In this document: positions 1-64,000 of the stretch, one piece after another
Layout: every line of letters starts with the position of its first letter
Position numbering within the stretch: position 1 is the first letter of the stretch
DNA from: Oceanobacillus caeni
GTDB taxonomy: Bacteria; Bacillota; Bacilli; Bacillales; Amphibacillaceae
NCBI RefSeq assembly: GCF_019037185.1
Contig: NZ_JAHHXM010000007.1
Location: forward strand, 304 to 64,303
Direction: 5' to 3'
Length of the DNA: 64,000 nt
Made by a program: the position numbers and the translations under genes
The notes under the pieces: model-generated
The model's input: the letters and a program-made list of their open reading frames with translations, nothing else
The model's database searches: none
What the model was told of the DNA's origin: nothing

Positions 1-227
1 GATATCGCCTCTCACGGACATTTGATGCATCTTCCATTGACGTTTTGGCCGTGATATCGCCTCTCACGGACATTTGATGCGTCTTCCATCGGCGTTTTGG
101 CCGTGATATCGCCTCTCACGGACATTTGATGCATCTTCCATTGACGTTTTGGCCGTGATATCGCCTCTCACGGACATTTGATGGGGCTTCCATTGATGTT
201 TTGGCCATGATATCACCTCTCATGGAC
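1..227. repeat. 52-bp tandem repeat array (4 full units plus a partial fifth)
   Basis: Units start at 1, 53, 105 and 157, with a partial unit from 209. They are nearly identical, and the fourth and fifth diverge most. Each unit junction contains the inverted pair CCGTGA ... TCACGG around a 9-nt loop. In the last junction this becomes CCATGA ... TCATGG, a change on both arms that keeps the pairing. The array begins at the window edge, so its full length is unknown. At 251-260 TGTCCGTGAG is the inverse of part of the unit. There are no variable spacers, so it is not a CRISPR array. Confidence 0.9.
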
Positions 228-313
228 GTATCCCGGTTTTCCTGAATGAATTTTGTCCGTGAGATAAGCTTTCCAAAGGGGCTTCTTTAGATTAAATTTT
301 TATTTGCATAAAA

Positions 314-355
314 AATATCAGGTTGAGAATAAATATTAATTCTCAACCTGATATT
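314..355 (-). terminator. Intrinsic terminator after yitW
   Basis: A 17-bp perfect inverted repeat with an 8-nt loop is followed, on the minus strand, by a T-rich tract. It lies about 80 bp beyond the stop of the minus-strand gene ending at 436. Confidence 0.75.
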
Positions 356-435
356 GCGTCATTTTCTATACATTTTTTCAAATGCTGAATCGTCCTGGGA
401 ACTCGTTACCGCAAAAAGAGCTGCGTCTTCTTGAA

Positions 436-747
436 TCAATCCGGAATACCCAAAGCAATTTTTGCATAACGGGACATCATATGTTTGTTCCAAGCTGGTT
501 CCCAAACAATGTCAACTTTTAGCTCTTTTATTTCAGGTATGTCTGCTAAAACGAATTTCACATCACGTTCGATATGCGCAGAAAGCGGACATCCCATTGA
601 AGTTAAAGTCATTACGACCGTACACAATCCTTCTTCATCCAAATCAACGTCATAGACTAGTCCTAAGTTAACAATATCTATCCCTAGCTCAGGGTCAATA
701 ACGTTCTCTAATGCACCCATAATATTTTCTTTAAGTGCTTCATCCAT
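436..747 (-). CDS. yitW: MIP18/DUF59 family Fe-S assembly protein (YitW/SufT-like)
   Basis: A 103-residue protein of the DUF59 (MIP18, PaaD-like) family, which helps mature iron-sulfur proteins in the cytoplasm. Visible signatures are the acidic helix leading to DPELGIDIVNLGLVY (about residues 19-33) and the SMGCP motif, whose cysteine is the conserved functional residue. The ATG at 747 is chosen over the one at 798 because AAAGGGAGG lies about 9 nt upstream of it. The alpha/beta hydrolase gene yitV lies upstream on the same strand, the order known from B. subtilis yitU-yitV-yitW. The family call is firm; the precise client proteins are unknown. Confidence 0.87.
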   Translation of the reverse strand: MDEALKENIMGALENVIDPELGIDIVNLGLVYDVDLDEEGLCTVVMTLTSMGCPLSAHIERDVKFVLADIPEIKELKVDIVWEPAWNKHMMSRYAKIALGIPD

Positions 748-831
748 CCATTTCAACCTCCCTTTAATGCCTTTCCTATATTTAAACATATTTTTCATAC
801 TATTTAAATGATGTAAATCACTTTAACCACA

Positions 832-1593
832 TTATACGTATTTTTCAAACCATTTCACAGTTTCCAGCTTTGCCATGCGACTAACTTTATGATCTCGATT
901 TTTTTCTTTTATATAACGAATATGTTCTTTAATCTTATACTGCTCTTTCACTTCATTATAAAAGCTAAAAGAATGGTCAAATGGAACAACCGAATCCTTT
1001 TCACCATGCCAAAATAACAATGGTCGATCATTCAAGGTATCCTTCCTTAATGATAAATCGATTTCCTTTAATTGATCATATAATTGAGCAATCATTTCAT
1101 CAAAATTAGGTATCGTTATTTGATCTTGAACACTTTTAATTAATTCCCTTGCAAATATTGATGGCTTGGGAGATCCCATTAATACAGCGGCTGCTTTAAT
1201 CCACGGGAATTGAGTTAGCGCTGCAGATGTTGTTATTCCTCCCATGCTCGTACCAGCCAATCCAATTCTTTCATCTAATAAAATTTGTCTATCCTTTAAC
1301 TCATGACGAATGGTATCGATATCTTTTAAATTTTGCAGAACAATTTCCCAAAATGCTAAGGTTCGTTTTACCGGGTCTATATCAAATTCTCTTTCACCAT
1401 GATGTAAACTATCTGGTAAAATAACCCGTAAACCTCTCTCGGCAAGTAAATAAGCTAAATCCAGATTATGTTCTTTTGCACTTGTAAATCCGTGACTATA
1501 TATTACTGTCGGCAATTTTTCTTTTTCCTTTGAAGCTTCAACTACGATTAAACTAGGTATCTTTTTTATTTCTTCTTTAAACACACCAATCAT
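832..1593 (-). CDS. yitV: Alpha/beta hydrolase, putative esterase (YitV-like)
   Basis: A 253-residue cytoplasmic alpha/beta hydrolase without a signal peptide. It has the oxyanion region YSHGFT near residue 32, the nucleophile elbow GTSMGG near residue 114, and a late segment FWHGEKDSVVPFDHS near residue 195 that supplies the acid. A histidine follows in the NRDHK segment near residue 235. The length and neighbours match YitV. The natural substrate is not known. AAGGAGA lies about 12 nt before the ATG. It is probably co-transcribed with the downstream yitW. Confidence 0.85.
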   Translation of the reverse strand: MIGVFKEEIKKIPSLIVVEASKEKEKLPTVIYSHGFTSAKEHNLDLAYLLAERGLRVILPDSLHHGEREFDIDPVKRTLAFWEIVLQNLKDIDTIRHELKDRQILLDERIGLAGTSMGGITTSAALTQFPWIKAAAVLMGSPKPSIFARELIKSVQDQITIPNFDEMIAQLYDQLKEIDLSLRKDTLNDRPLLFWHGEKDSVVPFDHSFSFYNEVKEQYKIKEHIRYIKEKNRDHKVSRMAKLETVKWFEKYV

Positions 1594-1701
1594 TACGACG
1601 CGACTCTCCTTGAACTATAATAATTATATTTTAAGCTTGTTGGACCCCTTCTTGCAAATTTTGTAAATACATTACACCTTTACACATTGCCTTTTCCACT
1701 A

Positions 1702-1783
1702 TAAACTTGGCAGAAAGGTCTTTCTTACTAAATAAGTATAACCAGGGCATTTACAACCTAATAGCGAATGCCAAGTTTTCTAA
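1702..1783 (-). repeat. Dispersed repeat family A, copy 1
   Basis: The element is about 82 bp and ends in AAACTTGGCA and its complement TGCCAAGTTT. Read on the minus strand it matches the copies near 42576, 43841 and 43923. Its end reaches to within 15 nt of the yitU start, so it forms part of that leader. Confidence 0.7.
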
Positions 1784-1797
1784 ATGGGGTGAATGGA

Positions 1798-2616
1798 ATG
1801 TTAGATAAGTACTTAATTGCGTTAGATTTAGATGGAACGTTGTTAACGGAAAGTAAAGAAATAGATCCTCGAACGAAACAAACCTTGCTTAAAGCAATGA
1901 ACGAAGGACATATCGTTGTTATCGCTACAGGGAGACCACATCGGTCAAGTATAAATTATTACCATGAACTTGGTTTAAATACACCTATGGTAAATTTCAA
2001 TGGTGCACTCCTTCATCATCCAACTGAAGAAAAGTGGGATATACTACATAATCCAATGTCGTTGAGAACAGCCAAAAAGATTATAGAAGCAAGTTATGAT
2101 TTAAATGTACGAAATATTCTAGCTGAGGTAATGGATAATGTATACCTAGAACAATTTGATGAAGAAGTAATAGAACTCTTTCAAGGACCTAAAAACAATC
2201 CTCCGTTTACGATTGGCAATTTAAAAAACAAATTAACGGAAGATCCAACTTCTCTTCTTATTTTTCCAAACGAAAAAGAGGTTCATACATTGCGTAATCA
2301 TTTAACAGAATTTCACGCTGAACTCATCGAGCATCGTAATGGGGGTGCACCATATCATGTTGTAGAAATTGTAAAAAAGGGAATGAACAAAGCAGTTGGA
2401 CTCCATAAAATTGCGAAATACTACAATATTTCCAAAGAAAATATCATTGCCTTCGGGGATGAAGATAATGATTTAGAAATGATTGATTATGTAGGTGTAG
2501 GTGTTGCAATGGGAAACGCTATTAAAGAATTAAAACAAGTTGCAAACCATATAACAAATACCAATGAACAAAATGGTATTGGTACGTTTCTTGAAGAGTA
2601 TTTAAAGTTAGATTAG
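1798..2616 (+). CDS. yitU: HAD-superfamily Cof-type phosphatase (YitU-like)
   Basis: A 272-residue HAD hydrolase of the Cof/YidA subfamily. Motif I is DLDGTLL near residue 9 (nucleophile Asp and acid Asp). A threonine follows in IATGRPH near residue 45. A lysine lies in the KKGMNKAVGL segment near residue 200, and GDEDND near residue 223 is the Mg2+-binding motif. Such enzymes dephosphorylate sugar phosphates or FMN; the substrate cannot be read from sequence. The ATG at 1798 is chosen because GGGGTGAA precedes it. An ATG 30 nt upstream has no ribosome-binding site and lies in repeat A. It is divergent from yitV. Confidence 0.87.
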   Translation: MLDKYLIALDLDGTLLTESKEIDPRTKQTLLKAMNEGHIVVIATGRPHRSSINYYHELGLNTPMVNFNGALLHHPTEEKWDILHNPMSLRTAKKIIEASYDLNVRNILAEVMDNVYLEQFDEEVIELFQGPKNNPPFTIGNLKNKLTEDPTSLLIFPNEKEVHTLRNHLTEFHAELIEHRNGGAPYHVVEIVKKGMNKAVGLHKIAKYYNISKENIIAFGDEDNDLEMIDYVGVGVAMGNAIKELKQVANHITNTNEQNGIGTFLEEYLKLD

Positions 2617-2787
2617 ACAAATGCGCACTAATTCCCGATTATTACCAAGCTTAATTTCGTTCAGGCGAACCATACTATAATTGAACGTAAAAAACGTTCA
2701 CTTTTTGTTTTACTTCTTGAGCATCATTCAGGGGTTAAATTTAACCCCTGATGTTTCCATTCTAATTTCTGAAGGAGGAATTCAGGT

Positions 2788-2922
2788 ATGGGAAAAGGAA
2801 GTAAATCACGTCGATTTGTACAACATGGTTCTGATTCCGTTAAAAAACATGCCGAGCGTTTCCCCTATCGTTCTACATTAGCTGAACGTGAAAGAGAAGT
2901 GAATGGACAAGAGAATCTTTAG
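2788..2922 (+). CDS. Small basic protein of unknown function, 44 aa
   Basis: The ORF starts MGKGSKSRRFVQHG and ends REVNGQENL. It is rich in Lys, Arg and His in its first half and has no membrane segment. A strong GAAGGAGGAA sits about 10 nt before the ATG, and the next gene follows 23 nt after the stop, which suggests a small operon. The overlapping 66-codon ORF at 2681-2881 lacks such a signal. I do not recognise a function. Confidence 0.7.
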   Translation: MGKGSKSRRFVQHGSDSVKKHAERFPYRSTLAEREREVNGQENL

Positions 2923-2945
2923 AAGTACCTTTAGGAGGGTTTTCA

Positions 2946-3134
2946 TTGCAAAACAACTTATTTCAACAAGCTAAAGACGCAGTAAATAACCTCATTAATG
3001 GTAATGCTAGTGAAGCTGATAAACAAGCAGCCGAAAGCGCAATTCAGTCTGCATACGAGGATGCATCTCCGCAAGAGAAGGAACATCTACAACAGCTTGA
3101 GCAACAGTTGAAGCAATCAAACCAACTAAAATAA
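2946..3134 (+). CDS. DUF3813-like small helical protein
   Basis: A 62-residue, very hydrophilic, Gln/Glu/Ala-rich protein predicted to be all helical. It begins at TTG with AGGAGG about 10 nt upstream. The opening NLFQQAKDAVNNL and the repeated LQQLEQQLKQ pattern resemble the DUF3813 family of short Bacillaceae proteins, whose role is unknown. It follows the 44-aa ORF at 2788 closely, probably in the same transcript. Confidence 0.7.
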   Translation: MQNNLFQQAKDAVNNLINGNASEADKQAAESAIQSAYEDASPQEKEHLQQLEQQLKQSNQLK

Positions 3135-3247
3135 TTCATGTAACAAGTATAGACATCCCCTTTCATCAGGAAGGGGATGTTACTTTCATCCTTAAAAATA
3201 ATTTGGTAATATAAAGACAAGTAGGTTTACGAGGAGGAATGACAAAT

Positions 3248-3511
3248 ATGGCAATTCATGTTGAAGGTACACCAAATCCAAACGCAATGAAATTCACAAC
3301 AGATAAAATTATTTTTGAAGGTACAAATAGTATTTCTGTTATGCCTGGAAGCACAAGTGAGCACGACATTCTTAACGATTTAATGAAAGTGGAAGGCGTT
3401 GACAACGTCTTTGGATATCAAAACTTTATTACCATCAATAAACAATTTGATGCGGAATGGGAAGACTTAACCCCTCGTGTTAAAGAGGTAATGGAAAGAT
3501 ACGGTTATTAA
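3248..3511 (+). CDS. Nfu/NifU N-terminal domain protein
   Basis: An 87-residue stand-alone Nfu N-terminal domain (Scaffold Nfu/NifU N). It shows the typical opening EGTPNPNAMKF, then SISVMPG, and the mid-protein VEGVDNVFGYQNFITINK. In multidomain Nfu proteins this domain accompanies a CxxC scaffold domain; here there is no cysteine, so it cannot bind a cluster on its own and may act as an adaptor. GGAGG lies 10 nt before the ATG at 3248. The ATG at 3239 overlaps the ribosome-binding site and is rejected. Confidence 0.85.
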   Translation: MAIHVEGTPNPNAMKFTTDKIIFEGTNSISVMPGSTSEHDILNDLMKVEGVDNVFGYQNFITINKQFDAEWEDLTPRVKEVMERYGY

Positions 3512-3553
3512 TACATAAGAAAGGCGCAAGTACCCGTTTGGGTGGGATAAATG

Positions 3554-3582
3554 GACCAAAAATAAATAATTATTTTTGGTCT
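3554..3582. terminator. Bidirectional terminator between the Nfu-type gene and the lipoprotein gene
   Basis: GACCAAAAATAA pairs with TTATTTTTGGTC across a short loop. A and T tracts flank both sides, so it can serve both convergent genes. Confidence 0.7.
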
Positions 3583-3969
3583 CTATTTTATTTCAATCGG
3601 TATGTAATTAGGATTCATTGCTTTTCCATTTTCACTTTTTCCATAAATAACAAAAATTGGAGCATCATCCGCTTCCATTACTTTTTTAGGTAATGTGACT
3701 TCAATTTCAAAAGGTTTCCATTCCTGACCATTAAGTTGGATAGGTTTCTCTTCTTGTAGAACTTCCTCCCCTAGTTCAACTCGATAGAATATTTCTTCAC
3801 TCGATGTTTTTACATCAGCAACCAATTTAGCCGTAAGATCTTCAACCTGGACATCCACATTTCGAATATCTATCGTACTCGGTGAATCGGAATTTGAATT
3901 CAATTCATCTGTGTTGCTACAACCGACAAGAAGAACAGCAAATAGCATCAAAAGCATGATTCGTTTCAT
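3583..3969 (-). CDS. Putative lipoprotein, 128 aa
   Basis: Positively charged start, hydrophobic core and lipobox LLVGC (Cys near residue 17) predict a lipid-anchored protein on the outer face of the membrane. The mature part is about 110 residues, acidic and beta-rich. The pattern VDVQVEDLTAKLVADV and FYRVELGEEVLQEE suggests a single immunoglobulin-like domain. I do not recognise a family. It ends at the shared terminator at 3554-3582. Confidence 0.8.
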   Translation of the reverse strand: MKRIMLLMLFAVLLVGCSNTDELNSNSDSPSTIDIRNVDVQVEDLTAKLVADVKTSSEEIFYRVELGEEVLQEEKPIQLNGQEWKPFEIEVTLPKKVMEADDAPIFVIYGKSENGKAMNPNYIPIEIK

Positions 3970-4143
3970 TTTTCACTCTCCCCTCTCATATTCTTTTAAA
4001 TGTCATCATCATTGTAAGCTTTTTTCCAAAATTTAACCACCTTCGTGATGTAAGGGATATACCATATAAAATTTTATTTTTGACTAAATATGGATATCGC
4101 TATAAACTGAAATAAAGAAAGATTTTTTATTAGGAGTGATTGA

Positions 4144-5013
4144 ATGGCAATTCAAATACTTACCGATTCCAGTTGTGATTTAACGCTAGAGCAGTTTTCG
4201 GAATTAGACATACAAATTGCACCGTTAACAGTTCATCTAGATGGACAAGATTACGAAGACGGTGTAACGATTCAAGCAAAAACTGTTTATGATGCCATGA
4301 GACAAGGAAAAGCACCAAAAACCTCCCAGATCTCTCCACAAACGTTTAAAGAAATATTCACTTCCCATGCAAAAGAAAATAAACCATTAGTATACATAGC
4401 TTTCTCTTCCCAACTTTCAGGAACCTATCAAACCGCGAAAATGATGGAACAGGAAGTAAAGGAAGAGTATCCTGATGCACCAATACATGTTATCGATACG
4501 AAATGTGCATCCCTTGGGCAGGGTTTAGTTGTATTACATGCAGCAAAACTCGCAAAACAAGGAGCTTCAGTAGATGAGGTTGTAAACGCAGTAAAATATC
4601 AATCGGAACACATGGAACATATATTTACCGTGGATGATTTAGAATATCTAAAACGTGGTGGCCGTATTAGTAAGGCTCAAGCTTTTGTTGGTACTTTATT
4701 AAAGGTAAAACCTTTACTACACGTAGATGACGGAAAGTTGGTTCCACTAGAAAAAATTCGAGGTTCAAAAAAAGTTTTAAGTCGAATGCTAGAACTAATG
4801 GAGGAACGAGGGCTCGATCTCACGAATCAAACCATTGGTATAAGTCACGGTGACGACCTAGAAAGAGCCGAACAACTTTCCAAGATGATTCAAGATAAAT
4901 TTAATGTTAGTGAAAATCAAATTGTAATTGAAATGGTTGGTTCTGTCATAGGAGCACATTCTGGTCCAGGAACGATAGCCCTATTCTTTTCCAATAAACC
5001 AAAACCGAATTAA
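4144..5013 (+). CDS. DegV family fatty-acid-binding protein
   Basis: A 289-residue DegV protein. These proteins bind a fatty acid and, in the FakAB system, present it for phosphorylation. The N-terminal ILTDSSCDL, the KTSQISP segment near residue 58, FSSQLSGTYQ near residue 87, DLEYLKRGGRISKAQA near residue 159 and the C-terminal VIGAHSGPGTIALFF are all characteristic. B. subtilis YitS is a likely counterpart given the yitU/yitV/yitW neighbours. The RBS is TTAGGAGTG. No FakA-like kinase is nearby. Confidence 0.9.
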   Translation: MAIQILTDSSCDLTLEQFSELDIQIAPLTVHLDGQDYEDGVTIQAKTVYDAMRQGKAPKTSQISPQTFKEIFTSHAKENKPLVYIAFSSQLSGTYQTAKMMEQEVKEEYPDAPIHVIDTKCASLGQGLVVLHAAKLAKQGASVDEVVNAVKYQSEHMEHIFTVDDLEYLKRGGRISKAQAFVGTLLKVKPLLHVDDGKLVPLEKIRGSKKVLSRMLELMEERGLDLTNQTIGISHGDDLERAEQLSKMIQDKFNVSENQIVIEMVGSVIGAHSGPGTIALFFSNKPKPN

Positions 5014-5131
5014 AACAACATCCTAACCCCATGGAAAAACTTTAAGATTAAAAGCATGAAATCTATTTTTTTAACATATATTCAATTAAATATAGATATA
5101 AAGTCATACACTTAATGAGGGGGAATCTACA

Positions 5132-5332
5132 TTGCATATTTTCGATTTAGTAGACAGATATATGTCCGTTCGAAATCACATGCCAGATTCAGTTAACGAC
5201 TTACTCGACTTTTATCAACATAAGTACATTATGGGGGAAATTGACATAAAAGATTATCGACACATATTTGCATACTTGCATAAACAAGGTGCCATATCAG
5301 CATTTGATTACGAAAGATCAGTAACCTATTAA
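5132..5332 (+). CDS. YppF-like small protein
   Basis: A 66-residue hydrophilic protein starting at TTG after a GAGGGGG site. The sequence LLDFYQHKYIMGEIDIKDYRHIF resembles the YppF family of short Bacillus proteins of unknown role. It has no cysteines and no membrane segment. The gene stands alone between degV and a terminator. Confidence 0.65.
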   Translation: MHIFDLVDRYMSVRNHMPDSVNDLLDFYQHKYIMGEIDIKDYRHIFAYLHKQGAISAFDYERSVTY

Positions 5333-5345
5333 TACGGAAGCGACT

Positions 5346-5378
5346 AAAGTCCTTTTTTAAAAAGGGCTTTTTTTCTAT
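5346..5378 (+). terminator. Terminator after the YppF-like gene
   Basis: AAAGTCCTTTTT pairs with AAAAAGGGCTTT and is followed by a T tract. It lies just after the stop at 5332. Confidence 0.7.
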
Positions 5379-5442
5379 TATGCTTTCTTCATGATTGGAT
5401 TTTCCCACGATGGGTACATTAATGATGAAGGAGGAGATGTGG

Positions 5443-6315
5443 ATGAGTATGGAGCATCATAACGGAAAAATAACTCCACCAAAACAAGTTCAAGGGAAAC
5501 AACCAGGAATCGAATCGGAGATGATTCCAAATCCAGAATTTATCCGCCATGATTATGAAGGTAGTAATAAATTAAAAAACAAAGTAGCTATTATTACCGG
5601 TGGGGATAGTGGTATCGGCCGAGCCGTGAGCGTACATTTTGCTAAAGAAGGTGCGGATGTTGCGATTATTTACTTAAATGAACATGACGATGCCAATAAA
5701 ACGAAAGAACTCGTGGAACAGGAAGGCAGAAAATGTTTACTCCTAAGCGGGGATATTGGTAATGAAGCTTTTTGTTCAGAAGCAGTAAAAAAGACATTTG
5801 ATACGTTTCATCAAATTGACATATTAGTAAATAATGCTGCAGAACAACATCCTCAACCAAGTTTTTTAGATATAACAAGTGAACAATTAGAAAAAACATT
5901 CCGAACGAATATATTCAGTATGTTTTACTTAACGAAAGCAGTCATTCCCCATCTAAAAAAAGGAAGTTCTATCATTAATACTTCCTCGATTACTAGTTAC
6001 AAAGGAAATGTGGATTTGATTGATTATTCGGCAACAAAAGGAGCAATTACTTCATTTACTAGATCATTATCCGGTGCTTTGGCTGACCAAGGAATTCGGG
6101 TTAATGCTGTTGCTCCGGGTCCGATTTGGACTCCACTAATTCCCGCTTCTTTTAATAAAAAGAAAGTGGATTCATTTGGAGCCGATACTCCGATGAAACG
6201 ACCTGGTCAACCGAAAGAAGTAGCACCCGCTTATGTTTATTTAGCTAGCGATGACAGTAGCTACGTAACGGGGCAAATGATTCATGTAAATGGCGGAACG
6301 ATTGTGAATGGGTAA
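5443..6315 (+). CDS. SDR family NAD(P)-dependent oxidoreductase (YhxC/YdaD-type)
   Basis: A 290-residue short-chain dehydrogenase with an N-terminal extension of about 40 residues, as in the stress-associated YhxC/YdaD group. The cofactor loop is GGDSGIG near residue 53, followed by NNAAEQH near residue 128, the catalytic serine in NTSSITS, and the YSATKGA motif with Tyr and Lys. The C-terminal half has VAPGPIWTP and the usual VTGQMIHVNGG end. AAGGAGGAG precedes the ATG at 5443, which is preferred over 5395. The substrate is unknown. In B. subtilis a related gene lies near comK. Confidence 0.9.
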   Translation: MSMEHHNGKITPPKQVQGKQPGIESEMIPNPEFIRHDYEGSNKLKNKVAIITGGDSGIGRAVSVHFAKEGADVAIIYLNEHDDANKTKELVEQEGRKCLLLSGDIGNEAFCSEAVKKTFDTFHQIDILVNNAAEQHPQPSFLDITSEQLEKTFRTNIFSMFYLTKAVIPHLKKGSSIINTSSITSYKGNVDLIDYSATKGAITSFTRSLSGALADQGIRVNAVAPGPIWTPLIPASFNKKKVDSFGADTPMKRPGQPKEVAPAYVYLASDDSSYVTGQMIHVNGGTIVNG

Positions 6316-6334
6316 GATAACTTTTGGTTAGTTA

Positions 6335-6418
6335 TTAAGAAGACTTCCATCAGTGGGGGGTTCCTTCTCCCCCACTGATGGTTAGTCACACTTATCAGAC
6401 CTTTATGGGCAGTTGATA
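6335..6418 (+). repeat. Dispersed repeat family C, copy 1
   Basis: It begins TAAGAAGACTTCC. A 13-bp hairpin CCATCAGTGGGGG / CCCCCACTGATGG follows, then the linker TTAGTCACACTTATC and GGGCAGTTGAT. The distal second hairpin of other copies is missing. It could end transcription of the SDR gene. Confidence 0.8.
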
Positions 6419-6433
6419 TTCTTTTCACATCTC

Positions 6434-7078
6434 TTAATCCTTATTTTCTAAAAACCCCGTATATGGTACCCATTCTTCTTGTGTTCTACCAGGAATACTT
6501 GTATGATCTTGACTTCCACCTTCTGCGGCCATTGCATCTGCTTTTGTTACATGAACCGTTCCACGTGGATGGTTCGGTGGTGCATAGATGGAATAAAGTT
6601 TTAGCGGGATAGTTCCTGTATTCGTTACATTATGCCATGTTCCAGCGGGTACCATAATTGCAAAATCATCAGCAACTCTTCTTTCAAAATCAAGGTTATC
6701 TTTTCTCTTACCCATTTGAACAATCCCCTGTCCTTGTTCGATACGTAAGAATTGATCAACTTCAGGATGTATTTCTAAACCAATATCATCCCCTACATTA
6801 ATACTCATCACCGTAACCTGTAAATGTGGTCCGGTCCATAAAGCCGTGCGATACGTATTATTTTGCTTAGATGCCTCATTAATATTAACAACAAAAGGAT
6901 TAGGACCGTAATCTCTTAATAAAATATTATTATTTTGTCTAACTGTTTCAAATCTATTTTCATATAACTCGGCTGGTTTTTCCCAGTATTCAGAGTGCCT
7001 TGTATAGTTATTCATTGGTGGTGCATTTACATAATAAGGATATTGATAATATGGATTATTGTAAGGAAAAAAATACAT
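6434..7078 (-). CDS. Cupin-domain protein with a Tyr/Asn/Pro-rich N-terminus
   Basis: The first 35 residues are rich in Tyr, Pro and Asn (FFPYNNPYYQYPYY), a composition seen in spore coat proteins. A single cupin barrel follows, with the metal-site pattern EIHPEVDQFLRIEQGQG near residue 100 and the second cupin motif with PAGTWHNVTN near residue 144. The C-terminal part HPRGTVHVTKADA is shared with the mannose-6-phosphate isomerase-like cupins. GAGAGG precedes the ATG at 7078. A spore surface role is inference from composition. Confidence 0.8.
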   Translation of the reverse strand: MYFFPYNNPYYQYPYYVNAPPMNNYTRHSEYWEKPAELYENRFETVRQNNNILLRDYGPNPFVVNINEASKQNNTYRTALWTGPHLQVTVMSINVGDDIGLEIHPEVDQFLRIEQGQGIVQMGKRKDNLDFERRVADDFAIMVPAGTWHNVTNTGTIPLKLYSIYAPPNHPRGTVHVTKADAMAAEGGSQDHTSIPGRTQEEWVPYTGFLENKD

Positions 7079-7278
7079 TCTACTCCATCCTCTCACATTT
7101 TATAATTGGGTAGCTAAAACAACTAATATAAATATTATGCAATCGTATTTATTATGAATAGGCACAAACCTACCCTGAATAAATTTCTCAAACGTTTCAC
7201 TTAAAAATTGATGCAACATTTTAGATAAACACCTATATATTATAGGGATTAAACATCTCAAAATTAGGAGAAGAGGAC

Positions 7279-7353
7279 ATGAACGAAGAACTTCAGAGGT
7301 TATTTAACAATTTGATTCAATTGGAAATAGCAAATTGCAGCATCTTCCATTAA
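7279..7353 (+). CDS. Possible 24-aa peptide
   Basis: A short ORF reading MNEELQRLFNNLIQLEIANC and ending SIFH. AGGAGAAGAGG precedes the ATG, and a TATATT-type -10 sequence lies about 40 nt upstream. It is convergent with the repetitive protein gene, whose stop lies 2 nt away. No homologue is recalled; it may be chance. Confidence 0.35.
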   Translation: MNEELQRLFNNLIQLEIANCSIFH

Positions 7354-7354
7354 A

Positions 7355-7894
7355 TTATATTGGTATAAAGTGATATAATGGCTGATCAGAATGTTGGTCT
7401 TTTTGATTTTGTATTGTCATATTAATAGCCGAAATCACAGATCCAGCAGCTTGAATCCATGCTCCCGTATCATCTAGTAAACTTACATCTACATTTTCCA
7501 CCTCTTCTTTAATTCCTGATATTCCTTGAATGCCATTGCCGATAGACTGTAAGAAATCTCCCTGAAATCCGAACACATCGTTTTCTTCAATTGCTGGTAT
7601 TAATCCAATTCCTGCTCCCATGGCTTGAATAAAATTACCTTGAATCTCAAGATTGATGTTTTCTACATATAAACCTGTTACTACAAAAAGATTTCCAATG
7701 GTTTGGACTTCGTTGGCTAATTTAACTAATTCCTCTGATGTATAATCAGAAATAATCGAACTTCCAATAGCTTGCAGTATATTTCCGACTTTCGCAATTA
7801 CCTTACCATCATCTTCACTAAAAGGAGGGTCTATAGCATTGATTACTGTTCCTACTGCTTGAATCCACGCCCCGATAACCGTATGGTGACTCAA
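7355..7894 (-). CDS. Self-repetitive GxxIQAxGxxI protein of unknown function
   Basis: A 179-residue protein built of about six degenerate copies of a helix-like unit, G-x-x-I/L-Q-A/S-x-G-x-x-I. Examples are GAWIQAVGTVINAI near residue 8, GNILQAIGSSI near 37, GNFIQAMGAGIG near 86, GDFLQSIGNGIQ near 111 and GAWIQAAGSVISAI near 143. The first and last units are nearly identical. There is no signal peptide. Similar repetitive proteins occur in Bacillaceae without known function. Amphipathic, glycine-spaced repeats could pack into a small solenoid or assemble at a surface; this is inference. Confidence 0.75.
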   Translation of the reverse strand: MSHHTVIGAWIQAVGTVINAIDPPFSEDDGKVIAKVGNILQAIGSSIISDYTSEELVKLANEVQTIGNLFVVTGLYVENINLEIQGNFIQAMGAGIGLIPAIEENDVFGFQGDFLQSIGNGIQGISGIKEEVENVDVSLLDDTGAWIQAAGSVISAINMTIQNQKDQHSDQPLYHFIPI

Positions 7895-8052
7895 ATGACT
7901 CTCACCTCACTAATCATTTATCTACTCTTATACCGTGTATTCACTGCAGTATCATATGAAAACTATACCTATATGATTATCATTTTTCGTAAACATTTTT
8001 TAAATAGGTCATAGCCTATTGAAAATCATCAATAATAGCCTTAAATAAAATG

Positions 8053-8086
8053 TAGACGCTAAATCCTTTTTACAGGATAGCGTCCT
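8053..8086 (-). terminator. Possible terminator after the 25-aa peptide gene
   Basis: GACGCTA and TAGCGTC-type arms, with an inner TCCT/AGGA pairing, form a hairpin. On the minus strand it is followed by a moderately T-rich stretch. Confidence 0.4.
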
Positions 8087-8126
8087 AAAACTTTTCCAGA
8101 TTTTTTTACGAAATGGCCATTCTATT

Positions 8127-8204
8127 TTAATCTGTCACTTCACTAAGAATAATGGTACTAAGACTAACACATAGTACTAATGTTAATGCAATAAGTCCAA
8201 TCAT
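8127..8204 (-). CDS. Small hydrophobic peptide, 25 aa
   Basis: It reads MIGLIALTLVLCVSLSTIIL and ends SEVTD, a single membrane helix with an acidic tail. A near-perfect AGGAGGTG lies about 9 nt before the ATG, the best evidence that it is translated. It lies 38 nt downstream of the GH13-like gene on the same strand and may share its transcript. The function is unknown; it could be a small membrane regulator or a toxin-like peptide, and no antitoxin RNA is evident. Confidence 0.6.
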   Translation of the reverse strand: MIGLIALTLVLCVSLSTIILSEVTD

Positions 8205-8242
8205 TCTTTGCACCTCCTATCCTATTTAAGGAAAATATCCTT

Positions 8243-9739
8243 TTACTCTTCTGCTTCACGTTTTTTTTGTTTTCTACTTAAGTAAATAACCCCAACAATG
8301 AATAATAGCAATGTCCCAAAAATAAAACTGATGAATCCCCAGTTTAATCCTTTGTCTGGTTGCAAATGAAAAACTTCTACAGATTCTCTAGGTAATCCGA
8401 TACGATAGTCGCCATTATCATCAGCGCGTACTAAATTATCTTCCAAATAACCTCTCAATTGCATTCCGGGCTCTATACCAGATACAGTAATATCCTGTGA
8501 TGTACTACTGTTGTTAATTGCTATATATAAGGTGTCTCCTTCATATGACCTACGAAAAACACTCATAGCATTACTTGTATCAACTAATTCAAAATCCCCG
8601 TATTGTAACGCGCGAAATTGGGATCGTAAGGATGATATTTTATGGAAGAACTCTTGTAAATCAGAATCTCCACTATTAAATTGAACAAGATTTTGAGCGG
8701 CAACCGCATCTTCGCCATACATCGGAATCTCGGATCCTTGGAAAATCATTGGAACTCCTGGCGTTGTATACATATATGTCAATGCCAGTTTCCAAGCCGT
8801 CAATGAGTTTCGGCCATTTTCTGAGAACTCTTGTGTGAACCTTTTCGAATACATATCATCCATATAAAGTATTGGTAGTTGATTTCCGCTTTCTTCCCAA
8901 ACATTATAGATAGCGGAAACCTCCTTGTCTTCTTTAGAAAAGGTTTCTCTCATCGTTTGATTTAACGCTGTATTTTCAATCACTTGTATACCAGTGCTAT
9001 CTAATATTTTTTGACTGTTCTCATTCGTTTCAAGAATATCTCCTATTAAATAAAAATTAGAATGAATAGATTTAATATGTTCTGTTAACTTTTGTAAAAA
9101 AGAAACTGGCATTTGATCAACTGCATGAATGTTAAAACCATCAATTTCAGTTTCTGCCATCCAGAAGTCTGCAACATCCATTAAATATTGTTGAACTTCT
9201 TCATTTTGTAAATTTAATTGCACGGTATTATTGATCCATTCAGGTCCAGATAATTCTTGTTCCTTTACCCAATCAGCTTTTTCAGTATCTTGAACGATTG
9301 GATTCGTTAGTGCGATGAATTGTGTTACAAATTCAATGACAACCTTCATCCCTCTCTTATGCGCTTCCTTTACAAGCAATTGAAAGTCTTCCATTGTTCC
9401 AAACTGTTCTTCCAATTGATAGAAGTCTTCAATCCAGTAACCATGGTAACCTTTATCAGCGTTTGCCATAATAGGTGAAAGAGAGAGAGTTGTAATCCCA
9501 AGTTCCTGAAGATCATCTAATTTTGTAATAATCCCCTGGAAATCCCCTCCATGATATGCATATGGATCATTAACATCAACATTACTATCCATGCTATGGT
9601 CGCCATTATTATATCTGTCAATTAGGATGTGATAAATAACCTCTTCTTGAATCTGTCGTTCATCTGCATATAATAAAGTGTTTTCATTACTTAGCAAGAA
9701 AACACCAGCTATTAAAAATAGCATTCGTATTTTTTTCAT
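8243..9739 (-). CDS. Membrane-anchored GH13 (alpha-amylase family) protein with degenerate catalytic motifs
   Basis: A 498-residue protein with a signal peptide (residues 1-25), a GH13 barrel (about 30-385), a C-terminal beta domain (about 385-455) and a membrane helix near 463-487 followed by a basic tail. It would sit on the outer face of the membrane. The fold is clear from YHGGDFQGI, GYHGYWIEDFY and GVPMIFQGSE. All four active-site regions deviate. Region I is VIEFVTQF (near 134) instead of a D-x-x-x-N-H pattern. Region II is GFNIHAVDQ (near 201), with Asn for Arg and His for the nucleophile Asp. Region III is LIGDIL, with Asp for the acid Glu. Region IV is YMDDM, lacking the usual NHD. 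It is probably inactive as a hydrolase and may bind glycans. Confidence 0.87.
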   Translation of the reverse strand: MKKIRMLFLIAGVFLLSNENTLLYADERQIQEEVIYHILIDRYNNGDHSMDSNVDVNDPYAYHGGDFQGIITKLDDLQELGITTLSLSPIMANADKGYHGYWIEDFYQLEEQFGTMEDFQLLVKEAHKRGMKVVIEFVTQFIALTNPIVQDTEKADWVKEQELSGPEWINNTVQLNLQNEEVQQYLMDVADFWMAETEIDGFNIHAVDQMPVSFLQKLTEHIKSIHSNFYLIGDILETNENSQKILDSTGIQVIENTALNQTMRETFSKEDKEVSAIYNVWEESGNQLPILYMDDMYSKRFTQEFSENGRNSLTAWKLALTYMYTTPGVPMIFQGSEIPMYGEDAVAAQNLVQFNSGDSDLQEFFHKISSLRSQFRALQYGDFELVDTSNAMSVFRRSYEGDTLYIAINNSSTSQDITVSGIEPGMQLRGYLEDNLVRADDNGDYRIGLPRESVEVFHLQPDKGLNWGFISFIFGTLLLFIVGVIYLSRKQKKREAEE

Positions 9740-9868
9740 TCAACTATCCCCCAAAATATGTATTCACCCTTTTATTATTAACCAACTAATCTATTAGTCA
9801 ACCAGATTTCGAATATTGTTGAAAATCATTCATAATGTGGAACATCATTTAAAGACGTTCCACTAAAT

Positions 9869-9895
9869 AAAAAAACTGCCGTTTAGACAGTTTTT
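9869..9895 (-). terminator. Terminator after yisL
   Basis: On the minus strand AAAACTGTC and GGCAGTTTT pair across a short loop and run into T residues. It lies about 20 nt beyond the yisL stop. Confidence 0.65.
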
Positions 9896-9912
9896 AATCC
9901 TTCATATGATAA

Positions 9913-10272
9913 CTACATCGGTAATCTTACAAAACCTAAAATCAACACAATGACTAACGCGATAACAAATTGGATCCAGAAGCTTCTGACTGGTTTTCCT
10001 TTAGATTTTTTCACTAAAATCATTTCCATTGCAGCAATTAACCATATACCAGCTAATGATTTTGTAATGGCTTCAGCAAATAATGGCATTTGTATACTTT
10101 GGAAATATACTCCAAGTAAGTCCCCACCAGTGTATAAAATAAATAAGTAATCAAGACGTAAAATCATGTGAACGATTTTCGCAGGTTTTTCTTTTCCTTG
10201 ATTAAGGAAGACAAGTGCAATGATAAAAAGAATAAAACCTAGTACCCACGAAGTAATATGCATATGTGTCAT
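9913..10272 (-). CDS. yisL: YisL/UPF0344 family membrane protein
   Basis: A 119-residue protein with four membrane helices. The opening HITSWVLGFILFIIALVFLN, the central KIVHMILRLDYLFILYTGGDLL and the C-terminal VIALVIVLILGFVRL match the YisL (DUF1516) family, of unknown function. GGGAGG lies about 11 nt upstream of the ATG. In B. subtilis yisL also lies in the yis region near addAB and gerP. Confidence 0.87.
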   Translation of the reverse strand: MTHMHITSWVLGFILFIIALVFLNQGKEKPAKIVHMILRLDYLFILYTGGDLLGVYFQSIQMPLFAEAITKSLAGIWLIAAMEMILVKKSKGKPVRSFWIQFVIALVIVLILGFVRLPM

Positions 10273-10405
10273 CTATTATGTATCCTCCCTTTCAACTTTC
10301 ATTCTAACGATATCATACCATAATCTGGTACAACGGTCATTTTTTGTTCTTTTTAGCATTAGAAAACGAAGGCGCTCGACAAACCTTTGCCGAAAGAATG
10401 CTTTC

Positions 10406-11581
10406 TTATCTGCGCAAAAATGGTTGTCGCTTCCAATACGTAAGGCTTCTCCATACCCATTCTAATGGGCCGAATCGGAAACGGCTAAACCACCACTTGC
10501 TAAAGATAATTTGACCTATATAAATGATAACAACCATTACTACTCCAGTAAAAGGGCCAATTTTGCCATATAGCCCAAACCCTACTCCGTAAAACAATAG
10601 AAAACTAATAATAGACTGAAATATATAATTTGATAATGCCATTCTCCCAACATATGTAAATGGTTTCATTATTTTTCTTCCTAGGTCCGTTCTAAACAAA
10701 AGAGTAACTGAAAAAATATAAAATAAAGCAGAAAACATTCCACCAATATTATCTTGAATATAAGAAAACCATATTGGATTTCCGAATAAATAGGCACCCA
10801 TTTTTAAACCTATAAAGAGTAAAAGGGAAATAACCCACCATTTGATTAACAGAGATTTATATTTTCCAGGTTCATGGAGCCAACGTTTCTCCCCTATAAA
10901 CATACCAAATAAAAATAGCGGAAGGAGTACTAGTATTAAAAATATTAGAGTAACAGGATTATTTGCAAACAACCAATCCTCATAATTCTGTAACCAAACC
11001 AATCCTATATCATTGCTTAGATAATTTTGGTATGACTGTTCAATCATCACAACATCTACATAATCTAAGTAATCTTTGGTTAAATAAAATAAAAAGGAAA
11101 GAAAACTTACACTTCCGACCATCATAGTTATTCCAATTGCCAGTTTTGTATTTGACTTTGTATGTAGGAATAAAGGCGACAGTATTCCAACTAAAGCGTA
11201 AGATAATAAAATATCCCCATGCCAAAGTAGAAAAGCATGCATCGCACCAAAACAAAATAAAATTAATAATCTCCTTAATAAAATGAGATTGGGATTATTT
11301 CCCCTTGCCATTATCCGCTCTCTCATCATTTGTAACCCAAATCCAAATAAAAGGGAAAATAACGTGTAAAAACTACCCTGGAAGAAAATATCAATAAAAA
11401 TTAGCGCAGCTTGATCTATATTTGATGTCCATGCTTCTTCCGCCCCGCCATACATAAAGTATGGTGCACTAAAAGCCCCAATATTCACAATAAATATTCC
11501 AAATATCGCTAATCCCCTTGCCGCGTCAATCCATTCTAATCGATTCGATTCCTGTAATGGCGTTGCATTATTTTTCATCAT
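10406..11581 (-). CDS. DUF418 family multi-spanning membrane protein
   Basis: A 391-residue protein with about ten membrane helices. The start RLEWIDAARGLAIFGIFIVNI and the mid-protein LLFGFGLQMM, LLRRLLILFCFGAMHA and C-terminal YVGRMALSNYIFQSI, followed by GPLEWVWRSLTYWK, are hallmarks of DUF418 proteins such as E. coli YeiB and B. subtilis YxaH. Their transport substrate or enzymatic role is not established. The length is normal for the family. The gene is divergent from the gerP operon. Confidence 0.88.
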   Translation of the reverse strand: MMKNNATPLQESNRLEWIDAARGLAIFGIFIVNIGAFSAPYFMYGGAEEAWTSNIDQAALIFIDIFFQGSFYTLFSLLFGFGLQMMRERIMARGNNPNLILLRRLLILFCFGAMHAFLLWHGDILLSYALVGILSPLFLHTKSNTKLAIGITMMVGSVSFLSFLFYLTKDYLDYVDVVMIEQSYQNYLSNDIGLVWLQNYEDWLFANNPVTLIFLILVLLPLFLFGMFIGEKRWLHEPGKYKSLLIKWWVISLLLFIGLKMGAYLFGNPIWFSYIQDNIGGMFSALFYIFSVTLLFRTDLGRKIMKPFTYVGRMALSNYIFQSIISFLLFYGVGFGLYGKIGPFTGVVMVVIIYIGQIIFSKWWFSRFRFGPLEWVWRSLTYWKRQPFLRR

Positions 11582-11757
11582 CCAATCCCTTCCCCTTTCA
11601 TATCTGATTTAGCAAATTCTTTTACTTGCACACACTATTCAATTATAGCACCCTCTTTTTAAAGTAAAACTAAATCCTCTCACCTATTCCACTTTTTATT
11701 CTATTCATACGCACATTCTTAAAATCAAGCATAAACTGTGATAAAGGAGGATGTTAT

Positions 11758-11973
11758 ATGCCTGCAATCGTTGGAGCTATTAAAGTAGTCAGTGTTTCCA
11801 ATTCGAGTGTATTTCATGTTGGAGACGTATATTCCATTTTGCCACAAAGTAGTGCGAAAACGTATGCCGGTGGAGGATCCTTTAATACGGGAAATGGAAT
11901 TAGAATTCATTTAGGAAATTCAAATACACACGTTAATGACCGAGATCATATAGATCAACCGAAAGTTCTATGA
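11758..11973 (+). CDS. gerPA: Spore germination protein GerPA
   Basis: First gene of the gerP operon, needed for germinants to pass the spore coat and reach inner-membrane receptors. The 71-residue product has the family opening MPAIVGAIKV and the core VFHVGDVYSILPQSSAKTYA, then GGGSFNTG near residue 38. AAAGGAGG precedes the ATG. Its stop overlaps the ribosome-binding site of gerPB 10 nt downstream. In relatives the operon is transcribed in the mother cell by sigma-K. I could not place a convincing sigma-K promoter here. Confidence 0.92.
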   Translation: MPAIVGAIKVVSVSNSSVFHVGDVYSILPQSSAKTYAGGGSFNTGNGIRIHLGNSNTHVNDRDHIDQPKVL

Positions 11974-11983
11974 GGTGACAACG

Positions 11984-12187
11984 ATGGACATGACCATTCA
12001 TCAAGCAATCCATATTCATTTTTTAAAAATCGGTGCTATCACTAATTCTTCCGTTGTACAAATTGGTAGCACTGGCTGTATTCAAGCTCAATCAGATATT
12101 CATAATACTGGGGGTTATACTGAAACTGCTGAAGTTGCTGAAGCGCAAACAGAGGCTCCACTTGTTCCTTTAGCTCCAAATGCTTAA
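11984..12187 (+). CDS. gerPB: Spore germination protein GerPB
   Basis: A 67-residue GerPB with HQAIHIHFLKIGAITNSSV, then VQIGSTGCIQ, and the NTGGY motif near residue 42, followed by a low-complexity Ala/Glu/Pro tail. The ATG at 11984 is chosen because GAGGTGA lies 6 nt upstream, overlapping the gerPA stop and so coupling translation of the two genes. Earlier ATG codons at 11975 lie in that site. Confidence 0.92.
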   Translation: MDMTIHQAIHIHFLKIGAITNSSVVQIGSTGCIQAQSDIHNTGGYTETAEVAEAQTEAPLVPLAPNA

Positions 12188-12269
12188 TCACAACTTCTAA
12201 TCATTCGCATAAAATAATCTAGGCATTTGTCGGAGAACTAAATTACGACCTTGTATTGGAGGCAATGCA

Positions 12270-12845
12270 ATGTATGGTCAAGATTGGAACCAGTACGTTT
12301 ATGAATTACAAAGACATATACAGAACTTGGAAATTCGGATGAAAAATTTAGAAGACCAAGTACACCAACTAAACGCGAACAAAGAATCAAAAGACAGGGT
12401 TAATATTGAAAAAGTCGAGTACAAATTTGATCAATTAAAAATTGAAACATTATCAGGTAGTCTTCATATTGGACTTTCACCCGAAAACTTAGAACAAATG
12501 GAAGACTTTGCACTTGGTCAAACCAATCAACAGACTGCTCAAAGTTTGCCTTTATTTAATCAAAAACTTTGTACTGATCTTAGCGATTGGCTGCACCAAT
12601 CCGGACCAAACATGATTAATGATCTAGCTAATACTCATGAACGGACCATTGATAGCTCGCATCAATCCTTATTACTCCAAGATATTCAAAAGCAGCTGCC
12701 AAATCGAATTTCCTATTATAAGGAACAAGCCGAAAAAGATAATAATATTTCTGAGGAACAAGAGTTTGAAAGTTTTATAAAGTCTAAGGTAATGGAAGAA
12801 ATCCAACATTCCTTAGCTAACTATATTAAAAAATATAAAGGTTAA
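12270..12845 (+). CDS. gerPC: Spore germination protein GerPC
   Basis: A 191-residue protein, the only long GerP component. It starts with a coiled coil (about residues 8-45: QRHIQNLEIRMKNLEDQVHQ). Then comes the beta segment VEYKFDQLKIETLSGSLHIGL typical of GerPC, and a helical, Gln/Glu-rich C-terminal half ending in NYIKKYKG. The RBS GGAGG is about 9 nt upstream. It is the third gene of the operon. The following 150 bp hold a degenerate repeat, so the next gene is unusually distant. Confidence 0.9.
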   Translation: MYGQDWNQYVYELQRHIQNLEIRMKNLEDQVHQLNANKESKDRVNIEKVEYKFDQLKIETLSGSLHIGLSPENLEQMEDFALGQTNQQTAQSLPLFNQKLCTDLSDWLHQSGPNMINDLANTHERTIDSSHQSLLLQDIQKQLPNRISYYKEQAEKDNNISEEQEFESFIKSKVMEEIQHSLANYIKKYKG

Positions 12846-12915
12846 CTTATTCAGTGGGCTTTTTCCACCCCCCATTGATATGGTTGAACTCATCAGAACC
12901 CTACTAGCTGTTTTC
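12846..12915 (+). repeat. Degenerate dispersed repeat C inside the gerP operon, copy 2
   Basis: TCAGTGGG ... CCCCCCATTGATATGGTTGA resembles the first hairpin and linker of family C. The stem is imperfect. It separates gerPC from gerPD by 154 bp, whereas other gerP gaps here are 16-82 bp. Confidence 0.5.
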
Positions 12916-12999
12916 CCCATTCACAAAACTTAATTTAAACGATGATTCTTGAAGTGGGGGATTACAAGCCGGTAAAGTCGTGACAAAGGAGAATATTAA

Positions 13000-13173
13000 A
13001 TGATAATGGAAGTTCATAATTACGGGTTACATGTTGCCAATGTTCAAATTGATGCAATTGCTGCTTCTTCTGTCTTTTTAATCGGAGATAATGATTCAAT
13101 CGTTTTATCATCTTTTTTTGATACACCTCCTGAGAGTTATTCTATACTCAATTTGGTACCACTAGGAGCCTAA
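13000..13173 (+). CDS. gerPD: Spore germination protein GerPD
   Basis: A 57-residue GerPD. The pattern NYGLHVANVQIDAIAASSVF, LIGDNDSIVLSS and the FDTPPES motif near residue 40 match the family, as does the C-terminal LVPLGA. AAAGGAG precedes the ATG. It is followed after 16 nt by gerPE. Its distance from gerPC, with a repeat hairpin between, might reduce its expression. Confidence 0.9.
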   Translation: MIMEVHNYGLHVANVQIDAIAASSVFLIGDNDSIVLSSFFDTPPESYSILNLVPLGA

Positions 13174-13189
13174 CTAGGGGGGGATTTAT

Positions 13190-13558
13190 TTGGTAAAACG
13201 TACATCCAACGTTCAATTAATAAATACAGTCTCTGCTATAAATGCCTCTTTCATTAATATTGGAGATACACATGAAGCCTGTCCGGAAACAAGAGCCATA
13301 GCCTTACAAAAAGAAGGTGAGACGTTTCAAGGTGAATTAGAGTTTGAAGATTATTCCATCTTTAGTCAAAAAAAAAATTTACCTAAAACCAAACCTAAAG
13401 TTATAAAACATACGATCAACCATCAACCTAATATTTATGTACAAAATGTTAACGTCATTGCTCTTTCCTCTTCATCTATCATGCAAGTAGGAAATTTAAA
13501 TCATATTTCAGCGGAGTCTAGAATATTGCATATTCGCTATGTTATTGCTGAAGATTAA
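13190..13558 (+). CDS. gerPE: Spore germination protein GerPE
   Basis: A 122-residue GerPE starting at TTG after AGGGGGGGA. Visible are RTSNVQLINTVSAINASFINI and the repeat-like later half NPNIYVQ-type segment with VIALSSSSIMQVGNLNHISAESR. The two related beta segments are the internal duplication typical of this family. It is the fifth gene of the operon. Confidence 0.9.
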   Translation: MVKRTSNVQLINTVSAINASFINIGDTHEACPETRAIALQKEGETFQGELEFEDYSIFSQKKNLPKTKPKVIKHTINHQPNIYVQNVNVIALSSSSIMQVGNLNHISAESRILHIRYVIAED

Positions 13559-13626
13559 TTCTTAACAATATATAACTAGTGTCATATACTATAAATAAAT
13601 TTCATAACCCAAAAGTAGGTGTTAGC

Positions 13627-13845
13627 ATGCCATCAATTGTTGGCCCAATAAGAATAAACAGTGTCGATGGAGGCGTCATTAATTTCGGTGATACATTTTA
13701 TTTATCACCAAAAAGCTCCTCTAAAACAAATGCAGGTTCTGGCGGATTTAATACGGGGGATTTTATTAATACTAACTCAGGAATTAGTAATACTGGAACA
13801 AACGATCCCGATATAGCTGATCAAACTCAAACCGCCAATGCCTAA
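13627..13845 (+). CDS. gerPF: Spore germination protein GerPF
   Basis: A 72-residue GerPF and paralogue of GerPA: MPSIVGPIRINSVDGG, then INFGDTFYLSPKSSSKTNAG and SGGFNTGDF. The ATG at 13627 aligns with the family start; an ORF start 48 nt upstream is not conserved. It is the last gene of the operon, ending at the repeat at 13877. Confidence 0.92.
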   Translation: MPSIVGPIRINSVDGGVINFGDTFYLSPKSSSKTNAGSGGFNTGDFINTNSGISNTGTNDPDIADQTQTANA

Positions 13846-13876
13846 TTTTTCAAAAAACAAAAAACCTTACAGGTCC

Positions 13877-13982
13877 ATAAAGAAGACTAACCATCCTTAG
13901 GGGTTCCTTCATCCCCACGGATGGTTAGTCGCATTTATCGAACCTTTTATGGGCAGTTGATCTCCCACCTACCTTCTTGAGT
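13877..13982 (+). repeat. Dispersed repeat family C, copy 3
   Basis: It starts ATAAAGAAGACT and has the hairpin CTAACCATCC ... GGATGGTTAG with a GGGGTTCCTTCATCCCC core. Then come GTCGCATTTATCGAACC, GGGCAGTTGATCTCCC and a truncated second hairpin. It sits between convergent gerPF and addA and may end both transcripts. Confidence 0.8.
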
Positions 13983-13990
13983 TAGGAGTC

Positions 13991-16900
13991 TTACTGCTCA
14001 TTTAGGTATGATAAACTCTGTAGAGTGTTAAAGTTTTCTGGTACTTCAACAACAAGTTGTTTAGAAAAGAAATACAAGTATGTTTTCTTCACTGGTTGTT
14101 TCGATATTTCCTCTATAGCATGGCGATAGAGATTCATTTGGGTTTCATATTTTTTGATTAACTTATTTTTTAATCTATCTGTTAATTCCTCATTGATCGC
14201 ATCTGTCTTATAATCTAGTACCATCCATCCATCTTCAAAAGGGATAAGGCAATCAATTACCCCTTGAATAAGTACCCTTTCATTCCCACCAGTCCAATGT
14301 GCATATACTTCATTTGCCGGAAGGGTTAAACTGAAAGGTACTTCCCTATGGACCGATGTCGCTTGTTCCAACATAGTAGCGGCTATTTCTGTATTATAAA
14401 AATTCTTGATTGCAGGAATATCAATAATATCCGCTTCTTGTCTCGTCAAAATTTCCTTTTCAACAAAAACTTCTAGTTGTTCTTCAATTTCCACTTGATT
14501 AAGTGGCTTAGTTAGTGGAAGATGTTGCATCACGGTATGCATTGCAGTCCCTTTTTCTGCAGCCGTAATAACTTTTTGTTCTTGCATAAAATTCGGTCGT
14601 TTCACAATCGGCGGCTTAAATTCTTTCACCAATTGATCTGCACTGTACTCATCTTTGATTTCCCGCTGTCTTTTAATTTCCGTTACAGACTGCTTTGCTC
14701 GGGAATATGCTGCTTGTTCATGTGGATAAGTATAGGACAATCTATTTTCTACTACTTCTTTCCACTGTTCATCTTGAGTGCCTATTGTTTTCCATCCGAT
14801 TACTTTCTCTTTTAAAACCTGGTCAAACTCAGTTGATGTTTCATCCAGATTTGTGTAATCACTTGCATGAACAACCGATATATCCCATTTAGATGGATCC
14901 ATTTGAATGTCTTTTAAAACGACATCCTTCACGTCACCTGAACGTAAGGAGCCCCCATCTTGGTGTCGCATTAAAGCTGGGCCTACCCAATCCAGATAAG
15001 AAACAGCGGCCATGCGGAAATACGCTGGTAAAACCCACTCGGAATGGTCAACCATCCTCTGCCATTTTTCTAACTTTTTCTTAAATGAAGCAACATTTCC
15101 AATCATAACAAGCTTTTCTTTTGCACGTGTTAACGCAACATAAAGGACGCGCATTTCTTCTGCTAATAGCTCTCGTTTCTGCTCTCCTTGTACAGCGTGA
15201 TAAAACAATGTTGGATACATAATTCTTTTTACAGGATCAATATATTTACTCGCAAACCCCAAGTCTTTATGCAGTAAATACTTCTGATTTAAATCCTGCA
15301 TATTAAATTGCTTGTCCATTGCACCAAGAATAACGACGGGAAATTCTAATCCTTTACTTTTATGGATGGTCATAATGCGTACAACATCTTCCTGTTCACT
15401 TAGTGCACGTGCTACTCCAAGATCGTCTCCGCGTTCCTCCATTCTTTCAATAAAACGTAAGAAACGGAATAATCCACGAAATGATGTTCTTTCATAACCT
15501 CTTGCACGATCATATAACGCACGTAAATTCGCTTGACGCTGACGTCCACCAGGCATCCCGCCTACAAAATCATAGTAACCAGTTTCTTGATAAATATCCC
15601 AAATTAATTCTGACAATGCGCCTTGTCTTGACGCAAGGCGAAATTGATTTAATTGTTTTAGAAAATGAGAAATCTTTTCAGCTGTCTCATCCGAATTTTG
15701 CTGTCTATATATTTTTAAGGCATCATAGTATGGATTATATTTATCAACTAAGCGAATTTTGGCTAGTTCATTTTCTGTTAAGCCAACAATTGGTGACTTT
15801 AGAACAGATGCAAGCGGAATATCTTGTCTAGGATTATCGATGGTTTTAAGTAAACTAATCATAATTTTCACTTCCATCGCTTCGAAATATCCTGAAGATA
15901 GTTCCGCATATACCGGGATTCCTTGATTTTTCAATTCATCAACAATCGTTGGTGCCCATGTCATGGAACGAAGCAATATAACAATGTCTCGATACTGAAT
16001 ATCACGCTGAATCCCCATGCCTTTATCATAAACTTGTAACGGTTTATTTTCACCTTCATGACCTAACCATGACTTTATTTTTTTAGCATAGGCACGCGCC
16101 TCGATTTGTGCCTTTTCTAAATCCTGAAAGCTTTCTTCACCTTCTTCTACCTCATCCTTTTCGTCCTCTGAATCGCGATCAATAATAATCAATTCCGGAT
16201 TAGGCTTGGGAAAGTCGTACTCATCATACATTTTATTTCCATAGATGAGTTCCGCCTTTTCATCGTAGTCAATATCCCCCAGTGTTTCGTCAAGGATTTG
16301 ACGGAAGATATAGTTCGCACCTATTAAAACTTGCTCTCTACTACGGAAATTCCTAGCTAAGTCAATGCGGATTCCAACAGAATCATCATTAGTAAATTGC
16401 TTATATTTCTTAATAAAGAGGGACGGTTCTGCATGACGGAACCGATAAATACTCTGTTTGACATCCCCAACCATGAACCTGTTCCCTTTTCCTTTTTGAT
16501 CACTAACAAGGGAAAGAATCGTTTCTTGCACAAGGTTCGTATCCTGATACTCATCTACCAAAACCTCGCTAAACTGGCGTTGAAACTGGACAGCTACACT
16601 TGAAGGAATAAGCTTCTCAGAAGTTGAATGGTCGTCTAACAATAACCGTAAACAGTAATGTTCCAAATCAGAAAAGTCAACCAATGCTTTTTCTCTTTTT
16701 TGTTCGGTAAATTTAGCATCAAATTGTTTTACTAATGTTGTTAATTGTTTAATAACTGGAGCAAGTTCCCGCATATCCTCTATGTGCCCAGCAAGATTTC
16801 GGTTAAACCATTTGTCTGCCATCTTCTTCCAGCGCTTTTTGTAACTATCTCTTAAATTTTTTACTTGCTCCTTTTTCATTTCATCACAATCTTGTTTTTT

Positions 16901-17761
16901 CCTAGACAGAGCTTTAAATGTATGTTCTTGAATGAAATTTTGCAAATCGTCCCAGTTCTCTATATGCTGTTTGGCTGCCTCTGATAAAGCAAGATCATTG
17001 TCAATGGTTTCCGCATATTGATATGGCCCATCACTTTCCCTTGTGATTTCTAGTGCTAAATACATTTCCTGTTCCATAGCGAAAAATTGGTTCTTCACTT
17101 CTTTTTTCATTAGGTCTAACCAATTTAAATCTTCCTCTTGAAAGATTTCTGGTATTGCATAACGGTTAGCTAGACTGTCTAACCATTCGTATGGCCAAGG
17201 GTTTTGAATAGCAAAGGTATGTAAATCTAAAATTACCTTTTCCAAATCTACATCACTTCGATCACTAGAAAAACGATCGACAACAGCAAAGAATTTTTTT
17301 TGTTCTTCTCCTTCCATTCCATACCATTCTTCAAATAACTCATCCATCACATCTTGTTTGATTAAATCTGCCTCCATATCATCGGCGATACGAAAAGCCG
17401 GATCAATATCTAATAAATAGGCGTATTTACGTATTACTTCCAAACAAAAGGAATGCAACGTGGAGATGGATGCACGCTGTAATAAAGATAGCTGCTTTTT
17501 CAAATGAATCGAATTCGGATTTTGTTCTAGAGCTTCTTCTAAAGCTAAACCTACTCGACTCCGCATCTCTGCTGCAGCTGCATTCGTAAATGTCACAACA
17601 AGCAATGAATCAATATCAACAGGGTTATTTCGATTTAGAAGCTTTTGAATGATTCTTTCAACTAATACGGCTGTTTTTCCGGAACCAGCCGCTGCTGCTA
17701 CAAGGATATCGGCACCATCTGTATAAATTGCTTCTTCTTGTTCTTTTGTCCAACTAACCAT
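13991..17761 (-). CDS. addA: ATP-dependent helicase/nuclease subunit AddA
   Basis: A 1256-residue UvrD-like helicase with a C-terminal RecB nuclease domain. It pairs with AddB to process double-strand breaks for RecA loading. Walker A is AAAGSGKTAVLV near residue 24, motif II is VDEYQDTN near 413, a late motif is IHKSKGLEFPV near 795, and the nuclease motif is VLDYKTD near 1180. The length is normal. It overlaps the end of addB by 8 nt, implying translational coupling. In B. subtilis sbcDC follows; here the operon ends at a repeat next to gerP. Confidence 0.95.
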   Translation of the reverse strand: MVSWTKEQEEAIYTDGADILVAAAAGSGKTAVLVERIIQKLLNRNNPVDIDSLLVVTFTNAAAAEMRSRVGLALEEALEQNPNSIHLKKQLSLLQRASISTLHSFCLEVIRKYAYLLDIDPAFRIADDMEADLIKQDVMDELFEEWYGMEGEEQKKFFAVVDRFSSDRSDVDLEKVILDLHTFAIQNPWPYEWLDSLANRYAIPEIFQEEDLNWLDLMKKEVKNQFFAMEQEMYLALEITRESDGPYQYAETIDNDLALSEAAKQHIENWDDLQNFIQEHTFKALSRKKQDCDEMKKEQVKNLRDSYKKRWKKMADKWFNRNLAGHIEDMRELAPVIKQLTTLVKQFDAKFTEQKREKALVDFSDLEHYCLRLLLDDHSTSEKLIPSSVAVQFQRQFSEVLVDEYQDTNLVQETILSLVSDQKGKGNRFMVGDVKQSIYRFRHAEPSLFIKKYKQFTNDDSVGIRIDLARNFRSREQVLIGANYIFRQILDETLGDIDYDEKAELIYGNKMYDEYDFPKPNPELIIIDRDSEDEKDEVEEGEESFQDLEKAQIEARAYAKKIKSWLGHEGENKPLQVYDKGMGIQRDIQYRDIVILLRSMTWAPTIVDELKNQGIPVYAELSSGYFEAMEVKIMISLLKTIDNPRQDIPLASVLKSPIVGLTENELAKIRLVDKYNPYYDALKIYRQQNSDETAEKISHFLKQLNQFRLASRQGALSELIWDIYQETGYYDFVGGMPGGRQRQANLRALYDRARGYERTSFRGLFRFLRFIERMEERGDDLGVARALSEQEDVVRIMTIHKSKGLEFPVVILGAMDKQFNMQDLNQKYLLHKDLGFASKYIDPVKRIMYPTLFYHAVQGEQKRELLAEEMRVLYVALTRAKEKLVMIGNVASFKKKLEKWQRMVDHSEWVLPAYFRMAAVSYLDWVGPALMRHQDGGSLRSGDVKDVVLKDIQMDPSKWDISVVHASDYTNLDETSTEFDQVLKEKVIGWKTIGTQDEQWKEVVENRLSYTYPHEQAAYSRAKQSVTEIKRQREIKDEYSADQLVKEFKPPIVKRPNFMQEQKVITAAEKGTAMHTVMQHLPLTKPLNQVEIEEQLEVFVEKEILTRQEADIIDIPAIKNFYNTEIAATMLEQATSVHREVPFSLTLPANEVYAHWTGGNERVLIQGVIDCLIPFEDGWMVLDYKTDAINEELTDRLKNKLIKKYETQMNLYRHAIEEISKQPVKKTYLYFFSKQLVVEVPENFNTLQSLSYLNEQ

Positions 17762-20700
17762 CGTTTTCCACCTCCACCCTTATTTTTTCTAAAACTTCTT
17801 TATCTTTCATACTCTTCAATTTACGGTAATTATTTTCTTCTAATATCGGATCAAATTGGCATACAGAATGAAAAGGGCAATAGGTGCATGCAATTTGATT
17901 TTTATTTTCATATGGATTTAAATGAACTTTGCCAGAAGTAATGTCCAAACCAGCACGCTCCATCAAATGATGAATATGGGATTGTAACTGATCAAATGTT
18001 TCTTTTCCAGCAATACTAGAATTGCTTTTAAATTCTCCATTCTTTTTAAGTCCTGCTGGTACAATATGACTCATATTTACTGAATCAATCGAAGTATCCA
18101 TCTTCTTTACAATCTCTTCATCAGAAAGTAATAAGCCTTTCATTTTATACTTCTTGAAAATTTCCTCATCAATTTTCTCTGAATCTAATTTCACATCTTT
18201 TGAAATCATGGGATTGTGTACATGAAAATACAGTACCCCAGCAGGAGTTGCTTTTTGCTTCAACCATCGTTCTGAATGTGTAAGAACTACATCTAAATAA
18301 GTGAGCATTTGTAATGCCAATCCATAATATACTTCAATTAAGTCGAGTCCTCTTGAACTAGATTTATAATCAATGATTCGTAAGTATAAGTCATCTATGT
18401 TCGTAGCTTTATCTACTCGATCGATTCGACCCCGCAGCAATAATTTATATCCATTAGGAAGATTCATCGTTAATGGTGGAAGGTCTTCATCAACACCAAA
18501 ACCTAATTCTAAACCAACCGGGGAAAAATGACTAAGACGGGCTTGCTCACTTAAAATGTAAGTTGCTCTCGCAATAATTTCCTCAAGCTTTTGACTAATA
18601 TATTTATGTCTATTAGAACTGTGTAAGATTTGATGTTGCAATATCGGGGCTAGATTCCCCACTGCCCTTTTGGCATACGTATTTGCATCCGTCTGATTAA
18701 TAGTAGAGTAATCCTTACCTTCTTTTTGAATCCATTCCGTAATTATTTTAATAGCCTCATGGAAAAGCATTCCAATATCTGGAGCATCTAACTTGTATGT
18801 TTGCCGCTCATCTAGTTTTAAACTATATTTTGCAAAATGCTGATAAGAGCACCTGAAATAGGATTCGAATCTACTTACACTTGCATGAATTTCTTTCGGG
18901 TATAATTGTTTAACTGTCTCCTCGTCTAAATCTTTCGGTTCATTTTGATAATAGAGACTTTGTAAAACTTTATAGGTTGTACTATTTTTCGATTGGTTTT
19001 TCACATACCAATTGAAAACCTCCCACCAAATTGGTTGAATCAGATAACCTTTTTGGTGACGTGATAGTTGGGCAGTAAGAGCTGACCTTGTTTTCACAGG
19101 TGAGGTTACAAAGCGTTCGGCTTCAAATAAATCATCTGGATCCTGGAGCAATAACCGATCCTTACATGTTGGAAATAAATCCTCTAATCGTTTCAATAAT
19201 TGAGAAGGCATTTTTCCTTTTCCTTCTTCGTCACTTAAAGGATAGCTAACCCAAAGACGATCTTTCGCGGCCGTGAATGCCAAATACATATAAAACCAAT
19301 CATCAAGGAGTTGACGTTTACTACTGTCTGCCAGTTGGATTCCTTGTGAAGCTAACATTTCCCTCTCCTCTTCACTAATCATTCCATCTGCTGGCGGCTT
19401 CATTGGCCATACTCCATCATTTACTCCTAATAGGAAAGAGCATTTAATCCCACTCATCCGAGAACGGTCAATCGTACCGACAATGACATGATCAATGCTT
19501 GGCGGAACATGGGAGAATGTCAATGTCTCAAACCCAGCATCAAGGGCTGAGCTAAATATGGACAATGTCATTTCTTCTTCTCCAGCCATTTCTACCATTT
19601 CATCGAATAATTGAACAACAGCATTCCATACTTGTTCCTGCTCTCTACCCTTTTCTAGTAAACCTTCCTCATCATAATACGTTCGCATTTTTTCCAAACG
19701 TAATGGTACCCCTAATCTTTCTAACAACAAATAAATCGTTTCGCAAAACTCCACCACTGTCTTTGCTTGACGGATATCTTCATCAAATGGCTTCAAAGCG
19801 TGAATAACTTGGGCGCGATAGCGATTAATTCTTGTTTGTATTTCTTTTTCGTGGTTTGTTTGTGCAGCTTGATCAAACCCTCGGAATCGCTGAAACTTCC
19901 ATTCTTTTTCGCTAAACCAACGATCTCTAGAACGGATACCATATTCTAGTACATAATTTTCTAATTCATCTATTGCATCATTAGTCAGCGGATACTCTTG
20001 GTCTGACTTCGGAATAAATCCTGTTTTTAAAACACGGAAAATAGCATCATATCTCCAATTCCCCTCCACAATATCTAATGCCGAACGTATAAATTCAATT
20101 AAGGAATGATTTAACATCGTACGTTTTTCATCAATAAACACGGGGATTCCATGATCGGCAAATATGGTATGAATTAAATCATGATAAACATTGGATTGTC
20201 TCATGAATATTGCAATATCCTGAAAACGGTAATTTTCTTCTCTTACTAAACGAAGAACTTCCTGTGCTGCCCCTTCTACTTCTGCTCGAGGGTGAACTGC
20301 TTCTGCAATCTGTATATTGGCATTGCCTGCAAAACTTGGAGCAGGTCTCGTGTCAAAGTAATTTTCCAAATGGGCAAAATAAGGTCGATCTTTAAATTTC
20401 CCGTTTTCCGGCTCCATTCGAACTACTTCATCAATTGAGATATGATTCTCTGCAGCTATTTGATTTAATACATGATACGTTTCCGTCGTTTGGTAAAACA
20501 AATCCATTTCATTACCCGTTTTTTCCGGATTATCTAGTGTTAATGTAATAGTGACCGAACTACAATTTCTCATTAGCTCTTCCACAACAGTTAACTCTTT
20601 TGGAGTAAAACTATGAAAACCGTCTATATAGATTTCTGCACCTCGTAATAACGATGATTCCTTTATCTTTTCCGCCAAAATTTGCAGTTGATCTTCACTA

Positions 20701-21251
20701 TCTACGTAATGATCTTTTAATGTAAACACCAATTTTTCATAAACATATAATAAATCTTCTAATTTATTTGTCAGTGCTACTTCCCCAGGTTCTTTATGGA
20801 CAAATTGATTCATATGTTCAATCTGCGCTCTTAAAACTTCTGGAGTGACTTGATATCGTTTAAATTCAGTAATCATTTGTTCTAACTGGTTTAAAAATCC
20901 TTGCTTTTCCATCGCTTTATGAAAAGTGAACCATTCGCCTTGCTTTTCTTCGATGATTTTTCGGAGCATCATTTGAATACCAACGGAACTGATAAACTGT
21001 TTGGTTGCTCCTCCCGTTTCTTGCAAAATGCGCCAAGCAAGTCTTGAAAAACTTACCACTTGAGCTCGAATGCTTCCTGTTAATTCTTTATCATGAAATA
21101 AAGCATATTCCTGTTGAAAAGTCATCTGATCTGGAACGATGTATAGAAGTGGTTTTCCCAATGGATTTTCTAATTGTTTTTCTTTTATTTCATCCATGAC
21201 TCTTCCACTTTTCCCTGTTCCTGACCTACCTATAATAAATCGGAGTCCCAT
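17754..21251 (-). CDS. addB: ATP-dependent nuclease subunit AddB
   Basis: A 1165-residue partner of AddA. It starts MGLRFIIGRSGTGKS with a nucleotide-binding P-loop near residue 9. The RecB-type nuclease motif is IDYKSSSRG near residue 965. The C-terminal ACTYCPFHSVCQF together with an upstream cysteine (FRCSYQ near 805) forms the AddB iron-sulfur cluster site. The ATG at 21251 has AGGAG 6 nt upstream; an ORF start 33 nt earlier is rejected. It is the first gene of the addBA operon. Confidence 0.95.
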   Translation of the reverse strand: MGLRFIIGRSGTGKSGRVMDEIKEKQLENPLGKPLLYIVPDQMTFQQEYALFHDKELTGSIRAQVVSFSRLAWRILQETGGATKQFISSVGIQMMLRKIIEEKQGEWFTFHKAMEKQGFLNQLEQMITEFKRYQVTPEVLRAQIEHMNQFVHKEPGEVALTNKLEDLLYVYEKLVFTLKDHYVDSEDQLQILAEKIKESSLLRGAEIYIDGFHSFTPKELTVVEELMRNCSSVTITLTLDNPEKTGNEMDLFYQTTETYHVLNQIAAENHISIDEVVRMEPENGKFKDRPYFAHLENYFDTRPAPSFAGNANIQIAEAVHPRAEVEGAAQEVLRLVREENYRFQDIAIFMRQSNVYHDLIHTIFADHGIPVFIDEKRTMLNHSLIEFIRSALDIVEGNWRYDAIFRVLKTGFIPKSDQEYPLTNDAIDELENYVLEYGIRSRDRWFSEKEWKFQRFRGFDQAAQTNHEKEIQTRINRYRAQVIHALKPFDEDIRQAKTVVEFCETIYLLLERLGVPLRLEKMRTYYDEEGLLEKGREQEQVWNAVVQLFDEMVEMAGEEEMTLSIFSSALDAGFETLTFSHVPPSIDHVIVGTIDRSRMSGIKCSFLLGVNDGVWPMKPPADGMISEEEREMLASQGIQLADSSKRQLLDDWFYMYLAFTAAKDRLWVSYPLSDEEGKGKMPSQLLKRLEDLFPTCKDRLLLQDPDDLFEAERFVTSPVKTRSALTAQLSRHQKGYLIQPIWWEVFNWYVKNQSKNSTTYKVLQSLYYQNEPKDLDEETVKQLYPKEIHASVSRFESYFRCSYQHFAKYSLKLDERQTYKLDAPDIGMLFHEAIKIITEWIQKEGKDYSTINQTDANTYAKRAVGNLAPILQHQILHSSNRHKYISQKLEEIIARATYILSEQARLSHFSPVGLELGFGVDEDLPPLTMNLPNGYKLLLRGRIDRVDKATNIDDLYLRIIDYKSSSRGLDLIEVYYGLALQMLTYLDVVLTHSERWLKQKATPAGVLYFHVHNPMISKDVKLDSEKIDEEIFKKYKMKGLLLSDEEIVKKMDTSIDSVNMSHIVPAGLKKNGEFKSNSSIAGKETFDQLQSHIHHLMERAGLDITSGKVHLNPYENKNQIACTYCPFHSVCQFDPILEENNYRKLKSMKDKEVLEKIRVEVENDG

Positions 21252-21271
21252 ATTTCTCCTCCATTCGTTAA

Positions 21272-21330
21272 TAAAACTTGGCATCCACTTTTAGGCTGTG
21301 CGGATGCTTTAGTTGCATTTAGGTATATCT
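21272..21330 (+). repeat. Dispersed repeat family A, copy 2 (partial)
   Basis: AAACTTGGCATCC, then GCGGATGCTTTAGTTGCATTTA, follows the pattern of the family A copies at 42576 and 43841. It lies in the addB leader. Confidence 0.55.
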
Positions 21331-21346
21331 TTACGGTGCTATATAT

Positions 21347-21397
21347 AATAAAGCTCCTACCTTTTCTATTTTACCAAAGATAGAAGCTCTATTATAG
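21347..21397 (-). terminator. Probable terminator after yhjE
   Basis: On the minus strand AGAGCTTCTATCTTT and AAAGGTAGGAGCTTT pair imperfectly and run into TTATTATA. It separates yhjE from addB. Confidence 0.45.
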
Positions 21398-21409
21398 TTT
21401 ATAATTCTG

Positions 21410-22042
21410 TCAGTTATTTCTTGCCGCCCGTTTTTCCAGCCGCTTTTCGACGACCTTTCCAATAATCCAGAACAAGACAATAATGATTAAGACAATAATG
21501 GTCTTCATCGGTTTTTCCGCAAACTCCATGATGCTTGAACCGACATAAGATATAGAAAAAATCATAACAGATTTCCCAAGAAGAACCGCTAATGCAAATT
21601 GTTGAATGCTAATTTTCGATAATCCAGCTACAACATTAATAATAGAGGATGGAGAAAACGGGAAGGCAAGTAAAACAAATAATGGTCCAAAACCGTGCTT
21701 GTCTACCCATGATGTAACCGCAGTTACTTGTTTATTCTTCCTTATTTTCTTTACCCATTTTCTATTTCTTACTTGCCTTATAATAATAAAAACAACCACT
21801 GCACCAGAACTAGCACCAAGCCAGGATAATAGAAAACCCTCAAATAACCCATATGCTGCAGCATTTGTTAAGACAAATACAATCAATGGTAAAAAAGGTA
21901 AAAATGCTTCGATAAAGGGAAGAACAAAGCCGGGAACTGGACCTAATCCTTCATATTGATCCAGTAATTGCATAATAAAATCTTCGGTTCCTTCTTTTTG
22001 GAGCACCGTTTGCCAATTGGAAAAGCTAATGTTCATTAACAT
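21410..22042 (-). CDS. yhjE: TVP38/TMEM64 (DedA/VTT-type) membrane protein, YhjE-like
   Basis: A 210-residue protein with about five membrane helices and the VTT/SNARE-associated domain. Visible features are PFIEAFLPFLPLIVFVLTNAAAYG, the GASSGAVVVF re-entrant region and PFSPSSIINVVAGLSKI. Such proteins act in lipid scrambling or transport. AGGAG precedes the ATG at 22042. The B. subtilis counterpart YhjE also lies near yhjD and addB. The basic tail ends KRLEKRAARNN. Confidence 0.85.
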   Translation of the reverse strand: MLMNISFSNWQTVLQKEGTEDFIMQLLDQYEGLGPVPGFVLPFIEAFLPFLPLIVFVLTNAAAYGLFEGFLLSWLGASSGAVVVFIIIRQVRNRKWVKKIRKNKQVTAVTSWVDKHGFGPLFVLLAFPFSPSSIINVVAGLSKISIQQFALAVLLGKSVMIFSISYVGSSIMEFAEKPMKTIIVLIIIVLFWIIGKVVEKRLEKRAARNN

Positions 22043-22142
22043 CAAATTAATACTCCTCATTATGTAAATGTTCTATCTTTCCGAGTGTATTTATTCTCAT
22101 TCTATCCTAAATGAAGGTACCTGCATACTTTCTAAGTTGAAT

Positions 22143-22157
22143 TAAGCTACTTTCTTT
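22143..22157 (+). promoter_or_regulatory. 15-bp motif shared with the comK upstream region
   Basis: TAAGCTACTTTCTTT lies about 100 bp before the yhjD start. The same 15 bases, in the same orientation relative to the gene, lie before comK (23145-23159, minus strand). It could be a common regulator site or a repeat remnant. Confidence 0.35.
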
Positions 22158-22257
22158 CATTTTACTAAAAAATATTAATTTATGTTGTATTTTAGTTTGA
22201 TTTTATCATATAATAGGAATAAACACAGAACACTTGTTCTTTAATGGAGGAGTTCAT

Positions 22258-22647
22258 ATGCGATATCTTCATGATGATGAACTACAAGTTGCAACAAGAT
22301 TCTTATTTCTATCCATGGCAATCGTCGTATTGAATCAAGATATGAACCATATTAAAGATGGTAAGTTTAAAATTAATGAGCCCTATCTTGACCTTATAGA
22401 GAGAATGGCATTGCTCGCGAGAAAAGAACGTAGAAAACTTCGTAAAATCATGCAAGACAAAAAAATGCAAATCATCCATTTAAATAAAAATGACTCATTT
22501 TCTTCTTTTCTTTTCCTTTGCCAAGGAAGAGAAGAAAAAAGAAATTATTTTAACCCTGCTATTCGTAAGAAAGTGGAAGAAGTTATTCGAAGTTTAATGG
22601 AAAAGGCTCTGCTATCATTTCAGGACCCTGCTGTTGTAAATAATTAA
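22258..22647 (+). CDS. yhjD: YhjD-like protein
   Basis: A 130-residue mostly helical, basic protein. The pattern PYLDLIERMALLARKERRKLRK and SFLFLCQGREEKRNYFNPAIRKKVEE resembles B. subtilis YhjD, of unknown function. TGGAGGAG lies 5 nt before the ATG at 22258. Its 3' end overlaps the 3' end of comK by 65 bp on the opposite strand. Confidence 0.7.
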   Translation: MRYLHDDELQVATRFLFLSMAIVVLNQDMNHIKDGKFKINEPYLDLIERMALLARKERRKLRKIMQDKKMQIIHLNKNDSFSSFLFLCQGREEKRNYFNPAIRKKVEEVIRSLMEKALLSFQDPAVVNN

Positions 22648-23116
22648 GACGCTTATCAAGTAGAAAACGAAACTGTGCCGTTCGTTGTACTTGATTCAGC
22701 ATCGTTCTGATGGATACATCTAATATTAACTTTTTTCCATTTTTAAATAGAATTTTAGTTTTGCGTTCTGTCACCTTACTAATTTTGTCAATATGGGAAT
22801 GGGAAATCCAAGAACATTTGGGGTTTTTAGGTGATGTTGTAGGAAAAAAATACATGCCGCTAGAAGGATCGATGGATATTGGAATTTTACTAGTAAAGCC
22901 AGAAATGTTCCTGGCTCCATCTTGCCTGCCTCTTAGACTCGATCCGAAATATTTGCAGGCAAAATTGATAATTTGATAAGGGGTAACATCAACAATATAT
23001 TCTTCATCTTCTTCCATGATTCTAGTAATAATTCCATTATGATCATTCTGTTCCGCGACAATTGCCAATGTAAGAGGGCTTATTTCAAAAATTGAGGTAT
23101 CTTGTTCTTCTAACAT
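22583..23116 (-). CDS. comK: Competence transcription factor ComK
   Basis: A 177-residue ComK, the master activator of DNA-uptake competence genes that binds AT-rich boxes in the minor groove. Clear family segments are ISPLTLAIVAEQNDH, the ACKYFGSSLRGRQDGAR block near residue 58, and GFTSKIPISIDPSSGMYFFPT and KCSWISHSHI. The ATG at 23116 is preferred because GGAAAGGAAGG precedes it. The C-terminal tail runs into the antisense yhjD 3' end, so the two mRNAs would be complementary over 65 nt. Confidence 0.93.
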   Translation of the reverse strand: MLEEQDTSIFEISPLTLAIVAEQNDHNGIITRIMEEDEEYIVDVTPYQIINFACKYFGSSLRGRQDGARNISGFTSKIPISIDPSSGMYFFPTTSPKNPKCSWISHSHIDKISKVTERKTKILFKNGKKLILDVSIRTMLNQVQRTAQFRFLLDKRLNYLQQQGPEMIAEPFPLNFE

Positions 23117-23144
23117 AATAACCTTCCTTTCCATTAGAAAACGA

Positions 23145-23159
23145 AAAGAAAGTAGCTTA
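23145..23159 (-). promoter_or_regulatory. 15-bp motif shared with the yhjD upstream region
   Basis: Read on the minus strand it is TAAGCTACTTTCTTT, 29 nt before the comK start. It is identical to 22143-22157. Confidence 0.35.
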
Positions 23160-23227
23160 CTACTAATTTAACAAATTTTGTCTAAAAATGGTAGTAAAAA
23201 ATTAGAAAACTTGACATTTTCAAGAAC

Positions 23228-23374
23228 AAAGGCGTAAGCGCCCGTTTAGTGACGTATAGACTGGACTGAGCCGTAGGAGATAAAGGAAACACGGAGAGCG
23301 TAAGCGAGCCGATGTTGACTTATCGTACGGAGGTGAAGGAAGTCTACTAGTCACTGGGCGCTGGAGCCGGACGT
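23228..23374 (+). repeat. Dispersed repeat family B, copy 1
   Basis: About 147 bp with GC-rich inverted ends (AGCGCCCG ... GGGCGCT) and an internal AGGAGATAAAGGAAACACG segment. It matches copies at 32904 and 54808. It lies between comK and lplJ, and no ORF is visible in it. Confidence 0.85.
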
Positions 23375-23430
23375 GGCCTCTTCTGAATAATCATCCACAT
23401 GCAGCAAATTTTATAACTTCCTAACAACTA

Positions 23431-23460
23431 AAAAACAGCCCACAAAACGTGAGCTGTTTT
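23431..23460 (-). terminator. Terminator after lplJ
   Basis: AAAACAGC and GCTGTTTT, with inner CCAC/GTGA-type pairing, form a hairpin. On the minus strand T residues follow. It lies just past the lplJ stop. Confidence 0.7.
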
Positions 23461-23465
23461 AATTT

Positions 23466-24461
23466 TTAATATAATAAGCTTAAAAAATCTTCCTTAGAGA
23501 TTTTACCCAAATAATGTGGAACGTCTACTTCTTCTAATGCATTCTCAATTGCTTGACGTTCGTGACGAATTCCTATTAATTTTTCTTCTAATTCCTTTAT
23601 GTCCCCGATTCCAAAGAAGTCTCCATAAATTTTGCAGTTTTTAATTATCCCTTTTTGGACATCAAGACGAACGTCTACTAATCCTGCAGGGAATTTATGA
23701 GATTCTTGAACATTATAAGATGGGGATTTTCCATAATTCCATTCCCATTTTTGATATCTATTTTTAGAAATTTCATGAATTCTTTCCCAATCTTCTTCTG
23801 TGAGTTCATACTGAGGCACATCTTTCACATCATCTACTTCAAAAACATTTTTTAAGATTATTTCTTTAAATTCTTCCATTGAAATTTTTTCATCTAAGAA
23901 TTCCGAAATAGTTGCAACTCGACTGCGAATGGATTTAATACCTTTGGATTCAATTTTTTCCTTTTTCACTTTTAACGCTTTCGTTAATTCTTCTACTTCA
24001 GAATCTAGCATTAATGTTCCATGACTAAACATCCGTCCTCTAGTTGAGAACATAGCATTACCAGATATTTTTCGTCCATTGACTGCAACATCGTTTCGCC
24101 CTTGTAGTTCTGCTGGAACACCCATATCATTTAACACTTTTATAATCGGTTTTAGGAATTTAGCAAAGTTTTGAAAACTTTCTCCATCATCTTTCGTAAT
24201 AAAGCTAAAGTTTATATTCTGCTCATCATGGTAAACTGCCCCACCGCCAGATAAACGACGAACCACTTTAATACCTTTTTCATCAATATAATCTGTGTTT
24301 ATTTCTTCAATCGTATTTTGGTTTCTACCAATAATAATAGACGGTTGATTAATATAGAAAAGTAAATATGTATCCTTTTCCCCAAAGTTTTCAAGGATAT
24401 ATTCCTCGATAGCCAAATTAATCATTGGATCTGTAATACCTTTGTTGTCGATAAACTTCAT
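23466..24461 (-). CDS. lplJ: Lipoate-protein ligase LplJ
   Basis: A 331-residue lipoate ligase that attaches salvaged lipoate to 2-oxoacid dehydrogenase E2 and GcvH proteins. Signatures are YINQPSIIIGRNQNTIEEIN near residue 42, the binding loop VRRLSGGGAVYHDEQNINFSF near residue 72, and the KISGNAM motif with the catalytic lysine near residue 131. A C-terminal accessory domain follows. The order lplJ-yhfI-yhfH is as in B. subtilis (yhfJ). An element of repeat family D separates it from yhfI. Confidence 0.93.
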   Translation of the reverse strand: MKFIDNKGITDPMINLAIEEYILENFGEKDTYLLFYINQPSIIIGRNQNTIEEINTDYIDEKGIKVVRRLSGGGAVYHDEQNINFSFITKDDGESFQNFAKFLKPIIKVLNDMGVPAELQGRNDVAVNGRKISGNAMFSTRGRMFSHGTLMLDSEVEELTKALKVKKEKIESKGIKSIRSRVATISEFLDEKISMEEFKEIILKNVFEVDDVKDVPQYELTEEDWERIHEISKNRYQKWEWNYGKSPSYNVQESHKFPAGLVDVRLDVQKGIIKNCKIYGDFFGIGDIKELEEKLIGIRHERQAIENALEEVDVPHYLGKISKEDFLSLLY

Positions 24462-24478
24462 AACCTATCATCTCCTAT

Positions 24479-24632
24479 AAGAGGTTGTTCAAAAAAGTCC
24501 GGTGAAAATGACACTTCGCATTTCTTCGTTGGCTTGCTTTTCCGTTCCTCACGTATTAATTGCATACGTTCCGGTACTCAAAGCTACGCCGCCTCGAACT
24601 GCTTGGTCCTTTTCATCCTCCTTTTTGAACAC
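24479..24632. repeat. Dispersed repeat family D, MITE-like
   Basis: The element is about 150 bp and flanked by imperfect inverted ends GTTCAAAAAAGTCCGGTGAAAA and its counterpart GTTCAAAAAGGAGGATGAAAA. No ORF is visible. A fragment of the same end lies at 37831-37859. Confidence 0.65.
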
Positions 24633-24699
24633 ACACTATAATTATCCTACTTCATTATTTTAACAAATTGAATCACAATTCAAAGAAAAATGCCCTAAA

Positions 24700-25431
24700 T
24701 TACCTATTCCAAATTAACCCTTCTTTTGCCAGTTGAACTTCTCCGGGAAAATGTTGCTTTGCTTCTTTAATTAATTTTTCCCTCTCCCCATATTGAGGCA
24801 AATGAGATAATAATAGTTGTTTGACATTAGCCATTGCAGCAATTCGACCAGCTTCCTCGCTATTCATATGACCGGCGTTCGAACCGTCAATACCCGCATA
24901 ATAGTTACAGTCCGTTATAAGCAAGTCTGCACCTTCAGCGAAAGCCCCCCATTCTTCTTGATAACTAGAATCAGCGGTGTATACTACAACAGATTCACCA
25001 TCTGTAATTCTCATTCCAAAACATGGCACAGGATGTTTGGTTCTTAAGAATGTGATCGTAAAAGGACCAATTTGCAATGCTTCATCAGGACTGTAAGCCA
25101 TTCCCTTTGTATATGTATGGGATAGGGCTTGAAAACCATCGCTATCTTCTGCATGTCCATAAATAGGCAAAACTGTATCATTCCCTGTTACATAATACTC
25201 AATTAATTTTGCATATTGCAATACACCAATATCAGCGACATGATCATGATGATAATGGGAAACAATCACAGCATCAAGGTCTGCGATATGCTTATATTTT
25301 TGCAATTTCGATAAGGAACCACTACCAACATCCATTAATAGTGAATACCCATCCTTCTCCAACAAATAAGCAGAAGTTGCACCATCTACGGCTGGATAAC
25401 CGCCCCAAAAGCCAATTACAGTAAGCTTCAT
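24700..25431 (-). CDS. yhfI: Metallo-beta-lactamase fold hydrolase YhfI
   Basis: A 243-residue MBL-fold protein of the RNase Z-like group. The metal motif SHYHHDHVAD lies near residue 58. Further ligands are a histidine in TKHPVPCFG and an aspartate in YTADSSYQE, and the final histidine is in LLLSHLP. B. subtilis YhfI is the likely counterpart; its substrate is unknown. AAGGAG lies 7 nt before the ATG at 25431. The divergent yhfH genes lie upstream. Confidence 0.88.
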   Translation of the reverse strand: MKLTVIGFWGGYPAVDGATSAYLLEKDGYSLLMDVGSGSLSKLQKYKHIADLDAVIVSHYHHDHVADIGVLQYAKLIEYYVTGNDTVLPIYGHAEDSDGFQALSHTYTKGMAYSPDEALQIGPFTITFLRTKHPVPCFGMRITDGESVVVYTADSSYQEEWGAFAEGADLLITDCNYYAGIDGSNAGHMNSEEAGRIAAMANVKQLLLSHLPQYGEREKLIKEAKQHFPGEVQLAKEGLIWNR

Positions 25432-25536
25432 CAAAACACTCCTTCATTTTTTTAAAAATGTTATAAAACAGCATTGACACTTTTAACCCTGTTGTAATAC
25501 AATAATAGTACAATAACAAAAGGGGGAAATAAAAAC

Positions 25537-25665
25537 ATGATGAACGTAATTGAGTTTTTCAAAAACCTACCTAAAAAACAATGTAAGCAGTGTGGTGGAG
25601 ACATCCACGAAAAGGCAGATTGCTATGGTAATATCTGTGACGAATGTGACCACCCAGCAAGATAA
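25537..25665 (+). CDS. yhfH: YhfH-family small zinc-ribbon-like protein, copy 1
   Basis: A 42-residue protein starting MMNVIEFFKNLPKKQCKQCG. Five cysteines (CxxC near residues 16-19, one near 29, CDEC near 34-37) with a nearby histidine suggest a zinc ribbon or knuckle. AGGGGGAAAT precedes the ATG. The family is known beside yhfI in B. subtilis, without a function. A second copy follows after 105 bp. Confidence 0.82.
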   Translation: MMNVIEFFKNLPKKQCKQCGGDIHEKADCYGNICDECDHPAR

Positions 25666-25770
25666 TCCAATATCGCTCTTTTTTTATACCACTGCTGTTA
25701 TACAACATAATAAAAAAGCAACACCTAACATACAACACAATCTAAGTATTTACTAAGGGGGAAAGTTATC

Positions 25771-25899
25771 ATGATGAATATAATCGAATTCTTTAAAAAT
25801 CTTCCTAAAAAGCAATGCCACGTTTGCGGAGGGGAAATCCACGAAAAAGCCGATTGTTATGGTAATATTTGTGACGAATGCGATCATCCGGCTAGATAA
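25771..25899 (+). CDS. yhfH: YhfH-family small zinc-ribbon-like protein, copy 2
   Basis: The same length as the upstream copy and nearly identical: only about five of 42 residues differ (for example CHVCGGE against CKQCGGD), and all cysteines are kept. The DNA differs mainly at third codon positions, so the duplication is not fresh and both copies seem selected. AAGGGGGAAAG precedes the ATG. Confidence 0.82.
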   Translation: MMNIIEFFKNLPKKQCHVCGGEIHEKADCYGNICDECDHPAR

Positions 25900-25948
25900 T
25901 AAATATTAAGTATTTTTCTCGTTATAACAGAATCACGATATATTTATT

Positions 25949-26060
25949 CCACCTCAAGCTTTCGGGGAACAAAAAGATAGGTGGGAGATCAACTGCCCGT
26001 AAAGGTTCGCCATCAGTGGAGGATGATGGAACTTCCCCACTGATGGAAGTCTTCTTTATC
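25949..26060 (-). repeat. Dispersed repeat family C, copy 4
   Basis: A minus-strand copy: CCACCTCAAGC, then AGGTGGGAGATCAACTGCCC, and the hairpin CCATCAGTGG ... CCCCACTGATGG, ending GTCTTCTTTATC. It lies between yhfH and hemY. The remaining gap to 26214 holds only an AT-rich stretch and a terminator. Confidence 0.8.
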
Positions 26061-26185
26061 AATCTCATCTTCCTAATGATTCAAAATGGATACAGCTGCA
26101 TTGCAGTTGTATTTTTTATTTAAGAAAACTTGTATTAGCCATTAGGTTGATAAGTGCTATTGTAGCTAAATTGCCTTTTAAAATA

Positions 26186-26208
26186 GCGTTGATTAAAATA
26201 ATCAACGC
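26186..26208 (-). terminator. Terminator after hemY
   Basis: GCGTTGATTA pairs with TAATCAACGC across a 3-nt loop. On the minus strand TATTTT follows. It lies 7 nt beyond the hemY stop. Confidence 0.65.
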
Positions 26209-26214
26209 CACTAG

Positions 26215-27615
26215 TTACGCTAAGTTATTTAAAACTTCATGTGCAATGTTTTCTCCACTTGCAATACAATCAGGAATTCCTGAACCATCATACGAACTAC
26301 CAATTAAATAAACTCCTGGTAATTGTTCCGCTATATTTTCTTTCACTTTCTTTATTCTGTCCAAGTGGCCTACTGTATATTGTGGACGGGAATCTTTCCA
26401 CCGAGTGACAATAGTAAATTCAGGTTTTCCCTTAATTTTCATCACTTGTTTTAAATCATTTATTACTAACTCCGTTATTTCTTCATCTGATAAATCCACA
26501 ATCTCTTGATCAGTCGGTTTTCCAACGTAACAACGTAGTAATACTTTGCCTTTTGGTGTTGTTGTTGGCCATTTTTTATTAGTCCATGTACATGCCGTAA
26601 TTCGGTATTTATTACTGTTACGGGCAACTTGAAAACCTGTTCCTTCTACCTTGTTCTTAATAGCTTTTTCATCAAATGCCATAACTACATTCGCTGAGGA
26701 TGTAAGTGGAATCTCTTGTAACGTCTTAAAGAATTCAAATTGGCTAAATATTTTAGGTACAACATCATGCTGTGTTGCCATAATAACAGTATCCGCTTTT
26801 ATTACGTCACCATTACTTAATAATATATGGTAACCGTGTTCTTTCTTTTCAATATGATCTACCGATTTTTGCATGGAAATAGATTCTTTATCTATTTCTT
26901 CTACTAAACGGTGAATTAAAGTCTCCAAACCATTCTCAAATGAAAAAAATGCCCCTTTTTGCTTTTTATTTTTCTTTTTGGTACTAGGCATTGTTTTTTG
27001 TAGACCTTTCATCACACTTCCGTATTTTTGTTCTAATTGATAAAACAGAGGGTAAGTGGCATTAATACTCATTTCGTCAATATCTCCGGAATGAATACCA
27101 GATAAAAGTGGAGAGATTTGCATATCCACAGTCTCATTTCCAAAACGAGCACGTAAAAATTTGCCTAATGATTGGTCTCCATCATTATTACTTTTTGGTA
27201 AAACAAGATCATTTAGTGCCCTAATCTTACCTTTCCAGGAAAGGAGACTGGATGACATCAAAGCACCTTTGTCTTTAGGTACACCCATATACGTTCCTTT
27301 TGGTAAAGGATGTAATTTATTCTGTGCTAAAATATAGGACTGTCCAGTTGCATTATGTATCATTTCATCTTCTAGACCAAGTTCCTTCACAAGCTTAATT
27401 GCGGAAGGTTTTCTTTCTAGTAAAGAATCCGGTCCTTTTTCAATTGTAAATCCATCGCGTTTTATTGTTTGTATTTTTCCACCTAGACGCTCACTTGCCT
27501 CGATTAATTTAAATGTATAAGGAAGAGACTTTGATTGGATTAACTTTTTTAAATAGTAGGCAGCGGAAAGACCTGTAATTCCGCCACCTACAATGACTAT
27601 ATTTTTCTTTTCCAT
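26215..27615 (-). CDS. hemY: Coproporphyrinogen III oxidase HemY/CgoX
   Basis: A 466-residue FAD enzyme that oxidises coproporphyrinogen III to coproporphyrin III in the Gram-positive haem pathway. The FAD-binding GGGITGLSAAYYL lies near residue 9 and GGKIQTIKRDGFTIEKGPDSLL near residue 45. The C-terminal FAD motif is YLIGSSYDGSGIPDCIASGE near 436. It is the third gene of hemEHY; its ATG overlaps the hemH stop by one base (TAATG). Confidence 0.93.
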   Translation of the reverse strand: MEKKNIVIVGGGITGLSAAYYLKKLIQSKSLPYTFKLIEASERLGGKIQTIKRDGFTIEKGPDSLLERKPSAIKLVKELGLEDEMIHNATGQSYILAQNKLHPLPKGTYMGVPKDKGALMSSSLLSWKGKIRALNDLVLPKSNNDGDQSLGKFLRARFGNETVDMQISPLLSGIHSGDIDEMSINATYPLFYQLEQKYGSVMKGLQKTMPSTKKKNKKQKGAFFSFENGLETLIHRLVEEIDKESISMQKSVDHIEKKEHGYHILLSNGDVIKADTVIMATQHDVVPKIFSQFEFFKTLQEIPLTSSANVVMAFDEKAIKNKVEGTGFQVARNSNKYRITACTWTNKKWPTTTPKGKVLLRCYVGKPTDQEIVDLSDEEITELVINDLKQVMKIKGKPEFTIVTRWKDSRPQYTVGHLDRIKKVKENIAEQLPGVYLIGSSYDGSGIPDCIASGENIAHEVLNNLA

Positions 27616-28550
27616 TATGCTTCACTCTTCGTAGTATTTAATACAACATTAGCAAGTGTCTCAATGAACAATGGATGGACATTCGGCATTTCTGGACGAT
27701 AATAATTCGCATTTAGTTCGTCGCAAACTACTTTGCATTCATAATCATTATCATATAAAACTTCCAAATGATCCGCTACAAATCCAACTGGTGCGTAAAC
27801 AAAGGAACGATATCCTTTTTGTTCAAATAAATCACGAGTTAGATCTTGTACGTCTGGTCCTAGCCAAGGATCGGGAGTATTTCCTTCACTTTGCCAACCT
27901 AATTCATAATTTTCGATTCCAGCTTCTTTCGCTATAAGATCAGCAGTCTCTTTTAACTGGTTCGGATATGGGTCTCCATTTTGTAAAATTTTCTCTGGTA
28001 AGCTATGTGCAGAAACAATTAATACAGCTTTATTACGTTCTTCGTCACTCATTTTATTAAAGATAGTTTTGACACCATCTGCCCAGAATTTAATAAAGCC
28101 TTCTTCGGTATACCAGCTCTGTACAGATTTAATAGAAATTCCGTGTTTTTCACATTCGCTTTGCGCACGATCATTATAAGATTTCACACTAAATGTAGAA
28201 TAATGAGGTGCTAATACAAGGGAAACAGCCTCCGTAATTCCGTCTTTTGCCATTTCTTTCACGGTATCTTCAATAAATGGATGAATATGTTTCAAGCCAA
28301 TATAAGCCTTAAATTCATATTCATCTTGAATAGAATTTAATTGTTCTTCTAGTGCTTTCGTTTGGTCTTTTGTAATTTTAGCTAATGGAGAAGTCCCGCC
28401 AATTGCTTTATAACGATCTTTTAAATCTTGCAATGCCTCAGGTTCTGGCTTTCTACCATGACGGATATGTGTATAATATGGTTCGATATCCTCTTCTTTA
28501 TATGGAGTTCCATATGCCATTACTAGTAGTCCAATTTGTTTCTTACTCAT
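27615..28550 (-). CDS. hemH: Coproporphyrin ferrochelatase HemH/CpfC
   Basis: A 311-residue monofunctional, soluble ferrochelatase inserting Fe2+ into coproporphyrin III. Family segments are [25 protein letters not shown], the [13 protein letters not shown] region, and SAHSLPEKI near residue 182, whose histidine is the metal ligand. A glutamate follows in the [11 protein letters not shown] to [10 protein letters not shown] region. It is 20 nt downstream of hemE and overlaps hemY. Confidence 0.93.
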
Positions 28551-28570
28551 TTGTTCGCGTCCTTTCGTGT

Positions 28571-29605
28571 CTATTTCCTTGAGTATTCATGAATTAAAGC
28601 TGTCAATTTCTTCAATGTTTCAGGTTTAATTTCTGGAGTCACTCCATGTCCTAAATTAAAGACGTGATTTCCATACTCTTTACCTTCGTCTAAAATAGCT
28701 TTTGTCCTATTTTCTATTGTTTCCCATTCTGTAAGTAAAATCATAGGATCAAGATTTCCTTGTAGAACCTTCGTAACGCCCATTTCTCGCGCTTCTTTAA
28801 TAGAAGTTCTCCAATCCAACCCGATAACATCAACCGGTAAGTCATTCCACTCTAATAATAAATGACGAGCACCAACACCAAAATAAATTAACGGTACATC
28901 TTGGTTACGTAATTCCGAAAAAATTCTTGTCATCACAGGCTTAATGAATACACGGTAATCTGGTGCATTAAGTGCCCCTACCCATGAGTCAAAAATTTGA
29001 ATTGCCTTTGCACCAGCTTCAACTTGTGCTTCCACATAGGAAATAATCATATCAGCTAATTTATCCATTAAAGCAAACCATGTGGATGGTTCACGATACA
29101 TTAATGCCTTTGTCTTATTATAGTTTTTTGAAGGACCTCCCTCAATCATATAACTAGCAAGCGTAAATGGCGCACCACTAAACCCAATCAAAGGTACTTC
29201 TAATTGTTCTTCCGTTAACAATTTGATCGTATCTAATACATATGGAACGTCACGGGATGGATTGATTTCACCTAGGCTTTCCACATCTTGGAAGTTGTTT
29301 ATCGGATTATCAATAACAGGTCCAACGCCCGCTTTTATTTCCACTTCAATACCAATGTAAGGAAGTGGTGTCATGATATCTTTATATAAGATAGCAGCAT
29401 CAACCCCATAATTTTCTACTGGTAAACGCGTTACATATGCGCATAATTCTGGTTGATGAGTGATTTCAAATAAAGAATACTTTTTCTTTAGTTCTCGATA
29501 TTCTGGTTGTGATCTACCTGCTTGTCTCATAAACCAGCCAGGAGTATAATCCGTTTCTTCCCCGTTATATGCTTTAATAATAGTATCATTGATTTTTTTC
29601 GACAT
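28571..29605 (-). CDS. hemE: Uroporphyrinogen decarboxylase HemE
   Basis: A 344-residue enzyme that decarboxylates uroporphyrinogen III to coproporphyrinogen III. The phosphate-binding [10 protein letters not shown] near residue 22, the catalytic aspartate in [11 protein letters not shown], and [17 protein letters not shown] near residue 138 are diagnostic, as is [12 protein letters not shown] near the C-terminus. The ATG at 29605 is chosen because AAAGG lies 8 nt upstream; the ATG 9 nt earlier abuts that site. It heads the hemEHY operon. A near-perfect inverted repeat lies about 50 nt upstream. Confidence 0.93.
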
Positions 29606-29653
29606 TTTTTTCATCCTTTAACCGTTTCTTCTATCCCTACTATAAAGATTTGC

Positions 29654-29687
29654 GTAACAAAAGTGTAGTAAAATCCACTTTTGTCAC
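29654..29687 (-). promoter_or_regulatory. Inverted repeat upstream of hemE, candidate operator
   Basis: GTAACAAAAGTG and CACTTTTGTCAC form a 12-nt inverted repeat with one mismatch and a 10-nt spacer, about 49 nt before the hemE start. It has no adjoining T tract, so a protein site is more likely than a terminator. Confidence 0.45.
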
Positions 29688-29730
29688 TAATTTGACTCAA
29701 TTACACGATGATATGAAAACATTTTACCAT

Positions 29731-29855
29731 GATAAAGAAGACTTTCATCGGCGGGGTTTTTCTTCATCCCCTACTGACGGCCGCACCTATCGGACTTTTA
29801 CAGGCAGTTGATCTCTCAACTACCTTCTTTGTTCCCTAGAAGGCTTGAGGTAGGA
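29731..29855 (+). repeat. Dispersed repeat family C, copy 5, running into the 3' end of pbpF
   Basis: A full-length copy: GATAAAGAAGAC, hairpin 1 with a GGCGGGG core, GGCAGTTGATCTCTC, then hairpin 2 with CTACCT and AGGTAG arms. In other copies these arms are CCCACCT and AGGTGGG, so the pairing is conserved while the bases differ. Positions 29820-29855 are coding for PbpF. Confidence 0.8.
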
Positions 29856-32027
29856 TAAATTTACCGTATCAGACCTTACGCCTTCCAATTTTGTAAGTGG
29901 ATCATAAGGAACAACATAATAGTTATTGGAATGGAATAAATTAAAATTTATATAAAATTCATCCTTTCCTGTAACTTCTCCAACCCGTTCATCGATTCCA
30001 TCTTTTTCACGATAGATACGATAAACTACACGTTTATCCTTAGACCCATTCCATGAAATTTTTCCTCTGACGAAAGAAACTCCTCCGAATTCGAGTTCAG
30101 CGCGAATATTCTCAATTTCAGGTAATACAATTGGTTCAGGTAAGTCTTTCACATTACTAGGTTTGATGAAGTCCTTGGATAATGAATGTTCTTTATCCAT
30201 TTCCGTTAGTATCGATTTAGTAAGAGCAGTAGGATAAGTACTGCCACCTGTAAGATAATGATTTTCATCCGATTGATCATACCCCATCCATAATACACTT
30301 ACATATTCTGGTGTATATCCTACAAACCATGCATCTTTTGTTTGTCCTTCGACGTGAGGATGTTCCGTGGTTCCCGTTTTTCCTGCTAAGGCCTTCTTAT
30401 ATTCCCCTGCACTTCCTGTCCCCTTCTTCACTGTAGTAGATAAAATTTTTGTCATATCCCATGCGACCTGAGGACTGAAAACCTTAGTTTTTCGGGATTC
30501 TGCCTCATAAACCACTTTATCATATCGATCATAAATCCGATCAATCGTATATGATTTCACCATTTTTCCCTCATTAGCAAAGGCACTATACCCTTCCATC
30601 AACTGAATTGGGGTAACTCCACGAGTTAATCCACCTAAAGCAATTGCAAGTCCTTTATCATCATTATCTAGTTGTATTCCCATTTTTTCTAAATACGTTT
30701 TAGAATAGTCTACCCCTATTTCATTCAATAACCACACAGCAGAAGTGTTTTTGGATTGAACGATTGCTTCATAAACCGTAGTTATATTCGCGTACGTATC
30801 ATCTGCATTTGAAACCTCGTAATCATGAATATCCATTTGTTGATCGGGAATAAGTGTAAATGCTGAATATGCATCTTCTTTCATCATAGCAGGACCATAT
30901 ACTGCTAAAGGTTTGAATGTCGAACCTGGTTGTCTCTTCACTAACACGCGATCTAAATTACCAAACTGATAATTTCTTCCCCCTAAAGTCGCGACAATTT
31001 TCCCGCTTTTCGCCTCCATCATGACAAATGTTCCTTCCACCTCATCATTGTTTCCCGGGAAATAATCACTATCTTGGAACTTTTTGTAAGCAACCTTCTG
31101 TATATTATTGTCTAAATTAACAACAATCCGGTAACCTCCCCTCTCTAAATCATCCAAGGACAATTTATATTTTTCTTCAGCTTCTTTTACTACTAGATCC
31201 ATATAAGAATCATTCCATGGTTTTTCTTTTTCCTTTTGCAAATTTAGATCAAGGGCTGTACTTTGTTCTTTTAATCTTACTTCATGAGAAATCTTTCCTG
31301 CATCTTCCATGGACTGTAAAACGATATTTCTTCGTTTCAAGGCCTTATCGGGATAATCGATTGGGGAATAACCATTCGGAGCTTTTGCAAGACCTGCTAA
31401 CATAGCACCTTCTGCAATGGTTAAATCGGAAACAGATTTAGAGAAAAAGAAATGAGAAGCAGTTTCTAATCCATATACCCCCTTTCCAAAGTAGAGTTGG
31501 TTCAAATATAATTCTAATAGTTCATCCTTTGTAAACTGCTGCTCTAAATAAATAGCGGCCATTACTTCTTTAGCTTTTCTAGACCATGTTTTATCATTAT
31601 ATAAAAAGAGATTTTTCGCTAATTGTTGGGTTAAAGTGCTTGCCCCTTCTACCTTTCCCATAGCAAGAATATCTTTGTAAACAGCACGTATAACAGATTT
31701 GAGATCCACACCAAAATGGTCGTAGAAACGTCTATCTTCAATCGAAATAAATGCATCTTTTACATGTTCAGGTATCTCATCAATAGATATGTAGTTTCTA
31801 TTCTCATTATAGAGTTTGCCTATTATTTCACCATTAGTCGTTTCAATTGTAGTAGTCCCATCTAAACTTAATTTTTCTTTGTCAACAACTAAACTTCCAC
31901 CAACCCAAATGGCCCCATAACCAATGAAGCAAAATAATAAAATACTAATAAGAAAAATGAAATACCTTTTCAATTTTCTTATTAACCGATGTCGTATTGA
32001 TAATTGTTCCTTCTTATTATTCTGCAT
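29820..32027 (-). CDS. pbpF: Class A penicillin-binding protein PbpF
   Basis: A 735-residue bifunctional peptidoglycan synthase. It has a short cytoplasmic N-terminus, a membrane helix (about residues 20-45) and a glycosyltransferase domain with EDRRFYDHFGVDLKS near 97 and EGASTLTQQLAKNL near 138. The transpeptidase motifs are STFK near 372, SKNTSA with SxN near 428, and KTGT near 548. A C-terminal fibronectin-like region follows. B. subtilis pbpF is also next to hemEHY. The last ten or so codons (YLKPSREQRR) are encoded by a repeat C copy, so the native C-terminus was probably replaced. Confidence 0.92.
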   Translation of the reverse strand: MQNNKKEQLSIRHRLIRKLKRYFIFLISILLFCFIGYGAIWVGGSLVVDKEKLSLDGTTTIETTNGEIIGKLYNENRNYISIDEIPEHVKDAFISIEDRRFYDHFGVDLKSVIRAVYKDILAMGKVEGASTLTQQLAKNLFLYNDKTWSRKAKEVMAAIYLEQQFTKDELLELYLNQLYFGKGVYGLETASHFFFSKSVSDLTIAEGAMLAGLAKAPNGYSPIDYPDKALKRRNIVLQSMEDAGKISHEVRLKEQSTALDLNLQKEKEKPWNDSYMDLVVKEAEEKYKLSLDDLERGGYRIVVNLDNNIQKVAYKKFQDSDYFPGNNDEVEGTFVMMEAKSGKIVATLGGRNYQFGNLDRVLVKRQPGSTFKPLAVYGPAMMKEDAYSAFTLIPDQQMDIHDYEVSNADDTYANITTVYEAIVQSKNTSAVWLLNEIGVDYSKTYLEKMGIQLDNDDKGLAIALGGLTRGVTPIQLMEGYSAFANEGKMVKSYTIDRIYDRYDKVVYEAESRKTKVFSPQVAWDMTKILSTTVKKGTGSAGEYKKALAGKTGTTEHPHVEGQTKDAWFVGYTPEYVSVLWMGYDQSDENHYLTGGSTYPTALTKSILTEMDKEHSLSKDFIKPSNVKDLPEPIVLPEIENIRAELEFGGVSFVRGKISWNGSKDKRVVYRIYREKDGIDERVGEVTGKDEFYINFNLFHSNNYYVVPYDPLTKLEGVRSDTVNLSYLKPSREQRR

Positions 32028-32171
32028 CGATTCACCTCTGTAATGATACTCACCTAATTATACGACAAATTCCGCAATCAGAAAAGCAAAATAAATTATT
32101 TATTAGTTAATAATAATTATAAATTACAAACTCCCTGTGAATGATTTTTCTCACCTAAACTGGAAGCAAGA

Positions 32172-32296
32172 CTCCCCTCTTAAGCTTCTTGAAAATCAAA
32201 AAGGTTGGTGGAGACCAACTGCACTTATGGGCGATAAATGCAACTAACCATCATGGGGGGATGAAGAGAACCCCCACTGTTGGAAGTATTCTTTAT
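32172..32296 (-). repeat. Dispersed repeat family C, copy 6
   Basis: A minus-strand copy with AAGCTTCTTGAAAATC, then GGTTGGTGGAGACCAACTGC, ATAAATGCAACTAACCATCA and the hairpin TGGGGGGATGAAGAGAACCC. It fills most of the 345-bp gap between pbpF and hmoB. The rest carries the leader of hmoB. Confidence 0.75.
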
Positions 32297-32373
32297 ATTT
32301 AGTAGTATATACATAACTGAAACTTATATTTTTTCTATTCGGGTAATATAATAAGAAGAGAAAGGGTGGTACG

Positions 32374-32871
32374 ATGAGGGCCCATATGACAAATGGTACG
32401 TTAGATTTTCTACTTAAACTAGAAGAAAAGCACCCCAACATTTCATTTCACTTTATGACTAGTAATAGTGGAGCATTAGCATACTATGAGAACAGTGATA
32501 AGAAGGTATTCAGTGCTGGTAGAACGTATGAAATAGTTAAACAATCCGGTAATTTTATTAAAAAAGCCTATATTGTTATGAATACCATTACTGTATATGA
32601 AGAAGATCAAAACGTATTTGAGGATCGAATAAAAAATAGACTAGTGAATAAAATAGATGACTGCCACGCTTACCGTTTTCTAAAACCGGTAAAAGGTAAT
32701 AAATTTGTTATTCTAACCGTTTGGAAGTCCGTTGAAAACTATAATAACTGGAAAAAATCTCAACGATTTCAAGATGCACAAAAAATATTGCACGCAGAAA
32801 CACCTGCTTACCCTAGCGATTTACCGTTTACTACTTCCTATTTTCTTTATGAAAAAGAAGGAGCTAACTAG
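32374..32871 (+). CDS. hmoB: Haem-degrading monooxygenase HmoB-like
   Basis: A 165-residue protein. The C-terminal half is an antibiotic-biosynthesis-monooxygenase-type ferredoxin-like domain: IVMNTITVYEEDQNVFEDRIKNR near residue 68 and GNKFVILTVWKSVENYNNWKKS near 112. The N-terminal half is the additional region of the HmoB (YhgC) type. These enzymes open haem and release iron. The gene is divergent from pbpF-hemEHY, as in B. subtilis, so haem synthesis and breakdown genes are neighbours. The ATG at 32374 follows AAAGGGTGG. Confidence 0.85.
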   Translation: MRAHMTNGTLDFLLKLEEKHPNISFHFMTSNSGALAYYENSDKKVFSAGRTYEIVKQSGNFIKKAYIVMNTITVYEEDQNVFEDRIKNRLVNKIDDCHAYRFLKPVKGNKFVILTVWKSVENYNNWKKSQRFQDAQKILHAETPAYPSDLPFTTSYFLYEKEGAN

Positions 32872-32890
32872 TTTTTTATCTAGTTAGCTC
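32861..32890 (+). terminator. Terminator overlapping the hmoB stop codon
   Basis: GAGCTAACTAG and CTAGTTAGCTC form a perfect 11-bp stem around an 8-nt loop, followed by CTTTCC. The stop codon lies in the left arm. Confidence 0.65.
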
Positions 32891-32903
32891 TTTCCGTAGT
32901 AAG

Positions 32904-33051
32904 ACGTCCAGCTCCAGCGCCCAGCGACTAGCGAGACTTCCTTCACCTCCGTGCGATAAGTCAACATCGACTCACTCCGTTCGTCGTGTTTCCTTTATCT
33001 CCTGCGGCTCAGTCCAGTCCGTACGTCGCTAACCGGGCGCTTACGCTTTTG
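32904..33051 (-). repeat. Dispersed repeat family B, copy 2
   Basis: A minus-strand copy of the 147-bp element, 90% or more alike by eye to the copy at 54808. It reaches to within 6 nt of the thioredoxin-like gene's stop codon. Confidence 0.85.
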
Positions 33052-33056
33052 TTTGC

Positions 33057-33536
33057 CTATTTAAGTACATATTCATCAAAAAATTTCTGGAATTCTTCTT
33101 CTGATTGTTGACCTACAATCCTTGCTTCTTCTTTCCCATCTTTAAAATGAATTAATGTTGGAGTACTTTCAATAGCGTAAGGCTCACCCTCTTCAGGAAA
33201 CTCTAGAAGATTGAGCATCTTCATATCGACACCGTTTTCTTCAGCAAGCGGAACTAGGTATGGTGTCGTATTTTGGCAATACGAACATGTCGGACTAAAG
33301 AAATATACGGTCACGTCTTCACCATTTTTCAACTTTGACTCCAGCTCATCTGGCAAAATTTGATTTTGATAATTTGGATCATCTAGCTGATCAATAGTTG
33401 CTTGATCTAAATCACTCGTTCCATAAGGATTATCTGAACCATTCGTTTTTTGGTTATTTTGATACTGGACAACGAAAAACAAAGCAATAATTAAAACCAC
33501 AATAACCCCAATGATTGCTATCATTTTTTTACCCAT
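33057..33536 (-). CDS. Membrane-anchored thioredoxin-like protein
   Basis: A 159-residue protein with an N-terminal membrane anchor (residues 4-24) and an extracytoplasmic thioredoxin fold. The active site is FFSPTCSYCQNT near residue 83 (CSYC), and the cis-proline segment is AIESTPTLIHF near residue 127. It overlaps bdbC by 8 nt, so it is likely the substrate oxidant or isomerase re-oxidised by BdbC. Its anchor is not a lipobox. Confidence 0.87.
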   Translation of the reverse strand: MGKKMIAIIGVIVVLIIALFFVVQYQNNQKTNGSDNPYGTSDLDQATIDQLDDPNYQNQILPDELESKLKNGEDVTVYFFSPTCSYCQNTTPYLVPLAEENGVDMKMLNLLEFPEEGEPYAIESTPTLIHFKDGKEEARIVGQQSEEEFQKFFDEYVLK

Positions 33537-33975
33537 TATTTACTTCCTCCTTTACTACTTTCCATAAAAATATACTTAAAACAAATATAACAGTAAAAGC
33601 GACAAATGCTAAAAATGGTATGGTAATAAAACCAAAATAATTCACATATATTGCATTACAAGGAACGCCCCCAGCACATGACCCTCCCATTTCTTGCATT
33701 GCTGGTACTTTTTGAACAAGATAATGATAGAAAGAAACAACGATACCGACTCCACTTAAAATAATACCAGACACAATACTATTAATTTCTTTCTTGATTG
33801 CAGCAACACCATAAATAACAACTAATGGGTACATCAAAATTCGTTGATACCAACATAATTCACATGGTATGTATCCCATTACTTCAGAATAAAACAAACT
33901 CCCTGCCATTGCGATAAAGGCCTGGGTCCATGCTAACATTAATAAATTTTCAGCTTTTTTGGATAGTTTTCCCAT
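33529..33975 (-). CDS. bdbC: DsbB-family thiol-disulfide oxidoreductase BdbC-like
   Basis: A 148-residue protein with four membrane helices. The first loop carries the quinone-linked pair CELCWYQR near residue 38, and the second loop the pair in GGSCAGGVPCNAI near residue 99. It passes electrons from extracellular thiol oxidases to the menaquinone pool. It is paired with the thioredoxin-like gene by an 8-nt overlap. Such systems support competence pseudopilus assembly and secreted disulfide proteins in Bacillus. Confidence 0.9.
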   Translation of the reverse strand: MGKLSKKAENLLMLAWTQAFIAMAGSLFYSEVMGYIPCELCWYQRILMYPLVVIYGVAAIKKEINSIVSGIILSGVGIVVSFYHYLVQKVPAMQEMGGSCAGGVPCNAIYVNYFGFITIPFLAFVAFTVIFVLSIFLWKVVKEEVNNG

Positions 33976-34063
33976 ATAATATACCCTTTCATGGTTTACT
34001 TTTCTCTAAAAACTAATTATACATGGTTGGTTTCCTATCTGCCTAAAAAAAACTATGACAACT

Positions 34064-34693
34064 TTATGACTCTTTTGGAAAAAGTTTTTCATATAGATAA
34101 ATGTAGCAGATCAATAGAATAAATCCTATACCAAACCCTGCTAATACATCTGTTAAATAATGTGCATTAATAATGAACCTACTAATTCCAATTAGAAATA
34201 CAAGAAGAGATAAGCTAACTTGGATAATTATTGATATACTATGTACTTTCACTTTTCTTGTAATAAAAAATGCTAGTAAACCGTAGCAAACCATCGAAAT
34301 CATGGCATGACCTGATGGAAAACTTCCTCCTACCGCATTAGCTGCTACTATAATACTAGGCCTTTCGCGAGGGATAATATCTTTGATAAATCCATTTATA
34401 AAATAGGAAAAAAGTGTCCCTCCCGCAAATATAAAAGGAGGAAGCAAATGTTTATATATCAAGGCCAAAATTACCGACGCTATTAGAACAAAAGGAATTA
34501 AAAATTGTCTTGAACCCAACTGAGTAATGGCAAACGCAAAATAGTATAAAGGTGTACCTGCATACCCTTCTACTAATTTAATTGTCCACTGATCCACTAA
34601 TGGAACGTAGCCATTCCTAATTTGAAATATCCAAACCGAGATTGGTATGAATATAATGATGGTTAGCAATATCATTAGATTTCTTTTTCGCAA
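34064..34693 (-). CDS. PAP2 family phosphatase
   Basis: A six-helix membrane phosphatase of about 209 residues, acting on lipid or undecaprenyl pyrophosphates. The three PAP2 motifs are KDIIPRERP, GSFPSGHAM and a final SRFIINAHYLTDVLAGFGIG. The TTG at 34693 is chosen: AAAGGGG lies 9 nt upstream, whereas the longer ORF start at 34804 overlaps the divergent ferritin-like gene. It is monocistronic by appearance. Confidence 0.83.
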   Translation of the reverse strand: MRKRNLMILLTIIIFIPISVWIFQIRNGYVPLVDQWTIKLVEGYAGTPLYYFAFAITQLGSRQFLIPFVLIASVILALIYKHLLPPFIFAGGTLFSYFINGFIKDIIPRERPSIIVAANAVGGSFPSGHAMISMVCYGLLAFFITRKVKVHSISIIIQVSLSLLVFLIGISRFIINAHYLTDVLAGFGIGFILLICYIYLYEKLFPKES

Positions 34694-34783
34694 TAATGTT
34701 AACCCCTTTTTGTATGTAATGTTTAAAATAATCGTGATGTGGTATACAGGTAGTATAACAAAAATATAAAGGTAGGGATAATC

Positions 34784-35221
34784 ATGGAAAAAGAAATGAA
34801 GCAATTAATAGATGGACTAAACGAAGACCTATCTCATGAATACGGTGCAGCTATCCAATATACTTATAGTGCTTCCGTTGTATCCGGACTTTACCGTTCT
34901 GCTCTTAAACCATTTTTTGAAGAAGAGATTACAGATGAGTTAGGACATGCATTGTATCTTTCTGAAAAAATCAAATCACTTGGCGGAACACCAACAACTA
35001 GCGCTGCAGAAGTTCCACAGCCTACTGATGTTAAAGACTTACTAGAGGCGACTCTAAAAGCTGAATCTGATACCATTAAACGATATGAAACAAGAAAACA
35101 ACAGGCAGAAAATCTAGGATTAACAGAACTTGTTGTAAAATTAGAAGATTTAATTTCGGATGAAACCAATCATAAAGAAGAAATCGAACGGTTATTAGAA
35201 GATCCAAGATTTAATTCATGA
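34784..35221 (+). CDS. Ferritin-like (bacterioferritin/Dps-type) protein
   Basis: A 145-residue four-helix protein. The di-iron ligand pattern is visible: a Glu in LNEDLSHEYGAAIQ near residue 14-18, ITDELGHALYLSEKI near residue 46 (E and H), a Glu in LKAESDTIKRYE near 92, and DETNHKEEIERLL near 127 (E and H). It probably stores or oxidises iron, or protects against peroxide. The ATG follows AAGGTAGGG. Confidence 0.83.
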   Translation: MEKEMKQLIDGLNEDLSHEYGAAIQYTYSASVVSGLYRSALKPFFEEEITDELGHALYLSEKIKSLGGTPTTSAAEVPQPTDVKDLLEATLKAESDTIKRYETRKQQAENLGLTELVVKLEDLISDETNHKEEIERLLEDPRFNS

Positions 35222-35228
35222 AATAGCT

Positions 35229-35265
35229 ATAAAGAAGACTTCTATCAATCGGGGGTTTCTATCTT
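35229..35265 (+). repeat. Dispersed repeat family C, copy 7 (fragment)
   Basis: TAAAGAAGACTTCTATCAAT and GGGGGTTTCTATCTTCC match the start of family C; the rest is missing. Confidence 0.55.
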
Positions 35266-35267
35266 CC

Positions 35268-35310
35268 AAAAATAAATCAGTGGAGCTTATTATTCCACTG
35301 ATTATTTTTG
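35268..35310. terminator. Bidirectional terminator between the ferritin-like gene and ecsB
   Basis: AATCAGTGGA and TCCACTGATT arms, extended by AAAAATA and TATTTTT tracts, form a long hairpin between convergent genes. Confidence 0.75.
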
Positions 35311-35312
35311 TT

Positions 35313-36527
35313 TTATTCTAATTTAGATTTCACATACCCACTAATAAATACGAAACTAAACAATAACCCACCAATTAAAGCAATCACAAATCCTAAATAT
35401 TCTTGTGTTAATACAATAACAAGAGCAAAAAGAATCGTTTGAACAATACTTAATTGATATAAAATTTTCATGACGGCTCTTTTGCGCTCACTCATTTCAA
35501 CAGGATACAAATCTAACCATATATTCACTCGATGGTGATGATACAATGTCATCATTTGGAATGTACTTAAATATAAAAATAGGATGCTAAGAATAACCTT
35601 TAACCACATATTTGGGACAAAGAAAATGAATAATCCTCCAATTACGAGTAAACGGAAATACATCCCTATGTACTCTCCACTACGTACAAAAGTGATACGG
35701 TATAAGTAGTCATAACTATTTTTATTATGAAATGGAACAGAATTTGTAACCAATCGAACGAGCCACTGACGTTTTTTAACACGTACCTTTAAATGTGGCA
35801 CATCTGCAAACATATTAGCAAAACGATAAAATGCCTGTAAGCGATGTTGGTCTTTTTCGATTAATAATTCCCAGTTAATCCCTATTTGCTTTTTGGAATA
35901 ATAATAATCGTAGAGAAAGATGATAACAAAAATAAACGTCGTAATCCCTGCAAACATAACATCGCCACGTATTACAAAATAAAAAATGGTTATGTTTAAT
36001 ATGATACGGACGAAAGCATCCAATAATCGTATATTTTTATCTCTAACTTTTAGCATCCACCAATTTGCAAAAAGATTGCCTATTTTTATAATAAGTAAAA
36101 CGAGTAAAGTAAGTAGATAAATACTTCCAGTACGTTCCGGATAAGAAGCAAAAAATAAAGGACCTAAAGCAGCTGCTATAAGTAAAATTAAATATAGTTG
36201 AATCACGAAACTATAAATTAAAGTATTACGAAAATAAGCACTCATCTTATCTTCTGCAGTAATGATAAAAACAAGATCAGGTTCCTTTAATAACGTTCGT
36301 ACAGGACTATAGCTAGCAACTAAACCAAATAAAACTCCAATAACCAGAGCAGTTGGAAAGTTAGACGGTAAATCATCTAAAGCCTGCCGATAATAGACAG
36401 CTAAAGTAGAAATTAAAAAGAAAAGCACAATAACCATATGTCCATTTAAAATATAGCGTAAATATCTCCCTAATTCCTTTATATGGGCAGATAAACGCCT
36501 TTTATAAAACAAATGGGAATCAAACAT
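35313..36527 (-). CDS. ecsB: ABC transporter permease EcsB
   Basis: A 404-residue membrane protein with about ten helices, the permease of the Ecs ABC exporter. In B. subtilis loss of Ecs affects intramembrane protease RasP activity, secretion and competence. The start YKRRLSAHIKELGRYLRYILNGH and segment KDQHRLQAFYRFANMFADVPHLK near residue 225 are characteristic. It overlaps ecsA by 8 nt (ATGTTTGA). No ecsC is seen here. Confidence 0.9.
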   Translation of the reverse strand: MFDSHLFYKRRLSAHIKELGRYLRYILNGHMVIVLFFLISTLAVYYRQALDDLPSNFPTALVIGVLFGLVASYSPVRTLLKEPDLVFIITAEDKMSAYFRNTLIYSFVIQLYLILLIAAALGPLFFASYPERTGSIYLLTLLVLLIIKIGNLFANWWMLKVRDKNIRLLDAFVRIILNITIFYFVIRGDVMFAGITTFIFVIIFLYDYYYSKKQIGINWELLIEKDQHRLQAFYRFANMFADVPHLKVRVKKRQWLVRLVTNSVPFHNKNSYDYLYRITFVRSGEYIGMYFRLLVIGGLFIFFVPNMWLKVILSILFLYLSTFQMMTLYHHHRVNIWLDLYPVEMSERKRAVMKILYQLSIVQTILFALVIVLTQEYLGFVIALIGGLLFSFVFISGYVKSKLE

Positions 36528-37263
36528 GGCTATCTTCCTTTGTTAATTGAACATATAAATCATCTAAAGTTGCTTGAGGCATATTGAAATCGTCTCTTAA
36601 CTCGTCCAATGTACCTAAAGCACGAATCTTACCGTCATGCAAAATAACAAAACGATCACAATACCGTTCAGCAGTTGCTAAAATATGTGTAGACATTAAG
36701 ACACCTGCACCATTGTTTTTTACATCATTCATTAATTGTAAATAAGACTGTATTCCTAATGGGTCTAGTCCAACGAACGGCTCGTCGACAATATACAATG
36801 GAGGATTAATTAAGAATGCACACATAATCATTACTTTTTGACGCATCCCCTTTGAAAAATGAACAGGAAACCAATTTAGCTTTTTTTCCATACGAAATTC
36901 CTTTAGTAAAGGATCTAATCGTTCCTTAAAGATATCTTCACTAAGTCCGTATGCCATTGCAGTAAGTTGAAGGTGTTCATATAAAGTCAATTCATCATAA
37001 AGGATTGGCATTTCAGGAATATATGCGATTTGCTTTCGATAAGTTGTAGAACTTTCTTTAAATGTTTTTCCATTTACGACGATGTTCCCTTTTTTGGGTT
37101 GCATAAGTCCAATTACATGTTTAATGGTTGTACTTTTTCCTGCACCATTTAATCCAATTAACCCAACAATTTCTTTCGGCTTCACATCAAAGGAAATACC
37201 ATGAAGGACGTTTTTATGTGTATAACCACCATAAAGATTATCAATATGTAAAAGTGAATCCAA
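36520..37263 (-). CDS. ecsA: ABC transporter ATP-binding protein EcsA
   Basis: A 247-residue ATPase partner of EcsB. Walker A is GLNGAGKST near residue 38, the signature is HFSKGMRQKVM near 134, and Walker B is LYIVDEPFVGLDP near 155. The D-loop and switch histidine are in MSTHILATAERYCD. The signature FSKGM instead of LSGGQ is usual for this family. It heads the ecsAB operon, facing away from the intergenic RNA region. Confidence 0.93.
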   Translation of the reverse strand: MDSLLHIDNLYGGYTHKNVLHGISFDVKPKEIVGLIGLNGAGKSTTIKHVIGLMQPKKGNIVVNGKTFKESSTTYRKQIAYIPEMPILYDELTLYEHLQLTAMAYGLSEDIFKERLDPLLKEFRMEKKLNWFPVHFSKGMRQKVMIMCAFLINPPLYIVDEPFVGLDPLGIQSYLQLMNDVKNNGAGVLMSTHILATAERYCDRFVILHDGKIRALGTLDELRDDFNMPQATLDDLYVQLTKEDSHV

Positions 37264-37426
37264 ATCATTTCCTCCTCTTCATTACCCTTGATTTTATCAC
37301 GTTTAGCAAGCTTTTCCAAAACAAACTGTCATTAAAATTTCGACACGAAAATAGGGTTTTATTTTTTTAAAGAAATATTTTTAATTTGTTGTATATAAAA
37401 TAAGAAACAAGTACAGAATAGGTAGT

Positions 37427-37790
37427 GAAGAAACAGGATGCAGCAAACACTTAACCAAGTGTGAATCACAAATGAGGTGTTAGTGATCGAGTTACTAATA
37501 TAGATTTTGTGTATATTAAAAAACACAAATGAGGTGTTAGTGAACGATAATCTACTCTGAATTTGAGACTAATTTACACACAAATGAGGTGTTGGTGTTG
37601 GCGATTCTAATGTAGAAAACCCTTTTGCCAGATATCGTCTCATTATATGAGGCTTTGACAAAAAGGTTTTTGTAAACAGTTAAATTACGATTTAACAAGT
37701 TTACTGTCCCCACTCATTAGGTTTACCATCCTGTTTCTTCAAATAATAGGTCTAGCTCGTATATATACGGGTTGGGCCTATTTCTTTTTC
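37427..37790 (+). ncRNA. Candidate structured non-coding RNA between ecsA and hit
   Basis: No ORF with a ribosome-binding site fits here. GAAGAAACAGGATG (37427-37440) is fully complementary to CATCCTGTTTCTTC (37727-37740), closing a 314-nt domain. Inside are a hairpin ACACTT/AAGTGT (37447-37462) and three hairpins with CAC/GTG stems showing the same 13-nt loop, AAATGAGGTGTTR, at 37467, 37524 and 37579. There is also a nested hairpin with AACC/GGTT arms around CTCAT/ATGAG, and a long hairpin GTAAAC-GTTAAAT / ATTTAAC-GTTTAC (37672-37701). An 18-bp terminator with several G-U pairs (37745-37782) followed by TTTCTTTTTC comes next. A TATAAA box near 37394 could be its -10. I cannot assign it to a known RNA class. 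Confidence 0.72.
37745..37790 (+). terminator. Intrinsic terminator of the candidate RNA
   Basis: AATAGGTCTAGCTCGTAT pairs over 18 positions, allowing G-U, with ATACGGGTTGGGCCTATT, followed by a TTTCTTTTT tract. It shows that transcription ends here on the plus strand, before hit. Confidence 0.8.
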
Positions 37791-37830
37791 TAAAACACTT
37801 TACTTTGTTTCCGCTTCCTATATACAATAG

Positions 37831-37859
37831 AAGAGGATGTTCAAAAAGTCCGATGAAGG
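37831..37859 (+). repeat. Dispersed repeat family D fragment
   Basis: AAGAGGATGTTCAAAAAGTC and the next bases CGATGAAGG match the left end of the element at 24479. It lies just before hit. Confidence 0.5.
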
Positions 37860-37890
37860 TAGTAATTACTATTAATTAGGAGTGATCAAT

Positions 37891-38322
37891 ATGAATCATG
37901 AAGATTGTATTTTTTGTAAGATTATAAATGGTGATATTCCGTCTGCAAAAGTTTACGAAGATGAGCATGTGTATGCGTTTTTAGACATTTCTCAAGTTAC
38001 AAAAGGACATACATTAGTCATTCCAAAAACACATGTCAAAGATATTTTCGAAACACCACCCGAAGTAGCTAAAGAATTGTATGCGCGAATTCCAAAAGTA
38101 GCAAATGCTATAAAAGAAACATACCAACCACTTGGATTAAATACGTTAAACAACAACGGAGAAGCTGCTGAACAGTCTGTATTTCATTTACATATCCACC
38201 TTATCCCACGATATGGCGAAGGAGACGGCTATACACCAAATTGGACCGTTCACACCGATGACTATACTTCAGAAGATTTACAACAGATTGCTAAAGAAAT
38301 CGGACAAAACATCCAAAATTAG
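37891..38322 (+). CDS. hit: HIT family protein (Hit/YhaE)
   Basis: A 143-residue histidine-triad nucleotide hydrolase. It has the CIFCKIINGDIPSAKVYED start with a zinc CxxC and the triad HLHIHLIPR near residue 98. Such enzymes hydrolyse aminoacyl-AMP or AMP-lysine-type substrates. AGGAG lies 8 nt before the ATG at 37891, three codons after an upstream ATG. Gene order ecsA-hit is conserved with B. subtilis, but here the candidate RNA and a repeat fragment lie between. Confidence 0.92.
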   Translation: MNHEDCIFCKIINGDIPSAKVYEDEHVYAFLDISQVTKGHTLVIPKTHVKDIFETPPEVAKELYARIPKVANAIKETYQPLGLNTLNNNGEAAEQSVFHLHIHLIPRYGEGDGYTPNWTVHTDDYTSEDLQQIAKEIGQNIQN

Positions 38323-38326
38323 TCTG

Positions 38327-38373
38327 AAAAAATAGAAATAAATAAATAGCACTATTTATTTATTTCTATTTTT
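38327..38373 (+). terminator. Terminator after hit
   Basis: A run of AAATAGAAATAAATAAATA pairs with TATTTATTTATTTCTATTT across a 4-nt loop and ends in TTTTTG. TATAAT at 38376-38381 directly after it may be the trpP -10 box. Confidence 0.7.
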
Positions 38374-38407
38374 GTTATAATAGCTGTAAGTTTCCGCAAC
38401 TGACAAC

Positions 38408-38457
38408 GAGTGTACAGTTGGGAGTAGCTTAGAAAAGCATAGATGAGGAGAGATCAG
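38408..38457 (+). promoter_or_regulatory. TRAP-like (G/U)AG repeat site over the trpP ribosome-binding site
   Basis: NAG triplets start at 38408, 38415, 38422, 38425, 38430, 38435, 38440, 38445, 38448 and 38455. Five of them (38425 to 38445) are spaced exactly 5 nt, as TRAP requires. The last ones overlap the GAGGAG ribosome-binding site, so tryptophan-bound TRAP would block translation, as known for B. subtilis trpP. Confidence 0.7.
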
Positions 38458-38458
38458 T

Positions 38459-38980
38459 ATGAATATTCGCATTTTAATTACTTTGTCACTTTTGGTGGGG
38501 ATTGGTACAGTATTACACGCAGTCGTACCAGGGTTTGTTTTTGGTGTTAAGCCAGATATGTTGTTATCCATGATGTTTTTAGGCGTATTTCTATTCCCTA
38601 AAGCAAGATACGTTCTGTTATTGGCATTAGTATCTGGAGTTATTTCTGCTTTAACTACACAAGCACCCGGTGGACAAATTGCAAACATGATTGATAAGCC
38701 TTTATCTGCATTTATTGTTTTAGCTCTTTTTGTACTACTACAAAAGAAAGTTCGCAATGCGATCAGTGCACCTATCTTAACTTTCATTGGAACGGTCATT
38801 AGTGGTTCCGTATTTGTTGGTGTAGTTGCATTGTTTGCTGGGTTAGGTAATGGAACTTTCTTAGCAATGTTTGTTGGTGCTGTCCTACCCGCTGCTGCAG
38901 TAAACACGCTAATCATGGTAGTTATTTACCCTGTTGTCCAATCCATCATGAAACGAACAAAGTTCATCGCAGCAACTTAA
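38459..38980 (+). CDS. trpP: Tryptophan transporter TrpP (YhaG)
   Basis: A 173-residue membrane protein with five or six helices and GVKPDMLLSMMFLGVFLFP near residue 29, TQAPGGQIANMIDKPLSAF near 66 and GTVISGSVFVGVVAL near 117. These match TrpP of B. subtilis, a small probable tryptophan permease. The gene follows hit, as in that genome. Its leader contains TRAP-type triplets overlapping the RBS. The TRAP gene mtrB is not in this window. Confidence 0.87.
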   Translation: MNIRILITLSLLVGIGTVLHAVVPGFVFGVKPDMLLSMMFLGVFLFPKARYVLLLALVSGVISALTTQAPGGQIANMIDKPLSAFIVLALFVLLQKKVRNAISAPILTFIGTVISGSVFVGVVALFAGLGNGTFLAMFVGAVLPAAAVNTLIMVVIYPVVQSIMKRTKFIAAT

Positions 38981-39110
38981 ACGCAAAGAGGTTCCTCTGG
39001 CATCATGCCTGAGGATCTTTTTTTCTAAAAATAGAGATGTATCACTTACAACCAACGCATTACTGTAGTATTATTATGTTATAATATAAAGTGAAAGGAG
39101 CGTGTTAACT

Positions 39111-39473
39111 TTGTCAAGAACGAAATCACTCGTTTTAGGACTCATTGTTGGCGGAGCTGTTAGTGCATCCGTAGCTTTATTAACTACACCTTCATCTGGA
39201 AAAGACTTTCGTAATCGTTTTAGAGAACATGATATGAAAGAATTACTTAATAACTTAAAAGAAGATGGATTACGTCTTAAAAGACAAATTACTGAAACTT
39301 CAAAGGAAAGTGCTTCCTTAATTAAAGATTTAACCCAAGATATCAAGAAATCAGTAGAAGAATGGAAAGACACGGTAGAGCCTCACCAAGAAAATATTCA
39401 TAAGTACTTGGAACAAATAGAAAGCAGTTTAAGAGACCTTGAAGAAAAGGTAAAGACTACCACCACAAATTAA
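39111..39473 (+). CDS. yhaH: YtxH-domain protein YhaH
   Basis: A 120-residue protein starting at TTG. An N-terminal hydrophobic helix with glycine and alanine (LVLGLIVGGAVSASVALL) is followed by TTPSSGKDFR, the YtxH signature. A long charged coiled coil makes up the rest. AAAGGAG lies about 9 nt before the TTG. TATAAT at 39080 is a probable -10. B. subtilis yhaH lies at the same place. Function is unknown; YtxH proteins are linked to general stress. Confidence 0.85.
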   Translation: MSRTKSLVLGLIVGGAVSASVALLTTPSSGKDFRNRFREHDMKELLNNLKEDGLRLKRQITETSKESASLIKDLTQDIKKSVEEWKDTVEPHQENIHKYLEQIESSLRDLEEKVKTTTTN

Positions 39474-39476
39474 ACA

Positions 39477-39515
39477 AAAAGCTGATACATTTTAAACATG
39501 TATCAGCTTTTTTAT
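39477..39515. terminator. Bidirectional terminator between yhaH and opuAC
   Basis: AAAAAGCTGATACAT pairs with ATGTATCAGCTTTTTT; A and T tracts on both sides serve convergent genes. Confidence 0.8.
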
Positions 39516-39525
39516 GCCTATTTAA

Positions 39526-40428
39526 TTATTCAATTCCTTCTGTCCACTCAGCTACTTTATCTTGGTTTTCTTCTACCCAAGCTGCTGCTGCATCTTCAGG
39601 GCTTTCCCCATTTTGAATAGCTAACATTACTTCTTCCATATCAGAAATATCCCAATGGAAGTTATCCAATACTTGGTAAGCTTCAGATGCATCGTCTTTT
39701 AATCCTTCGCGAACAAAGGTATTAATCGTTTCTTCTCCTCCAAAAGTTCCTTCAGGGTCATCTAAATATTTAAGATCATATTTGGAGAATTTCCAGTGTG
39801 GAGACCAACCAGTTACAACAATATCTTCTTTGTTTTTAATTGCTTCCCCTAATGCAGTTGCCATTGCACCACTTGAAGAAGTTTGAACTTCCCATCCATC
39901 AAGATTATCATAGTCTTCTAATGATTGTTCAGCGGCAGCAACTACACCAGCACCTGCGTCAATACCGGTAATTTTTTTATCAGCTTGATCTTTTAAATCA
40001 GCAATAGAATTAACATCTTCCATATATTCAGGAACAACTAAACCTATTTTAGCGCCTTCCAAATTAGGTCCTAAATCTTCCACCTGGTCACCGTATTGGG
40101 CGGCTTGTGATTCATGTGTTACTGGCAACCATGCAGAAACCGAAGCATCGGCTTCCCCACTTGCAACTGCTTCCCACATAACGGCATTATCAAGTGGAGT
40201 TAATTCAACTTTATAACCTAAATCTTCAAGAACTTTCCCAATAACATTGGAAGACGCGACCTCTGAATCCCATTCTACATAAGCTAAATTCAATTCTTTT
40301 TGCTCTTTTGATTTACCGTCAGAAGCAGTATTATCTGATTCTGAGTCATTCGCACCACAACCTGCTGCAACTAATGATAAGGAAAGTCCAGCTACAACAC
40401 TAAGACGTTTCCAGTTCAGATTAAACAT
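39526..40428 (-). CDS. opuAC: Glycine betaine ABC transporter substrate-binding lipoprotein
   Basis: A 300-residue OpuAC-type binding protein. The signal ends in the lipobox LVAAGC (Cys near residue 23), then an Asp/Ser-rich linker and the domain starting LNLAYVEWDSEVASSNVIG. Tryptophans in the AYVEWD, DNAVMWEAV, SAWLPVTH and VTGWSPHWKF segments are candidates for the aromatic betaine cage. GGGGAG precedes the ATG at 40428. It is the third gene of the operon, 69 nt after the permease. Confidence 0.9.
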   Translation of the reverse strand: MFNLNWKRLSVVAGLSLSLVAAGCGANDSESDNTASDGKSKEQKELNLAYVEWDSEVASSNVIGKVLEDLGYKVELTPLDNAVMWEAVASGEADASVSAWLPVTHESQAAQYGDQVEDLGPNLEGAKIGLVVPEYMEDVNSIADLKDQADKKITGIDAGAGVVAAAEQSLEDYDNLDGWEVQTSSSGAMATALGEAIKNKEDIVVTGWSPHWKFSKYDLKYLDDPEGTFGGEETINTFVREGLKDDASEAYQVLDNFHWDISDMEEVMLAIQNGESPEDAAAAWVEENQDKVAEWTEGIE

Positions 40429-40497
40429 AAATAAAATCTCCCCTTTTTTAAAATTATTATATTTAGACTTTTCAAATTGAAAAGATACCAACTAGAC

Positions 40498-41352
40498 TTA
40501 TTTTTTCTTGTTCATATTTTGGGTAATACGATCAATGATAATTGCTAAAATAACAATACCTAAACCAGCTACGAAACCAGTACCCACCTCTGCACGTTGA
40601 AGAGATGAAAGAACTTCTCTACCAAGACCTTTCGCGCCAATCATAGAAGCAATAACAACCATGGATAGAGCTAGCATTACGGTTTGGTTAATTCCAGCCA
40701 TAATGGTTGATTTCGCCATGGGTAATTCTACCTTAAATAACTTCTGTGCTCCTGTACTACCAAAAGCATCTGCCGCTTCAACCAGTTCACTGGAAACTTG
40801 CCTAATCCCTAGGTTTGTAAATCGAACAGTTGGCGGTGTGGCAAATATTAAAGAAGCAAACACACCTGGAACCATACCAATACTGAAAAATGCTACAGCA
40901 GGTATTAAATAAACAAAAGCTGGCATGGTTTGCATAAAGTCTAGAATTGGCGTAATAATGGTATTTGCAATTTTACTTTTAGACATCAATATACCAATTG
41001 GAACACCAATAATAACGGATAAGATACTCGCTAACAATACTAGTGTGACAGTATTCATTAAATTTTCCCAATGACCTTGATTATAAATTAACCAAAGACC
41101 AACGATGGAAAAAGCTGCAAGACCAAATTTCTTCCCGGAAACAAAGAACGCTAGCACCGCAACGGCAAGGATAAAAATGACAGGTGGAATTGCTAATAGT
41201 ACATCATCTGTGAAGAATCCCATAAACTCATTTAAATATTTTTTGATCGGTTCGAATAAAAATGCAAATGTTTCTTTCGTTTTATCTGTTACCCATTCCG
41301 TACCTTCTGCAATAGGTAATTTTGGTATAAAATCTAATAGACTATTAAGCAT
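40498..41352 (-). CDS. opuAB: Glycine betaine ABC transporter permease
   Basis: A 284-residue permease with about seven helices. The ABC coupling motif is [20 protein letters not shown] near residue 188. [12 protein letters not shown] and [21 protein letters not shown] are typical of the OpuAB/ProW group. It overlaps the ATPase gene by 8 nt (ATGCTTAA). The substrate-binding protein is separate, as in OpuA/Gbu rather than in fused systems. Confidence 0.9.
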
Positions 41353-42544
41353 TTTCTACATTCACCTCGCCTTCCCCAGCAAGAGCCGCTATAACAGAAC
41401 CTCTGACAATAACTCCTACTAGTTTCCCTTCTTCCACTACTGTTACTGGTACTTGCGAATCATAAATGATAGAAAATATATCGTGCAATGCCGTATCTTT
41501 ATTCACTGTCGGCATGTCCGTTTTGATTATTTGTTGTACATCTCTAATGTCTTTCTTACGTGCGTCAGAAGCATCATCTGCAGTAATATATCCTTTTAAA
41601 TTTCTCTTACCATCTACTACAAAAATACTCGATAAACCTTCTTCCCTCATTCTTTCTAAAGCAACACGTGGTCCATGTTTTTCTACATTAATCGTTTCTG
41701 GTCGTTTCATAATGTGTTGAGCACTTAATACTTTAGACTTATCAACATCTTCCACGAATTTTTCAACGTAATCATTTGCCGGATGAACTAATATCTCCTC
41801 AGGAGTACCAATTTGTACAATAGAACCATCTTTCATTAATGCAATTCGATCTCCCAAACGTAATGCTTCATCAAGATCATGTGTAATAAAAACAATTGTT
41901 TTTTGCATCGTTGTTTGTAGATCTATTAATTCATCCTGCATTTCTTTACGAATTAATGGATCAAGTGCCGAGAAGGCTTCATCCATTAATAATACTTTCG
42001 GATCATTTGCTAGTGCCCTGGCCAATCCGACACGTTGTTGCATCCCGCCCGAAAGCTGACCAGGAAATTGTTCTAAATAATTACCAAGCCCGACTAATTC
42101 GAGAGCTTCTTTTGCTTTCTTCTCACGTACCTCTTTAGGTACATCTTGGATTTCTAAACCATATTCCGCATTTTTTAATATCGTTCGATGTGGGAACAAT
42201 CCAAACTTCTGGAAAACCATACTTAGTTTTTCTCTTCTTACTTGACGCAGAGCTGTTTTATCCATTTTAGATAAATCCTCTTCGTCAATAAATATGCTTC
42301 CCATCGTTGGTTCAATTAATCGATTAATAAGGCGAACTAATGTTGACTTACCGCTCCCCGATAAACCCATAATTACAAAAATTTCACCTTGTTCTACAGA
42401 AAATGAAGCCTGGTTAACCCCAACCGTACATCCTGTTTCTTTCAGAATGGCTTCTTTAGATTTGCCCTCATTCAGTAGTTTTAATGCTTGCTTTGTATTC
42501 TTTCCAAATACTTTTGTTAACTTTTCTACTTGGATGATTGACAT
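41345..42544 (-). CDS. opuAA: Glycine betaine ABC transporter ATP-binding protein with CBS domains
   Basis: A 399-residue ATPase. Walker A is GLSGSGKST near residue 61, the signature is [15 protein letters not shown] near 162, and Walker B is [13 protein letters not shown] near 182. Two C-terminal CBS domains (about 275-390) sense ionic strength in OpuA-type importers. An insertion between strands near residues 15-35 ([14 protein letters not shown]) is normal for the family. AGAGGTGA precedes the ATG at 42544. It heads the operon and is divergent from a GbsR-type regulator. Confidence 0.92.
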
Positions 42545-42575
42545 ATCTTTCACCTCTTTCTTTTAATCTATTTAA

Positions 42576-42668
42576 TTAGAAAACTTGGCATTCGCTATTA
42601 AGTTGGGCGATGCCTAAGTAACACTTTTACAGGAAGAAAACTTATACCTTCCTTTCTGCTAAGCAAAA
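42576..42668 (+). repeat. Dispersed repeat family A, copy 3
   Basis: TTAGAAAACTTGGCATTCGC, then TTGGGCGATGCCTAAGTAAC and AGGAAGAAAACTTATACC, ending TTTCTGCTAAG. It lies in the leader between opuAA and its promoter region. Confidence 0.75.
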
Positions 42669-42793
42669 TGTTTACTATTTAGAAACCTGTTTTGACATCA
42701 AAAGTTCTAAATAACTGATCATACTATATAACTATACATCTAATTGTTAGTCTTTCACAAACTGTGAATACCGTTGTTTTCGAATATATTTTA

Positions 42794-42813
42794 TGTACAG
42801 TTTGAACTGTACA
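42794..42813. promoter_or_regulatory. Palindromic operator candidate in the opuA-gbsR intergenic region
   Basis: TGTACAGTT and AACTGTACA, separated by two bases, form a perfect 9-bp inverted repeat. A smaller one (TTCACA AAC TGTGAA) lies about 25 bp to the left. The position between divergent betaine uptake and GbsR-type genes suggests the regulator's binding site. Confidence 0.55.
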
Positions 42814-42933
42814 AAGATTAAGTAAGTAATGCTTTGAATTCCTCCTAATCACGTCAAAATACTGCATAACTGTCAATTTTATAAATTTTATTATTTATTG
42901 TAGGGTTTTATATAAGAGGGGATTGGTGGTTTA

Positions 42934-43413
42934 ATGGATATTATAAATAATGAAAAAACAGAGCAAATTATTACGGAATTTTCAAAAACTGTTCAATTGT
43001 TCGGGTTACATCCATTAGAAGCACGTTTATTTTCATATTTATACCTTTCCGGGAGGGCGCTTACACTTGATGAAATGAGCGAAGCTTTAGGTAAAAGTAA
43101 AACTTCTATGAGTACCAATATTCGTAGTTTATTAGATATGAATTTAGTACAACGCGTTTGGAGAAAAGGCGTAAGGAAGGATTTATATAAGGCAAATTCA
43201 CCATTATTTAAAACATTTATGAACTTTTATATCACGGAATGGGTTAATGCAGCAAAAAGCCAAAAAGAAACATTAGAGGAAATACAAATAATGATAGACA
43301 AACAAAATAAAGAACCTTCAACAGATGTGAAGAACGTTTCTAATCGGTTGAAGGAAATTATTGCTTTTCATAGCGAAATTGAATCACTCTACGAGAGAGT
43401 AGATGAAAAATAG
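42934..43413 (+). CDS. GbsR/MarR-family transcriptional regulator (choline/betaine type), first copy
   Basis: A 159-residue winged-helix protein. The DNA-binding part is LHPLEARLFSYLYLSGRALTLDEMSEALGKSKTSMSTNIRSLLD (about residues 27-71), the hallmark of GbsR/OpcR proteins that control glycine betaine synthesis and uptake. VQRVWRKGVRKDLYKANS is the following wing. It is divergent from opuA and presumably represses it. It starts about 10 nt after GAGGGGAT. A second, longer homologue is at 47489. Confidence 0.87.
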   Translation: MDIINNEKTEQIITEFSKTVQLFGLHPLEARLFSYLYLSGRALTLDEMSEALGKSKTSMSTNIRSLLDMNLVQRVWRKGVRKDLYKANSPLFKTFMNFYITEWVNAAKSQKETLEEIQIMIDKQNKEPSTDVKNVSNRLKEIIAFHSEIESLYERVDEK

Positions 43414-43418
43414 TAATT

Positions 43419-43772
43419 CTACCTTTTTCGTATTTTCGATTCTCTCGTTATGATATTGGTAAACTCATTCATTAAAGAAGGATAATATCCTTCTTTTTTT
43501 AGTGCAGCTATTGTTTCATTTGGGTTGAGTTTTTCATTTAGCATGCCTGCGAATCTTACAAGAAGCGTAGTAAAGTCTATAAGCCCCTCTTCTTTTTGTT
43601 GATGGTATGTCTGATTAAGGCCATTTAACAGTTCCATCAAATCATTATACTCTTTTTCCGATATATTATTTTCAATAATTAATCTAATAAATGGATACCT
43701 ATTAAGATTGATAACCTTTGAAATTAATTGAATATGAAATGAAGAGGTATCACACTTCCCAAACTCCTTCAA
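43419..43772 (-). CDS. yhaI: YhaI-like DUF1878 protein
   Basis: A 117-residue helical protein. The pattern HIQLISKVINLNRYPFIRLIIE near residue 13 and FAGMLNEKLNPNETIAALKKEGYYPSLMNEF near residue 73 matches DUF1878 (B. subtilis YhaI), of unknown role. The TTG at 43772 is chosen because GGGGGG lies 9 nt upstream; a TTG three codons earlier abuts that site. It ends 6 nt from the convergent regulator gene. Confidence 0.8.
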   Translation of the reverse strand: MKEFGKCDTSSFHIQLISKVINLNRYPFIRLIIENNISEKEYNDLMELLNGLNQTYHQQKEEGLIDFTTLLVRFAGMLNEKLNPNETIAALKKEGYYPSLMNEFTNIITRESKIRKR

Positions 43773-43840
43773 TATTTTCAACCCCCCATTATATGCATTC
43801 CTTCAGAGTTTTATGTTCATTCGTTTTCATATTTAATGTC

Positions 43841-43922
43841 TTAGAAAACTTGGCATTCGCCAGGTTTTTGGGCGGTTGCCTTAGTTGCACTTATACAGGA
43901 AGAAAGTATGATATCTTCCACC
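43841..43922 (+). repeat. Dispersed repeat family A, copy 4
   Basis: TTAGAAAACTTGGCATTCGC, then GGCGGTTGCCTTAGTTGCAC and AGGAAGAAAGTATGATATC. It is directly followed by another, more diverged copy. Confidence 0.8.
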
Positions 43923-44010
43923 TTAGGAAACTTAGCATTTGCTTAGGGCGAATGCCTTAGTTGCGCTTATGTAGACGGGAAAGATTTTTATGCTTTCCCA
44001 TCTGCCAAAA
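43923..44010 (+). repeat. Dispersed repeat family A, copy 5, in tandem with copy 4
   Basis: TTAGGAAACTTAGCATTTGC, then GGGCGAATGCCTTAGTTGCG and a TTTCCCATCTGCCAAAA end. The two copies fill most of the gap between yhaI and yhaJ. Confidence 0.75.
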
Positions 44011-44115
44011 TAACTATTGATTTTTATTTCAAATCGTACTATTATTCATGAAGTAATTTCTTATCAATCTTAGAATTTGAAATAAAAAGTGTCACGTAAA
44101 AAGAGGTGTTTAAGT

Positions 44116-44658
44116 ATGAATTGTTGGAAATCCATTAATCCAGATAAAGAAATCGGTAAAACTCGAACGTATTTTATATCTACATTAATTGGTGTTCTTA
44201 CATTTATCATTTTATATGTTCCGTTTACGATTTATCATGGAACTAACCGAAATCATGAAACTGGTTTTATCCCATTTTTAATATCCGTTTGTTTTTTACC
44301 TAGTATTCATTCGTTCATGCATATTTTACCATTAATTCTCTTAAATAAACGAGTCCATATTTATTATAAATTTAAAATGAAAATATTTCCTATTTTTACC
44401 TATTATACAAAAAGCCATATAACAAAAAAAGTGTCTTTAATCGTTTTAATTTCACCGACAATTCTCATTACATTTACTGGAATCATTTTGACTTATCTTT
44501 TTGCAAAGTATTATTTATATATTTTATTATTTACATGTATTCATGTTGGAGTTTCATTCCTTGATTTCTGGTATATGAATCAAATCATCCGCGCACCAAA
44601 AGAAGCGTATGTCCAAAGTGAAAATGACGGCTTCGATATATTACTAAAAGCTCATTAA
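44116..44658 (+). CDS. yhaJ: DUF3267 membrane protein (YhaJ-like)
   Basis: A 180-residue protein with four membrane helices. MNCWKSINPDKEIGKTRTYF starts it, and the segment SFMHILPLILLNKRV near residue 73 with its histidine is the DUF3267 hallmark, a group resembling M50-type peptidases without their full motif. HIGVSFLDFWYM-like residues occur near the end. AGAGGTG lies before the ATG at 44116. Order yhaI-yhaJ-prsA is conserved. Confidence 0.82.
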   Translation: MNCWKSINPDKEIGKTRTYFISTLIGVLTFIILYVPFTIYHGTNRNHETGFIPFLISVCFLPSIHSFMHILPLILLNKRVHIYYKFKMKIFPIFTYYTKSHITKKVSLIVLISPTILITFTGIILTYLFAKYYLYILLFTCIHVGVSFLDFWYMNQIIRAPKEAYVQSENDGFDILLKAH

Positions 44659-44686
44659 GGATCCAGTATATACTGGGTTCTTTTTA
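44659..44686 (+). terminator. Terminator after yhaJ
   Basis: GGATCCAGTA and TACTGGGTTC form a short hairpin followed by TTTTTAATT. It begins right after the yhaJ stop. Confidence 0.7.
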
Positions 44687-44814
44687 ATTGTGGCAGAATT
44701 TAGGTATTTTTCAAGTAATTTAGTTTCCAACTATTCATTTCCTATTGATGTATGTTATATTTAATTTTGTATAAAATAAGAGTTATATTTTAGAGATTAG
44801 GAGTGTTCGTTTAG

Positions 44815-45714
44815 ATGAAAAAACTAATTGTAGCAGTTGCATTAACTGCTAGTGTCTTTACACTGTCTGCATGTAATAATGGAAACTCTGATGTTATGGA
44901 GTCAAAAGCGGGAGACATTACAAAAGATGAATTTTATAATGAACTAAAAGACCGATATGGTGAAGGTGTACTAAAAGAATTAGTCACTACTAAGGTTTTG
45001 GAAGATAAGTACGAGGTTTCTGAAGAAGATATAGACAATGAAATTAAAAATATGAAAGATATGTATGGGGATCAATACGATATGGTTATTCAACAAAACT
45101 TCGGGGATGAGGAGAGCCTTCGTAAAGTCATAAAGATCTCTCTACTACAAGAACAAGCAGCTGCTGAAGATGTTGAAGTTTCAGAAGACGAAATCAAAAA
45201 TAGATATGATAGACAAAAGACAGAAATTGATGCACAACACATTCTAGTGGCTGATGAAAAAACAGCTAAAGAAGTAAAAGAGAAATTAGATAAAGGGGAA
45301 GATTTCGCTAAGCTTGCTAAAGAGTATTCCACTGACAACAGTGCTGAAGAAGGTGGAAAATTAGGGTATTTCTCTGCAGGCCAAATGGTGAAAGAATTTG
45401 AAGATGTAGCATATAGCATGAAACCTGGTGAAATTAGTGACCCCGTAAAAACAGAATACGGTTATCACATTATCAAGGTAAATGATGTCCGTAAAAAAGA
45501 AGGAAAAGTTGAAAAATACGAGGATGTAAAAGATGACATTCGTCGCCAATTAGTTTCTGAAAAAGTGGACATGAATGCTTTACAAGATAAAATTGACGAT
45601 ATGATTAAAGATGCTGACGTAGATATTAAAATAAAAGAATATAAAGATATGTTTAAACAAGAAAAACCAAATCAAAATGAACAAGAAGCTCCTAAAGAGG
45701 ATGCTAAAGGATAA
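44815..45714 (+). CDS. prsA: Foldase lipoprotein PrsA
   Basis: A 299-residue peptidyl-prolyl isomerase that helps exported proteins fold outside the membrane. Signal with lipobox TLSAC (Cys at residue 20), then an N-terminal chaperone region, and a parvulin domain at about 139-230 (AQHILVADEKTAKEV, GKLGYFSAGQMVKEFEDVAY, TEYGYHIIKV). The C-terminal tail is rich in Lys, Glu and Gln. B. subtilis PrsA is essential for wall synthesis and secretion. GATTAGGAGTG precedes the ATG. Confidence 0.95.
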   Translation: MKKLIVAVALTASVFTLSACNNGNSDVMESKAGDITKDEFYNELKDRYGEGVLKELVTTKVLEDKYEVSEEDIDNEIKNMKDMYGDQYDMVIQQNFGDEESLRKVIKISLLQEQAAAEDVEVSEDEIKNRYDRQKTEIDAQHILVADEKTAKEVKEKLDKGEDFAKLAKEYSTDNSAEEGGKLGYFSAGQMVKEFEDVAYSMKPGEISDPVKTEYGYHIIKVNDVRKKEGKVEKYEDVKDDIRRQLVSEKVDMNALQDKIDDMIKDADVDIKIKEYKDMFKQEKPNQNEQEAPKEDAKG

Positions 45715-45716
45715 AA

Positions 45717-45759
45717 TAAATAGAGGTACAACTCATTTTTAGTTGTACCTCTATTTTTA
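45717..45759. terminator. Bidirectional terminator between prsA and yhaL
   Basis: AATAGAGGTACAACT pairs with AGTTGTACCTCTATT; T and A tracts on both sides serve the convergent genes. Confidence 0.8.
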
Positions 45760-45954
45760 TTATGAAGTCTGTTGTCTATCTTTCTCCCGTTGTTCTTTTT
45801 CTTTTATCATTCGTTCTATAAAAATCTTCCCTTCCCTCTCCGCATTTTGTTGCTCAAGTTTTCGTTCTGCAACCATTGCCCGAAAAGCCATATAACCACT
45901 AAAGAATATTAATAGAATAACTGCAAGAACCCACCAAGGTACTCCAAGAATCAT
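45760..45954 (-). CDS. yhaL: Sporulation-associated small membrane protein YhaL
   Basis: A 64-residue protein: one membrane helix (VPWWVLAVILLIFFSGYMAF) followed by a highly charged helix (ERKLEQQNAEREGKIFIERM). The ATG at 45954 follows AAGGGGGAAGGG; an upstream start at 46008 lacks one. B. subtilis YhaL, next to prsA, is needed for efficient sporulation. Neighbour and topology support the call; sequence motifs are few. Confidence 0.8.
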   Translation of the reverse strand: MILGVPWWVLAVILLIFFSGYMAFRAMVAERKLEQQNAEREGKIFIERMIKEKEQREKDRQQTS

Positions 45955-46103
45955 AGCCCTTCCCCCTTGTCCACTTCTATCTACCCCAATATATATGATG
46001 GATTCCATAAAAATATTCTTTTATTGAAAATCTTTTCATTTTGTCTAGTAAACTATAAAGGGTTAAAATAGTAGTAAACTTACGGCACAATTGGAGTGGT
46101 ATC

Positions 46104-47330
46104 ATGTCAAATACACAATCCTATTTTTATTCAAATGTTCCTATTAACGTTGAAGTTAGTGACCTGGAACGAGAACAAATCTTAAAACAATTTCCCCCAC
46201 CCTCTTTACCAAATGGCAAGGATACTTTTAATTTAGATCATGAAACTGCCGGAAATCAGGTTCATGTTCGTCTACTAGTTAATGATTATCAAGTACAATT
46301 AACAAAGACGAATAAAGAATTCTTAAAAGTACGGTTTAGTAATAATGTTGGGGTAATTCAAGCTAAAATATGGGATAATCAAGGTGCAGTTGAAAGAATC
46401 CTGCCATTATTAGAGCAATATTCCATTTTCGATGTTGTGGGAAAAGTAGATGAATTTAATGGGTTTAAATCATTAACAGTGAATGAGTTAAATCCATGTG
46501 AGGAGGAAATTAATCCTTTTACATACTTACCTTATACAAAACAGGATTTAGAAGGTTTGACTATCGAATTATTTTCATACCTCAATGAATTAAAATCTCC
46601 ATATAAAGAAATTAGCCTTGCCGCGATGAATCAATTTTGGGAGCAATTTTCAATTAGACCTGCAGCCAAAGGGTATCACCATAATTATTTAGGCGGGTTA
46701 TTAAAGCATACAGTCGGACTAATGCGCTTTGCTCGGTTTATTTTAAAATTTGAGGATAATCCCTATAAAGCATTAATGAAATTAATAAATATAGTGGAGA
46801 AGGCCCATAAAAATGAGCTATGGGCAGAAATTCAAGGTAATCAGAGTCAGCCTTTTATTTGGAAAGGTACGATTGATCATTTATATAACATGTTTTATGG
46901 TGCGATGAAGCATAAGGAGAGTCAACCAAACTATGATTTACTTATGACAAGTATATTATTTCATGATATTGGTAAATTACTTGAGTATGATCACGCTGGA
47001 AAAACTTATGATGATTTCCGTTTTCTATTTCCCACTGCCACAAATAGCAACTTTGAAAATCGTAAACAAGCAGGAATTACAATGGATGAACTAGGTGCCA
47101 TGGTTGGGCATATACCTTATGGTGTTCTTATTTTATCTAAAATCATCGAAAAGGAGAATATTCCCGTTTCGATGGAAGAAATTCACCAAATGGCTCATTG
47201 TATTCTTTGTCACCATGGTCTTCCTGAATGGGGGTCAGCCGTTAGATCACCGGAAACGATCGAAGGATATTTAATCCACATAGTAGATTATTTGGATAGC
47301 CGGTATGAGAATGCAGAAGTAATTAAATAA
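46104..47330 (+). CDS. YhaM-like OB-fold/HD-domain nuclease, unusually long
   Basis: A 408-residue protein. An N-terminal leader (1-50) precedes an OB-fold (about 52-125, TNKEFLKVRFSNNVGVIQAKIWD). An HD phosphohydrolase domain follows: YHHNYLGGLLKHTVG near 191, LFHDIGK near 286, GHIPYG near 335 and CHHGLPEWGS near 369. The layout is that of the 3'-5' exoribonuclease YhaM (about 314 residues in B. subtilis), but here an extra segment of about 65 residues (215-280) lies between the first His motif and the HD pair. It may be a divergent paralogue. It is divergent from yhaL and ends in repeat C. Confidence 0.82.
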   Translation: MSNTQSYFYSNVPINVEVSDLEREQILKQFPPPSLPNGKDTFNLDHETAGNQVHVRLLVNDYQVQLTKTNKEFLKVRFSNNVGVIQAKIWDNQGAVERILPLLEQYSIFDVVGKVDEFNGFKSLTVNELNPCEEEINPFTYLPYTKQDLEGLTIELFSYLNELKSPYKEISLAAMNQFWEQFSIRPAAKGYHHNYLGGLLKHTVGLMRFARFILKFEDNPYKALMKLINIVEKAHKNELWAEIQGNQSQPFIWKGTIDHLYNMFYGAMKHKESQPNYDLLMTSILFHDIGKLLEYDHAGKTYDDFRFLFPTATNSNFENRKQAGITMDELGAMVGHIPYGVLILSKIIEKENIPVSMEEIHQMAHCILCHHGLPEWGSAVRSPETIEGYLIHIVDYLDSRYENAEVIK

Positions 47331-47420
47331 AGAAGACTTCCATCAGTGGAGGTTTCCTTCATGTACGGGCAGTTAATCTCCCACCTACCTTCTTGGTTTC
47401 CCGAGAGGCTTGAGGTGGGT
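47328..47420 (+). repeat. Dispersed repeat family C, copy 8
   Basis: It begins in the TAA stop of the YhaM-like gene (TAAAGAAGACTTCC). It has CATCAGTGGAGG, but the right arm and linker are deleted, then GGGCAGTTAATC and the complete second hairpin (CCCACCT ... AGGTGGG). Confidence 0.78.
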
Positions 47421-47425
47421 TAAAA

Positions 47426-47476
47426 ATAAAAACTAGAGCATTTGCCAAATCAATAGCAAATGTTCTAGTTTTTATA
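47426..47476 (-). terminator. Terminator after the second GbsR-like gene
   Basis: AAAAACTAGAGCATTTGC pairs with GCAAATGTTCTAGTTTTT. It lies 13 nt past the minus-strand gene's stop and can act in both directions. Confidence 0.75.
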
Positions 47477-47488
47477 TCTCAGTCTGTT

Positions 47489-48037
47489 CTATTTATTCTT
47501 TGGAATATAATTAAATATCTCTCCAGAATCAATAACTTTGATAAATTGCATAAGCCATTGATAATATTTCTTTGCATATTCCAATTTCTCCAAGTCATGT
47601 TCGATTTTTTCCTTTAACTCTTCGTCATTTGTCTCTTTATGCATTTCTTCAAGGATTTCAATGGCTTCCATCGTTTCATCAATATTGGATTCCGTTTGCG
47701 ATCTCCATCGTTTACCGAATAGAGAGGTAAATGACTTATACCAGTCTTCTTCTGATTGATAAAGATCTTTTCGGATCCCCTTACGAAAGGCAGTTTCCAC
47801 CATTCTCATTTCGGATAATGTACGAACACCTGTAGACATGCTTGTTTTACTCATATGTAAAGCATCCCGCATATCATCTAATGTCATCGGTTCATCATTG
47901 AAGTATAATACACCATATAATCTTCCAATTGACGGTGTAATATCATATAAATCCATATTTTTTGCAATTACTTGGATAAACTTTTCAATTGTTACTTCAT
48001 GCTTTTCCCAGTTCTTTCCGTCTCTTTCTGTTGTCAA
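47489..48037 (-). CDS. GbsR/OpcR-family transcriptional regulator, second copy
   Basis: A 182-residue winged-helix regulator, the same length as B. subtilis GbsR/OpcR. The core ITPSIGRLYGVLYFNDEPMTLDDMRDALHMSKTSMSTGVRTL (about 33-75) and VETAFRKGIRKDLYQSEEDW match these choline/betaine-responsive repressors. The start is TTG with GGGGGGGC upstream. No betaine gene is next to it, so it may act on a distant locus or jointly with the homologue at 42934. Confidence 0.87.
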   Translation of the reverse strand: MTTERDGKNWEKHEVTIEKFIQVIAKNMDLYDITPSIGRLYGVLYFNDEPMTLDDMRDALHMSKTSMSTGVRTLSEMRMVETAFRKGIRKDLYQSEEDWYKSFTSLFGKRWRSQTESNIDETMEAIEILEEMHKETNDEELKEKIEHDLEKLEYAKKYYQWLMQFIKVIDSGEIFNYIPKNK

Positions 48038-48106
48038 TGGGTGCCCCCCCTACTAACGCTATTCTGGAAATAGTGTATCATTAAATTTTAATTTATGCGA
48101 ATAGGA

Positions 48107-51064
48107 TTATTTGAAGGCTGTCGCTTTTAGAGAAATAGTCTCCATTTGATCCATATCTAAGGTTATCTCTTTCCTACATGTGAATAAAATGACTTGATAC
48201 GTTTTCGATATTTCTTCCAATAGGTTAATTACCTGTTTTATTCGTAAAGAATCAAAATGTAAAAATGCATCGTCCAAAATAAACGGTAAATGATTACTTT
48301 CACTCATTGTCTTTCCAATGGCAAGTCTCAATGACACATAGAGTTGATCTATTGTCCCCTTAGAAAGTTCATTAACCTCATATCGTAAACCGTTATTTGC
48401 CTCAACCTGAAACGACCTATGATCCATTGGGGCATATACACTTTTATATTTATATCCAGTTAGCCTACTAAAATAGTATGATGTAGCTTCCATCACTTGA
48501 TATAAATGCTTTTCCTTATATGTTCGTTTTGTTTCACTTAATAGTTCTTTTGCTGTTTTTATTATTGCCCATTCTCTTGCCAATTTATTTAATTGTTCCT
48601 GTTCCATTTCAAACTGATGTAAATTATTTGAATACTCCTCAGAAGATTCCATTGTTTCTAACTGAGCTTGAATCGTAACTAATTCCTTTTGCGTTTTAGC
48701 AATCTTCTGTTGCAAATCTTCAATCGTATTCGCCGTATCATTTCGCATCCATTCTAGTTCACTTTCCGACTGGGCCTTTTCTACAAAGGATTTCCATTGG
48801 CTATTGGGAAATAATCTTTCTAATTGAGCATACGTGTTGTCTAATGCTTCCTCGTTCTGCTTTATTTCATTTACTTGATTCGCCTTTTGATAAAACGATT
48901 CCTCTGATTCCACTTGAGCCAATTCCAATAGATTCCTTATTTCGCTTTCGTACGTTCCTATTCGCAGCAATAATTCATCTTGTTCTTTACTATTTTCTTT
49001 TAGTAAATCGGTGTATTGCTCGATTTGTTGGGATATCTCTTGCTGTTTCCTTATAAAAGATTCAATTGCTTTTAGCTGTTGTTCTATCAAATCACCAGTT
49101 TCCCAATTTTGTTCTTTGACAAATTCATTTACTTCCGACTGAAATCGGATTACTTTTTCTAGAAGTATTTCTTTGTCCTCCAGTACTTTCATATACTCTT
49201 TAAATTGGGAAACAAGTTGCTTCAATGCATGAAACAATTCTGGCCAATAGGAAATATCAATATGTTTTAAAAAGGGATAGAATTGATACTGTTCCTTTAT
49301 TTGTTGTTGAATATTCGCGTACCTATCTTCCACAACCTTCATTTTATCCCGAAAATTTAACCGTTTCATGTCATTGGATTTTAATTGTTCTTTAATATTT
49401 TCCATTTCAGACACACGTTTATGGTGATCAGAGATTTGGATTTCTGCATCCTGAAGATCGTCTTTTGATAATGTATGGAACGTGTCAGATTCAAAATCTG
49501 ATTGTATAACAATTTCCATTTCTTTTAAACTTTTTCTTCCCCACATCCATTGTCCGACTCCAAATAGCAATAATAAAAAACTAATATCAAGGAGTATTCT
49601 TATATCAGTAAATAGCCCGATCATCGAAAAAATAACTCCAATGACAAGACAACTAATAAATAAAACATTCATATCTTTTTCTTTCTTTTCTCTTCTCTTC
49701 GCCCAATTTTGCTGTTTTTGAGCTGCTTCATTCTGCAAATTTCGAACAGCATGATGTTTATGAAATCTATTTATTTTTTCATTTAACTCAAAAACCTTCT
49801 CATCTGGTAAAATTTGTTCTTCCAGTTCTTCCAATTGATTATAGAGATAGTTTCTTTCTTGTTTTAATTGTTGTACTTCTGCCTGGATTCTTTCTTTTTC
49901 TAAGGCTACATTTCCTTCATCTCTTTTAATTTGTAACCATGTTTGTTCTATGTGAAATGGAAAATTCATCTTATATAAATGCTCAAAATGTAAATCTACA
50001 TTTAACCGATTTAATTCCATTTCTATTTCCATTTTCTTACTATCAATGATGTTTTCAGTCCGCTCAAGCTCCTTTTTATTATCCAGAAACTCATGTTTCA
50101 GCTTAACCAATGTTTGTGCTGCTTCATATAGCTTTTGATTTGCTAATTTATTTTGGAGCCGCTCCAATTTCTCTTGATACTTCTTTGCATTCCCTTTTAA
50201 AACAGCCAATTCGCTTTGGAGTGGTAAAAGATTAGATTTTATATTTTCAATACGAGTTTCACCATGTTCAGGAAAATCAAGATTTTGTCCATACTTTTCC
50301 AAATTACTTTGATATCGAATATATTCTCCTATGAGTGGTAATGCTTGTATATTTTTTTCAATGTTTAGTAGCTTTATCTTTTCTTCCTGAAGTTCATTCT
50401 TTAATTCACACAACCTATCTTCAAGTTGGGATTCATTCATTTTCTTCTCGCGATAGGTTGTTTCGTTCTTCTTATACCCCTGTAGTGAAGCAAACTGCTT
50501 ATCTAATGTATCCAATTGCCGGTTGATCATTGGCTTTTTCCCATATGGTTTAAAAAGTTCAGCCAATTTGTTGTCTAACTTTTTTTCTAGATGGTGGATC
50601 TCCGTTGAACCAGTTAATCCAATTCCTAACAGCACTTCACCAAGGTCGGATTCCTTCATATTTGTAATCTTATTTAAATCCATTGCAGAAAAGGAAAATA
50701 TAGATTGATAGGTTTCTAACGTTGTTCCCTTTAACCGTTTCTTTAACCAATCTTCGTCGTATTCCATTCCATCAGGGGTATAACAACTTGCTGCCCCGTT
50801 TCTTAAACTGTCTAGTCTCTCAATTGTAAAAATTCCCACTTCCTCATCGGCGATTGTCAACCTTCCACCAATCTGTCCCCCCGACTTTGGACGATAAAAT
50901 TCCCTTTGCTTAGGGGGTAATCCGAATAACATAAACAGAATAAAATGGTAAATAGTAGATTTTCCTGATTCATTCTCTCCATAAATACAAATCCCATCAG
51001 AGAAGCTTATTTCAAAGTTTATCCATTTACCAAATCCATAAATATAAGCTTTTGTAAATTTCAT
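48107..51064 (-). CDS. yhaN: Rad50/SbcC-like ATPase YhaN
   Basis: A 985-residue SMC-type ATPase: P-loop GENESGKSTIYHF near residue 30, long coiled coils (about 190-440 and 540-870), and a pair of membrane-like helices near 460-510 (LFISCLVIGVIFSMIGLF). The signature is ELSKGTIDQLYVSLRLAIG near 905 and Walker B is PFILDDAFLHFD near 932. The hydrophobic segment in the middle is typical of YhaN and unlike true SbcC. With YhaO it forms a Mre11-Rad50-like pair. It starts 4 nt after the yhaO stop, using GGGGTGA within it. Confidence 0.9.
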   Translation of the reverse strand: MKFTKAYIYGFGKWINFEISFSDGICIYGENESGKSTIYHFILFMLFGLPPKQREFYRPKSGGQIGGRLTIADEEVGIFTIERLDSLRNGAASCYTPDGMEYDEDWLKKRLKGTTLETYQSIFSFSAMDLNKITNMKESDLGEVLLGIGLTGSTEIHHLEKKLDNKLAELFKPYGKKPMINRQLDTLDKQFASLQGYKKNETTYREKKMNESQLEDRLCELKNELQEEKIKLLNIEKNIQALPLIGEYIRYQSNLEKYGQNLDFPEHGETRIENIKSNLLPLQSELAVLKGNAKKYQEKLERLQNKLANQKLYEAAQTLVKLKHEFLDNKKELERTENIIDSKKMEIEMELNRLNVDLHFEHLYKMNFPFHIEQTWLQIKRDEGNVALEKERIQAEVQQLKQERNYLYNQLEELEEQILPDEKVFELNEKINRFHKHHAVRNLQNEAAQKQQNWAKRREKKEKDMNVLFISCLVIGVIFSMIGLFTDIRILLDISFLLLLFGVGQWMWGRKSLKEMEIVIQSDFESDTFHTLSKDDLQDAEIQISDHHKRVSEMENIKEQLKSNDMKRLNFRDKMKVVEDRYANIQQQIKEQYQFYPFLKHIDISYWPELFHALKQLVSQFKEYMKVLEDKEILLEKVIRFQSEVNEFVKEQNWETGDLIEQQLKAIESFIRKQQEISQQIEQYTDLLKENSKEQDELLLRIGTYESEIRNLLELAQVESEESFYQKANQVNEIKQNEEALDNTYAQLERLFPNSQWKSFVEKAQSESELEWMRNDTANTIEDLQQKIAKTQKELVTIQAQLETMESSEEYSNNLHQFEMEQEQLNKLAREWAIIKTAKELLSETKRTYKEKHLYQVMEATSYYFSRLTGYKYKSVYAPMDHRSFQVEANNGLRYEVNELSKGTIDQLYVSLRLAIGKTMSESNHLPFILDDAFLHFDSLRIKQVINLLEEISKTYQVILFTCRKEITLDMDQMETISLKATAFK

Positions 51065-51068
51065 TGCA

Positions 51069-52292
51069 TCACCCCTTTAACAATTCATTTAATAATAATT
51101 CTTTTGCCTCTTCTTTCATTACTTGTTGATCTTCTAAGGAGACTGAATGTAAATATCTTCTTGCTTGCTTATGTAAATACAGATCCTGGATAGATTTTTG
51201 TAAATCCATCTTTTCAGCTTGTCTAATAACTTCACCTATAAAATGTTCCCCTTTTTTTAGTTCCGCATCTAAATTTTTCCTTTTTATGTTTGTAGTAAAG
51301 TGAAAAATATATTTCCACTGTTGGTCCTGGGAAATCATTTGATTTATTATTTCTATTAATTCCTCGATCTGCTTAGCGTTTTCCCATTGTTTCAATACGA
51401 AGTCGCCAGTTAAGCTAAGATCTATCAGGGTCTTCCCTGCTATTTGCCTATCATTATTTATCGTTTCCTGAATGAGACGTTCTGCTTGGTGAAGATTCTC
51501 GCAATTAGTAAGATCAACTTGGACAGGTTGGAATGTAATCGTATTTAATGGGATAAAAGTTAACACCGAATCTGTCTCCGATAATACCACATGATAACAC
51601 CCTTTTTGCCCAGTTTCTTTACGATTTCTTCCTTGTATATTCCCAGGATAAACAACAAATGGATTTTCCTTTAAAACTTCTCGTTTATGTATATGGCCAA
51701 GTCCCCAATAATCGAATGGCTCTTTTTGTAACTCGGAAAGTTGAAAAGGAGCATAAACATCATGATCTGTGTTACTTTGTATACTTCCATGTAAGGTTGC
51801 AATGTGAAAAGGAATATCATGATTGATTACTTTAAATTCCTTCGCCTTTTCATCTGTTACAGCTCTATTCTCATAGCTAAAACCATAGATATTAGCAAGA
51901 GCTTCATTTCTCTTCTTATAGGTGAAATGGGACACGGTAACATTCTCGAAAATGTGAACATTATCTGGGTAAGTTACAGGATGGAGGTTACCATTTATAA
52001 AATCATGATTTCCATAAGATAGATAAACTTCTATGTTATGTCTTTTTAATTCTTCAAAAGCTTTACGAAGTTGAATTTGTGCTTTTAAACTTTGTTTTTC
52101 ATTATCGAATAAATCTCCGACAATAAGAACAAAATCTACCTCTTTTTGTATCGCAACCGCAACTAATCTATCTAAGCTAACAAAGGTACTCTCCACGATT
52201 TCTTGAAAAATATGATTTGGTGTATGGGCTAGCCCTTTAAATGGACTATCTAAGTGTAAATCAGCTGCATGAATAAAAGATATCTCTTTCAT
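51069..52292 (-). CDS. yhaO: Mre11/SbcD-like exonuclease YhaO
   Basis: A 407-residue calcineurin-like nuclease. The metal motifs are IHAADLHLDSPF near residue 6, VGDLFDNEK near 56, SYGNHDF near 92, and ATLHGSI and GLGHIHKRE near 170 and 205. It acts with YhaN in DNA break processing. The ATG at 52292 follows GGGGAGGAC; an ORF start 12 nt earlier is rejected. The operon order yhaO-yhaN is tight. Confidence 0.92.
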   Translation of the reverse strand: MKEISFIHAADLHLDSPFKGLAHTPNHIFQEIVESTFVSLDRLVAVAIQKEVDFVLIVGDLFDNEKQSLKAQIQLRKAFEELKRHNIEVYLSYGNHDFINGNLHPVTYPDNVHIFENVTVSHFTYKKRNEALANIYGFSYENRAVTDEKAKEFKVINHDIPFHIATLHGSIQSNTDHDVYAPFQLSELQKEPFDYWGLGHIHKREVLKENPFVVYPGNIQGRNRKETGQKGCYHVVLSETDSVLTFIPLNTITFQPVQVDLTNCENLHQAERLIQETINNDRQIAGKTLIDLSLTGDFVLKQWENAKQIEELIEIINQMISQDQQWKYIFHFTTNIKRKNLDAELKKGEHFIGEVIRQAEKMDLQKSIQDLYLHKQARRYLHSVSLEDQQVMKEEAKELLLNELLKG

Positions 52293-52377
52293 TGTCCTCC
52301 CCACCCCTTTTTTACTTCTATTCTAGCAAACGAAGAAACAGAATGCACGTTCTGCATCCTAAGTACTTTTCAACCAA

Positions 52378-52412
52378 AAAAGGAGAAGATCTAATATTGA
52401 CCTTCCCCTACT
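52378..52412 (-). terminator. Terminator after yhaP
   Basis: On the minus strand GGGGAAGGTC and GATCTTCTCC pair with G-U allowed, then TTTTTT follows. Confidence 0.7.
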
Positions 52413-52415
52413 AAA

Positions 52416-53669
52416 TTAAGAATCTTTTTTAGATAAGGCTAATGCTTTTTTGAAATCCTTTAATGAGCTGGATCTTCCATACAGTAAAACTCCACCTTTG
52501 TATACTTTTGCTCCAATATACGCAAATAAAAGAATGGATAATACTATTATTCCTATTGATACCATTACTTCCCAAGTTGGTATATCCAACATTCCCACTC
52601 TCATAAACATGATCATTGGAGAGAAAAATGGGATAAAGGAAGTAACCTTAACGATAGTTGAATCCGGAGCTTCTAAACCAAACATAGCGATAAAGAATGC
52701 AATCATAATTAAGAAAATAAGTGGTAACATCATTTGTCCTGTATCTTCTACTCGGCTAACTAGTGAACCAAGCATTGCAGCAATGGTTGCATATACTAAA
52801 TATCCTAGTAAGAAGAAAATAATAGCATATACGTAAACTGCTGGGGAAATATCTTGAAACCCTAAATATTCAAAAATGCCTCCCATATACTCATCCTGTT
52901 TTGATTTAATAAGAATGATTCCTAGTATGATAATAGAACCGACTTGTGTAAGTCCAAGAAGTGCAATACCAAGGATCTTTGCAAACATATGTGTCACAGC
53001 TGGAGCACTAGAGACTAAGAGTTCCATTACTCGTGATGATTTTTCATTCGCCACATCCGTCATAATCAATTGCCCATATGACATGACCGTTATATATAGA
53101 ACGAATAGCATGACATAGACAATACCCCTTGCCTGATTCAATTCCTCTTCTGTCTTAGCTGTTTCGTCCAAAGCTGTTGCTTGAAAAGTTACCGGTTCAT
53201 TAATTTCCATTAATGCCTTTTCGTCAATTCCTGAATATTGGGTAGCTAATGCAACTTTTAACTGTTGCACTTGCTGTTCGAGGAGTATTTGATCACCTGT
53301 ATCGGAAATATTATTTGCATAATACGACGCTTCTGGTAATTGCTTATCATTTAACGTGATAACAAGAAGTGCATTGTACTCCTCATTAATGACAGCGTCT
53401 TTCCCTTCTTCTACTGTCCCATCAAACTCCACTAATTCCAAATCATTACTAGCCGCCTCTACATTTGTTGTTAATGGAACAAATAATGTATTCGATTCAT
53501 CGATTACTGCAATTTGGTCAACCTCATCATCAGTGAAAAGATCAATAATGGACTGGATATTTGCCAACGCAACAACGAATAATAGCGAAATGATAGTACT
53601 TATGATAAATGGTTTTGCCTTCAGCTTTGATAAATAGGTATGTGAAAGGATTACCCAAAATTTATTCAT
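52416..53669 (-). CDS. yhaP: ABC transporter permease, NatB-like (YhaP)
   Basis: A 417-residue ABC-2 permease with one N-terminal helix, a large extracellular loop (about 45-185) and five C-terminal helices. SYGQLIMTDVANEKSSRVMELLVSS near residue 197 is the hallmark of NatB/YhaP exporters, which move sodium or drugs. The ATG at 53669 overlaps the ATPase stop by 8 nt, like other coupled pairs here. B. subtilis YhaP is the positional counterpart. Confidence 0.87.
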   Translation of the reverse strand: MNKFWVILSHTYLSKLKAKPFIISTIISLLFVVALANIQSIIDLFTDDEVDQIAVIDESNTLFVPLTTNVEAASNDLELVEFDGTVEEGKDAVINEEYNALLVITLNDKQLPEASYYANNISDTGDQILLEQQVQQLKVALATQYSGIDEKALMEINEPVTFQATALDETAKTEEELNQARGIVYVMLFVLYITVMSYGQLIMTDVANEKSSRVMELLVSSAPAVTHMFAKILGIALLGLTQVGSIIILGIILIKSKQDEYMGGIFEYLGFQDISPAVYVYAIIFFLLGYLVYATIAAMLGSLVSRVEDTGQMMLPLIFLIMIAFFIAMFGLEAPDSTIVKVTSFIPFFSPMIMFMRVGMLDIPTWEVMVSIGIIVLSILLFAYIGAKVYKGGVLLYGRSSSLKDFKKALALSKKDS

Positions 53670-54561
53670 AGCTTGCACCTACCTTCTCTATGAAAATATC
53701 ATTTAGGGAAGGCTCCTCTAGTTCAAATTTACGAATAAATCCTTTTCCTTGTAACAAAGAAAAAATTCGTTGTGAAACATCTTCATTTTCAATTTGTAAT
53801 TCACAACCTTCCGCTACCTTCTTATATCGTACTACTCCAGATTCATTACCTAAAAAATCTAATTCAAAATCTGCATGAATGATAAGATTTTTCTTACCGA
53901 AGGAACGTTTAATTTCCCGTAATGAACCTTCCACAACTGGGTTCCCTTTGTGCAAAATACATAGATGCTCACATAATTCTTCTACATGTTCCATGCGATG
54001 TGAAGAAAATACAATGGATGTACCTTGTTCTTTCAAATCAATCACAGCATGCTTCAACAATTCTACATTGACAGGATCCAACCCAGAGAATGGTTCATCT
54101 AATATTAATAATTTGGGTTTATGAATTACTGCGGAGATGAATTGAATCTTTTGCTGGTTCCCTTTTGAAAGTTCTTCTACCCGTTTATTCATATACTCCG
54201 GTACTTTAAAACGCTCTAACCAACTTTCAAGCTCTGATACGATTTCTTTCTTTCTCATCCCACGTAATTTACCTAAATAAATGATTTGGTCTTTAACCGT
54301 TAATTTCGGATATAAACCTCTTTCCTCTGGAAGATAGCCTATGAGATGACTTTTACTGTAGTTAATTCGCTCGCCATTCCAAGTAATTTCCCCTTCCGTA
54401 ATATCCAAAAGACCTAGAATCATTCGAAAGGTTGTCGTTTTTCCAGCGCCATTTCCACCTAAAAATCCAAACATTTCTTTTTCTGGGATTTTTAACGATA
54501 AATGATTAACTGCTGTATCTTTTCCAAATCTTTTTGTTACTTGATTTAACACTAACGTCAT
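53662..54561 (-). CDS. yhaQ: ABC transporter ATP-binding protein, NatA-like (YhaQ)
   Basis: A 299-residue ATPase. Walker A is GGNGAGKTTTFRM near residue 37, the signature is ELSKGNQQKIQFI near 134, Walker B is LLILDEPFSGLDP near 154, and the switch is SSHRMEHVEELCE near 185. The C-terminal extension is typical for Nat-type exporters. GGGGGGATAC precedes the ATG at 54561. It forms an operon with yhaP. Confidence 0.9.
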   Translation of the reverse strand: MTLVLNQVTKRFGKDTAVNHLSLKIPEKEMFGFLGGNGAGKTTTFRMILGLLDITEGEITWNGERINYSKSHLIGYLPEERGLYPKLTVKDQIIYLGKLRGMRKKEIVSELESWLERFKVPEYMNKRVEELSKGNQQKIQFISAVIHKPKLLILDEPFSGLDPVNVELLKHAVIDLKEQGTSIVFSSHRMEHVEELCEHLCILHKGNPVVEGSLREIKRSFGKKNLIIHADFELDFLGNESGVVRYKKVAEGCELQIENEDVSQRIFSLLQGKGFIRKFELEEPSLNDIFIEKVGASYE

Positions 54562-54608
54562 TCTGTATCCCCCCCTAAAAGTAACAGTATGATTATAACA
54601 AAAACATA

Positions 54609-55129
54609 TCATTCTTTGTTAAGAAAATATAGTTTTGCAATAATTGCGGTAATATTATGGAAGACATAAAGGGCTGTTATTAGAAAGAAACTAAATGAAA
54701 TGCCATCAAATATAATCACCATACACCATGCAATCATATATATCACAATCATGGCATCCCAAGATCTTGCCTTCATACGGTTCGTCTGTTGATGATAACG
54801 TTCAGACCAAAAGCGCAAGCGCCCGTTTAGCGACGTACGGACTGGACTGAGCCGTAGGAGATAAAGGAAACACGACGAACGGAGTGAGTCGATGTTGACT
54901 TATCGCACGGAGGTGAAGGAAGTCTCGCTAGTCGCTGGGCGCTGGAGCTGGACGTGGACTTCCCTATGACAAGATTTATAAGCTAAATTCTTATACTTTC
55001 ACTTATCTTATCAAATAAATGTTTCTTCTTCCCAATATGTTTATTAACAAAGTATACAACAAGCAAAATAATTCCTGCTCCAATGACCCCCATTAACCCC
55101 CAAGGATTCGCTAAAAAGGATTCACTCAA
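54609..55129 (-). pseudogene. Small membrane-protein gene split by repeat family B
   Basis: The 5' part (54983-55129) starts at TTG after GGGG, overlaps the XRE gene stop, and encodes ANPWGLMGVIGAGIILLVVY, then NKHIGKKKHLFD. It soon meets a stop. The 3' part (54609-54818) encodes ERYHQQTNRMKARSWDAM and two more membrane helices. Joined as ...HLFD-ERYHQQ..., they give one plausible three-helix protein of the kind found next to XRE regulators. Between them lies the 147-bp repeat B plus about 30 bp. The junction FDERxxx is common in such proteins, which supports a broken gene. Two short functional ORFs remain possible. Confidence 0.6.
54808..54955 (+). repeat. Dispersed repeat family B, copy 3
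   Basis: AAAGCGCAAGCGCCCGTTTA at the left end, GGAGATAAAGGAAACACGAC internally, and GTCGCTGGGCGCTGGAGCTG at the right end. AGCGCCCGTTTAGCGAC and GTCGCTGGGCGCT are inverted ends. It interrupts the membrane gene on the other strand. Confidence 0.88.
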
Positions 55130-55331
55130 TATTCTCATCCCCTTCAAAAATAAATAATTCTTCAATCGTACATCCGAATGTCTGGGCGAGTTTATGTGCT
55201 AAAACTAAGGAAGGTTTGTATTTTCCTTTTTCAAGTGAAATAATGGTTTGTCTGGAAACTTTTAACCTTTTAGATAATTCTTCTTGTGTGATGTTTAATT
55301 CCGTTCTTTTTTCACGAATTAATGTCTTCAT
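55122..55331 (-). CDS. XRE-family helix-turn-helix regulator
   Basis: A 69-residue Cro/C1-type protein. TLIREKRTELNITQEELSKR and LKVSRQTIISLEKGKYKPS form the HTH (residues 4-43), followed by LAHKLAQTFGCTIEELF. The ATG at 55331 follows GGAGTGAAG. Such regulators typically control themselves and an adjacent small membrane protein, here the split gene downstream. It is probably autoregulatory (inference). Confidence 0.9.
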   Translation of the reverse strand: MKTLIREKRTELNITQEELSKRLKVSRQTIISLEKGKYKPSLVLAHKLAQTFGCTIEELFIFEGDENIE

Positions 55332-55495
55332 CTTCACTCCGCCCCTTACAAATAGTAAAGTTCACTTGACGTTAAGTTTACTTCACAAACCCCTTAATGT
55401 CAAGTAGGCTTTACAAATGTTTTAGTTTAAATTTTTCTTGTCTTAATTTATAATAATATTTAGAATATAGCGATTAAACATAAGGAGGCTATGCT

Positions 55496-55681
55496 ATGGG
55501 AGAATATACATTAACGGTATTCAGTAAATCTGGGGAAAAATTATTAGATGAAAAATTTACAGCACAAAATAATGAGGAAGCAAAAGCAATCGGACAACAA
55601 CAATTGGAAGAGAAAGGTTTTAGTGAATATACACATCGCTGTGTGTCACCTGAAGCTAAATTAGTTTTATTCCATAGGTAA
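55496..55681 (+). CDS. yhzD: YhzD-like small protein
   Basis: A 61-residue protein: MGEYTLTVFSKSGEKLLDEK, then NEEAKAIGQQQLEEKG and HRCVSPEAKLVLFHR, matching the YhzD family. It looks like one beta-alpha-beta domain. AAGGAGG precedes the ATG. In B. subtilis it also lies near yheA. Function is unknown. Confidence 0.82.
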   Translation: MGEYTLTVFSKSGEKLLDEKFTAQNNEEAKAIGQQQLEEKGFSEYTHRCVSPEAKLVLFHR

Positions 55682-55684
55682 ATA

Positions 55685-55710
55685 AGAAAAGCGGGCGCTG
55701 GAGCTAGACA
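55685..55710 (+). repeat. Dispersed repeat family B fragment
   Basis: GAAAAGCGGGCGCTGGAGCT and the next bases AGACAA are the two ends of repeat B joined with the middle missing, as a deletion remnant would be. Confidence 0.55.
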
Positions 55711-55718
55711 ACGTAAAA

Positions 55719-55750
55719 AGAAACGACTTCACATGGTGAAGTCGTTTCTC
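55719..55750. terminator. Bidirectional terminator between yhzD and yheA
   Basis: GAAACGACTTCAC and GTGAAGTCGTTTC form a 13-bp perfect stem with a 4-nt loop, followed by TCG on one side and T residues on the other. Confidence 0.75.
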
Positions 55751-55753
55751 GTA

Positions 55754-56107
55754 TTACTGATGATCCGGATTTCCATAAAGCTCTTCTAATGGTTTTGTAA
55801 TAATTTTACTAATATCATTAATTAAAAGATTTAGTTGTTGTTCATCTTCCATTAGTTTAGAAATATCACTATGTTGTTGTACTTCTTCTACAACTGTGCG
55901 AGCTTGTTCTACTTCTTCTTCCGTTATATCTAATCCTTGCATTTGTTTTTCTTGTAATTGCATTTGTGTATCGCGAAAACGTTCAAATAATTGTTTTGCT
56001 TGTGGATTACTCATTACTGCTTCAAAGGAATTTTTTAAATGATTAAATTCCTCACTTTCTCGAATTGCTTTCTCCAAATCGTACGCACTATCATGAATAT
56101 TAGCCAA
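55754..56107 (-). CDS. yheA: YlbF/YmcA family protein YheA
   Basis: A 117-residue helical protein of the UPF0342/YlbF group: YDLEKAIRESEEFNHLKNSF near residue 9, then LFERFRDTQMQLQEKQMQG and INDISKIITKPLEELYGNP. Starts at TTG after GGAGGG. Related YlbF and YmcA act with YaaT in RNA maturation and biofilm control; the role of YheA is not established. Confidence 0.87.
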   Translation of the reverse strand: MANIHDSAYDLEKAIRESEEFNHLKNSFEAVMSNPQAKQLFERFRDTQMQLQEKQMQGLDITEEEVEQARTVVEEVQQHSDISKLMEDEQQLNLLINDISKIITKPLEELYGNPDHQ

Positions 56108-56247
56108 AAACGTACCCTCCTAGATTTTTATTCTTATCCACTATATCAAACGTGATTTCCCATGTATACCCATAAGTCATTATTTAATTTCAATGAATCA
56201 CCACTACCATGTTAAAATGGATATATATGATAGAAAAGAGGAATTAC

Positions 56248-57135
56248 ATGTATATGAATGATCTAAAGAAAATATTCCCATCTTTATGCTATAAAGATGA
56301 AGGAGTTAATATTCCAGAAAAATATAGTTGGTTTATAACAGATGATCATAAAATAATTGGGATTGATAAAAAGGAACTAACCCATAAAGATGAAGAAATA
56401 TTATCGGCTTTTCTTACACCATACCATATTTTTATTCCTCAACCTACAGAATTAGAACAAATTTGGAATCAACGAATTCATACTAATACTAATAATGAAT
56501 ATGTTAATACATTTCGTTTTGTTTATTTTTCTACAAAGAACACTCCAATGGAACCAAAACTATTTAAAGAAGCAATACATAATTTCTATACAAACCCTGT
56601 AGCAATCATGTGGGAAAACGATCATCAAGGGGTTATCATCGAAGAAAAACCTAACATTTCGGATGAATCGATATCCTATGAACAAATGATTGACGTATTA
56701 ATGAGCGATTTATATATAAACATACGCTTTTGCATCGGACCATATATGAATAAGTTGGAAAGATTAAATGATTTTTATACAACTTTTATAAAGGAAGCTA
56801 ATATTGCATTTCACTATACAGACCAATCAGTTGTTACGTATGTTGATGCGATTCCCTATCTTCTGATCCACCAAGCAGAAAAGGAATTTTTACAAAAAAC
56901 GAAAGATATGATATTAGGCGAATTGACAAATGATCAAGATCTACTCCATTCCATTAAGGTATTTATTCTAAGTAATCAAAATGTAACTACTGCTGCAAAA
57001 AAACTACATTTACATCGCAATAGCTTACAATATCGATTAGATAAATTTATTGATAAAACCGGTATAGATGTTAGACAATTCAGTGGTGCAATGGCTGTAT
57101 ATTTAGCGATATTGTCCATGGTGCACAAGAAATAG
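56248..57135 (+). CDS. PucR/CdaR-type transcriptional regulator (YxkF-like)
   Basis: A 295-residue protein with a variable sensor-like N-terminal part and a C-terminal PucR-type HTH (FILSNQNVTTAAKKLHLHRNSLQYRLDKFIDKTGIDVRQ, about 241-280). AGAGGAATTAC precedes the ATG at 56248. It sits directly before msmX. In B. subtilis msmX is also next to a regulator of this kind (yxkF), so it may control the shared sugar-importer ATPase. Confidence 0.8.
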   Translation: MYMNDLKKIFPSLCYKDEGVNIPEKYSWFITDDHKIIGIDKKELTHKDEEILSAFLTPYHIFIPQPTELEQIWNQRIHTNTNNEYVNTFRFVYFSTKNTPMEPKLFKEAIHNFYTNPVAIMWENDHQGVIIEEKPNISDESISYEQMIDVLMSDLYINIRFCIGPYMNKLERLNDFYTTFIKEANIAFHYTDQSVVTYVDAIPYLLIHQAEKEFLQKTKDMILGELTNDQDLLHSIKVFILSNQNVTTAAKKLHLHRNSLQYRLDKFIDKTGIDVRQFSGAMAVYLAILSMVHKK

Positions 57136-57225
57136 TCTATTCTTTGTGCACGTCTACCATTTTCAGAATTCTCCATAAACCATACAATATAATTAACCGC
57201 TTACACCAAATTGGAGGTAATAAAA

Positions 57226-58323
57226 ATGGCTGAATTAAGATTAGAACATATACAAAAAAAATATGATAAAGAAGTAGTTGCAGTAAAGGACTTCAATCTA
57301 CATATCAAAGACAAAGAATTTATCGTCTTCGTAGGTCCTTCTGGTTGTGGTAAATCTACTACACTACGTATGGTTGCTGGATTGGAAGAAATTTCAGGTG
57401 GAGATTTTTATATTGATGGTAAACGTATGAACGATGTTGCTCCTAAAGATCGTGATATCGCGATGGTATTCCAAAACTATGCTCTTTATCCACATATGTC
57501 TGTATTTGATAATATGGCGTTTGGATTAAAACTACGTAAATTTAGCAAAGAGGAAATTAACAAACGTGTGAATAATGCGGCCAAAATTTTAGGCCTTGAA
57601 GCTTATTTAGACCGTAAACCAAAGGCCCTTTCAGGTGGTCAACGTCAACGTGTTGCTCTTGGTCGTGCAATAGTAAGAGATGCAAAAGTATTCTTAATGG
57701 ACGAGCCTTTATCAAACCTAGATGCAAAACTTCGTGTTCAAATGCGTGCTGAAATTCAAAAACTACACCAAAGATTACAAACAACTACCATTTATGTAAC
57801 ACATGATCAAACAGAAGCGATGACAATGGCTACACGGCTTGTAGTTATGAAAGATGGAATAATCCAACAAATCGGTTCACCAAAAGAAGTTTATGATCTT
57901 CCTGAAAATGTATTTGTTGCCGGATTTATTGGGTCGCCCGCAATGAACTTCTTTCATGGTAAAATAACAGACGGTTATTTTGAAATAGGAGACGTTAAAA
58001 TAAAAGTTCCAGAAGGTAGAATGAAATCGTTACGTGAACAAGGATATACAAATAAAGACGTTATTTTAGGTATGCGTCCAGAAGATATCCATGACGAGCC
58101 GGCATTCATCGCTGCCTCTCCTGAAACAAAACTCAATGTAAAAATTGATGTATCAGAACTAATGGGGGCTGAATCCTATCTATATTCTTCCGTAGCTGGC
58201 CAAGAATTTGTTGCCCGAGTAGATTCACGTTCCAATATCAATGGTGGAGATCAAATTGATTTGGCATTTGATATGAACCGTGTACATTTCTTTGATGCAG
58301 AAACAGAAAGCCGTATTAAATAA
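57226..58323 (+). CDS. msmX: Sugar ABC transporter ATP-binding protein MsmX
   Basis: A 365-residue MalK/UgpC-type ATPase that energises several sugar importers. Walker A is GPSGCGKSTTLRM near residue 38, Q-loop VFQNYALYPH near 81, signature ALSGGQRQRVALGRA near 134, Walker B VFLMDEPLSNLDA near 155, and H-loop YVTHDQTEA near 190. The C-terminal TOBE-like regulatory domain runs from about 240. GGAGG precedes the ATG at 57226. No importer genes are adjacent, consistent with a multitask ATPase. Confidence 0.93.
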   Translation: MAELRLEHIQKKYDKEVVAVKDFNLHIKDKEFIVFVGPSGCGKSTTLRMVAGLEEISGGDFYIDGKRMNDVAPKDRDIAMVFQNYALYPHMSVFDNMAFGLKLRKFSKEEINKRVNNAAKILGLEAYLDRKPKALSGGQRQRVALGRAIVRDAKVFLMDEPLSNLDAKLRVQMRAEIQKLHQRLQTTTIYVTHDQTEAMTMATRLVVMKDGIIQQIGSPKEVYDLPENVFVAGFIGSPAMNFFHGKITDGYFEIGDVKIKVPEGRMKSLREQGYTNKDVILGMRPEDIHDEPAFIAASPETKLNVKIDVSELMGAESYLYSSVAGQEFVARVDSRSNINGGDQIDLAFDMNRVHFFDAETESRIK

Positions 58324-58330
58324 GTTTTAA

Positions 58331-58361
58331 TCAAAAATCGAGTACATGGTGCTCGATTTTT
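58331..58361 (+). terminator. Terminator after msmX
   Basis: AAAATCGAGTAC and GTGCTCGATTTT form a hairpin followed by TTG. Confidence 0.75.
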
Positions 58362-58375
58362 TGACGCCCCTCTAA

Positions 58376-58402
58376 AAAGAGGAAAGCCTTTGCTTTCCTC
58401 TT
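58376..58402 (-). terminator. Terminator after the SASP gene
   Basis: AGAGGAAAGC and GCTTTCCTCT pair around a 4-nt loop; TTTTTAG follows on the minus strand. Confidence 0.75.
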
Positions 58403-58422
58403 ATGCCATTTCTATATTAAAT

Positions 58423-58620
58423 TTATTGTCCACCATTTAGTTGTTGTTGAGCTGTGTGTACTAGACGTTTTGTAATTTCTCCACCAACAGAACCGTTAGC
58501 ACGAGAAGTAGTGTCTGCACCTAAGTTCACACCAAATTCAGATGCGATTTCAACCTTCATTTGGTTTAGAGCTTGCTCAACCCCAGGAACTAATAATTGG
58601 TTAGAATTGTTGCTTGCCAT
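58423..58620 (-). CDS. Alpha/beta-type small acid-soluble spore protein
   Basis: A 65-residue SASP that coats and protects spore DNA and is degraded at germination. It has the GPR protease site EIASEFGV near residue 25, [21 protein letters not shown] near 34 and a Gln-rich end. CAAGGAGGTGAG precedes the ATG. Expression is expected in the forespore through sigma-G. It is one of several such genes in a genome; I cannot say which. Confidence 0.95.
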
Positions 58621-58737
58621 TTTTATCTCACCTCCTTGTTTGTTGTATTTCTATTGTCTGTTATTTTTATAAATCCTATTACAAAAAAACATTGGTAAAA
58701 TGTAGATATAATTCCAATTCAACAGCTACTACAAAAA

Positions 58738-58780
58738 ATAAACGCTTGGAGTAAACTTTCTATTACTCCAAGCGTTTGCT
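58738..58780 (-). terminator. Terminator after fumC
   Basis: AAACGCTTGGAGTAA and TTACTCCAAGCGTTT form a 15-bp stem across a short loop; the minus strand continues into TATTTTTTG. It lies next to the fumC stop. Confidence 0.8.
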
Positions 58781-58785
58781 ATTCA

Positions 58786-60171
58786 TTATTTAGGATGTGT
58801 CATTTCTTCCGGTTTTACAAATTCATCAAATTCTTCCGCTGTCAGCAATCCTAATTTAACAGCGGTTTCTTTTAATGTTGAGTTTTCATTAAATGCTGTT
58901 TTAGCAATTTTTGCTGCATTTTCATATCCAATATGTGGATTTAATGCAGTTACTAGCATTAAGGAATCATTTAAATTCTTTTCAATTTGTTCATGGTTTG
59001 GTTCGATTCCTTGAGCACAACGCTCATCAAAAGAAAGAATACTATCGGCTAGTAATTGACAAGATTGTAAGAAGTTATAAGCAATAACTGGTTTGAATAC
59101 ATTTAATTCAAAGTTACCTTGGCTTGCTGCAAAGCCAATTGTAGCATCATTACCCATTACTTGTGCAGACACCATTGTAACTGCTTCACTTTGAGTTGGA
59201 TTAACTTTACCAGGCATTATCGAGCTTCCTGGTTCATTCGCTGGTATGGTAATTTCCCCAATTCCGCAACGTGGGCCACTTGCTAACCACCGGACATCAT
59301 TAGCAATCTTCATCATGTCCGCAGCAAGACCTTTTAGTGCACCATGAGCATATACAGATTCGTCATGACTGGTTAAAGAATGAAACTTGTTTGGCGCGGA
59401 AACAAATGTTTTTCCAGTAAATTCACTAATCGCCTGACATACACGTTCTGAGAATTCAGGATGTGCATTTAGGCCTGTACCAACTGCTGTTCCCCCAATT
59501 GCTAATTCTTTAATATGCTCAACACTTTCCTTAATCATCATTTCTGATTTTTCAAGCATACGATGCCATCCACTAATTTCTTGTCCTAATGTTAGTGGTG
59601 TAGCATCTTGAAGGTGAGTTCGTCCAATTTTTACGATATCAGAAAACGCATCGATTTTTCCTTTAAGTGTATTTTTTAATGTTTTCACAGCAGGAAGTAC
59701 TTCATCTTCTAATTTTAATACGAAAGCAACATGCATAGCTGTTGGGTATGTATCATTAGAACTTTGTGATTTATTTACATCATCATTAGGATGAAGGATT
59801 AAATCGCTACCATTTTCTAATAGCCATTTATTTCCAACATGTGCGATTACTTCATTGACATTCATATTCGATTGTGTACCACTGCCAGTTTGCCAAACTA
59901 CTAATGGGAAATGGTCATCTATTTTCCCTTCAATAATTTGATCTGCTGCATAGGCAATAGCTTCGGCCTTTTTACTATCTAATAAACCTAGATCACTATT
60001 AGCTTTTGCCGCACTTTTCTTCAAAATCGCAAATGCACGAACAACTTCTTTTGGCATTAATTCATTTCCAATAGGAAAGTTTTGTTTACTACGTTGTGTT
60101 TGTGCACCCCAGAATTTGTCTGCTGGTACATTAATTTCCCCTAATGTATCTCTTTCAACACGGTATTCCAT
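58786..60171 (-). CDS. fumC: Class II fumarate hydratase FumC
   Basis: A 461-residue iron-independent fumarase of the citric acid cycle. Signatures are [17 protein letters not shown] near residue 93, the histidine in [18 protein letters not shown] near 182, and [15 protein letters not shown] near 315. A C-terminal SS-type loop region follows in [14 protein letters not shown]. Length matches B. subtilis CitG/FumC. It is monocistronic with its own terminator. Confidence 0.96.
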
Positions 60172-60296
60172 CCTGTAATTCCTCCCCTATGTTACTTTTA
60201 CTATCAACTATATTGTAACAAATTTCATAACAAATAAGGTACTAAATATACTAGGTTTAAGGTAATTTTATAAAGAAGTTGGATAAAAAACTACAA

Positions 60297-60326
60297 AAAG
60301 CCCCACCAATAATGGCGAGGCTTCCT
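60297..60326 (-). terminator. Terminator after the IDEAL-domain gene
   Basis: On the minus strand GAAGCCTCGCC and GGTGGGGCTT pair with a short AT loop and run into TTTTTG. Confidence 0.65.
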
Positions 60327-60332
60327 ATTTTT

Positions 60333-60566
60333 CTACTCCCAAACGTAGTCCATATACACTTGGCTATATTTTAAAAATTCATCTTTATTATCTGTCTCAA
60401 TCGAATAATGGATCTTGTCCAATATTTTTTGTTTATTCCAGTTAAAGCAAATCTCATCCAACATTAACTGTGCATTTAAACCAAACTCATAAGGGATTTC
60501 TTTTCTTGCATAAAGTTCCGTACCTGCATAGCGACGAAAGTTGTATATTACTTTTTGTTGTTTCAA
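60333..60566 (-). CDS. IDEAL-domain protein
   Basis: A 77-residue protein whose second half is an IDEAL domain: LMLDEICFNWNKQKILDKIH near residue 33 followed by DNKDEFLKYSQVY. Such short proteins are widespread in Bacillus with unknown roles; in MecA-type adaptors and ClpC the motif is linked to protein interaction. The first 30 residues (VIYNFRRYAGTELYARKEIP) are specific to this group. AAGGGGGAG precedes the ATG. Confidence 0.82.
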   Translation of the reverse strand: MKQQKVIYNFRRYAGTELYARKEIPYEFGLNAQLMLDEICFNWNKQKILDKIHYSIETDNKDEFLKYSQVYMDYVWE

Positions 60567-60788
60567 GAGAACTCCCCCTTAACCTTTTTAATATTATAAT
60601 AATTTTTTAGAAAAATCTCAACACTTATTTTTACAAATACATGATGACTTTTGATTCATAATAAGTAAGGTATTTATTTCATTCCCTGTAATCATAATAA
60701 TTAAACTTCTTACATATCCTGTCTTTTCTTTAGACTATGAAATTTACATATGAGAGAATTTAGGTAACAACATAGCGGAGGAAATAAG

Positions 60789-61661
60789 ATGAATTACGCA
60801 GATAACTTAAAGCAGGCTGAAAAAGGAGCATGGATAAGCATAATAGCTTATATCACTCTTTCTATTATAAAATTGCTTATTGCTTATGTTGGTGACTCTG
60901 ATGCCTTACGTGCTGATGGATTAAATAATGCAACAGATGTTATCGCATCAATAGCCGTCTTAGTTGGATTGAAAATTTCCCGTAAACCACCTGATAACGA
61001 TCATCCATATGGTCATTACCGGGTCGAAACGATTGCCTCCTTATTTGCAGCTTTTATTATGGCGTTTATAGGGATACAGGTTATTTTCGATACATTCCAA
61101 AAAGTCATTTCTAATAAAGTGTCGGAGGCTCCCAATTTATTAACTGCTTGGACAGCTCTAGGTGCGGCTATTGTTATGTTTTTTGTTTACCAGTTCAATG
61201 TTAAACTTGCTAAGAAAATAGAAAGTAGCTCATTGAATGCAGCCGCACAAGATAATAAATCAGATGCTCTAGTAAGTATTGGAGCATTTGTAGGAATTAT
61301 CGGTGCGCAATTTGGACTATTCTGGCTTGACCCGCTTGCAGGCTTTGTTGTGGGAATCATCATTTGTAAAACAGCTTTGGATATTTTCAGGGAAGCAACC
61401 CTCACTCTGACAGATGGTTTTGAAGAGGATAGATTAAAAGAGATTCAAGCAAGTATTGAAAAAGTGAAGGAAGTAAAAGAAGTGATTGATGTGAAAGGGA
61501 GAATCCACGGAAATCAATCACTTTTAGATGTAACCATATTAGTTGATCCCAATTTAAATGTCATTCAAAGCCATCGCATAACCGAAGATATTGAAAATTA
61601 CTTGTATGACCAACATAAAATAACTTATGTGCATATCCATATCGAACCATACTGTAAATAG
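60789..61661 (+). CDS. Cation diffusion facilitator transporter, manganese-type
   Basis: A 290-residue CDF antiporter with six helices and a C-terminal metal-binding domain. Helix 2 has ALRADGLNNATDVIAS, the DGxNNxxD pattern of manganese exporters such as MneP, rather than the zinc pattern. DHPYGHYRVETIASL is the following loop. Helix 5 has AAAQDNKSDALVS with the D/K/D cluster. AGCGGAGGAA precedes the ATG. No yybP-ykoY riboswitch motif is seen in the 220-bp leader. Confidence 0.9.
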   Translation: MNYADNLKQAEKGAWISIIAYITLSIIKLLIAYVGDSDALRADGLNNATDVIASIAVLVGLKISRKPPDNDHPYGHYRVETIASLFAAFIMAFIGIQVIFDTFQKVISNKVSEAPNLLTAWTALGAAIVMFFVYQFNVKLAKKIESSSLNAAAQDNKSDALVSIGAFVGIIGAQFGLFWLDPLAGFVVGIIICKTALDIFREATLTLTDGFEEDRLKEIQASIEKVKEVKEVIDVKGRIHGNQSLLDVTILVDPNLNVIQSHRITEDIENYLYDQHKITYVHIHIEPYCK

Positions 61662-61686
61662 GCTGTTCAAAATAACAGCCTATTTA
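61658..61686. terminator. Bidirectional terminator
   Basis: AAATAGGCTGTT and AACAGCCTATTT form a 12-bp stem between the convergent exporter and BtuF-like genes. Confidence 0.8.
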
Positions 61687-61687
61687 A

Positions 61688-62455
61688 CTATTCATGTATA
61701 ATTGACACTAGTTTTCTTAATCCATCTAATAATCTTGGGGATGGTCTACAAAATAGTGATTCCTCTAAAACATGAATCTTTTTATTTTTTATTGCTGGCA
61801 TCTCACTCCATCCCGGTCTTTTGATCACCAATTCCGGGCGCATTTTTTCCTCTTTCACCCCCACCCATACCATACAAATATGGTCTGGATTTCGTTCTTT
61901 TACATCATCCCAATCTGTCTGAACACTTGCGACTTTTTCTGATGAGAAAATATTCTCTCCACCAGCTATTTCACTAATTTCAGACAGCCAGTTCAATCCA
62001 CCTGGAGTAAATATTGGTTTAGGCCACCATTCCCAGTATAATTTAGTTTTTTTCTCATTTGATTGAAATTTATTTCTAATCCCTTCTATATCACCTAAGA
62101 ATTGTTTAGCCTTTTCTTCACCTAAGTCGCTAAACCCTAGTGCTTCCCCCACTGTTTGAATGTCCTTTGCAATCTCTTGGAGTGAATTTGGATTTAAAAT
62201 AATATATGGTATCTTTCTTTCATCCAATGCTTTAATGTTCTTCTCCATACCAGGCACACTTAAAGAAGCAAGTACAAGATCGGGTTTCATATCCTCCACC
62301 TTATCCATATCTATAGAGAGGTCTGGACCAACCTTTGGTAAATTTTGAATAGATGCTGGCCAGTCCGAATAATTATCCACCCCTACTAAAACTTTAGTTA
62401 ATCCTAAATAGGCTACAATCTCTGTGTTACTCGGACAAATCGATACAACTCGCAT
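61688..62455 (-). CDS. BtuF-like substrate-binding fold protein without signal peptide
   Basis: A 255-residue protein of the class III periplasmic-binding fold (cobalamin/siderophore type). MRVVSICPSNTEIVAYLGLTKV begins it, then GVDNYSDWPA near residue 25, DMKPDLVLAS near 58, and FTPGGLNWLSEISEIAGGENIF near 150. The ATG at 62455 follows GAGGAGAAA. It has no signal or lipobox, so it should be cytoplasmic, unlike true importer lipoproteins. A role in handling corrinoids or metals inside the cell is possible. No permease or ATPase is adjacent. Confidence 0.8.
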   Translation of the reverse strand: MRVVSICPSNTEIVAYLGLTKVLVGVDNYSDWPASIQNLPKVGPDLSIDMDKVEDMKPDLVLASLSVPGMEKNIKALDERKIPYIILNPNSLQEIAKDIQTVGEALGFSDLGEEKAKQFLGDIEGIRNKFQSNEKKTKLYWEWWPKPIFTPGGLNWLSEISEIAGGENIFSSEKVASVQTDWDDVKERNPDHICMVWVGVKEEKMRPELVIKRPGWSEMPAIKNKKIHVLEESLFCRPSPRLLDGLRKLVSIIHE

Positions 62456-62490
62456 AAAATTTCTCCTCTCATTTTTAACTTTATAAAGAA

Positions 62491-62538
62491 ACGTCCAGAA
62501 AATGCTAGGTCTAAAAATCTGCATTTTCTGGACGTTGA
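62491..62538 (-). terminator. Hairpin between map and the BtuF-like gene
   Basis: AACGTCCAGAAAATGC pairs perfectly (16 bp) with GCATTTTCTGGACGTT, with a 16-nt loop. On the minus strand TTCTTTAT follows. It may end map transcripts or act in the leader of the next gene. Confidence 0.6.
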
Positions 62539-62555
62539 ATAGATATATTATTTAG

Positions 62556-62607
62556 CAGTAAGAAAAGAGTAAACTTTCTTCCTGTAGCGAATGTTAAGCT
62601 TTCTAAT
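62556..62607 (-). repeat. Dispersed repeat family A, copy 6 (partial)
   Basis: GTAAACTTTCTTCCTGTAGC and GAATGTTAAGCTTTCTAATC match the ends of family A. It includes the map stop codon. Confidence 0.55.
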
Positions 62608-63352
62608 CTTGATCTGTTATGATAAGTGGACCATCTTTTGTAATGACAATTGTATGTTCATACTGTGCAGAACGGCCTTTATCAACTGTTCTTGCTGTCC
62701 AACCGTTCGAATCCATCTTACTTCTCCAATCACCTTCGTTAATCATTGGCTCGATTGTAATAACCATTCCTTCTTTTAGGCGCATTCCTTTATTTGGCAA
62801 ACCAAAATGTGGGATGTGTGGATCTTCGTGAAGGGTAGGGCCAATTCCATGCCCAGTAAAGTCACGGACAACTGAAAAACCTTCAGCTTCTGCAAAAGTT
62901 TGGATAGCATGACCAATATCACCAATGCGATTTCCAACTTGTGCCTGCTCAATTCCTTTATAAAGGGATTCTTTTGTTACAGCCATTAAGTGTTTCCCTT
63001 TTTCATCTACGTTTCCAACTGCATATGTCCAAGCTGAATCTGCCAATCCCCCATCTATATTCACTACCATATCAATGGTTACGATATCTCCATCTTTCAG
63101 TTTCTCATTTCGGGGAAAACCATGACATATTTCATCGTTTATGGAGGCACATGTTGCATATTCATAGCCATTATATCCCTTTTGCTCAGGAGTTGCTCCA
63201 TTCTTAGTTAGAAAATCTTCGACAAAAGCATCAATCTCCATTGTTGTAATACCAGGTCTAATCATTTTTGCTATTTCTTTATGTGTTTTAACAAGCAAAT
63301 CGCCTGCCGCTTGCATCTTCTCAATTTCACGTTTACTTTTACGAGTAATCAA
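62603..63352 (-). CDS. map: Type I methionine aminopeptidase
   Basis: A 249-residue metalloprotease that removes N-terminal methionine. The ligands are visible: Asp in VTIDMVVNIDGGLADSAWTY near residue 93 and 104, His in RDFTGHGIGPTLHEDP near 168-175, Glu in ITIEPMINEG near 201, and Glu in SAQYEHTIVITKDG near 232. The length and the CASINDEICHGFP block match the second B. subtilis enzyme (YflG/MapB). It stands alone, not next to ribosomal genes. Its stop lies in repeat A. Confidence 0.93.
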   Translation of the reverse strand: MITRKSKREIEKMQAAGDLLVKTHKEIAKMIRPGITTMEIDAFVEDFLTKNGATPEQKGYNGYEYATCASINDEICHGFPRNEKLKDGDIVTIDMVVNIDGGLADSAWTYAVGNVDEKGKHLMAVTKESLYKGIEQAQVGNRIGDIGHAIQTFAEAEGFSVVRDFTGHGIGPTLHEDPHIPHFGLPNKGMRLKEGMVITIEPMINEGDWRSKMDSNGWTARTVDKGRSAQYEHTIVITKDGPLIITDQD

Positions 63353-63537
63353 CTATCTTCTTCCTTTCTTTTGGCAGATTGGAAAATATATAAAATTTTT
63401 CTCCTGCATAAGTACAACTAAGATACTTCTTAGCTTCTTACTTCTATATAAAAGCTATACCTAACTAATTATCGATACCACATAAATTTTATCATAAAGT
63501 TAAACTTCTTGCAGATTTTATGGATTTACTTTAGTGA

Positions 63538-63634
63538 CCGACTTCCATCAATGGGGGGTTCCTTCATCCCCCACTGATAGTTAGTCGCACTTACCGAACT
63601 TCCTACCTACCTTTTTTGTCCCTCAGAAGCTTGA
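63538..63634 (+). repeat. Dispersed repeat family C, copy 9
   Basis: CGACTTCCATCAATGGGGGG, the partner CCCCCACTGATAG, TTAGTCGCACTTACCGAAC and TACCTACCTTTTTTGTCC, ending CAGAAGCTTG. It occupies much of the 312-bp gap upstream of map. The remainder is AT-rich and carries the map leader. Confidence 0.78.
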
Positions 63635-63662
63635 AAATGCAGTGGGTTACCCACTGCATTTT
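63633..63662 (-). terminator. Terminator after the YjcZ-like gene
   Basis: AAAATGCAGTGGG and CCCACTGCATTTT form a 13-bp stem with a 3-nt loop. It lies 3 nt beyond the small gene and abuts repeat C. Confidence 0.75.
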
Positions 63663-63665
63663 TTC

Positions 63666-63776
63666 TTAATATACGCATCCTCCTGTATAGGAAGTACCAA
63701 TAATAATTAGAAGGATAAATAGAACGACTAACAGCGCAAAGCCTGAGCCGAAACCTCCAAAAAATTCTTTACTCAT
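63666..63776 (-). CDS. YjcZ-family small sporulation membrane protein
   Basis: A 36-residue peptide with the family pattern: MSKEFFGGFGSGFALLVVLF, then a single hydrophobic helix ending IGTSYTGGCVY. GGGAGGGAAAG lies before the ATG. Related YjcZ/YczM-type peptides are made in sporulating Bacillaceae and sit in membranes or the spore coat; the function is unclear. Confidence 0.83.
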   Translation of the reverse strand: MSKEFFGGFGSGFALLVVLFILLIIIGTSYTGGCVY

Positions 63777-63843
63777 AACTTTCCCTCCCTCTTTTAAAGG
63801 CTAATTTACTATATTCAATTAGAATTCAAAATGGGAAGGGATT

Positions 63844-63905
63844 TTTAGAAAACTTAGGATTTATCAAGTATTTGGGCGAACACCTAAGTCACATTATACA
63901 CCTAA
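63844..63905 (+). repeat. Dispersed repeat family A, copy 7
   Basis: TTAGAAAACTTAGGATTTAT, then TTGGGCGAACACCTAAGTC, is a diverged copy of the first half of family A. Confidence 0.6.
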
Positions 63906-63917
63906 TAATGTTTATAA

Positions 63918-64000
63918 TCAGAGATAATCTGTAATATTATATAATTTCCCATTGATCACACCTTCATCATTTAAAATATCAATTAATACACTAGCTACGT
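63918..64000 (-). CDS. Possible 3' end of a gene running out of the window
   Basis: One minus-strand frame is open from the window edge to a TGA at 63918-63920. It reads VASVLIDILNDEGVINGKLY and ends NITDYL. The other two frames are closed at once. The short length means this can be chance; no family can be assigned. Confidence 0.35.
   Translation of the reverse strand, partial: VASVLIDILNDEGVINGKLYNITDYL

Follow-up and report, generated by a model that had tools for sequence, protein, structure and literature searches.

The closest described counterpart of the RNA examined here is Bvs196 of B. velezensis, a 294-nt RNA from the gap between hit and ecsA. In the available part of its description, its promoter was shown to depend on sigma F and mainly on sigma G, its expression was reported to be forespore-specific, and its loss lowered the resistance of spores to heat and UV (PMC9147052). 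The same source proposed that nt 74-131 of the RNA act as antisense to spo0A and sspN-tlp (PMC9147052). The introduction of that paper names S357 as the homolog in B. subtilis, whereas its Discussion gives S547, apparently by a slip. As far as the excerpted texts go, ncr1670 has been placed in the hinT-ecsA gap (PMC3574147) and equated with S357 (PMC4410918), and S547 has been equated with CsfG (PMC8216469). Sporulation includes two translation-silencing events and yields mature spores packed with ribosomes, and the silencing mechanisms in spores are called not well understood in the portion of the source available (PMC11339384).

Here we compare these systems with a locus in the window, that is, the 64,000-nucleotide stretch of Oceanobacillus caeni DNA that was analysed. 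The locus and its forespore expression are already published for B. velezensis, and the modular build of the RNA appears to be new: in the accessible portions of the open-access literature on the locus, on the sRNA names and on structured-RNA surveys, no description of the modules M1 and M2 was found.

A predicted small RNA gene between ecsA and hit

An earlier note on this DNA described a gene-free gap of 626 bp, and the sequence and open reading frame list of the window bear it out, with about 627 bp between ecsA and hit. The parts of the locus are listed below, where M1 denotes a repeated module of about 22 nt (AAAUGAGGUGU...AAAGAC) and P1 a long-range closing helix.

36520..37263, minus strand: ecsA, the divergent neighbour (open reading frame; name as in the earlier note and the literature on the gap)
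37391..37395, plus strand: -35 element, GTATA, of a putative sigma-G-type promoter (sequence)
37414..37420, plus strand: -10 element, CAGAATA, of the same putative promoter, after an 18-nt spacer (sequence)
37427..37440, plus strand: 5' strand of closing helix P1, where the RNA is predicted to begin (covariation; own-pairing energy)
37470..37491, plus strand: M1 copy 1, AAATGAGGTG core, start-codon slot ATC (sequence; module comparison)
37527..37548, plus strand: M1 copy 2, start-codon slot AAC (sequence; module comparison)
37582..37603, plus strand: M1 copy 3, slot TTG at 37598-37600 (slot comparison in loci of the window genus)
37618..37631, plus strand: 5' arm of an internal hairpin, AACCCTTTTGCCAG (92% of cells paired)
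37655..37668, plus strand: 3' arm of that hairpin, TTGACAAAAAGGTT, pairing with 37618..37631
37672..37677, plus strand: 5' strand of a second internal helix, GTAAAC (paired in 93% of cells, with few changes)
37699..37704, plus strand: 3' arm of the second internal helix, GTTTAC, pairing with 37672..37677
37727..37740, plus strand: 3' strand of closing helix P1 (covariation; own-pairing energy)
37745..37790, plus strand: terminator-like stem and T tract (terminator scan; 17-pair stem at 37745-37782)
37891..38322, plus strand: hit/hinT, the downstream neighbour (open reading frame, ATG at 37891)

An ecsA relative adjoins the RNA in the related loci examined, and a HIT-family relative was present in 119 of 121 class-level genomes. 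The sigma-G consensus is GYATR-N16..19-CATNNTA, to which the window promoter conforms at 9 of 10 positions when scored by hand; in relatives the -10 element reads CAAAATA, CATAATA, CATCATA and similar. Of 180 pooled gaps, 133 have a promoter scoring at least 9/10 before the first module, whereas dinucleotide shuffles reach that score in 5.2% of cases. From the promoter position, the transcript is predicted to start at about 37427, and reading the window sequence from promoter to terminator would give an RNA of about 364 nt (~37427-37790). The earlier note's terminator with a T tract is found again as the terminator-like 17-pair stem, and the terminator scan counted 1 in the window against 0.8 in shuffles, which is no excess. 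The sequence supports reading the gap as a structured RNA gene with predicted promoter and terminator signals of its own.

For comparison, 80 named loci were gathered with a HinT query, two of which were dropped with no ecsA in reach. The B. velezensis gap among them (L197) spans 493 bp and holds GCATA-N17-CATCATA, three M1 copies and a terminator-like stem; its RNA, read from promoter to terminator, measures 299 nt, against 294 nt as published, with M1 copies at nt 29, 146 and 205. Because locus, promoter, closing helix and M1 module are shared, the window RNA is very probably a forespore RNA of the Bvs196/S357 family and not an undescribed class. The earlier note had proposed an undescribed structured RNA; a structured RNA gene with its own signals it is, but one in the same gap as Bvs196 and S357/ncr1670.

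We place the window RNA in this family by its position between hit/hinT and a divergent ecsA, as for Bvs196/S357, by the M1 repeats and the closing helix that it has in common with them (a criterion proposed here), and by a candidate sigma F/G-type promoter directly upstream, which matches at 9 of 10 scored positions. The window RNA falls outside the BLASTn ortholog rule of the Bvs196 paper (E <= 1e-10, coverage >= 75%, identity >= 50%; PMC9147052), and among the matches listed the best between the window gap and the 193 named and order-level gaps had an E value of 0.001 over 29 nt. Its likeness to Bvs196 lies in the same hit-ecsA gap with divergent ecsA, the sigma F/G-type promoter sequence and the three M1 copies. 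Bvs196 is an independent RNA of about 300 nt with a terminator, and for the window the sequence predicts a longer RNA, of about 364 nt, that would end at the terminator-like stem; the window RNA also has only short BLASTn matches to the named and order-level gaps. The available part of the Bvs196 paper describes conserved stems and variable loops and makes no mention of repeated modules (PMC9147052). S357/ncr1670 shares the hinT-ecsA gap, in which B. spizizenii, B. inaquosorum and B. tequilensis have three M1 copies; this module comparison rests on close relatives of B. subtilis, which itself lies outside the set of named loci. Modules likewise go unmentioned in the excerpts of the papers on this RNA (PMC3574147, PMC4410918).

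With Rfam 15, a check suggested in the earlier note, no match at the gathering score was obtained in the window, nor in 20 diverse loci. Relaxing the limit to E <= 10 brought up nothing convincing: the lowest E value, 0.027, belonged to RF02634, which scored 20.3 bits where its gathering score is 100. The CsfG family RF00516, which had no match in the window, was found as a positive control in L026, elsewhere in this genome, where a CsfG relative lies at L026:2155-2312 adjoining rsmD; its Rfam entry is named 'ylbH leader' and is on the opposite strand.

Modules M1 and M2 across genomes

The earlier note saw a 13-nt loop, AAATGAGGTGTT(A/G), repeated at 37470, 37527 and 37582 with spacings of 57 and 55 nt. 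A conserved, Shine-Dalgarno-like repeat is indeed present at these positions, but the conserved unit is larger, the loop being the core of the ~22-nt module M1. The 12-mer AAATGAGGTGTT occurs four times genome-wide and three times within this gap; the fourth exact copy (L001:1501-1512) lacks the rest of the module and looks like chance. Protein coding across the window repeats was rejected, the second spacing being 55 nt and the spacings varying by a few nt among relatives.

A BLASTn search using the region as query matched 19 of 58 genomes, its own included; the window genus, with 28 genomes in the set, accounts for 18 of these, and all the copies found in this way sit between ecsA and hit. 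The other ten window-genus genomes gave no BLASTn match. A single recognisable module copy is present in two of them, a third has a copy that looks decayed by eye in a gap swollen by repeats, and no RNA copy was found in six with gaps of 197 to 385 bp (L304, L306, L307, L308, L309 and L313) or in one with a gap of 1003 bp; one of the 25 loci of this follow-up was dropped with no ecsA in reach. By eye, the ecsA-hit gap seems to be enlarged by inserts resembling repeats in L303 (G023), the locus with the decayed-looking RNA, and in L007, L009, L016 and L021.

The module reaches much further than BLASTn. The order sample comprised 159 genomes, 158 with hit; loci were obtained from 137, and 21 were dropped without ecsA in reach, leaving 116 gaps. 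M1 occurred in 80 of these 116 gaps and in 30 of 41 families (80 of the 93 gaps that measure 400 bp or more). It was also present in 77 of the 78 named gaps and in all 19 gaps from BLASTn matches; M1 sites near the hit start had been removed for the counts 80/116, 77/78 and 19/19. M1 is thus kept at order level although the remaining RNA sequence no longer aligns. When the genus, order and named samples were pooled (some species occurring twice, as also in the pools of 180 and 237 gaps), the motif was found 509 times in 213 gaps, in 180 of the 190 gaps of at least 400 bp and in none of the 23 shorter ones, with one to eight copies per module-bearing gap. Over the 159 genomes, a strict M1 pattern gave 50 exact matches, spread over 36 of them, while the backwards control gave none, and by coordinate comparison 49 of the 50 adjoin hit or ecsA.

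The exception is a single-module copy in G226 (L298, complement, ~1697), which lies beside other genes, away from hit, with promoter-like and terminator-like sequence on its flanks by eye; the hit-ecsA gap of this genome, 156 bp, is empty. Because this copy sits away from hit, the RNA can move as a unit and need not be a cis element of hit. A cis-acting leader of hit would agree with the position of the RNA upstream of that gene on the same strand, and it is nonetheless hardly credible, given the terminator-like stem that precedes hit, the relocated copy in G226 and the 23 order-level genomes that have hit and a gap of less than 400 bp without the RNA.

A second module, M2 (AAGGGGAUGGUNNNN-UUG-AAC), was found as AAGGGGATGGTNNNNTTGAAC and near variants in 79 of 237 pooled gaps, against none on the opposite strand and none in shuffles; it was not found in the window or in 158 of the 237 gaps. 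Over 299 class-level genomes, the exact M2 pattern matched in five genomes, always beside hit, and the backwards control gave one match. The family thereby gains a sequence signature that finds its members where BLASTn fails, and an sRNA so far examined as an antisense regulator in one species becomes a family across Bacillales.

Modules within an array are usually about 50-70 nt apart. From M1 to M2 the distance is mostly 60-69 nt (59/81) and from M2 to M1 mostly 50-69 nt (79/92), while successive M1 copies lie 50-69 nt apart (137/263) or at about double that distance, 110-139 nt (75/263). An M2 followed by another M2 within 260 nt was never seen in the pooled gaps.

Folding of the RNA

The whole RNA is predicted to fold at -117.1 kcal/mol, against -79 ± 4.7 kcal/mol for 100 dinucleotide shuffles (z = -8.0), none of which equals it. 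The 14-bp perfect long-range pairing of the earlier note, between GAAGAAACAGGATG at 37427-37440 and 37727-37740, is well supported. In an alignment of 21 near relatives, 90% of the P1 cells are paired and 9 of 15 pairs show two-sided change, a covariation in related genomes that none of 500 shuffles reached. In a set of 90 non-redundant RNAs whose promoters score 8 or more, the energy of P1 is -19.6 kcal/mol for a strand with its own partner, -15.4 when partners are swapped between families and -14.6 when shuffled. The internal helices are well paired in the 21 relatives, with two-sided changes at or below the shuffle level.

The three hairpins said to present the repeated loop fared less evenly. 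The loop copies, their spacing and the complementarity of the small stems hold in the window, and in the 21 related RNAs the stems are paired in 79%, 84% and 54% of cells; as a set they show 9 cells with two-sided change against 3.9 when shuffled, above all 500 shuffles, yet a single pair in copy 1 accounts for 7 of these cells, and conservation of copy 3 is poor. Nor does the core behave as a display loop, its predicted unpaired probability being 0.31, against 0.38 with shuffled flanks (191 copies, 73 RNAs). Hairpin display loops were consequently rejected, since the small stems are not general and folding predictions do not leave the core open.

A mini-hairpin within M1 (UGUYU/AGAYA) was also rejected: it fits the columns, with no clear covariation at its pairs in 215 non-redundant copies. 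No local sequestration of the M1 core was seen either, the mean pairing energy being that of shuffles both upstream and downstream. CATTT is enriched upstream of M1 (68/225 against 17 expected), and an AAAUG/CAUUU hairpin may form in some M1 copies. A common module fold was not visible in the group alignments of six Bacillus subsets.

Shine-Dalgarno likeness and possible roles of the modules

Both M1 and M2 resemble a Shine-Dalgarno (SD) sequence. They were aligned by hand on the 16S tail from computed anti-SD duplexes; a search of this assembly did not find the genome's own 16S. At one shared C of the anti-SD, M1 places a G and M2 a mismatched A, and in both modules a trinucleotide slot, here called the start-codon slot, lies 8 nt downstream; a spacer of 7-9 nt is the optimum for Bacillus. 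Among 60 non-redundant M2 copies, collected regardless of slot sequence, the slot reads TTG in 50, ATG in 7, and GTG, TGT and AAA once each, which is a start codon in 58 of 60. Because no other leucine codon occurs in these copies, the slot is better read as a start codon than as a coded leucine.

The M1 slot is different, being AAA in 128 of 208 copies and a start codon in 8 (3.8%); as the background is 4.6%, active avoidance of a start codon is not supported. Copy 3 in the window genus carries TTG in 16 and ATG in one of the 17 loci having a third copy, and in the window the TTG is followed by GCG ATT CTA ATG TAG. In L022, from another genus, the third-copy slot is AAA. Read in frame with the M1 slot, the sequence reaches a stop earlier than in either of the other frames, with a median of 7 codons against 11 and 11.

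Functional mini-peptides could really start at M2 and, in the window genus, at copy 3, since M2 has an SD-like sequence, an 8-nt spacer and a start codon, and 77 of 81 distinct frames have 4 to 18 codons. We regard this as improbable: the frames compared by eye show no conservation past the second or third codon, those of copy 3 in the window genus have just 3 to 5 codons, and most M1 copies have no start codon in the slot.

On the strength of the shared start-codon slot 8 nt after the SD-like core, we tentatively propose that the RNA may be an array of decoy ribosome-binding sites holding 30S subunits in the forespore, a possibility to which we give less weight because the start-codon rate of M1 equals background. 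It is from this slot that binding of 16S tails, one of the partners suggested in the earlier note, becomes the favoured reading. Each module would act as a decoy: M1 would offer the 30S subunit an SD without a start codon, whereas M2 and, in the window genus, copy 3 would offer a weak UUG start that leads into a very short open frame. The spacing of the array would be wide enough for one 30S subunit per module, judging by ribosome footprints, and by holding small subunits in the forespore the array might help to silence translation as the spore matures. A wider form, a forespore-specific array across Bacillales that parks one 30S subunit per ~60-nt unit, most units having no start codon in the slot, and so helps to impose silence on translation in the maturing spore, seems to us doubtful. 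We know of no decoy ribosome-binding-site RNA of this kind. If the decoy proposal is true, the RNA would bear on how spores stop translation while their ribosomes stay ready for germination, and the most conserved parts of a forespore RNA would be mimics of ribosome-binding sites.

In favour of this proposal, 2.8% of shuffles pair with the anti-SD as well as M1 does. Several other results weigh against it. For M2, 38% of shuffles are as good. In the analyses of 213 gaps and 215 copies the search pattern itself dictates the M1 core; a separate analysis that frees its positions singly (190 non-redundant sites) shows mostly A-to-G changes at positions one, two, three and six and T-to-C at position four, which is T in 177 sites, C in 13 and never G, so that M1 does not complete the SD. 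Part of the M1 copies have TTG 3 nt or GTG 5 nt after GAGG, with start codons at 30% and 13%, respectively. The M1 core is not predicted to be exposed, and the published antisense region, nt 74-131, lies between M1 copies. Pairing of M1 and M2 with the rest of 16S or with 23S showed no excess (10 to 73% of 60 shuffles were as good).

An antisense sRNA of the usual kind, with spo0A, sspN-tlp and further mRNAs as targets and modules that are mainly structural, has experimental results from B. velezensis in its favour, namely in vitro binding, changed mRNA levels and changed spore resistance in the available text (PMC9147052). As the whole account of the RNA we consider it unlikely, because the published target sites lie between the M1 copies, in sequence that varies between families, while the modules are the part that is kept. 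Nor did the core have a clear conserved target, its complement ACACCTCATTT giving 47 off-locus matches against 37 for the backwards sequence in 15 genomes. Decoy and antisense action could both be true of one RNA.

A multi-site sponge, in which the array titrates an RNA-binding protein such as Hfq or another forespore protein, would account for some 20 nt conserved as sequence, repeated at rather regular spacing and with no clear covariation in the module. RsmY/RsmZ-type sponges of CsrA titrate their partner in this manner, through repeated short sites on one RNA, and the sites of CsrA are GGA in hairpin loops. The window RNA would work alike in outline, but GGA is missing from its M1 core, and a hairpin of that type was not seen. 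In the available part of an Hfq study of B. subtilis, ncr1670 was enriched 2.77-fold with the protein, an enrichment among the lowest of the table rows listed (PMC3574147). The sponge would leave UUG, AUG or GUG in 58 of 60 M2 slots unexplained, and we hold it to be rather unlikely.

The earlier note also suggested a C-rich small RNA as partner, and G-rich modules might indeed titrate CsfG, RoxS or FsrA. CsfG/S547 is likewise a forespore sRNA under sigma F/G control, according to the excerpts available (PMC8216469, PMC9147052), and has a relative in this genome, while its locus is a different one and its conserved stretches are C/U-rich. CsfG, the sole candidate tried, paired with M1 and M2 at the level of chance, 26 to 90% of shuffled modules being as good, and this kind of sponge is very improbable.

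The arrays also vary in size and number. Two complete RNAs are present in L010 and in L320, one genome having two in tandem, and the gaps of L141, L158 and L229 carry four to eight M1 copies.
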